Source: Acidimicrobiales bacterium | GTDB taxonomy: Bacteria > Actinomycetota > Acidimicrobiia > Acidimicrobiales > Ilumatobacteraceae | DNA: 32,443 nucleotides | Direction of reading: 5' to 3' | Assembly: GCA_947465505.1 (NCBI GenBank) | Contig: CANIBN010000007.1 | Coordinates: 1 to 32,443, forward strand | Part shown: piece by piece, positions 1 through 32,443 of the stretch | Numbering within the stretch: position 1 is the stretch's first letter | How the letters are laid out: each line of letters starts with the position of its first letter | Made by a program: the position numbers and the translations under genes | Notes under the pieces: generated by a model | Databases searched by the model: none | Told to the model about the DNA's origin: nothing | Seen by the model: the letters and a program-made list of their open reading frames with translations, nothing else

Positions 1-1177
1 CCTCGACGGTGTGCTGGAACGCCGTGACATCGAAATTGCCCTCTTCGTCGAGGTACTTCAGCAGGTTGATCGAAGCAAGGTTGCACGCCGAATTGTCGAG
101 GTGCATGTACTCCGAGCACGGGTTCGAACCATTGATCCGACCGGTGTTGTGTGCGGTGTGCCACTTGTTGATCGTGCTGTCGAACTGCAGACCCGGGTCT
201 GCGCACTCCCAGGATGCCTGTGCAATTTCGCGCCACAGGTCTCGGGCGCGCATGGTTCGCACGATGGATCCGTCGGTGACGGCCCGCAGGTGCCAGTCCG
301 CGTCATCGCGAACAGCCTGCATGAACTCGTCAGTAACACGAACCGAGTTATTGGCGTTCTGGTACTGGATCGAGAACGAGTCGGTGCCGTCAAGGTCCAT
401 GTCGAAGCCGGCATCACGGAGCACGCGAGCCTTGCGCTCTTCTTTGACCTTGCACCAGATGAACTCTTCGACATCGGGGTGATCGACGTTGAGGATGACC
501 ATCTTGGCGGCACGGCGGGTCTTGCCACCGGACTTGATCGTGCCGGCCGAGGCATCGGCGCCACGCATGAAACTCACCGGACCAGAGGCCGTACCACCGC
601 CCTGGAGCAGTTCCTTCGAGGAACGGATGCGGGAGAGGTTGATACCTGCACCGGAGCCACCTTTGAAGATGGTGCCTTCCTCGCGGTACCAGTTCAAGAT
701 GGAGTCCATCGTGTCGTCTACCGACAGGATGAAGCACGCGCTGGCCTGCTGGGGAACGCCCTTCACACCGATGTTGAACCAAACCGGACTGTTGAAGGCC
801 GCGCGCTGGGTAACGAGGATGAACTTCAACTCGTTGCGGAACGACTCCGCCTCGTTGGCATCGACGAAGTAGCCGCCCTCGACACCCCAATTGGTGATGG
901 TGTCGGCGACACGGTCGATGACCTGACGAAGTGACGACTCACGCTCGGGGGTGCCCAGAGTGCCACGGAAGTACTTCTGCGCAACGATGTTCGTTGCGTT
1001 GAGCGACCAGCCGACCGGGAACTCGACGTCGAGCTGCTCAAAGGCAACCGAGCCGTCCTTCCAGTTGCTGATACGCGCATCACGGCGCTCCCACACGACC
1101 TCGTCGTATGGGTGTGTTCCCGGGGAGGTGAAATGCCGCCCAATACCGATCCCGAGCTGCTCCGGCGCGACCGCCAT
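1..1177 (-). CDS. nrdJ: Vitamin B12-dependent (class II) ribonucleotide reductase, N-terminal part; runs off the left edge of the window
   Basis: My minus-strand translation from ATG at 1177: MAVAPEQLGIGIGRHFTSPGTHPYDEVVWERRDARISNWKDGSVAFEQLDVEFPVGWSLNATNIVAQKYFRGTLGTPERES...FNSPVWFNIGV...SACFILSVDDTMDSILNWYREEGTIFKGGSGAGINLS...GRINGSNPCSEYMHLDNSACNLASINL. Typical NrdJ motifs. Frame stays open to base 1, so the stop-requiring ORF track missed it. SD GAAAGGAA upstream. Confidence 0.95.
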   Translation of the reverse strand, partial: MAVAPEQLGIGIGRHFTSPGTHPYDEVVWERRDARISNWKDGSVAFEQLDVEFPVGWSLNATNIVAQKYFRGTLGTPERESSLRQVIDRVADTITNWGVEGGYFVDANEAESFRNELKFILVTQRAAFNSPVWFNIGVKGVPQQASACFILSVDDTMDSILNWYREEGTIFKGGSGAGINLSRIRSSKELLQGGGTASGPVSFMRGADASAGTIKSGGKTRRAAKMVILNVDHPDVEEFIWCKVKEERKARVLRDAGFDMDLDGTDSFSIQYQNANNSVRVTDEFMQAVRDDADWHLRAVTDGSIVRTMRARDLWREIAQASWECADPGLQFDSTINKWHTAHNTGRINGSNPCSEYMHLDNSACNLASINLLKYLDEEGNFDVTAFQHTVE

Positions 1178-1309
1178 GCTGTGATTCCTTTCGTTCCGTT
1201 CCCGCCCACGGACGTTCCGTGGCTCGTGCACCGACCCGCCACTATCTGGGTCGTTATGTGTTTCCAGTGACGGGGACTCCCCCGAAACCACGTCGCTGAG
1301 TGGATTGAG

Positions 1310-1339
1310 ATTACAGCAGTGTAGTTACAGCCGTGTCAA
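1310..1339 (-). promoter_or_regulatory. Candidate nrdJ sigma70-type promoter: -35 TTGACA (1334-1339), 18-bp spacer, -10 TGTAAT (1310-1315)
   Basis: Reverse complement reads TTGACAcggctgtaactacactgcTGTAAT, upstream of nrdJ with a leader of about 130 nt. Confidence 0.45.
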
Positions 1340-1579
1340 CACTTGTTTGCTGCCGCGTGACGGAATCTCGCCCGGCCTCACCCACAGGGCTCTGGCCTGC
1401 CTGAACGTCCACGGCGGGGGCGCAGGTTCAGGACCGAGATCCCACGACGAAGCCTCCCTCAAAACCCGAAGGTGCGGCGCCGCCCCGTCTGCCGCGGCCC
1501 CCGCCGCAAACGTTCTTGCGTGCGTAACCCTAGAGACATTCGCCTGTGGGGAGAAAGAGGGAAAACCCGTGAATTTCCC

Positions 1580-1662
1580 TGTGGATACCCTGTGCCCAAG
1601 CCGCCTGGCCGATCGCCTGCGGGCGCCGTCCACACCCCTATCCACAGCCCCGGGTGTGGATA
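1580..1662. promoter_or_regulatory. Cluster of three DnaA-box-like sites (TATCCACA/TGTGGATA) at 1580-1587, 1639-1646, 1655-1662
   Basis: Exact 8-mers TGTGGATA, TATCCACA, TGTGGATA within 83 bp of the nrdJ/RibD-like intergenic region; each is one mismatch from the 9-mer TTATCCACA. Confidence 0.5.
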
Positions 1663-1688
1663 TTGGGGATAGGTGCTTCAATCGTGGC

Positions 1689-2375
1689 GTGCAGCGCTTG
1701 TTCCCCACGCCTGAGGTTGGCATCGACCCCGCCGACCTGTACGGCGCGTTGGTGCGTCCTCGACCTACCGACCGGCCGTGGGTGGAACTGTGCATGATCA
1801 CGAGCGTGGACGGCACCACAACCGCAGGTGGTACGTCGGGAGCGCTCGGCAGCACCACCGATACGGCGGTCTTGGCCGCCCTGCGGAGGAGCGCTGACGT
1901 GATCATCGTGGGTTCCACCACCGCACATGCCGAGCGGTACCGGGCGCCCAAGAAGTCCGGCCAGCGAGTCGGTGTGGTGACCGCCTCGGGCAACATCGAT
2001 CCCACACTGCCCCTGTTCGACTCTGGAGCGGGCTTTCTCATCACGACGCGAGACGCACCGTCGCACGGGCTTGACGTGATCCGATCGACCACGACAGCAG
2101 TCGACCTTTCCGGAGCGCTCGCACAACTCGACGTCGCAATGGTGCACGCCGAAGGTGGGCCGACGCTCAACGCCGCACTGCTCGCGCTCGACCTCGTGGA
2201 CGAAGTGAACCTCACGATCGCACCGCAATTGGTGGGTGGAGCAGGTCATCGACTCGCCGCGCCGAGCCCTGACGAGCTACCACGGCACCTTGAACTTGCT
2301 CATGTGTGCAACGACGGCAATTACCTGTTTCTGCGTTACGTCCGGGCGATTCAGCGCGGCAGCACAACACGCTGA
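1689..2375 (+). CDS. RibD C-terminal / dihydrofolate-reductase-like domain protein (pyrimidine reductase family)
   Basis: ...VQRLFPTPEVGIDPADLYGALVRPRPTDRPWVELCMITSVDGTTTAGGTSGALGSTTDTAVLAALRRSADVIIVGSTTAHAERY...VHAEGGPTLNAALLALDLVDEVNLTIAPQLVGG: RibD-C motifs. ORF opens at 1305 but homology-like sequence starts near GTG 1689; GTG 1569 (with AGAGGG upstream) is an alternative start. Confidence 0.8.
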   Translation: MQRLFPTPEVGIDPADLYGALVRPRPTDRPWVELCMITSVDGTTTAGGTSGALGSTTDTAVLAALRRSADVIIVGSTTAHAERYRAPKKSGQRVGVVTASGNIDPTLPLFDSGAGFLITTRDAPSHGLDVIRSTTTAVDLSGALAQLDVAMVHAEGGPTLNAALLALDLVDEVNLTIAPQLVGGAGHRLAAPSPDELPRHLELAHVCNDGNYLFLRYVRAIQRGSTTR

Positions 2376-2824
2376 CCGACCTCGAGCGACGGTCCGCCGT
2401 TCAGTCGAACGAGCTTGCGAATGGTCGAGGTGAGGTCACCCGAGGGCTTCAATGCTCGAGCGATGACCCACATGGTGTCCCCACGCTGAGCCACGTACGT
2501 GCCTCCGGGCACGACAACCTGACCGCGCAAGGTTCCGGCAGCGTCGTCTGAAACCGCTGAAGGAATCTTCTGTTCCGACAGCGGAACCGCCGGCAATACA
2601 GCGTCGCTGGTGGCGTTGATCTGACGCACCAGGAACGACCCGGCCGCCAGAACCGCCACCAAGAGCAGCACAGCAGCGAGGCGACGCTTCACGTAGACCG
2701 AACTGCTCAGGCGACGGCTCCCCGAAGCCGCACCGCCCACGATCAACTGCAGACGAACCGGAGGATTGGGGTTCTCCCACGTGCGACGGTACTCGACGGG
2801 TTCGATCCTGAGCGGCAGTGCCAT
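2351..2824 (-). CDS. Membrane-anchored LysM-domain protein divergent from lexA; candidate SOS-induced cell-division/cell-wall protein (ChiZ/YneA-like position)
   Basis: TM segment RLAAVLLLVAVLAAGSFLV and C-terminal LysM TYVAQRGDTMWVIARALKPSGDLTSTIRKLVRLNGGPSLEVGQRVVLPR; SD AGGAAGGA; SOS box 25 bp upstream of the start. Confidence 0.8.
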   Translation of the reverse strand: MALPLRIEPVEYRRTWENPNPPVRLQLIVGGAASGSRRLSSSVYVKRRLAAVLLLVAVLAAGSFLVRQINATSDAVLPAVPLSEQKIPSAVSDDAAGTLRGQVVVPGGTYVAQRGDTMWVIARALKPSGDLTSTIRKLVRLNGGPSLEVGQRVVLPR

Positions 2825-2848
2825 GGCTGATCCTTCCTGACCTGATGG

Positions 2849-2962
2849 GAACGTTCGTTCCCCAAACGACTGTTCGTAGTGTGCCCGAACGACCGTTCGA
2901 CGTCAACCTCGAAGGGGAACAAAAGTTTGTCGAACCTCTGTTTGCTCTGCGAACTACCGTTC
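2849..2962. promoter_or_regulatory. LexA operator (SOS box) array: perfect GAAC-N4-GTTC at 2849-2860, 2887-2898, 2951-2962; one-mismatch sites at 2864-2875, 2917-2928, 2932-2943
   Basis: GAACgttcGTTC, AAACgactGTTC, GAACgaccGTTC, GAACaaaaGTTT, GAACctctGTTT, GAACtaccGTTC read directly between the divergent LysM gene and lexA. Confidence 0.85.
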
Positions 2963-2977
2963 CCCTAGGATGCAGCC

Positions 2978-3613
2978 ATGCGAGCAACCGGCCTCACTCC
3001 CCGCCAGCGCGAGATCCTCGAATACATCGAGTTGAGCATCAGCGAACGCGGGTTTCCCCCGTCCGTGCGAGAAATCGGCGAGGCAGTTGGACTGAACTCT
3101 CCCTCGACCGTGCACAACCACCTCGAGACCCTGAGCCGCCTTGGCTACCTCGTGCGAGATCCAGCCAAACCACGAGCCATGCTCGTCCGCTACGACTCGG
3201 GCTCGGGTGCAGCACTCGAACGTCGCCCGGTTCGTCACGTTCCCCTCGTGGGTTCCGTAGCGGCCGGGGTGAACGTGCTCGCGGAGGAGAACGTCGAAGA
3301 GGTCCTGCCCCTGCCGCTCGACTTCACCGGCGACGGAGAGTTGTTCATGCTGAAAGTACGCGGCGACTCCATGATCGACGCAGGAATCCTCGACGGCGAC
3401 TACGTCGTTGCACGTCAGCAGAGCGAGGCTCGTAACGGCGACACCGTCGTGGTGGGCATCCCTGGCGACGAGGCAACGGTGAAGACGTGGCAGCGAAAGG
3501 GCAACAAGGTGACGCTCATCCCGCACAACAGCCGATTGTCACCGATGACCTTCGATGCCGGCGAGGTGGAGATCTACGGCAAGGTCGTCACCCTCATGCG
3601 CCGTCTCGACTGA
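2978..3613 (+). CDS. lexA: SOS-response transcriptional repressor LexA
   Basis: MRATGLTPRQREILEYIELSISERGFPPSVREIGEAVGLNSPSTVHNHLETL wHTH; Ala-Gly cleavage site region VGSVAAGVNVLAEENV; catalytic KVRGDSMID and ATVKTW. Confidence 0.98.
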   Translation: MRATGLTPRQREILEYIELSISERGFPPSVREIGEAVGLNSPSTVHNHLETLSRLGYLVRDPAKPRAMLVRYDSGSGAALERRPVRHVPLVGSVAAGVNVLAEENVEEVLPLPLDFTGDGELFMLKVRGDSMIDAGILDGDYVVARQQSEARNGDTVVVGIPGDEATVKTWQRKGNKVTLIPHNSRLSPMTFDAGEVEIYGKVVTLMRRLD

Positions 3614-3627
3614 CGAACCCCGCTCGC

Positions 3628-4698
3628 TCAGCAGCCGCGCTCGAGCAAACCCCGAAGCGCAACGAACGTGCGCTCAATCGGCGCCCTCTCCACTCGCTCG
3701 TCACGCATGTGTGCGAGTGTCGCATCACCGGGGCCGTAGTTGGTTGCGGGAACGCCGTGTTCGGCGAACCGTGCAACATCTGTCCAGCCGAGCTTCGCAT
3801 TCACCGCAAGCGAGTTCTGTTCGACGAGCGCACGCAACAACGGGTGCGAGAGACCGGGCTGTGCCGCCTGGGAAATATCGTCGATCGCAATCTCGTCGTC
3901 GGGTTCGATTACCGGTGCGAGCAGCGCCATGATTGCCGCCATCGCATCGTCTGAGTTCCGATCTGGTGCGAAGCGGTGTGCGATCAGCACCCGAGCCGCA
4001 TCGGGAACCACGTTGCCGGCGATGCCGCCCTCAACGCGAACGGCCTGGAGCGACTCACGATACGTGCAGCCATCAACCACCGGGTCTCGTCCCGGCCACG
4101 CATCAAGCAGGGTCAGCACCTCGCCGAGGCGGTGAATGGCGTTACGCCCCATCCACGGTCGAGCGGTATGGGCCCGAACACCTTTGAGCGTGAGCCAGAA
4201 GCGCAAGACGCCCTGGCACCCGGCTTCTATCTCGCCGTTGGTGGGCTCACCGAGCAGTGCTACGTCACCGACGAGCAGATCAGGGCGCTCCTTGAACAGT
4301 CGCTGGAGGCCGTTGTGTTCGGCCGCCACCTCTTCGGCTTCGTAGAACACGTAGGTCACGTCCGGAACGGGATCGCTCACCGTGCACGCCAGTTCGAGCA
4401 TCACGGCAAGACCCGACTTCATGTCAGCGGTGCCACATCCCCAAAGCACGTCGCCTTCTCGCCTGCTCGGGACGTTGTCTGCGATCGGCACGGTGTCGGT
4501 GTGACCCGCAAGCACCAGTCGCATCGCTCGGCCAAGGGTGGAGCGGGCGACGAGGTTGTTGCCTACCCGATCCACGGTGAGCCACGGTGCACGGGTGCGC
4601 AACTGGTGCTCAATCCAGTCGGTGATCGCCTGTTCGTCATGGCTCTCGGACCGAATGTCGACCAAGGTGGCCGTCAGCGCGAGCAGGTCTGTCGTCAT
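3628..4698 (-). CDS. dapE: Succinyl-diaminopimelate desuccinylase
   Basis: M20 peptidase motifs LVLAGHTDTVPIADNVP, WGCGTADMKSGLAVMLEL, YEAEEVAAEHNG; directly downstream of dapD. Confidence 0.93.
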   Translation of the reverse strand: MTTDLLALTATLVDIRSESHDEQAITDWIEHQLRTRAPWLTVDRVGNNLVARSTLGRAMRLVLAGHTDTVPIADNVPSRREGDVLWGCGTADMKSGLAVMLELACTVSDPVPDVTYVFYEAEEVAAEHNGLQRLFKERPDLLVGDVALLGEPTNGEIEAGCQGVLRFWLTLKGVRAHTARPWMGRNAIHRLGEVLTLLDAWPGRDPVVDGCTYRESLQAVRVEGGIAGNVVPDAARVLIAHRFAPDRNSDDAMAAIMALLAPVIEPDDEIAIDDISQAAQPGLSHPLLRALVEQNSLAVNAKLGWTDVARFAEHGVPATNYGPGDATLAHMRDERVERAPIERTFVALRGLLERGC

Positions 4699-4711
4699 CG
4701 CCCGGCCATCG

Positions 4712-5533
4712 TCAGAGCGCTGCGCCGTGGTCGCGGAGTACCTCGTTGAGTTTCGACTTCTCGTGTCGCTCGCCCGGCTCCAGAGCCTTCACAAGCAGGA
4801 CACAAGGCATGCCGAAGTCTCCACCAGGAAACGTGCGCACCCGAGTGGCGCTTACCGCAACGGTCCACGGAGGCACGATGCCCCGGGAGACCTCACGACC
4901 CGACCAGGCCTCCACGACGGGGATCGACCCGGTGAGAATGCAGCCTGCGCCAAGGACAGCGCCCTCCCCCACCCGGGCACCCTCGGCGACGATGCAGCGA
5001 CTACCAATCAGGCACTCATCACCGACGATCACCGGGGCCGCCTGCGGCGGTTCGAGCACGCCACCGATGCCCACTCCACCGGAGAGATGCACGTTCTTGC
5101 CGATCTGGGCGCATGAGCCAACCGTGGCCCACGTGTCAACCATCGAGCCCGAGCCCACGTAGGCGCCGATGTTTACGTAGCTCGGCATCATCACGACGCC
5201 GGGTTCGAGATGAGCGCCCCAACGTGCACTCGCGCCGGGCACCACCCGCACACCGGCGGCCTGATAGTTGCGCTTCAGCGGGATCTTGTCGGCGTATTCG
5301 AACGGCCCCAACTCGGTGGTCTCCATGGTGGAGAGCTTGAAAAGGAGCAAGATCGCCTGCTTCAGCCATTGATGCACCACGACGTCGTCACCAACCAGTT
5401 CAGCCACCCGGGCCTGACCGCTGTCGAGCAGCTCGATCGCTTCCTTGACGGTTGAGTAGGCGCCTGCGTCGCCGGCCTTCAGGCTGTCGCGGGTGGCCCA
5501 GAGTTCTTCGATGCGGGTCTGCAGCGTGGTCAT
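4712..5533 (-). CDS. dapD: 2,3,4,5-tetrahydropyridine-2,6-dicarboxylate N-succinyltransferase
   Basis: Left-handed beta-helix hexapeptide repeats VVMMPSYVNIGAYVGSGSMVDTWATVGSCAQIGKNVHLSGGVGIGGVLEP. Confidence 0.95.
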   Translation of the reverse strand: MTTLQTRIEELWATRDSLKAGDAGAYSTVKEAIELLDSGQARVAELVGDDVVVHQWLKQAILLLFKLSTMETTELGPFEYADKIPLKRNYQAAGVRVVPGASARWGAHLEPGVVMMPSYVNIGAYVGSGSMVDTWATVGSCAQIGKNVHLSGGVGIGGVLEPPQAAPVIVGDECLIGSRCIVAEGARVGEGAVLGAGCILTGSIPVVEAWSGREVSRGIVPPWTVAVSATRVRTFPGGDFGMPCVLLVKALEPGERHEKSKLNEVLRDHGAAL

Positions 5534-5534
5534 C

Positions 5535-6776
5535 TCAGTTGTGTTCCTCTTCGGAGTCGGGGGGTGGTACCGGCCGCTGCGACGTTAGGGGACGCGTCGG
5601 CGGCGGAGGTGTCTGCCGTTCCCAGCCGGTACTCGGCATCCGCTGAGTCGGGGCGGGGCTGGAGATGGATCCGCTCTCGTCCTCAGAACTCACGATGGGG
5701 GGCAAACCCGGGCCCTGCTGTACCGGATGGGGCTGAACCGGATGGGGCTGAGCCGGACGGGGCTGGGCAGGACGCTGCACCGGCGGTGGCGACTGTTGGG
5801 GTTGCCGAACCGTGGGCGGCGGTGCTTGTGGCGCTCGTCCCTGAATCTGCGGGTTGGTACGCGCAGCGGGCTGACCAGGTTGACCCGCCTGACCGGGACG
5901 CTGCCCGGCCTGGCCCGGGCGAGGACCGCCAGGCTGCACCGGCCGTTGACCGCCCTGCTGCGGGGTTCGCGCTACCGGCGGAGCGGTGGCTGGTCGGGGA
6001 CCCTGAGCCGGGTACGGCGCCTGCTGCGCCGGATAGCCCGCAGCCGGCGCCTGCTGCCCGTAACCCGCGTAACCCTGGCCGTAGCCGCTGCCGCTGTACC
6101 CGCCGGCCGACGAGGCGCCACCCTGTGCCAGGCCAAGCAGAACCGCCCCAACGCCAAACACCACGCCCACTAATCCAACGACGAGGGCGAGCAGCGATGA
6201 CTGCTTGTTGATGGCCTGACCCACCCCGATCGCGAACGGTAATCCGGTGTCTGGGGAGGCGACCTCCAGTCGGTAGTCGCCCACGGTTCCTACCGTCACC
6301 TGACGGTAGGGCTCAGCGACGACACCGCCAGCCTTGACCACCGCAGAAGCCACCGGCGCGCCGAGTTTGAGCGACTTGCCGTCCGAATTGGTCAGCCTCA
6401 GTCCGATCTCCGGCGGGTTCGGGTCTGCTGCAATCGGCACCACATCGGACGTAGAGCAACCGTCATTCGCGCCGTTGATGCGAACGGTGCCCTTGGACAC
6501 GTAATACAGCGTGTACACGCCCGGCTTATCGAACGTGAGGTCCGTGACACAACCCGACAGGGCGCCGGACTGGGCGCTGAGGTTCTTCACCTTCGAGGAG
6601 AACGAATTCTTCCCCGACACGTAGATCGCCCCACCTGCGACGATGCCGAGCAATACGAGGATGACGCCTGCTACGAGCAGAGCGCCTCCAGCGCGGCGTG
6701 CTGTGGGGTAGCCGGGCTGCTGGTACTGCCCGGCCTGATACGGATTCTGTTGGTACGCACCAGGCTGGTACGACAT
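5535..6776 (-). CDS. Hypothetical membrane protein: two TM helices flanking a roughly 140-aa extracytoplasmic domain, long Pro/Gln-rich C-terminal tail
   Basis: TM1 GGALLVAGVILVLLGIVAGGAIYV, TM2 LLALVVGLVGVVFGVGAVLLGLA; tail rich in RPGQAGQ/RPAQPHPVQPHPVQ; start overlaps the dapC stop (TGATG). Confidence 0.85.
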   Translation of the reverse strand: MSYQPGAYQQNPYQAGQYQQPGYPTARRAGGALLVAGVILVLLGIVAGGAIYVSGKNSFSSKVKNLSAQSGALSGCVTDLTFDKPGVYTLYYVSKGTVRINGANDGCSTSDVVPIAADPNPPEIGLRLTNSDGKSLKLGAPVASAVVKAGGVVAEPYRQVTVGTVGDYRLEVASPDTGLPFAIGVGQAINKQSSLLALVVGLVGVVFGVGAVLLGLAQGGASSAGGYSGSGYGQGYAGYGQQAPAAGYPAQQAPYPAQGPRPATAPPVARTPQQGGQRPVQPGGPRPGQAGQRPGQAGQPGQPAARTNPQIQGRAPQAPPPTVRQPQQSPPPVQRPAQPRPAQPHPVQPHPVQQGPGLPPIVSSEDESGSISSPAPTQRMPSTGWERQTPPPPTRPLTSQRPVPPPDSEEEHN

Positions 6777-7912
6777 CAGCGGTTGCCTCCCGGGCCGACC
6801 CCGAGCCTCGTTCCGACAAGGGCCAGTTTGTCATCTGGTTGCACCACCGCAACCCGAACGTTCTGGGCACCACCCGCTCCGTAGAAGTCACCGGGGCTCA
6901 CCAGTGCCCCGCCCTCCCGAGCCAGTCGCTCGGCAAAGGCCCAGCCATCTTGGGCATCGAACCAGAGGTAGAAGCCACCTGCCGGAAGTTCGATGTCGAT
7001 ACCCGACCACCTGCTGAGCACGGTCGCCATAGTGTCGAGGCGCCTCAGGTAGATGTCGCGCTGCACCATGACGTGGTCGTCGTCAGCAAGCGCCACGGCT
7101 GCGGCCGCCTGTGCCGGTCCGGGCACCATCATGCCAACGTGCTTTCGGACCTCTTTGAGGTACTCGACGATCTCGGCATCACCGGCGTAGAAGCCCACGC
7201 GGAGACCAGCGAGGTTTGACCGCTTCGACACCGAGTGCACCGCCACCACGCCCTCGAGACCGTGCTCGAGGATCGTGCGACCACGTCCGTTCCAGGTGAA
7301 CTCCACGTAGCACTCGTCGCTGAACACCGGCACTCCGTGCTTGCGGCCCCACGCCGCGGCAGCGCCGAGGTCGTCAAGCGCGCCGGTGGGATTGCTCGGG
7401 CTGTTCACCCACAACACCAAGGCTCGTCGTGCATCGTCATCGCTGATGGCGGAGAGGTCGAGGCCGCCCGAGGGCAGCGGCGGAATGGCGACGGCGCGGC
7501 AGCCGGCGAGGATGGCACCCATCTCATAGGTTGGATAGGCCACCGCGGGGTACAGCACCGTGTCACGAGACGGCGTGCGCAGTTTGAGCCACTGGGGCAG
7601 CGTTCCCACAAATTCCTTCGTGCCGATGCATGCAGCAATTTGGCCGAGCGGTACCTCTACGTCGAAACGCCGTCTCATCCACGAAGCAATGGAGGTCCTG
7701 AGGGCGTCGGTCCCAATCGACGGCGGATAGCCGCGCTCGGTGTTGGAGGACGCCAGTGCATCGATCACCGCACGAGGTGGTGGGTCGCACGGAGTTCCGA
7801 TCGAGAGGTCAACGAGGCCACCGTCAAAGGAGGATGCGAGCGGCTTGAACCGATCGAGTCGGTCGTAGGGGTACGGGGGCGGTACGAAGCCGCCCTCGGG
7901 GTTCGTGCTCAC
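6776..7912 (-). CDS. dapC: N-succinyldiaminopimelate aminotransferase (class I/II PLP aminotransferase)
   Basis: YPAVAYPTYEMGAILAG, LVLWVNSPSNPTGALDDL, VFSDECYVEFTWNG, VHSVSKRSNLAGLRVGF; located among dap genes. Confidence 0.9.
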   Translation of the reverse strand: MSTNPEGGFVPPPYPYDRLDRFKPLASSFDGGLVDLSIGTPCDPPPRAVIDALASSNTERGYPPSIGTDALRTSIASWMRRRFDVEVPLGQIAACIGTKEFVGTLPQWLKLRTPSRDTVLYPAVAYPTYEMGAILAGCRAVAIPPLPSGGLDLSAISDDDARRALVLWVNSPSNPTGALDDLGAAAAWGRKHGVPVFSDECYVEFTWNGRGRTILEHGLEGVVAVHSVSKRSNLAGLRVGFYAGDAEIVEYLKEVRKHVGMMVPGPAQAAAAVALADDDHVMVQRDIYLRRLDTMATVLSRWSGIDIELPAGGFYLWFDAQDGWAFAERLAREGGALVSPGDFYGAGGAQNVRVAVVQPDDKLALVGTRLGVGPGGNR

Positions 7913-9240
7913 TCGCCACGCGCCGATCCGACGCCGGGCACGGCCGGGCTCACGACGTATTCCGCCAACCGGCCTACCGAAGCATCGCTGAGCCGTGCTC
8001 GCACCCTTGTCCCCTGTTCCTCGTACGTTTCCGAGACCACTTCGCCCTCCCGTCTGATCGACGCCAAGACGTCTCCCCGGTCGTAGGGCACCATGAGTTC
8101 GGTGACCCGGGCCATCGCCCGGAGTCGATCCGACAGCGTACGCAAGAACCCATCGATGCCGGCGCCAGTGTGGGCACTCACGGCCACGGAACCCTCGTGC
8201 TGGCGCACCAGTCGGTCGGCCTCTTCGGGGGACAGATCGCTCTTGTTGAACACGATGAGTTCGGGCACACGTTCGGCGTCGATCTCCTCCAGCACGTCGT
8301 GAACCGCCTTGATCTGACCCTCAGGATCCGGGGAACTCACGTCCACGACATGAACGAGGAAGTCTGCGGTGGAAGCCACCTCGAGCGTGCTCTTGAACGA
8401 CTCGACCAGACCGTGAGGCAGTCGACGGACGAAGCCCACGGTGTCGGTAAGCAGCACCGGCTCGCCACCGGGGAGCGAGAGACGTCGGGTGGTGGGGTCG
8501 AGCGTTGCAAACAGGCGATCCTCGGCAAGCACCCCTGCATCGGTGAGCCGATTGAGCAGCGACGACTTCCCGGCATTCGTGTAGCCAACGATCGTGACGT
8601 TTGCGAGTCCGCTGCGGTCGCGACCCTTGCGTTGCAGCGAACGGGTACGACTCATCTCCGACAGCTCAGCGACGAGATGATCAATGCGGCGCTGAATTGC
8701 GCGCCGGTCCACTTCGAGCTTGGTCTCACCCTTGCCTCGAGTTCGCGTGCCGATGCCGCCGGACTGCTGCGACATGCTCGCCTCGGCACCACGACGCATA
8801 CGGGGCAGTCGGTACCGAAGGATCGCCAGTTCGACCTGCGCCCGACCCTCTTGGGTATGCGCGTTCTGGGCGAAAATGTCGAGAATCACCGCAGTGCGGT
8901 CGAGGGCGGTACGACCGAGCAGCCGTTCCAGGTTGTATTGCTGACCGGGATTGAGCTCGTTGTCGAACACCACGGTGTCGGCATCCACGGCAAGGCACAG
9001 TTCGCGCAATTCCTCGGCCTTGCCCTTGCCGATGAAGAACTTCGGGTCCGGCCGATCGCGAACCTGCACAAGCCTCGCCACCTCGTCAGCGCCCGCCGTA
9101 TCGACGAGCAGGTGGAGCTCCTCCAGCGAAGCCTCGGTGTCCTCAGCGTGGTCCGGGGGAAGCGTCACACCGACCAGCACGATGCGTTCACGAAACGACC
9201 GCTCGATGAGCGTCGTGCCGAGCGCCTCGTTGTACGGCAT
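7909..9240 (-). CDS. hflX: GTPase HflX
   Basis: GKGKAEELRELC, NELNPGQQYNLERLLG, VTIVGYTNAGKSSLLNRLT, LTDTVGFVRRLPHGLVESFKSTLEE-like, FNKSD. ORF extends to 9414 but ATG 9240 overlaps the dapF stop. Confidence 0.96.
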   Translation of the reverse strand: MPYNEALGTTLIERSFRERIVLVGVTLPPDHAEDTEASLEELHLLVDTAGADEVARLVQVRDRPDPKFFIGKGKAEELRELCLAVDADTVVFDNELNPGQQYNLERLLGRTALDRTAVILDIFAQNAHTQEGRAQVELAILRYRLPRMRRGAEASMSQQSGGIGTRTRGKGETKLEVDRRAIQRRIDHLVAELSEMSRTRSLQRKGRDRSGLANVTIVGYTNAGKSSLLNRLTDAGVLAEDRLFATLDPTTRRLSLPGGEPVLLTDTVGFVRRLPHGLVESFKSTLEVASTADFLVHVVDVSSPDPEGQIKAVHDVLEEIDAERVPELIVFNKSDLSPEEADRLVRQHEGSVAVSAHTGAGIDGFLRTLSDRLRAMARVTELMVPYDRGDVLASIRREGEVVSETYEEQGTRVRARLSDASVGRLAEYVVSPAVPGVGSARGE

Positions 9241-10040
9241 CAGAGATCGACAGAGATCGTTGCGACGTACTGCGAGGGACCGACAAGCGTCACCTGTCCG
9301 GGCGCCGGACTGTGCAGTCGAACGGTGGCGTCGCCGCCGTCCATGTGCACCACGACCTCGGACTCTGAAGGCGTCACGAGTCCCCACTGCACCGAAGCCC
9401 AAGCGCTTGCACACGCTCCGGTCCCGCAGGCCTCGGTGATTCCCGCACCGCGTTCGTGTACCCGCATAGTGATTGCGTGCGGCTCGGGGCCGGGCATCAC
9501 GATTTCCAGATTCACGTCGGGTACCTGCGAACCGATCTGTTGGAGGTTCACCACGGCAACGTCGTCCACACCGACCACGGTGTGCGGGTTCCCCATGTCC
9601 ACGTGCGCCACGGGGCGATCAGGGTGCACACCGACCTCCGCCCAGAAGGGCGATTCCTTACCCGCTGCGGGCGCACCCATGGCAACGCTTGCCTGAATCA
9701 CGGTCGGATCGTCGGTAACGGTGACCTCGACGAGACGCTCGCCCGCATCGGTAACGATCCGATAGGTGCCCGGCCGCGAGTCTCCGACCGCCTGGGCGAA
9801 GCAGCGAATGCCGTTGCCGCTCATCTCGGCACGGGAGCCATCTGCGTTGAACAGGATCATTCGCCAGGCCCCGTCCGGCCGGATATTCGCAAGAAGCAGG
9901 CCGTCAGCACCCAGTCCGCGCCGACGATCGCACCAGCGCCGCGCCAGTTCGCTACCCCGCCCCTCGGCGCCGCCGATCCACACGATGAAGTCGTTGCCGA
10001 GACCGTGATGCTTGGTCAGTCGAACTGTCGAGCCGCTCAT
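9240..10040 (-). CDS. dapF: Diaminopimelate epimerase
   Basis: MSGSTVRLTKHHGLGNDFIVW; SGNGIRCFAQAV; VDMGNPHTVV; ERGAGITEACGTGACAS. Confidence 0.96.
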   Translation of the reverse strand: MSGSTVRLTKHHGLGNDFIVWIGGAEGRGSELARRWCDRRRGLGADGLLLANIRPDGAWRMILFNADGSRAEMSGNGIRCFAQAVGDSRPGTYRIVTDAGERLVEVTVTDDPTVIQASVAMGAPAAGKESPFWAEVGVHPDRPVAHVDMGNPHTVVGVDDVAVVNLQQIGSQVPDVNLEIVMPGPEPHAITMRVHERGAGITEACGTGACASAWASVQWGLVTPSESEVVVHMDGGDATVRLHSPAPGQVTLVGPSQYVATISVDL

Positions 10041-10963
10041 CGGGCTACCGCTTCTGCGAGCACGGGCAATGCCTCCAACGGATCCGACTCGATATCGATC
10101 CAGCGTACGCGGGGGTCCCTGCGGAACCAACGATCCTGCCGGGTGGCGAACTGACGCGTCCGCACGATGATGGTGTTCACCGCCTCGTCGAGCGAGCAGG
10201 TTCCCTCGAGCACATCGAGGAGTTCTTTGTAGCCGAGCGCCTGCCGAGCGGTGCGAGACAGTTCCCCTGTTGCCAGTTGTTCCACCTCTGCGAGCAGGCC
10301 CGCCTCCATCATGCGATGCACCCTGCGCTCGATGCGCAGCGCCAGTCGCTCCCGTTGCCAGCGGAGGCCGACCTGCACGATGTCCGACGGCGGGTAGGAG
10401 TCCATACCCGGACCGAAGGAACTGAAAGGCCGGCCACTGCCCTCACACACCTCCAGCGCACGAACGATCCGGCGAGCATTGGTCGGCTCGATCTTTGTCA
10501 TCGCGACTGGGTCGAGCTCGCACAACCGGTGGAACATGCCGGTGAGGTTCTCCTCTGCCTCGCTCTCCAGACGAGCGCGCACCTCGGGCCACGATCCCGG
10601 AATCTCGAGACGGTTCACGATTGCGGAGAGATACAAGCCGGTCCCCGCTACAAGCACGGCGACCCCTTGCGAATCCGCTATCGAGCCCAGCGCGCGCTCT
10701 GCAACCCGCTGAAACTCGGCGACGGCGAACGACTCCCACGGTTCCACCAGGTCGAGACCGTGGTGCGGGACATCGCTGCGATCCTGTCCCGTTGGCTTGG
10801 CCGTACCGATGTCCATGCCGCGATAGACCTGCATCGCGTCCACCGCGATGATCTCGGCACCCGGCGTGGATCGCGCCAGTGCCATCGCAACGTCACTCTT
10901 GCCAGCAGCAGTAGCGCCAACGATGGCTACTGCGAGCGGTCGCTGATCGTGATGCGGGCTCAC
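10037..10963 (-). CDS. miaA: tRNA dimethylallyltransferase
   Basis: AIVGATAAGKSDVAMALA; AVDAMQVYRGMDIGTAKP; GTGLYLSAIV; RQFATRQDRWFRRDPRVRWID. Confidence 0.96.
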   Translation of the reverse strand: MSPHHDQRPLAVAIVGATAAGKSDVAMALARSTPGAEIIAVDAMQVYRGMDIGTAKPTGQDRSDVPHHGLDLVEPWESFAVAEFQRVAERALGSIADSQGVAVLVAGTGLYLSAIVNRLEIPGSWPEVRARLESEAEENLTGMFHRLCELDPVAMTKIEPTNARRIVRALEVCEGSGRPFSSFGPGMDSYPPSDIVQVGLRWQRERLALRIERRVHRMMEAGLLAEVEQLATGELSRTARQALGYKELLDVLEGTCSLDEAVNTIIVRTRQFATRQDRWFRRDPRVRWIDIESDPLEALPVLAEAVAR

Positions 10964-12381
10964 TGCCCCGACGTGACCGGGATGCGCACCCTGTGCGCGG
11001 CTTCGTGTACCACGGAACGAAAGACGCCCATCAGGTGGTGCGGTGCGGCCTGCACAATCTCCACCTCGGCGTACGAGCCGGGTCGGAGCGCTCTCGGTGG
11101 AACAAAGTGCACCAACTTGTTCTGGCGAGTGCGGCCGCTCGTCACCAACGGATCTTTCTTCGAGGGCCCTTCGACGAGCACCTCCTCGACACGGCCGACG
11201 CGGGCTTGGTGTTTGGCAAGAGCCGACCGCTCGATCACGATTCGCAGACGGGCAAATCGTTCAGAAGCCACGGCAGGATCGACAAAGTCGGCTTCCATCT
11301 CGGCGGCCTCCGTACCGGGCCGTGGCGAGAAAATGAAGGTGTAGGCGTAGTCGTACTCTGCGGCAGCGGCAACCTCGAGGGTACGGACGAAGTCGTCCTC
11401 GGTCTCACCGGGAAAGCCCACGATGATGTCCGTCGACACGGCGAGATCCGCCATGGCCGCACGGGCCTGGGAAAGACGCTCGAGGTAACGCTCAGCCGTA
11501 TAGCCACGGTGCATCGCTGCGAGCACTCGATCGCTCCCGCTCTGGAGCGGATAGTGGAGGTGCTCGCACACCGTGCCTGTTCCCGCCATCGCAGCAAAGG
11601 TCTCCGGGCGCATGTCCTTGGGGTGCGGGCTCGTAAAGCGCACCCGGCGAATCCCCTCGACGTTGCCAACGGCTGTCAGTAGTTCGGCAAACAGTGGCCG
11701 CAGACGAGCGTCGCTGTCTCCGCCCTGACGCGCAGCAAGTTGCAGATCGCGTCCGTAGGAGTTGACGTTCTGACCGAGCAGCGTCACCTCGGTAACGCCC
11801 TCCGCGGCGAGCGCCCGCACCTCGGCGACGACCTCGTCGAACGGGCGGCTGATCTCGACACCGCGCACGGCCGGCACGATGCAGAATGCGCAACTGTTGT
11901 CGCAGCCGATCTGGATGGTGACCCACGCGTTGTACGACGTCTCACGCTGAGCAGGCAGCGCTGACGGGAACAAGGCATGGTCGTCGATCACCGCCTGGTC
12001 GAAGATCTCGGTTACCGGGCCTCGCTTGCGCGCCTCGTCTACGAGGATCGCTGCGCGGTGCACATTGTGAGTCCCAAGCACCACATCGACGTAGGGAGCA
12101 CGGTCGCGCACCATGTCTTTGTCCTTCTGCGCCAAGCACCCTGACACCACGATCTGGCGTCCGTCCTGCTCCGCTTTCCAGGTCTTCAGGTGACCGAGGG
12201 TTCCGTACAGCTTGTTGTCAGCGTTCTCGCGGATACAGCACGTGTTGAGCACCACCACATCGGCGTCGGCCTCGGAGTCGGCTGCCACCATGCCGTCGGC
12301 CTCCAGCAATCCAGCGATGCGCTCGGAGTCGTGCTCGTTCATCTGGCACCCGAAGGTTCGAACGACGTACCGCTTGGCCAT
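10960..12381 (-). CDS. miaB: tRNA-2-methylthio-N6-dimethylallyladenosine synthase
   Basis: YVVRTFGCQMNEHDSERIAGLL; NTCCIRENADNKLYGTLG; radical SAM IQIGCDNSCAFCIVPAVRG; TRAM-like C-terminus. Confidence 0.97.
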   Translation of the reverse strand: MAKRYVVRTFGCQMNEHDSERIAGLLEADGMVAADSEADADVVVLNTCCIRENADNKLYGTLGHLKTWKAEQDGRQIVVSGCLAQKDKDMVRDRAPYVDVVLGTHNVHRAAILVDEARKRGPVTEIFDQAVIDDHALFPSALPAQRETSYNAWVTIQIGCDNSCAFCIVPAVRGVEISRPFDEVVAEVRALAAEGVTEVTLLGQNVNSYGRDLQLAARQGGDSDARLRPLFAELLTAVGNVEGIRRVRFTSPHPKDMRPETFAAMAGTGTVCEHLHYPLQSGSDRVLAAMHRGYTAERYLERLSQARAAMADLAVSTDIIVGFPGETEDDFVRTLEVAAAAEYDYAYTFIFSPRPGTEAAEMEADFVDPAVASERFARLRIVIERSALAKHQARVGRVEEVLVEGPSKKDPLVTSGRTRQNKLVHFVPPRALRPGSYAEVEIVQAAPHHLMGVFRSVVHEAAHRVRIPVTSGQ

Positions 12382-12387
12382 AGACGC

Positions 12388-12442
12388 AAAAGCCTAGGGC
12401 CTGAGCGAGCGCACCGAGGTGCGATCGGCCCAGGCCCTAGGC
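12388..12442 (-). terminator. Intrinsic terminator of recA: 12-bp perfect arms plus nested small hairpin, followed by TTTT on the minus strand
   Basis: GCCTAGGGCCTG (12392-12403) / CAGGCCCTAGGC (12431-12442), inner GCAC/GTGC at 12411-12422; minus strand continues TTTTGCG into the miaB start. Confidence 0.8.
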
Positions 12443-12463
12443 GGAACCCTGCGGCAGAGACCG

Positions 12464-13504
12464 TCAGTCGAGCTCGATGGGCTCTTCGTCCTCGGCGACG
12501 TACTCCTCGACGTTGTCGCCAAGGCCGGCGGCAATCTTCACCTTCTCGGAGACCTCCACCATGATCTCGGGATTGTCGTGCAGGAAGTTCTTCGCGTTCT
12601 CCCTGCCCTGACCGAGCTGCTCTCCCTCGTAGGTGAACCAGGCACCGGACTTCTTGATGATGGCAAGCTCGACACCGAGGTCGAGGACCGAGCCTTCGCG
12701 GCTGATGCCCTTTCCGTACATGATGTCGAACTCGGCCTGCTTGAACGGCGGAGCCACCTTGTTCTTGACGACCTTCACCCGGGTGCGGGAGCCCACGACT
12801 TCGGCGCCGTCCTTGATGGACTCGATACGGCGGATGTCGAGGCGAACCGACGAGTAGAACTTCAGTGCACGGCCACCCGGGGTGGTCTCGGGCGAGCCGA
12901 ACATGACGCCGATCTTCTCGCGCAACTGGTTGATGAAGACGGCGATGGTCTTGGTCTTGTTGAGGTTTGCCGTGAGCTTGCGCAGCGCCTGCGACATGAG
13001 GCGGGCCTGCAGGCCGACGTGACTGTCACCCATCTCGCCCTCGATCTCGGCCTTGGGGGTGAGTGCGGCCACCGAGTCGATGACGATGACGTCGAGCGCA
13101 CCCGAGCGGACGAGCATGTCGGCGATCTCGAGGGCCTGCTCGCCGGTGTCGGGCTGGGAGATGAGGAGCTGGTCGATGTCGACGCCGATCGCCTGGGCGT
13201 AGATCGGGTCCATGGCGTGCTCGGCGTCGATGTAGGCGCAGATGCCGCCATTGCGCTGGGCCTCGGCCACGAGGTGCATGGCGAGCGTGGACTTACCGGA
13301 AGACTCTGGCCCGAAGATCTCGACGATTCGGCCACGCGGGATGCCACCAATGCCGAGCGCAATATCCAGCGCCAGTGCTCCGGTGGGCACGGCCTCGATG
13401 GCCATGGTCTTCTTCTCGCCCATCCGCATGATGGAGCCCTTGCCGTACTGCTTGTCGATCTGGGCGAGCGCCATGTCCAGCGCCTTCTCACGATCAGTGC
13501 TCAT
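12464..13504 (-). CDS. recA: Recombinase RecA (no intein)
   Basis: [106 protein letters not shown]-type motif. Confidence 0.99.
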
Positions 13505-13635
13505 TGCCGTTCCTTTCGTTCCCGGGGGGATTCCGGGGTTTCGCCGCTTGTCGGGAGGCCGGATCCGCCGGACTCAATTCGGTGAGCAGGACCCTACGGA
13601 AGGGGTGTTACAGGGTTCCGCTAACGAACGACAGC

Positions 13636-13664
13636 AGTGTAACTGCGAACGATTGTTCGTGCAA
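13636..13664 (-). promoter_or_regulatory. recA promoter with LexA operator in the spacer: -35 TTGCAC (13659-13664), -10 TACACT (13636-13641), 17-bp spacer; SOS box GAACGATTGTTC 13647-13658
   Basis: Minus strand TTGCAC-GAACAATCGTTCGCAGT-TACACT; extended palindrome CGAACGATTGTTCG (13646-13659, half-sites CGAAC/GTTCG). Confidence 0.85.
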
Positions 13665-13676
13665 GCATATGTTCGA

Positions 13677-14183
13677 TCAGGGGCGCGATTCGCCTTTCCC
13701 AGACGGGCTTGCCCACATGTCCGTCGACTTGATTGCCTTGGCTTCCTGCTCCACGGTGAGTGCTGCCGGGAGGAGGTCCTCGGGAGTGTCGGGGAGGAAT
13801 TCGTTGCGGGTCGGCGGGTGTACACGAATGTCGAATGCCGACCAAACGGTCTGGGTGAACGGGTAGGTGATCACCGGCATCACGAGCGCGATAACTGCCC
13901 CAATGATCGCCATGGGGACCACCTGAAAGTCGGGATAGGTGGACGCGATGAACGCAGTCAGGAAAATCATCACGCTTCCGCCAGTGATGAACACGCCAAC
14001 GGTCATGGCCCCGAGTTCGAAGCCGTCCTGACCGCGGTTCCAACGCAGGCCGCACGTCTGGCAACGATCATGACGGCGGAACCAGGTGCGGAACCACGCC
14101 TTCTTGCCACCACACCACGGGCAACGCCGGAGCAGTGCGCGACCGACGAGCCTCGGGAAGGTGAAGTGGGTCGGGCGGCTCAT
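13677..14183 (-). CDS. DUF983-like membrane protein with zinc-ribbon-like cysteine pairs
   Basis: MSRPTHFTFPRLVGRALLRRCPWCGGKKAWFRTWFRRHDRCQTCGLRWNRGQDGFELGAMTVGVFITGG plus two hydrophobic segments. Confidence 0.7.
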   Translation of the reverse strand: MSRPTHFTFPRLVGRALLRRCPWCGGKKAWFRTWFRRHDRCQTCGLRWNRGQDGFELGAMTVGVFITGGSVMIFLTAFIASTYPDFQVVPMAIIGAVIALVMPVITYPFTQTVWSAFDIRVHPPTRNEFLPDTPEDLLPAALTVEQEAKAIKSTDMWASPSGKGESRP

Positions 14184-14311
14184 AGGGAGTCCTGTCTACC
14201 CGAATCGCCGGCGGTTCTGGGGTCCGCAGAGTCCGCCGAGCGGATGTCGGCCCAACAAGCGACGACGGGTGGTGGAGTTGGCGATCGCAGATGCCAGAAT
14301 GGGACCTCCTT

Positions 14312-14388
14312 GGTGGCCGTAGCTCAATTGGTAGAGCGACAGGTTGTGGTCCTGTAGGTCGCGGGTTCGATTCCCGTCGGTCACCCCA
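14312..14388 (+). tRNA. tRNA-His (anticodon GTG), encoded G-1, C73 and CCA
   Basis: GGTGGCCGTAGCTCAATTGGTAGAGCGACAGGTTGTGGTCCTGTAGGTCGCGGGTTCGATTCCCGTCGGTCACCCCA; loop TTGTGGT; G-1 opposite C73 is diagnostic for tRNA-His. Confidence 0.95.
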
Positions 14389-14422
14389 AAGGCAGCAGGG
14401 AGTCGTTAGACTTCCTGCTCCT

Positions 14423-14497
14423 GCCTCTCTAGCTCAACGGCAGAGCAACGGACTCTTAATCCGCAGGTTCTGGGTTCGAGACCCAGGGGAGGCACCA
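14423..14497 (+). tRNA. tRNA-Lys (anticodon CTT), encoded CCA
   Basis: GCCTCTCTAGCTCAACGGCAGAGCAACGGACTCTTAATCCGCAGGTTCTGGGTTCGAGACCCAGGGGAGGCACCA; loop CTCTTAA. Confidence 0.95.
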
Positions 14498-14499
14498 CA

Positions 14500-14525
14500 C
14501 TGACCAGCGCTTTTGCGCTGGTCAG
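14500..14525 (+). terminator. Hairpin terminator downstream of the tRNA genes
   Basis: CTGACCAGCGC-TTTT-GCGCTGGTCAG, 11-bp perfect stem, followed by tcccgtttt. Confidence 0.75.
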
Positions 14526-14556
14526 TCCCGTTTTGCGAAACAATTCTCGGCGCCAT

Positions 14557-15375
14557 TCAGCCGATGCCGGGGAAGTCGGGAACGTCGGTACTCACGCGCA
14601 GTGACCAGTTCGGTGAGCGCTTCTCGAGAAACGCCGTAACCCCTTCGCGGGCATCGACCTGACGTCCGAGCCACTCGAACGGAGCGGACTCGGCTCTCAT
14701 CATGGAACGCAGTGCCGGTGCCACATCGGCCCACAGCAGTTGCTTCGTCAGGGCCACCGAGGCAGGGGCCGCATTCGCAGCAACGTCCTGCGCCCAGGCG
14801 AGCGCTGCCGGAAGCACCTCGCCGGCTGGCAGTGCGCGGGACGCCACGCCCAACTCGGCGAGTTCACGTCCGCTGACCATGCGCCCCGAGAGCAGCAGGT
14901 CGGCGGCGCGCTCGATACCGGCCACCCGCGCAAGGAGGACATGAGCAGCCAGTTCCGGCATCATCCCCCGCCGGACGAAGGCGAACTGGCACTTCGCCTC
15001 CTCGGCAACGAACCGGACGTCGGCGCAGAGCGGGTAGGTGATACCGACGCCGACGGCGTGACCGTTGATGGCAGCAATGACGGGTTTGCGTATCTGCCAA
15101 GGCAGCACGAACTCGGTTCCCACCGCCTCGTCACGGTCTCGTTCCTCGCTGTCGAAGGTGTTGCCTCCTGAACTGAGGTCTGCTCCCGCACAGAAGGCTC
15201 GTCCCGTCCCCGTGAGCACCACCACGCGCACGTCGTCATCCTCGTGGGCAGCCATGAGGGCCGTCGAGAGTTCTCGGCCCATCCGGGCAGTCCACGAGTT
15301 CATCTGCTCCGGTCGGTTGAGCGTGACGAGCATGACGCCGTCGTTCACTGCCACGGTGATCTGCTGATACTCCAT
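14557..15375 (-). CDS. Enoyl-CoA hydratase/isomerase family protein
   Basis: MEYQQITVAVNDGVMLVTLNRPEQMNSWT; GRAFCAGADLSSGG; KPVIAAINGHAVGVGITYPLCADVRFVAE. Real start ATG 15375, not the 15576 ORF start. Confidence 0.92.
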   Translation of the reverse strand: MEYQQITVAVNDGVMLVTLNRPEQMNSWTARMGRELSTALMAAHEDDDVRVVVLTGTGRAFCAGADLSSGGNTFDSEERDRDEAVGTEFVLPWQIRKPVIAAINGHAVGVGITYPLCADVRFVAEEAKCQFAFVRRGMMPELAAHVLLARVAGIERAADLLLSGRMVSGRELAELGVASRALPAGEVLPAALAWAQDVAANAAPASVALTKQLLWADVAPALRSMMRAESAPFEWLGRQVDAREGVTAFLEKRSPNWSLRVSTDVPDFPGIG

Positions 15376-15460
15376 AGTTGTGACCCTAGGCCGCACAAGG
15401 CTCGACATCTGCGGGTCGGGGTGTCCCGAGTGCGGGCGGGCTGCGTGAGAACATGGGCGG

Positions 15461-17998
15461 ATGGTCGTTGGCGATCCCTTCCTCGACCCGGCGCGTCCCG
15501 GAGGCAGTGGCGGCGGCCCGCGTGGCCCGTACCGACCCGAACCTCGTGCCGATCGGCCACCGCCGTTGGCACCCAAGGGTCGGCGGGCCCGACCCCAACC
15601 ATCGCCCGTCCCGGCACCCGAGCGACCGGCACCCGAGCGCGCTCCTCGAGAGGCGCCGCCGCGCTCCCCGCAAGCACGCCAGAGCCCTCAGCAACGAGTG
15701 CCCCAGTCATCGGCTCGAGCGACGTCCGGGGCGGGACTGGACTGGCGCAACGAACGCCCTGCGCCGCGACAACGACCGAACCGCCCAGCACAAACGGGCC
15801 ACGACGCCCACGACGCCGGTGCAAACACCTTCCGCCCAGACATCGAGGGACTGCGCGCCATCGCGGTGCTCTTGGTCATCGCCTACCACTTCAAACTCGG
15901 ACCGTTCCACGGTGGACTCGTGGGCGTCGACGTCTTCTTCGTCCTTTCGGGCTTTCTCATTACGTCGCTGCTCATTCGCGAACTGCAGAGCACCAACGAC
16001 ATCTCGCTTCCCAACTTCTGGGCGCGCCGCTCCCGACGGCTACTTCCGGCGTCGTGCCTTGTCATCGTCGTCACGCTCGTGGCGGCTCGTTCGATGCTCT
16101 CACCGATCGCGCTGAAAGAAGTCGGACACGATGCGCTCGCAGCGGCCCTCTTCGTCATCAACATTGCGCTCGGCAGACGCAACAGTGATTACCTCGGCGC
16201 ACAGGCCGCCGCTGCCTCGCCCTCTCCCCTGCTGCACTTCTGGTCACTCGCGCTGGAGGAGCAGTTCTACGTGGTGTGGCCCGTTCTCGTGTTGCTGGCC
16301 GGCAGGGCGCGAGACCGCATGCGAGCAATCGCGGGACTCATCATCGGACTCGGCCTCGTGTCCTTCATCGCCTGTCTCTGGTACACGAAGAACTCGCCGG
16401 TGTGGGCGTTCTATCTGCTGCCCACTCGTGCCTGGGAACTACTGGCAGGCGCGGCTCTTGCAGTGTTCGGCGCCCGCGTGGTGCGGATTCCCGAGCAGGT
16501 CCGGGCGGTCGTCGGATGGGCCGGAATCGTCGGAATCCTCATCGCCTCGCTGATCATCAGCGACAGCACCACGTTCCCAGGCTTTGCAGCACTACTACCT
16601 GTGCTCTCCACGGTGGCAGTCGTCGGCGTCGGTGGAACCATCACGCGAAACGGTCCGCTGATGCTGCTCCGGGCCCGGCCCCTGCAGTGGGTCGGGAAAC
16701 GTTCCTACGCCATCTACCTCTGGCACTGGCCGGTATTCATCCTCGCCGATGCCAAGTGGGGACCGCTCAACCCCTTGCAGCGCATCGGAGCGGTGGCGAT
16801 CGCCGGTTCACTCGCAGCGATTTCCTACATCGTCGTCGAGGACCCCGTACGCCACGCATCGTGGCTCTCCGGACAGGCCCGACGAGCGCTCGCCGTCGGT
16901 GCCTGCTTGGTCGCCGCCGGCGCCATCGGGGGCGTGCTCACCTACCGCGCCGAGGTGCGCACGAGTGGGGGTGGCGATGTCGCTGCACCAGACCTCGGTC
17001 TCGGCGAGACCGACTCCACGGTTGCCGAGTCCACCGAATCGACCTCACCCACCGACTCGACCGCACCCACCGAGTCGTCGGGGAGCACAGCACCACCAGC
17101 GACCGGCCAGATCCCCGGCGCACTCGATCCAGACAGGGTCTTCACGCTCGACGAACTCATCGCCCGCAACGAGAAGGTGCTCGAGGCAGCCCTCCGGTCC
17201 AACGACGTTCCCTCGAATCTCACGCCGAGTTTCGGCAAGATCGCGAAGGATCTCCCGGTGCTGTACACCGACGGTTGCCTGCTCGACCCCGGACAGATCG
17301 AGTCAGGGGTGTGCACCTATGGCGCCACCAACGGAACGGTCACCGTTGCACTGGTTGGCGACTCGCACGCCGCCCAGTGGTTCCCGGCCGTCGAGGCAGT
17401 CGCACAGAAGCACGGATGGAAACTCGTCGTGCTCCTGAAGAAGGGCTGCGCGATGGCCGAATTCGTCACCTACGACGAAGCGAACCGCAAGCGCACCGAG
17501 TGCGGTCCCTGGCGAAAGGCAGTCCTCGCCCGGCTCGAGGCCGAGAACCCCTCGCTGGTGCTCGCTGGCTCGTACCGCTACCGGCTGACGAACCGGCCCG
17601 CGAAGTCCAATGCCCGCAGCCAGTGGCTCGCCGCCCTCACACCGACGATGAAGGACCTCCGAGCGCTCACCAAGCAACTGATCCTCATCGGTGACATTCC
17701 GCATCCCGAGTCGTGGCCGGCGAAGTGCCTGTCCAACAACCTCACCTCGGCGCAGGACTGCCTCATCGACCGCTCCAAGGCAGAACGAAAGCCCGTCATG
17801 GACGCCGAGATCGAGGCAGCCAAGACCGCTGATGCGACGTACATGAGGGTCAGCGACTGGATGTGCAACCTGCAGCAGTGCGCAGTGATGCTCGGAAACA
17901 TTCAGATGTACCGAGACGACAACCACATTGGCGCAACGGCCGCCCGCTACTTCGCACCGTTCGTCGAGGCCGTCACGGTGCCGTTGCTGCAAGCCTGA
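15461..17998 (+). CDS. Acyltransferase family 3 (OafA/YrhL-like) membrane protein with C-terminal SGNH hydrolase-like domain
   Basis: FRPDIEGLRAIAVLLVIAYHFKLGPFHGGLVGVDVFFVLSGFLIT; multiple TMs; Ser/Thr-rich linker; GDSHAAQWFP (block I) and RDDNHIGATAARYF. Confidence 0.93.
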   Translation: MVVGDPFLDPARPGGSGGGPRGPYRPEPRADRPPPLAPKGRRARPQPSPVPAPERPAPERAPREAPPRSPQARQSPQQRVPQSSARATSGAGLDWRNERPAPRQRPNRPAQTGHDAHDAGANTFRPDIEGLRAIAVLLVIAYHFKLGPFHGGLVGVDVFFVLSGFLITSLLIRELQSTNDISLPNFWARRSRRLLPASCLVIVVTLVAARSMLSPIALKEVGHDALAAALFVINIALGRRNSDYLGAQAAAASPSPLLHFWSLALEEQFYVVWPVLVLLAGRARDRMRAIAGLIIGLGLVSFIACLWYTKNSPVWAFYLLPTRAWELLAGAALAVFGARVVRIPEQVRAVVGWAGIVGILIASLIISDSTTFPGFAALLPVLSTVAVVGVGGTITRNGPLMLLRARPLQWVGKRSYAIYLWHWPVFILADAKWGPLNPLQRIGAVAIAGSLAAISYIVVEDPVRHASWLSGQARRALAVGACLVAAGAIGGVLTYRAEVRTSGGGDVAAPDLGLGETDSTVAESTESTSPTDSTAPTESSGSTAPPATGQIPGALDPDRVFTLDELIARNEKVLEAALRSNDVPSNLTPSFGKIAKDLPVLYTDGCLLDPGQIESGVCTYGATNGTVTVALVGDSHAAQWFPAVEAVAQKHGWKLVVLLKKGCAMAEFVTYDEANRKRTECGPWRKAVLARLEAENPSLVLAGSYRYRLTNRPAKSNARSQWLAALTPTMKDLRALTKQLILIGDIPHPESWPAKCLSNNLTSAQDCLIDRSKAERKPVMDAEIEAAKTADATYMRVSDWMCNLQQCAVMLGNIQMYRDDNHIGATAARYFAPFVEAVTVPLLQA

Positions 17999-18015
17999 CC
18001 CGTACGCTTTCGACC

Positions 18016-19626
18016 ATGGATCCTGCCGTCGAGGCCACACCTGATCCACTCCCCCGCACCCGGATCCGGCCGCCGTGGTACTGGGGTTCGCTCACCGGCT
18101 TGCTCGCAGGCTTTCTGGCGGTCGGGATCGGCCTGCTCACTGCGCAGTGGTTCAGCGTGTCCACGCCCACCGATGCGGTCGCCAGTGCGTTCATCGATCG
18201 CGTGCCGAAGTGGTTGAAGAACCTGGCGATCGACTGGTTCGGGACCAACGACAAAGTCGCCCTACGCGTGGGCATGTACGTCGTGATCGGACTCCTCGCT
18301 GTGCTCATCGGATGGCGATCGCTGCGTGCTCGTTGGATTGGGGTTTCCGGGTTTCTTGCGTTCGGATTTCTCGGGATGCTCTGCGTCCTCGACCGGCCAC
18401 GTTCCTCGTTCGCCGCGGTCATGCCTGTTGCACTGGCCACTCTCTCGGGGATCGCCGCGCTCCTGACGATGCTCGCCGCGCTCGATCGACAGTGGCGAGC
18501 CACACACTTCCCCCAACGGTCCCGGGTACCCCTCGGTCTCGATCGCCGGGGGTTCCTCGCTGTGGGCGGTTCGGTGGCTCTCGCTGCCGTCGGCACCACG
18601 ATTGCGGGGTCCGCGCTCGAGACCAACCGCGTGCGACGACTTCGCGCATCGGCCCCTGGGGCACTACCCCCGGTTGCCGAGTCCGAGACACGCGCCAGTG
18701 TCTCGTCCACCATCGATACGAACAGTGCCGCCGCCGCTATCGAGGCCGAGACACCGTTCATCACACCGAACGACAAGTTCTACCGAATCGATACTGCCGT
18801 GTCGTTTCCGAACGTGTCGGCCGACAACTGGAAACTGCGCATCCACGGACTGGTGAACCGTGAGCTGACGCTCAACTATGCGGACGTGCTTGCACGCCCA
18901 CAGGTCGAACGAACCGTGACGCTCGCGTGTGTCTCCAACGAGGTCGGCGGGGATCTCGTTGGCACTGCGTCTTGGCAGGGAATCCCACTCGCCGAACTGT
19001 TCCACGAGGCTGGTGTGCAATCAAGCGCACAGCAGGTGTTCTGCACCAGTGCCGATGGATGGACGTGCGGTTTCCCGGTCGAGGCCGTGTTCGACGGCAG
19101 AGAACCGATGCTGGTCATCGGCATGAACGGCGAACCGCTTCCCATTCAGCACGGATTCCCCGCACGACTCGTGGTGCCGGGGCTGTACGGCTACGTGTCG
19201 GCAACCAAGTGGCTCACCGACATCCACCTCACCACGTGGGACGATGAAGCGGGGTATTGGACCACTCGTGGTTGGTCTGTCGAGGCGCCCATCAAGGCAC
19301 AGAGTCGTATCGACGTCCCCCGGCGCGGCGCAGACCTGCAGGCCGGAACGATCGTGCTCGGCGGAGTTGCCTGGGCCCACCGGCACGGGATCGACAGGGT
19401 CGAGGTGCGGATCGACGAGGGGCCCTGGGTGGCCACCACCCTCGACTCACGCGGCGACCTCGACACCTGGCGACAGTGGTTCTACGTCTGGGACGCAACT
19501 GCTGGCAAGCACCGCGTGACGGTGCGAACCGTCGATGGGTCCGGAGCAGTGCAGACCGACGAGATCCAATCGCCCGACCCCGACGGTGCCACCGGCCACC
19601 ACTCACGACGATTCACCGTTCGCTGA
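18016..19626 (+). CDS. Membrane-anchored molybdopterin-dependent (sulfite oxidase-like) oxidoreductase
   Basis: About five N-terminal TM segments, then TPNDKFYRIDTAVSFPNVSADNWKLRIHGLV...VERTVTLACVSNEVGGDLVGTASWQGIPLAELF...GFPARLVVPGLYGYVSATKWLTDIHL. Start ATG 18016. Confidence 0.92.
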   Translation: MDPAVEATPDPLPRTRIRPPWYWGSLTGLLAGFLAVGIGLLTAQWFSVSTPTDAVASAFIDRVPKWLKNLAIDWFGTNDKVALRVGMYVVIGLLAVLIGWRSLRARWIGVSGFLAFGFLGMLCVLDRPRSSFAAVMPVALATLSGIAALLTMLAALDRQWRATHFPQRSRVPLGLDRRGFLAVGGSVALAAVGTTIAGSALETNRVRRLRASAPGALPPVAESETRASVSSTIDTNSAAAAIEAETPFITPNDKFYRIDTAVSFPNVSADNWKLRIHGLVNRELTLNYADVLARPQVERTVTLACVSNEVGGDLVGTASWQGIPLAELFHEAGVQSSAQQVFCTSADGWTCGFPVEAVFDGREPMLVIGMNGEPLPIQHGFPARLVVPGLYGYVSATKWLTDIHLTTWDDEAGYWTTRGWSVEAPIKAQSRIDVPRRGADLQAGTIVLGGVAWAHRHGIDRVEVRIDEGPWVATTLDSRGDLDTWRQWFYVWDATAGKHRVTVRTVDGSGAVQTDEIQSPDPDGATGHHSRRFTVR

Positions 19627-19643
19627 CCCGTTCTCACCGGCTA

Positions 19644-19669
19644 GTCAGTCAGGCCGGTCAGTCAGGCCG
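19644..19669. repeat. Two perfect tandem copies of the 13-mer GTCAGTCAGGCCG, followed by a partial third (GTCA)
   Basis: ctaGTCAGTCAGGCCGGTCAGTCAGGCCGGTCAccc read directly. Confidence 0.85.
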
Positions 19670-19759
19670 GTCACCCAAGCCGTGCGTCAGGTATTCGCAC
19701 AGTGGTAACACGGCGAAACGATTGGGGGCAAGGCGTCGGACTACGGTGACCCCACCGTT

Positions 19760-20341
19760 ATGCGCATCACCGTCGTGCACGCTCATCCCTCGACCACCAG
19801 CTTCAGCCGTGCCGTACTCGACACCGTGCTCGACTCGTTGAGCGGTCACGAGGTGGACGTGTGCGACCTGTACGCAGACAACTTTCATCCGGTACTCACC
19901 GAACCGGAGCACCGTGAGTACCTCGGGAACGACCCGATCCAAGATCCGCTCGTGGCGCGTTATGCCGAATACGTGAGACGAGCAGAGGCAATCGTGTTCG
20001 TCTACCCAACGTGGTGGTCGGGTCTCCCCGCCATGGTCAAGGGTTGGTTCGACCGGGTCCTCGTACAGGGCGTGGCATTCAGCTTTGACGACAAGCACCG
20101 CATCCAACCGGAACTCCGACACCTCCGGCGTATCGCGGGTGTCACCACGTACGGCTCGTCGAGACTCGTCACGTTTCTCGGGGTGGACGGTGGACGACGC
20201 ACGTTGCACCGCACGCTCCGTGTGGCCGCCGGTTTTCGCACTCGCACCACGTGGCTCGGCCTGCACCGCATGGATACGGCCACCGATGCACAGCGTCAGC
20301 AGCACCTCGAGCGTGTCCGCAAGGAGTTCGCGTCGTGGTAA
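19760..20341 (+). CDS. NAD(P)H:quinone oxidoreductase / flavodoxin-like fold protein
   Basis: MRITVVHAHPSTTSFSRAVLDTVLDSL; VFVYPTWWSGLPAMVKGWFDRVLVQGVAF. Confidence 0.9.
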   Translation: MRITVVHAHPSTTSFSRAVLDTVLDSLSGHEVDVCDLYADNFHPVLTEPEHREYLGNDPIQDPLVARYAEYVRRAEAIVFVYPTWWSGLPAMVKGWFDRVLVQGVAFSFDDKHRIQPELRHLRRIAGVTTYGSSRLVTFLGVDGGRRTLHRTLRVAAGFRTRTTWLGLHRMDTATDAQRQQHLERVRKEFASW

Positions 20342-20928
20342 CTGCTCTCGTCGTCTACGTGCACCCCCGCCCCGACGGCTTTGCCGCCGCCGTTCGCGAC
20401 CGGGTGCTGGCCGCGCTCGACGCGGGCGGACACCAGAGCACCGTGCTTGACCTGTACGCGGAAGGGTTCGACCCCCGACTGACTGCCGAGGAACACCGGC
20501 TTCATCGATCGCCGCCCGAGGACAAACCACAGATCGCTGCCCACGTCGCGCTCGTCCGGGCCTGCGACACGCTGGTGCTGGTGTACCCCACGTGGTGGAG
20601 TGCACTACCCGCCATGTTGAAGGGCTGGTTCGAGCGCGTGTGGGTAAACGGCGTCGCTGCTCAGGTTCACGACGACGGGCGGCCTCCCAGCCCGTTGCTC
20701 ACTAACATCCGACGCATCATCGTGGTCACGACACATGGCTCACCCAAATGGCTCAACGCCATCCAAGGTGAGTCGGGCAAGCGATTCGCCAAGCGTTCGC
20801 TTCGGGCCTCGGTGAACCGTCGGTGCAGAGTGCACTGGATCGCGTTCTACGGGATCGACCGCAGCAACCTTGAGGAGCGCGAACGATTCCTCGCCCGGGT
20901 CAGTCGGCGACTCGCTCGAATCTTGTGA
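20335..20928 (+). CDS. NAD(P)H:quinone oxidoreductase / flavodoxin-like fold protein (tandem paralogue)
   Basis: GTG start overlapping the previous stop; VTALVVYVHPRPDGFAAAVRDRVLAAL; VLVYPTWWSALPAMLKGWFERVWVNGVA. Confidence 0.88.
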   Translation: MVTALVVYVHPRPDGFAAAVRDRVLAALDAGGHQSTVLDLYAEGFDPRLTAEEHRLHRSPPEDKPQIAAHVALVRACDTLVLVYPTWWSALPAMLKGWFERVWVNGVAAQVHDDGRPPSPLLTNIRRIIVVTTHGSPKWLNAIQGESGKRFAKRSLRASVNRRCRVHWIAFYGIDRSNLEERERFLARVSRRLARIL

Positions 20929-22081
20929 CGACCTCTACGTGCGGGGTCTGCGGGAACAGGTCCAACACCTCCGACCCGGCGTGGCGATAGCCGGCGGCAA
21001 CCAGCAGCGCTGCGTCCCGTCCGAGCGACGCAGCATCGCAACTCACGAGCACCAGCAGCTGCGCACCAGTCCGGGCGATCACCGACACGCCATTGCGGCC
21101 GAGTCCAGAACGCGACGGATCCGCTACCACGAGATCCACTCGCTCAGCGTCCCACTCGTCCACGTCACCCTCGATCACCAGTGCCTCGCGACCCACCAGA
21201 TTCAGGCGGGCGTCTGCGACCGAACTCGACGACATCTCCACCGTCACCACGGGCACGTCACGGAACAGGGTGGCGGCAAACAGGCCGATACCTGAATAGA
21301 GGTCCGCCCAGCGAGAAATCCCCGAGGGATCACCTACTGCGCGGCGTACCGCATCGACGAGCAACACAGCGCTGTGTGCGGAGGACTGGAAGAACGAACC
21401 AGCCGATACCTGCAATCGCTGCCCTTCGATCACCTCGGTCAACCGTTCCTGCCGACCCACGGAGACGCCCCTCGGGACGCCCTCCAGTCGAACGTCCGTG
21501 TCCGAAGCGGCGTGCACGACCAACGTCCGTTCACCGGTCGCCTCGCTCACCCGTACCGCCACCTCATCGGCATGTGGGGCACGTACAGCGCCGAGCAGGG
21601 CGGACAGCGCTGGATGGGCAACCGGACAGGCGGCAAGCGGAAGCACCTCGTTGCTCGCAGCACGTCTCAGACCGAGTCGCCCATCGGCCGTAACGCCGGC
21701 CCGAACCGTGGTTCTGTAGCCAAGCGGCGGGACCGACGCCCCGTTGTGCACCTCGGCACCGGGCAGGCGGCCTTGGCGAGCCAATGCATCGCGCACGATG
21801 GCTACCTTCAACGACCGCTGCTCCTCGGGGGCAACGTATTGCCATCCGCAACCGCCACAACCCCTGGCAACCTCCGGACAAGATGGCTCGACGCGGCCCG
21901 CCGCCGCCTCGAGCACCTCGACGGTGCGGGCTCTCCAGAAGTCCCGACCACGGCTCACCACCGATGCGCGCACCCGCTCGCCCGGAAGCGCCCCCGACAC
22001 GAACACCACCCGGCCTGCTGGCTCGTGTGCGATCGCGTCCCCGCCCACGGCGATGCGTTCGACGGTCAGCTCGATATCCAT
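20900..22081 (-). CDS. Class I SAM-dependent RNA methyltransferase (TrmA/RlmD family, TRAM domain, Fe-S motif)
   Basis: N-terminal TRAM-like MDIELTVERIAVGGDAIAHEPAGRVVFVSGALPGERVRASV; CPEVARGCGGCGWQYV; ADLYSGIGLFA; LVVADPSRSGLG; LVSCDAASLGRD; DLFPQTPHVEVVTRF. Confidence 0.92.
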   Translation of the reverse strand: MDIELTVERIAVGGDAIAHEPAGRVVFVSGALPGERVRASVVSRGRDFWRARTVEVLEAAAGRVEPSCPEVARGCGGCGWQYVAPEEQRSLKVAIVRDALARQGRLPGAEVHNGASVPPLGYRTTVRAGVTADGRLGLRRAASNEVLPLAACPVAHPALSALLGAVRAPHADEVAVRVSEATGERTLVVHAASDTDVRLEGVPRGVSVGRQERLTEVIEGQRLQVSAGSFFQSSAHSAVLLVDAVRRAVGDPSGISRWADLYSGIGLFAATLFRDVPVVTVEMSSSSVADARLNLVGREALVIEGDVDEWDAERVDLVVADPSRSGLGRNGVSVIARTGAQLLVLVSCDAASLGRDAALLVAAGYRHAGSEVLDLFPQTPHVEVVTRFERVAD

Positions 22082-22120
22082 GGCCCCTGAGCGTACGTGC
22101 GCCGGTTAGCGTCAGTACCG

Positions 22121-22792
22121 ATGAGCAGTGCTGTCCAGATCGCCCCGTCCGTCCTTCCGTGCGACTTTGCCAAACTCGGCGAAGAGGTGGCCGCGCTCGA
22201 GGCCGCCGGCGTCGACCGCATCCACTGGGACATCATGGATGGTCAGTTCGTGCCGAACCTCACGATCGGACCAGACGTCGTTGCCTCGGCACGCAAACAC
22301 ACATCGCTCCCGTTCGAAGCACATCTCATGGTGCTCACTGCCGATGCGATGGCCGAGCGCTGGGTGAAGGCTGGCTGCGAGCGCCTCATCGTTCACGCCG
22401 AGGCGTGCACACACCTCCACCGCACGCTCGGGCTCATCAACTCCCTCGGCGCCAAGGCCTCGGTAGTCATCAACCCGGCCACCCCTGCTAGCGCCATCGC
22501 CCACGTGCTCGACCTCATCGACATGGTGCTCGTCATGACGGTGAACCCTGGCTTTGGCGGCCAGGCATACATCGCCAACATGGAGCCCAAGATCCGCGAG
22601 ATACGGGGAATGATCGACCAGAGTGGCCTCCCGATCGACATCGAGGTCGATGGCGGCATCAGCGCCAAGACCATCGCCGCCGCACGCGCCGCAGGCGGCA
22701 ATGTGTTCGTTGCTGGTACCGCACTGTTCCACCACCCGGAAGGACTTGCCGCCGGCGTGGCCGAACTGCGGGCTAAAGCGACCGGGGCCTGA
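22121..22792 (+). CDS. rpe: Ribulose-phosphate 3-epimerase
   Basis: QIAPSVLPCDFAKLGEEVAALEAAGVDRIHWDIMDGQFVPNLTIGPDVV; VMTVNPGFGGQAYI; IEVDGGISAKTI. Confidence 0.97.
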   Translation: MSSAVQIAPSVLPCDFAKLGEEVAALEAAGVDRIHWDIMDGQFVPNLTIGPDVVASARKHTSLPFEAHLMVLTADAMAERWVKAGCERLIVHAEACTHLHRTLGLINSLGAKASVVINPATPASAIAHVLDLIDMVLVMTVNPGFGGQAYIANMEPKIREIRGMIDQSGLPIDIEVDGGISAKTIAAARAAGGNVFVAGTALFHHPEGLAAGVAELRAKATGA

Positions 22793-22820
22793 CCGACGCT
22801 GGAGGGCAGGTGGGGCAGGT

Positions 22821-23498
22821 CTAGCGACCGCGCAACATGTCGCTGAGTCCCGACCCTGCATACGCGATGAGTCGCTTGAGAGCCCACAGCACCAGCAGGC
22901 CCAGAGCGACGCCCGCCACCGGCTTGAGTATCGCCATGGCGATGCCCCGACGGTCGTCAAGGAATGCCGTGAGCACACCGGTGTCGATGGCGCTGCCGTC
23001 GTCATTGCGCACCACGATGGGATCCGACAGCGATGGGCACGCGGGCCCAAAGTCGTCCACGCCAACAACCTGGTCTCCACCAAGCACGGGCAATGGCTGA
23101 CGCACCTTGGAGCGGAATGCGTTATCGGGCGTGTGTTCTGCCGCAATCAGATAGTTCTCGTTGAAGGCAAGAAAGCGAACGTCTGCTCCGATGCGAACGT
23201 CGACAGCCCGCCCTTCGCGCAGCAGTTCCTTCGGGTCCGACCGGATGACCGTGACGATGAAACGACCGGTACCCGAGGTTGCGTCGATGATCCGCCCGAT
23301 GAATACGACGTCAGGCGCCTTGGGCGGCGTGCAATCTGCGGGAAGCGTGGACACCGTGGGGTCCACCGTGGTGGTCGGCCCGGAAGCAACGGAGTCCGAC
23401 GGCGCACCGGGCACCGTGTCGGTTTGGGCAAAGGCCTGTGTTGCACTACCCAGCACCACTGTCCCCGAGAGGACGAGGAGCACCACGAGTCGACGCAC
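22821..23498 (-). CDS. Hypothetical secreted/membrane protein (signal peptide, C-terminal TM)
   Basis: Signal MRRLVVLLVLSGTVVLGSATQAFAQ; extracellular domain with Cys pairs; C-terminal TM VAGVALGLLVLWALKRLIAYA. GTG start. Confidence 0.75.
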   Translation of the reverse strand: MRRLVVLLVLSGTVVLGSATQAFAQTDTVPGAPSDSVASGPTTTVDPTVSTLPADCTPPKAPDVVFIGRIIDATSGTGRFIVTVIRSDPKELLREGRAVDVRIGADVRFLAFNENYLIAAEHTPDNAFRSKVRQPLPVLGGDQVVGVDDFGPACPSLSDPIVVRNDDGSAIDTGVLTAFLDDRRGIAMAILKPVAGVALGLLVLWALKRLIAYAGSGLSDMLRGR

Positions 23499-23511
23499 CG
23501 CCCGAAACTAC

Positions 23512-23552
23512 CCGTGCGTGGGAGTGCGACAGCGTCACACTCCCACGCACGG
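23512..23552. terminator. Long hairpin abutting the stop codon of the enoyl-CoA hydratase gene (no U-tract); terminator-like
   Basis: CCGTGCGTGGGAGTG (23512-23526) / CACTCCCACGCACGG (23538-23552): 15-bp perfect arms, 11-nt loop with internal GAC/GTC. Confidence 0.65.
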
Positions 23553-24332
23553 TCACCTGCCCTGGAAGTTGGGGGTGCGCTTCTCGATCCACGCCTGGAT
23601 TGCCTCAGGGGTGTCCTTCGTCGCAAAGTTGATGGTCTGGGCTGCACCCTCGTCCTCAAGGGCCTGCTCGAGCGTCACCGAGGTGTAGTTGTTCAGCAGT
23701 CGCTTGCTCTGCGCAACAGCGATGGGCGCTGCGCCGGCAAGCTTGGCGGCCCAGTCGTCCACGAAGGAATCGATCTCTGCGTCGGCCACGACCCGGTTGA
23801 CGAGATTGATGCGCTCTGCTTCACGCGCATCGATGATGTCGGCGAACAGTGCGAGTTCCTTGGCGCGGTGCAGGCCCACCCGCCGCGGCAGCAGCCAGGA
23901 GGCCCCGCCATCGAGCGTCAGTCCACGCTTTGCGAAGATCTCGCTGAAGCGTGCGGTGTCGGATGCAACGATAAGGTCGCAGCACATCGCGAACGACATG
24001 CCAACGCCCACTGCGACACCGCGCACCTTGGCGATCGTCGGCTGGGGCAAGTGATAGATCGCGAGGATCACATCGCGTACGTCACGCATGGCGAACAACT
24101 GGTGGCGCGGCTTCTCGTCGATGGCCCCTCCGCCCGATAGGTCCGCTCCGGAGCAGAAGTCGCCGGCAGCACCGGTGAGCACCACACAACGGTCGTCGGG
24201 GTTCCCGCCGATCTCCTTGAGCGTGTTGAACAACTCGGTCCACATCGTGCGGTTGACGGCATTCTTGCGCTCGGGCCGGTTCAGGGTGATGGTGACGACT
24301 CCCTGATTGCGTTCGACCTTGATGGTTTCCAT
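23553..24332 (-). CDS. Enoyl-CoA hydratase/isomerase family protein
   Basis: METIKVERNQGVVTITLNRPERKNAVNRTMW; GDFCSGADLSGGG; QPTIAKVRGVAVGVGMSFAMCCDLIVASDTARFSEIFAKRGLTLDGG. SD AAGGGGA before ATG 24332. Confidence 0.93.
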   Translation of the reverse strand: METIKVERNQGVVTITLNRPERKNAVNRTMWTELFNTLKEIGGNPDDRCVVLTGAAGDFCSGADLSGGGAIDEKPRHQLFAMRDVRDVILAIYHLPQPTIAKVRGVAVGVGMSFAMCCDLIVASDTARFSEIFAKRGLTLDGGASWLLPRRVGLHRAKELALFADIIDAREAERINLVNRVVADAEIDSFVDDWAAKLAGAAPIAVAQSKRLLNNYTSVTLEQALEDEGAAQTINFATKDTPEAIQAWIEKRTPNFQGR

Positions 24333-24378
24333 GGCGATCCCCTTCGCTCGTGCGGTATTCCCCGACGATAATGAGTTC

Positions 24379-24489
24379 ATGGGCTACAACCCGTACCGGA
24401 AGAAGGTCGTGAAACCGGGCGACAAGTGGATCTTCGTCGCTATCGCCCTCGTGGCGGTCGGCCTCATCCTCTGGGGGTTTCTCGGCTGA
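24379..24489 (+). CDS. 36-aa single-TM membrane microprotein (hypothetical)
   Basis: MGYNPYRKKVVKPGDKWIFVAIALVAVGLILWGFLG; GATAAT -10-like hexamer 6 nt before ATG; basic N-terminus then TM. Confidence 0.6.
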   Translation: MGYNPYRKKVVKPGDKWIFVAIALVAVGLILWGFLG

Positions 24490-24519
24490 CGGGCGGTCGT
24501 CGCCCGCTGGTCCGGCCGC

Positions 24520-24867
24520 CTAAAGCCCTTCCAGCACCTCGACGACGCCGGCCAGCACCGCTGCAACGTCGACCCGAACCTCGATGCCCCGCAGACCCCG
24601 CTCGGCGATCCACGCAATCCCGAGTCTGCGCACGCGAGCAAGTTTCTCCGCACTGACCGCCTCGAACGGGTGCCCGAACGACGCCGACGATCGAGTCTTC
24701 ACCTCGCAGAACACCACGAGCCGCGGGCCCTTCGCTACGACGAGGTCGAGTTCACCCATACGGCCGTTACGCCAGTTGCGATCAAGCACCGTGTAGCCAC
24801 GCGCCACATACCAACGGGCCACGAGTTCCTCGCCGTATGCACCCCGAGCCTGATTGGCCCGGCCCAC
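24520..24867 (-). CDS. yraN: UPF0102 (YraN) family endonuclease-like protein
   Basis: GAYGEELVARWYVARGYTVLDRNWRNGRMGELDLVVAKGPRLVVFCEVKTRSSASFGHPFEAVSAEKLARVRRLGIAWI. Confidence 0.94.
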   Translation of the reverse strand: MGRANQARGAYGEELVARWYVARGYTVLDRNWRNGRMGELDLVVAKGPRLVVFCEVKTRSSASFGHPFEAVSAEKLARVRRLGIAWIAERGLRGIEVRVDVAAVLAGVVEVLEGL

Positions 24868-24871
24868 GGGA

Positions 24872-25165
24872 CTAGATCTCCTTGGGAGGAAGTTCTTCCA
24901 CGTTGACGTCCTTGAACGTCAAGACCCGCACGGCCGGCACGAGGCGGCTCTTGCGGTACATGTCCCACACCCACGCATCGGTGAGTCGGACCTCGATGAG
25001 GGGACGCGGTCCGTCGGCAAGCACATTCACCTGCACGTCATTGGCCAAATAGAAGCGACGATCGGTCTCCACGGCATAGCGGAACATGCCCGCAATATCT
25101 TGGTACTCCTGAGCGAGCTGGAGTTCCCGGTCTGCTTCGAAGTTCTCGAGATCGTCGGCGCTCAA
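24872..25165 (-). CDS. DUF2469 family protein
   Basis: LSADDLENFEADRELQLAQEYQDIAGMFRYAVETDRRFYLANDVQVNV...DAWVWDMYRKSRLVPAVRVLTFKDVNVEEL; TTG start at 25165 with AGGAGG upstream. Confidence 0.88.
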   Translation of the reverse strand: MSADDLENFEADRELQLAQEYQDIAGMFRYAVETDRRFYLANDVQVNVLADGPRPLIEVRLTDAWVWDMYRKSRLVPAVRVLTFKDVNVEELPPKEI

Positions 25166-25181
25166 CGGGCGCCTCCTGACG

Positions 25182-25529
25182 TCAGTTGTCGCGCTTTTCG
25201 CGGATCTTGGCAGCCTTGCCGGTGCGGTCGCGCAGGTAGTACAGCTTGGCGCGGCGCACGTCGCCACGGCGGACGACCTCGAGCTTGGCGATGATCGGCG
25301 AATGCTTCGGGAAGGTGCGCTCGACACCGATGCCGAAGGACATCTTGCGGACCGTGAAGGCCTCCTGCACGCCGCCGCCGGTGATGGAGATCACGTTGCC
25401 GTGAAACACCTGCACGCGCTCGCGGTTGCCTTCCACGACTCGCACGTGCACCTTCACCTCGTCACCGGGGCCAAAGCTCGGGACGTCGGACTTGATGTAC
25501 TGCTGGTCGACGAAATCGGTGGTCTTCAT
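25182..25529 (-). CDS. rplS: 50S ribosomal protein L19
   Basis: [95 protein letters not shown]. Confidence 0.98.
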
Positions 25530-25578
25530 GAGGCAAACGCTTCCTCGAGAGGGGCGGCAAAAAGCCGTAAGGGAACGC

Positions 25579-26313
25579 TCAAGGATACGGGACTGGGGGG
25601 AACTCTTCCAACAGTCGCTGCTCGTTTGTGCTGATTCCGCCCCGAGCCTCGATGAGGTCCGGTCGGTATCGAATCGTGCGGTGCAACCGCTGGGCGAGGC
25701 GCCAGCGCTCGATTCGGGCATGGTCGCCCGAGCGGAGGATCTCCGGCACCGTCCATCCCCGGAAGTCGGCCGGTCGGGTGTACTGGGGTTCCTCCAGGAG
25801 TCCGTCACCGCCGAAACTCTCGGTAACCGGGCTGACAGCATTGCCCATTACGCCCGGGACGAGGCGCGTGACCGCCTCGATAACCAGACACGCCGCCACC
25901 TCTCCCCCGCCCAGCACCACGTCACCGATGCTCAACTCGCCGTCCACGAGGTGCTCGCGGATGCGGTGATCGACACCCTCGTAGCGCCCACAGAGCAGGC
26001 TGAACCCCTCGCCGGCCGCCAGTTCGTGGGCCATCGCCTGGTCGAAACGACGTCCGCCCGGACCGAGCAGGAACAGCGGCCGGGGTGGGCGGGCAGCCTC
26101 GACAGAGGCAACAATCGGCGCGGGACGCATGAGCATCCCTGCTCCCCCGCCAAACGGGGAATCGTCGACCGTTCGGTGCACGTCGGTGGTGTGTTCACGC
26201 AGGTCGTGGCAACGCAGGTCCACCAAACCTGCGCCGCGGGCCTTGCCAAGCAGGGCCTCGGAGCAGAACGTATCCACCAGGGCCGGAAAGATCGTGAACA
26301 CGTCAATCCGCAT
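25579..26313 (-). CDS. trmD: tRNA (guanine37-N1)-methyltransferase
   Basis: [101 protein letters not shown]. Confidence 0.97.
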
Positions 26314-26317
26314 GGCA

Positions 26318-26791
26318 TCAGTCCTCGTAGACCGCGAACAGTCCCTCGGGCGGGTCGATGGTGGTGACACCGTCGACACAGGAGAGTACGAAGATCGTCG
26401 GCACTAAGGCGCCCGACTCGAGTTCCAGGATGTCGTGTGCCGGGTTCGCCAGCACCCCGACGCAAAGACCGCGTTCGGTGCCGTCGGCCTCCACCACCCG
26501 GGAGCCAATCAGTTCGTGCACCCACACCGCCTCGGGATCGGCGATGGGTTCGGCCTCGAGTTCGGCGTTGGTGAGCGCCTCGGCCGCCGTGCGGTCGGCA
26601 ACACCGTCGAAAAACACCAGCCAACGGTCGGCCTGTGGCTTGGAGGTGCGCACGGTCAACGCTTGACCACGGGCATAAAGCACCGCTCCGGGATCAAGCC
26701 GCTCGGAGCGGTCGGTCACCAGGTCGACGTAGACCTCACCACGCAGTCCGTGGGCCTTGCCGACCCGTCCGACGACGAGCCGGTTGGTCAA
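26318..26791 (-). CDS. rimM: 16S rRNA processing protein RimM
   Basis: VGRVGKAHGLRGEVYVDLVTDRSERL; VWVHELIGSRVVEADGTERG; between KH-domain gene and trmD. Confidence 0.94.
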   Translation of the reverse strand: MTNRLVVGRVGKAHGLRGEVYVDLVTDRSERLDPGAVLYARGQALTVRTSKPQADRWLVFFDGVADRTAAEALTNAELEAEPIADPEAVWVHELIGSRVVEADGTERGLCVGVLANPAHDILELESGALVPTIFVLSCVDGVTTIDPPEGLFAVYED

Positions 26792-27051
26792 TCGACGAAA
26801 TCGACGTCGACGTCGACGCCGTCACGGCTTGCAGCCGCTCGCACGAGGGTGCGGATGGCCTGCGCGGTCTTGCCACGCTTGCCGATCACCCGGCCAAGAT
26901 CGTTCGGGCCAACGCGCACCTCGAGGCGTACCCGACCACGGCCGGGCTGACCGTCGACAACCACCGCATCGGGGTCGTCAACGATCGAGCGCACGACGTG
27001 TGCGAGTACTGCCGAGGCGACAGGCGCCGGTACCTGATTGGTATCGGTCAC
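26788..27051 (-). CDS. KH-domain RNA-binding protein (KhpA/YlqC-like)
   Basis: VVVDGQPGRGRVRLEVRVGPNDLGRVIGKRGKTAQAIRTLVRAAASRDGVDVDVDFVD; between rpsP and rimM. Confidence 0.93.
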   Translation of the reverse strand: MTDTNQVPAPVASAVLAHVVRSIVDDPDAVVVDGQPGRGRVRLEVRVGPNDLGRVIGKRGKTAQAIRTLVRAAASRDGVDVDVDFVD

Positions 27052-27055
27052 GGCG

Positions 27056-27328
27056 TTACTTGGCGGAGCGGGCTGCAGCGAATTCGCCCCATGCGCCCGA
27101 GATCTCGAGAAGCTTCTTGACGCGCTCGGTGGGCTGTGCGCCCTCCATGAGCCACTTCACGGTCTTTTCGTTGTTCACGGTGAGCGTCGAGGGCTCCTGG
27201 CGGGGGTTGTAATGCCCGAGGATCTCGATGAAGCGTCCGTCACGGGGCGAACGGCTATCCGTTGCCACGATGCGGTACTGCGGCTGCTTGGTCTTGCCGA
27301 TGCGCGTGAGTCGCAGTTTGACGGCCAT
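27056..27328 (-). CDS. rpsP: 30S ribosomal protein S16
   Basis: [46 protein letters not shown]. Confidence 0.98.
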
Positions 27329-27347
27329 GTGCGTACTTTTCCTCTCG

Positions 27348-28718
27348 TCAGTTCATGCCCGGGAAGCCGGGCGGCATCATCGGCATACGCCGTTTGCCTT
27401 TTTTGCCTCCGGCCATGCCACCGAATCGCTTCATCATCTTCTGCATTTCGCTGAATTGCTTGACGAGTCGGTTGACTTCACCGGTGCTGGTTCCGCTGCC
27501 GTTGGCTATCCGCAGGCGTCGGCTCCCGTTGATGATCTCTGGTTTGCGGCGCTCATCCGATGTCATCGACCGGATGATTGCCTCTACCCGCTTGAGCTGA
27601 TCGTCCTCAATTTTGGCGCCCTTCAGCTCTTTGGGCATTCCGGGCATCATACCGAGCAGGTTGTTGATTGGGCCCATCTTCTTGACGGCCTGCATCTGCT
27701 CGAGGAAGTCATCGAGGGTGAATTCACCCTCCATGAGCCGGGTGGCTGCGGCCTCGGCCTGTTCCTGGTCGAGGGCCTGTTCGGCCTTCTCAATGAGGCT
27801 GAGCACGTCGCCCATGCCGAGGATCCGGCTCGCCATGCGGTCCGGGTAGAACTGTTCGAAGGCATCAAGCTTCTCGCCGGTGCTCGCAAAGGCGATCGGG
27901 CGGCCGATTACTTCCTTGACGCTGAGAGCGGCGCCACCACGGGCGTCGCCGTCCAACTTCGACAGGATCACGCCGTCAATGGCGAGGGCCTCGTGGAACC
28001 GCTCGGCGGTATCCACGGCGTCCTGACCAGTCATGGCGTCGATCACGAGGAACGTGTAGTGGGGTTCGGTGCTCGCCGAGATCTGGCGCACCTGCTCCAT
28101 GAGTTCCTCATCGATGGCCAGACGACCGGCGGTATCGATAATGAGGACGTCCTTGCCGAGACGACGGGCCTCCTGCAGACCTCGCTGGGCGACGGACACC
28201 GGGTCACCCTTGCCCGAACGAACAATGTCGTCTGCCTCGGAGAACACTGGCACGTCGACCTGACGACCGAGGGTCTTCAGCTGTTCAACGGCGGCTGGGC
28301 GCTGGAGGTCCGCACCGACGAGCAGCGGGTTGCGACCCTGACTCTTGAACCAGCGGGCAAGCTTGCCCGAGGCCGTGGTCTTGCCCGAACCCTGCAGACC
28401 AGCCATGAGGATGACCGTGGGCGGACGGCTCGCATACGTGATCTTGAGGACCTCGCCACCGAGCATGGCGGTGAGTTCCTGGTTGACGATCTTGATGACC
28501 TGCTGGCCAGGGTCGAGTGCCTTGGACAGCTCGATGCCGATGGCCTGCTCACGAATCCGGGCGACTACCGAGCGCACCACGCGCACGTTGACGTCCGCCT
28601 CGAGCAACGCCGTGCGGATCTCGCCGAGCATCTCGTCGACGTCTTCCTCGGTGAGACGGCCCTTGCCGCGAAGGCGCTTGAGGATTCCGTCGAAACGGTC
28701 GGACAGGCGGTCGAACAT
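27348..28718 (-). CDS. ffh: Signal recognition particle protein Ffh
   Basis: [79 protein letters not shown]-terminal [23 protein letters not shown]. Confidence 0.98.
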
Positions 28719-28724
28719 GAGACC

Positions 28725-28784
28725 AAAAATGCTACCGCCGAGCCGGTCCTGAGGTGCTCACACCCCAGGGCCAGACTCGGCGGT
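28725..28784 (-). terminator. Nested strong intrinsic terminator downstream of the lipoprotein gene, T5 tract ending 6 nt before the ffh start codon
   Basis: Outer arms ACCGCCGAG (28734-28742)/CTCGGCGGT (28776-28784); inner GGTCCTGAGGTG (28745-28756)/CACCCCAGGGCC (28761-28772); minus strand then reads AGCATTTTTGGTCTC-ATG. Confidence 0.8.
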
Positions 28785-28813
28785 CACGCATCACCCGGCG
28801 CAGATCGTGGAAT

Positions 28814-30262
28814 TCAGTTCTCCTTGGTGGCCTCCGTGCCTGCCGGCGCAGGCGCTGAGGTGACCTCGGGTGCCACCGAGTCCGCTGCCACTGCGGTCTC
28901 GATGGTTGCCGTATCCGTGGGGACCGGCGTGTTGACGGCCGCGAAGTCGAGGTACTCGTCGGCGATGCCGTAGACCGAGTACTGACCGCCCGTCGCATCG
29001 GTGAACACGTAGGACGGGATGAGCCACACGTTGCCATCGGCATCCCAGAGTTGCGAGAGGCCCACCGACACACCGGTCACCGTGACCGTGAAGGTCTCGA
29101 GCAGCGGCTCACTGATCGGTACCGGGTCCACCTGCACCGGGGGCATGGTTCCGGTGACGTCAGACGGTACCGGCTCGGGGGTGAGTCCCGGATCGGCGGC
29201 CGGTTCGGTGGAGGGTGCCTCCGCTCCCCCGACTGAGCCCGAACCCGAATCGCTTGCAGCCATGGCGGGCTCGGCGACGGCGTCGACAGCGGCTCCACGT
29301 GCGGCGATCCCGACCGCTCCACCACCGAAGTAGCCCCACCAATAGCCGTTGGTGTCGTTCAGACGCTCAACTGCCGTGGTGATGCCAACGAGGTCGTACT
29401 GGTCGCCTCGTTGGGGACTTGCAAGAAAGCCGTTCGCCGTGGTGAGCGCTCCCTCGGCGCCGAAGCCGAAGCCCACCGCAAGCTGAGTCTTGATGCCATC
29501 GAGGTTCAGCCAACCGGTGACGTAGGCACCCCACTCATCTGCGTAGGTTTCGAAGGTGTAGGCAGCGGGGTCGAGCCCGAGCGAGGTAAGCAGTGCTTTC
29601 GCCTTTGCCTCAGCCTCAGCCTTGTTCGGAACGTTGGCCGGGGGCTTGGGGGCCTCGCAGGGCCGAACCTCGGGGGCAACGACGGTGGTGTCGGTGGTAC
29701 CTACCGAACCCGTGACGGCAGGGTCGGTGGCTGCAGCGGAGTCGGCCGGGGCAGGCTCGCCCACTGCGATACCGGGCTCAGCGCATCCGACCGCCACCGT
29801 GCTCGACGACCACGACGGCGAGTACCACCAGTTCTGGAGGGCGTCGTTGGTGATCGTGAGGGATGCCTCCCCCTTCGAGGAATCTCCGAGGTACGTGTAG
29901 CCGCCCTGATCCTTCGGGAGGGTCTTCCAGGTACCCGTGAGGCCAAAGGCCTTGGCGAGGGCTGCCTTCTCGGCGTCGGTGGCTACGGCGTCGCCGGCAG
30001 GGAAGTACCACGCCGTGCGGGGACCGGTCGGCTCGACCAGACCCTCACCAGCGACGTAGGTGGTGGGCCGAATGCGCATAGCCGAATCGGCCGCAATGCT
30101 GGCACCAGCAACCTTCTCGGAGTTGCCACCGGCTCGCGCGCCCACCCGAATGGTGGCGGGGGCCTTGGTGGCAACCTTGGTCGTGTCTGCCGCACAGGCT
30201 CCCAAGAGGGCAACCGTTGCGACGACGGGGACAGAGACCTGAAGGATTCTGCGGATCGTCAT
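28814..30262 (-). CDS. Hypothetical large lipoprotein
   Basis: Lipobox MTIRRILQVSVPVVATVALLGAC; domain with FGLTGTWKTLPKDQGGYTYLGDSSKGEASLTITNDALQNWWYSPSW; Pro/Ser-rich linker. Start ATG 30262 rather than 30355. Confidence 0.82.
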   Translation of the reverse strand: MTIRRILQVSVPVVATVALLGACAADTTKVATKAPATIRVGARAGGNSEKVAGASIAADSAMRIRPTTYVAGEGLVEPTGPRTAWYFPAGDAVATDAEKAALAKAFGLTGTWKTLPKDQGGYTYLGDSSKGEASLTITNDALQNWWYSPSWSSSTVAVGCAEPGIAVGEPAPADSAAATDPAVTGSVGTTDTTVVAPEVRPCEAPKPPANVPNKAEAEAKAKALLTSLGLDPAAYTFETYADEWGAYVTGWLNLDGIKTQLAVGFGFGAEGALTTANGFLASPQRGDQYDLVGITTAVERLNDTNGYWWGYFGGGAVGIAARGAAVDAVAEPAMAASDSGSGSVGGAEAPSTEPAADPGLTPEPVPSDVTGTMPPVQVDPVPISEPLLETFTVTVTGVSVGLSQLWDADGNVWLIPSYVFTDATGGQYSVYGIADEYLDFAAVNTPVPTDTATIETAVAADSVAPEVTSAPAPAGTEATKEN

Positions 30263-30299
30263 GCTCGATGCGACGACCGCTCGGGCGGTTTGGTTCCCG

Positions 30300-31574
30300 C
30301 TATTCGGAGAAAAGTGCGTCGACGAACTCGTCAGGGTCGAACGGCACCAGGTCACCGATGGTCTCGCCCAAGCCCACGAGCTTCACGGGAAGGCCCAGTT
30401 CGGTCTCGATCGCAAACACGATGCCACCCTTGGCCGATCCGTCGAGCTTGGTGAGCACCACGCCCGTCACCTCGGTGACATCACCGAACTCTTTGGCCTG
30501 CACGAGACCGTTCTGACCGGTGGTGGCGTCGATCACGAGGAGCACCTCGGTGACCTTGCCCGGCTCGCGGTCTGCCACCCGACGAACCTTGCGCAACTCC
30601 TCCATGAGGTTGGACTTGTTCTGCAGTCGGCCCGCCGTGTCGCCGATGACGAGGTCGCACCCGCGCGACGCACCGGCCTGCACACCGTCGAAGATCACCG
30701 AACTGGGGTCGCCGCCCTCGTTGCCGCGCACGAATTCAGCACCCGAGCGCTGGGCCCAGGTCTGCAACTGCTCGGCTGCAGCAGCGCGGAACGTGTCGCC
30801 CGCAGCCAGCAGCACCCTGCGGCCCTCGGCGCGCTGCTGTGCAGCAACCTTGCCGATGGTGGTGGTCTTTCCCACTCCATTGACTCCAACGAAGAGCCAC
30901 ACGTTCGGACCGGCGCCACCTCGATCCTCTACCGTAAGACTGCGATGTGCTCCGGAGAGACGGGCCTTCATGTCATCTCGCAAGGCAGCGAGCAGAGCAT
31001 CGGGTTCGGTGATTTCCTTCGCCTTCACCCGGGCTCGCAGCGGGTTCAGCAGACCGTCGGTGACCTTGATACCGACATCGGCCCGCAACAGTGCTTCCTC
31101 TAGGTCGTCCCAGGAGTCCTGCGTGATTCCGGCGCGTCCGCGCACACCACCGATCGCGCCGCTGAACGTGGCACGGGCCTTCGCAATGCGGTCGCGGAAT
31201 CGAGGACGCTCAAACGTCTCCGGCTCGTGCTCCAGCTCCGGCTCGTTCTCCTCGATCTCGGCGAGGGCGGCCTCTGCCTCGAAGTCGGCAAGCGATTCCT
31301 CGAACGCAGCGTCGAGTTCCTCGGCAGAGATGACGTCGTCGGAGGTGTCTGTCGCATCGTCGAGTACCACGGCAGTGGTTGCCGGTGTCACTGCCGGTAC
31401 TGCACGGGCCTGCGGCTGCATCTGTGGCGGCGGCGTCGGCACACCGGCCTTCGCGGCAGAGGCACCCGGCACCGCGCCAGCAGCACGGCGACGGTTGACG
31501 ATGAGCACGCCGATCCCGAACACGAGAACGACGGCGATGAGGACGAGTAGTACGACCGGCATAAGCAGCGCCAC
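30300..31574 (-). CDS. ftsY: Signal recognition particle receptor FtsY, with N-terminal TM anchor
   Basis: MPVVLLVLIAVVLVFGIGVLIVNRRRAA anchor; VWLFVGVNGVGKTTTIGKVAAQQRAEGRRVLLAAGDTFRAAAAEQLQTWA; IGDTAGRLQNKSNLMEELRKV. Start could also be ATG 31562. Confidence 0.97.
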   Translation of the reverse strand: MALLMPVVLLVLIAVVLVFGIGVLIVNRRRAAGAVPGASAAKAGVPTPPPQMQPQARAVPAVTPATTAVVLDDATDTSDDVISAEELDAAFEESLADFEAEAALAEIEENEPELEHEPETFERPRFRDRIAKARATFSGAIGGVRGRAGITQDSWDDLEEALLRADVGIKVTDGLLNPLRARVKAKEITEPDALLAALRDDMKARLSGAHRSLTVEDRGGAGPNVWLFVGVNGVGKTTTIGKVAAQQRAEGRRVLLAAGDTFRAAAAEQLQTWAQRSGAEFVRGNEGGDPSSVIFDGVQAGASRGCDLVIGDTAGRLQNKSNLMEELRKVRRVADREPGKVTEVLLVIDATTGQNGLVQAKEFGDVTEVTGVVLTKLDGSAKGGIVFAIETELGLPVKLVGLGETIGDLVPFDPDEFVDALFSE

Positions 31575-31598
31575 GCTATCGGGCGCAACACAAGCGGG

Positions 31599-32443
31599 TT
31601 AGTTGTTGGCGTTCACCCGTTCGGACACAACCTTCGACGAGCCGCCCGGCTGCATGGTGACACCGAGCAGTACGTCGCCGGCCTCCATGGTGCGCTTCTG
31701 GTGACTCACGATGATCAACTGCGCCTCCGACCGGAACTCGCTCACGAGACCCAGGAAGCGGTGCAAGTTGACGTCGTCAAGGGCAGCCTCAACCTCGTCC
31801 ATCACGTAGAACGGCGAAGGCCGCGACCGGAAGACGGCAAACAGGTACGCCAGAGCGGTGAGGCTGCGCTCGCCGCCGGACAGCAGCGAGAGCTTCTTCA
31901 CGTTCTTGCCGCTCGGCTTGGCCTCCACCTCGATACCGGTGTTCAGCAGATTCTCCGGATCGGTGAGGACGAGCTTGCCCTGACCACCGGGGAACAACAT
32001 GCCGAACAGGTTCGTGAAGTGCACCGACACGTCGGCGAAGGCATCGGCAAACACCGTCTCGATCTCTGTGTCGATTGCCTTGATCACCCGGGCGAGCTCG
32101 CGTCGGGTCTCCTTCACGTCCTCCAACTGGTCCTCGAGGAACTTGTGGCGTTCCTGCAGGGCGTTGAACTCCTCCAGCGCGAGCGGGTTGATGGGCCCGA
32201 GCAGGCGCAGTTCACGCTCGAGGTCCTTTACTCGAGTCTGGGCCGACACTCCATCGGGCAGCGGGGGCTCGACGGCCGTGATGGCAAGGTCGGGTTCAGT
32301 CTCCAGCTCGCGACGTGTTGTCTCCTCGACAGCCTCGAGTCGAAGTCGTGCCTCGGCCTCCTCGATGTCCACCTTGTGCGAGCGATCGCGCAACACCTCA
32401 AGTTCGCGATCGGCGGCGACGCGCCGACGACGTGCTTCGTCGA
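31599..32443 (-). CDS. smc: Chromosome segregation protein SMC, C-terminal part; runs off the right edge
   Basis: LERELRLLGPINPLALEEFNALQERHKFLEDQLEDVKETRREL; KLSLLSGGERSLTALAYLFAVFRSRPSPFYVMDEVEAALDDVNLHRFLGLV; frame open past the ORF-track start to 32443. Confidence 0.96.
   Translation of the reverse strand, partial: DEARRRRVAADRELEVLRDRSHKVDIEEAEARLRLEAVEETTRRELETEPDLAITAVEPPLPDGVSAQTRVKDLERELRLLGPINPLALEEFNALQERHKFLEDQLEDVKETRRELARVIKAIDTEIETVFADAFADVSVHFTNLFGMLFPGGQGKLVLTDPENLLNTGIEVEAKPSGKNVKKLSLLSGGERSLTALAYLFAVFRSRPSPFYVMDEVEAALDDVNLHRFLGLVSEFRSEAQLIIVSHQKRTMEAGDVLLGVTMQPGGSSKVVSERVNANN

Follow-up and report, generated by a model that had tools for sequence, protein, structure and literature searches.

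In Mycobacterium tuberculosis, the gap between lexA and Rv2719c (chiZ) contains four SOS boxes; lexA is under the control of one of them, and the divergent operon under that of the remaining three (PMC8151990). The operon is printed in that source as Rv2019c-Rv2017c, which we take to be Rv2719c-Rv2717c. The lexA mRNA of this organism has been found by experiment to be leaderless (PMC2897130). In Bacillus subtilis, lexA adjoins yneA, which encodes an SOS-induced LysM protein with a single transmembrane (TM) helix, and the operator motif is GAACN4GTTC (PMC13396833, PMC6851548); YneA depends on its TM helix to reach the septum, and on the D and T residues of its LysM domain to bind peptidoglycan and to be toxic (PMC13396833). 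An SOS division inhibitor also lies beside lexA in Corynebacterium glutamicum (lexA-divS) and in Staphylococcus aureus (lexA-sosA) (PMC3989709, PMC6851548).

Literature searches yielded no SOS study on Acidimicrobiales. We analysed a window of 32,443 nucleotides from a member of this order, a freshwater bacterium most likely belonging to Ilumatobacteraceae, in which lexA and a gene encoding a TM-LysM protein are transcribed divergently from a common gap. The locus resembles that of M. tuberculosis in the layout of the gene pair, in the several LexA boxes of the gap, and in a lexA gene that is probably leaderless. It also resembles yneA-lexA of B. subtilis, with which it was compared by domain layout only, and the lexA-divS and lexA-sosA pairs, but DivS and SosA, unlike the window protein, have no LysM domain (PMC6851548). 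As M. tuberculosis already provides a lexA/Rv2719c gap with four boxes, the window presents the same layout with a clarified grammar, and what is added over the known systems is a composite operator-promoter grammar that can be followed across relatives. The SOS layout of lexA beside a putative LysM-type inhibitor is thereby extended to Acidimicrobiales.

The lexA gene (2978..3613, plus strand) encodes a protein of 211 amino acids with a winged-helix DNA-binding domain (PF01726) and an S24 self-cleavage peptidase domain (PF00717), which scores 223.5 bits against TIGR00498, over the cut-off, and carries the LexA signature motifs AAG at 95, GDSM at 129, and VKTW at 168. The gap upstream of it spans 153 bp (2825-2977) between the lexA ATG at 2978 on the plus strand and the LysM ATG at 2824 on the minus strand. 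Perfect GAACN4GTTC sites start at 2849, 2887, and 2951 (box 1, GAACGTTCGTTC, 2849..2860; box 3, GAACGACCGTTC, 2887..2898; box 6, GAACTACCGTTC, 2951..2962), and sites with one mismatch at 2864, 2917, and 2932 (box 2, AAACGACTGTTC, 2864..2875; box 4, GAACAAAAGTTT, 2917..2928; box 5, GAACCTCTGTTT, 2932..2943), with start-to-start distances of 15, 23, 30, 15, and 19 bp. With one mismatch allowed at most, the window as a whole contains 31 sites; dinucleotide shuffles give 14.5 +/- 3.7, and 31 was not reached in any of 100 trials. For six sites within 114 bp the Poisson probability is about 1e-11 at any one place and about 4e-7 for the whole window. The six sites, their mismatches and spacings, the 153-bp gap, and a TAGGAT -10 element at 2966-2971 had all been described in an earlier reading of the sequence; every coordinate was confirmed, and the array lies far above chance. 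The identification of the six sites as LexA-type operators adjoining a genuine lexA is supported at the level of sequence.

The conservation of these sites was examined in 55 lexA loci from relatives, including the window's own, by scanning 220 bp upstream of each gene for sites with at most one mismatch. These loci contain a mean of 4.2 boxes (n=55), compared with 0.07 in shuffled sequences and 0.10 in lexA coding sequence, and the number per locus ranges from 1 to 7, so that six boxes are no fixed requirement. Positions relative to the lexA ATG fall into classes, which among the 33 same-family loci are occupied as follows: -20..-28 in 29/33, -44..-47 (the class of box 5) in 27/33, -58..-62 (box 4) in 21/33, -84..-92 (box 3) in 16/33, -104..-116 (box 2) in 14/33, and -119..-130 (box 1) in 20/33, against a chance expectation below 0.5% for each class. 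Adjacent boxes in these 33 loci are most often spaced by 15 bp (36 cases), 24 bp (32), or 29 bp (15), and never by 16-18 bp. The degenerate sites are thus conserved in relatives in a position-specific manner; their absence from relatives would have refuted the earlier reading, which survived this check. One of the Acidimicrobiales-type lexA loci (L120) comes from a record titled Bifidobacterium breve, which is probably mislabelled.

The lexA promoter consists of a predicted -35 element TTGCTC (2942..2947, plus strand), which reads TTGAC in most relatives of the family, and the -10 element TAGGAT (2966..2971, plus strand). A TTG...TANNNT promoter was found in 49 relatives, with a spacer of 17 bp in 46 of them and of 18 bp in the window. 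In the window and in its family relatives the -10 element ends 6-7 nt upstream of the lexA start codon (6 nt in the window), so that transcription probably begins at the start codon itself and the lexA transcript is probably leaderless. Most of the family conforms to the pattern GAACN4GT-TTGAC-N17-TA(C/G)NNT-N6/7-ATG, in which operator and promoter are interleaved. Box 5, the most widely kept of the boxes, overlaps the TTG of the -35 element with its 3' end, and box 6 lies in the promoter spacer, about 6 bp farther from the gene than in most relatives.

This overlap bears on how the imperfect boxes are to be read. In all 27 family loci that carry a box at -44..-47, this box has the ending GTTT, its final T being invariant in the family, whereas GTTT occurs in 9/100 boxes at other positions; likewise, GTAC is the ending of the -21/-22 box in 27/27 family loci, compared with 5/98 at other positions. 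Both counts were made without requiring the promoter pattern TA, and both contrasts give p <1e-19, values that overstate the number of independent events since the loci are related, although the family sample comprises about 27 genera. More broadly, ACN4GTTTG is present in 49/55 relatives and in 24/27 other loci of the phylum. Box 5 appears to be held at GTTT because its last two T's begin the lexA -35 element, and the -21/-22 box appears to read GTAC in most relatives because its TAC begins the -10 element. In the window and in its sister genome (G001), the second box is located 6 bp upstream, off the -10 element, and reads GTTC in the former and GTTT in the latter, and a congeneric genome (G002) retains the overlapping GTAC box at -21. 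Elsewhere in the order, outside this family, the box is found 3' of the -10 element, with GTTC as its ending. These observations indicate, from sequence comparison, that the imperfect boxes are compromises with the promoter sequences beneath them, in the case of box 5 and of the relatives' -21/-22 box. The possibility that mismatched boxes are decayed sites was considered and rejected for these same two boxes, as their endings are fixed in 27/27 loci each. The sequence-only reading had taken the one-mismatch sites as weak members of a graded array, an interpretation that does not hold for box 5, whose GTTT is fixed by the overlap with the lexA -35 element. With about 50 natural variants at hand, a mismatch to a repressor consensus can be seen to mark promoter overlap and not a weak or decayed site, a point of consequence for motif scans in which sites are ranked by their consensus score.

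Two further groups of lexA loci were compared. The lexA promoters of Lachnospiraceae (L141-L186) are similar in having two to six boxes upstream and ACN4GTTTG in 39/41 loci, but their closest box spacings are mostly 13-14 bp. In loci that we call mycobacteria-like, a label read from the LexA score and the sequence, there are usually one or two boxes at the one-mismatch threshold, compared with the mean of 4.2 in the Acidimicrobiales relatives, and the spacer of the lexA promoter carries no box, unlike that of the window. In loci of this kind, L061 for example, the end of the box GAACACATGTTTG runs into TTGATT, and TACATT follows 17 bp on, just before the ATG.

On the other side of the gap, the predicted LysM promoter comprises a -35 element TTGACG (2901..2906, minus strand), which follows the TTGA-plus-box pattern of relatives, and a candidate -10 element CACACT (2878..2883, minus strand) at a spacing of 17 bp; AGGAAGGA lies 5' of the LysM ATG. 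A TTGA with a box a few bases on was found on the LysM side in 45/55 loci, compared with 9/5500 shuffles. The -10 element is CANACT-like in several relatives, but its first base is atypical and the match poor, so that the predicted start near 2871 is less certain. Relative to these elements, box 3 lies in the spacer that separates the -35 and -10 of the LysM promoter, box 2 covers the predicted +1, and box 1 falls in the predicted leader at about +12 to +23; box 4, which is absent from some relatives, lies between the two -35 elements.

Since the boxes flank both promoters, bidirectional SOS control is very likely, as had been proposed before from the LexA-type sites next to a genuine lexA, and with high confidence LexA is predicted to act on operators of both genes. 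A PafBC/RecA-independent promoter motif was searched for, with no match in the gap and two weak matches elsewhere in the window at chance level. Rv2719c of M. tuberculosis is reportedly damage-inducible also without RecA (work attributed to Brooks, 2006), so LexA need not be the sole regulator of such a gene.

The divergent gene (2351..2824, minus strand) encodes a protein of 157 amino acids with a short basic N-terminus containing K-R-R, one TM helix (about 41-74), a linker, and a C-terminal LysM domain (110-156), that is, the single TM helix and C-terminal LysM found in ChiZ and YneA. PF01476 covers residues 110-156 (E=4.4e-5); in an AF2 model residues 41-74 are helical and the LysM region has pLDDT >90; the best Foldseek matches to that region are LysM domains with modest E-values, and a search against NCBIfam returned no family. 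A strong hydrophobic stretch follows basic residues in all 47 aligned family proteins, in which G115 is invariant, D116 nearly so, and the basic columns R46-R48 invariant or nearly so. A profile built from this family picks up the ORF divergent from lexA in four of the mycobacteria-like loci (L061-L064) with E-values from 7e-8 to 4e-10. When whole genomes were searched with it, the lexA-adjacent ORF was the best of the matches listed in G130 and G182, but not in G151, G097, and G198; the LysM profile is not specific, a different LysM protein scoring best in the mycobacteria-like G151, and in two others of these genomes the lexA-adjacent gene was not among the matches listed. Because these best matches are mixed, it is chiefly the position and layout of the gene that speak for orthology to ChiZ. 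The adjoining genes encode a class II (B12-dependent) ribonucleotide reductase (2-1291, minus strand) and a RibD_C reductase (1305-2375, plus strand); the RibD_C and LysM genes are convergent and share 25 bp where their 3' ends meet, an arrangement by which the LysM gene looks monocistronic.

The gene is divergent from lexA in 51/55 relatives, and this linkage, together with the topology, bears out the earlier comparison with ChiZ and YneA. By synteny and topology, we regard the protein with fair confidence as this lineage's ChiZ/YneA-type SOS division inhibitor. It could instead be SOS-induced without inhibiting division, for example as a cell-wall protector or a hydrolase partner in damaged cells; a LysM domain signals peptidoglycan binding only, and ChiZ has also been described as a cell wall hydrolase (PMC3989709), but the protein shares with ChiZ and YneA its position, the combination of a TM helix with a C-terminal LysM, and the linkage to lexA (PMC6851548, PMC13396833), which makes this alternative rather unlikely.

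With regard to the boxes, six sites that bind LexA cooperatively could, as the earlier reading proposed, exert a graded, shared control of both genes, and the recurrence of discrete 15-bp and 24-bp spacings in many genera suggests a geometric constraint between neighbouring dimers. However, the promoter elements that the boxes cover account for most of the fixed positioning, the boxes of M. tuberculosis are divided between lexA (one) and the divergent operon (three) (PMC8151990), and LexA of B. thuringiensis, with a footprint of 18-20 bp on its main box, bound two neighbouring boxes independently and non-cooperatively (PMC4551915), so that we consider cooperative control improbable. A related and speculative picture, to which we give somewhat more credence although we still doubt it, is an ordered multi-dimer complex across both promoters, with LexA dimers packed 15 bp and 24 bp apart; operator and core promoter would have evolved as one composite element, a box losing its consensus base where it lies on the -35 or -10 and recovering it once it has moved off. 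Conversely, only two or three boxes (5, 6, and 3) may matter, the rest being redundant sites that are either retained as a buffer or gained and lost by drift. The variable box number among relatives would fit this, as would the sufficiency of a single lexA box in M. tuberculosis (PMC8151990) and the fact that boxes 1, 2, and 4 have same-position counterparts in only 14-21/33 family loci and the class of box 3 in 16/33; even these less conserved classes, however, stand far above the chance expectation of 0.2-0.4%, and we judge such redundancy possible but on balance unlikely.

The reading that we prefer, and hold to be probable, is that LexA controls a pair of divergent promoters, each gene having boxes of its own, and that the LysM protein would delay septation. 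On intact DNA, LexA dimers on boxes 5 and 6 would block the leaderless lexA promoter at the -35 element and the spacer, and dimers on boxes 3, 2, and 1 would block the LysM promoter at the spacer, the +1, and the leader, with box 4 placed between both -35 elements. Upon DNA damage, RecA would trigger LexA self-cleavage and both promoters would open, until re-synthesis of LexA restored repression. By analogy with ChiZ and YneA, the membrane-anchored LysM protein would be directed to the divisome by its TM helix, bind peptidoglycan, and hold back septation until repair is complete.

The operator motif is also found upstream of other core SOS genes besides lexA. A recA gene (PF00154; 12464-13504, minus strand) has a perfect LexA box at 13647-13658, about 143 bp upstream of its start codon. 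A second gene, named dnaE2-like from its sequence (PHP domain and DnaE2-like start), is preceded by two perfect boxes (C136:5639-5681, L097), the first followed directly by TTGACG and the second containing TATGTT, a possible -10 element, 7 nt before the ATG. The boxes at these two genes indicate that the motif fits the SOS genes of this genome, and the dnaE2-like promoter shares the predicted operator-in-promoter, leaderless design of the relatives' lexA. Across the whole 2.48-Mb genome, which is 81% complete, two GAACN4GTTY boxes within 30 bp occur only in the lexA-LysM gap and in this dnaE2-like promoter.
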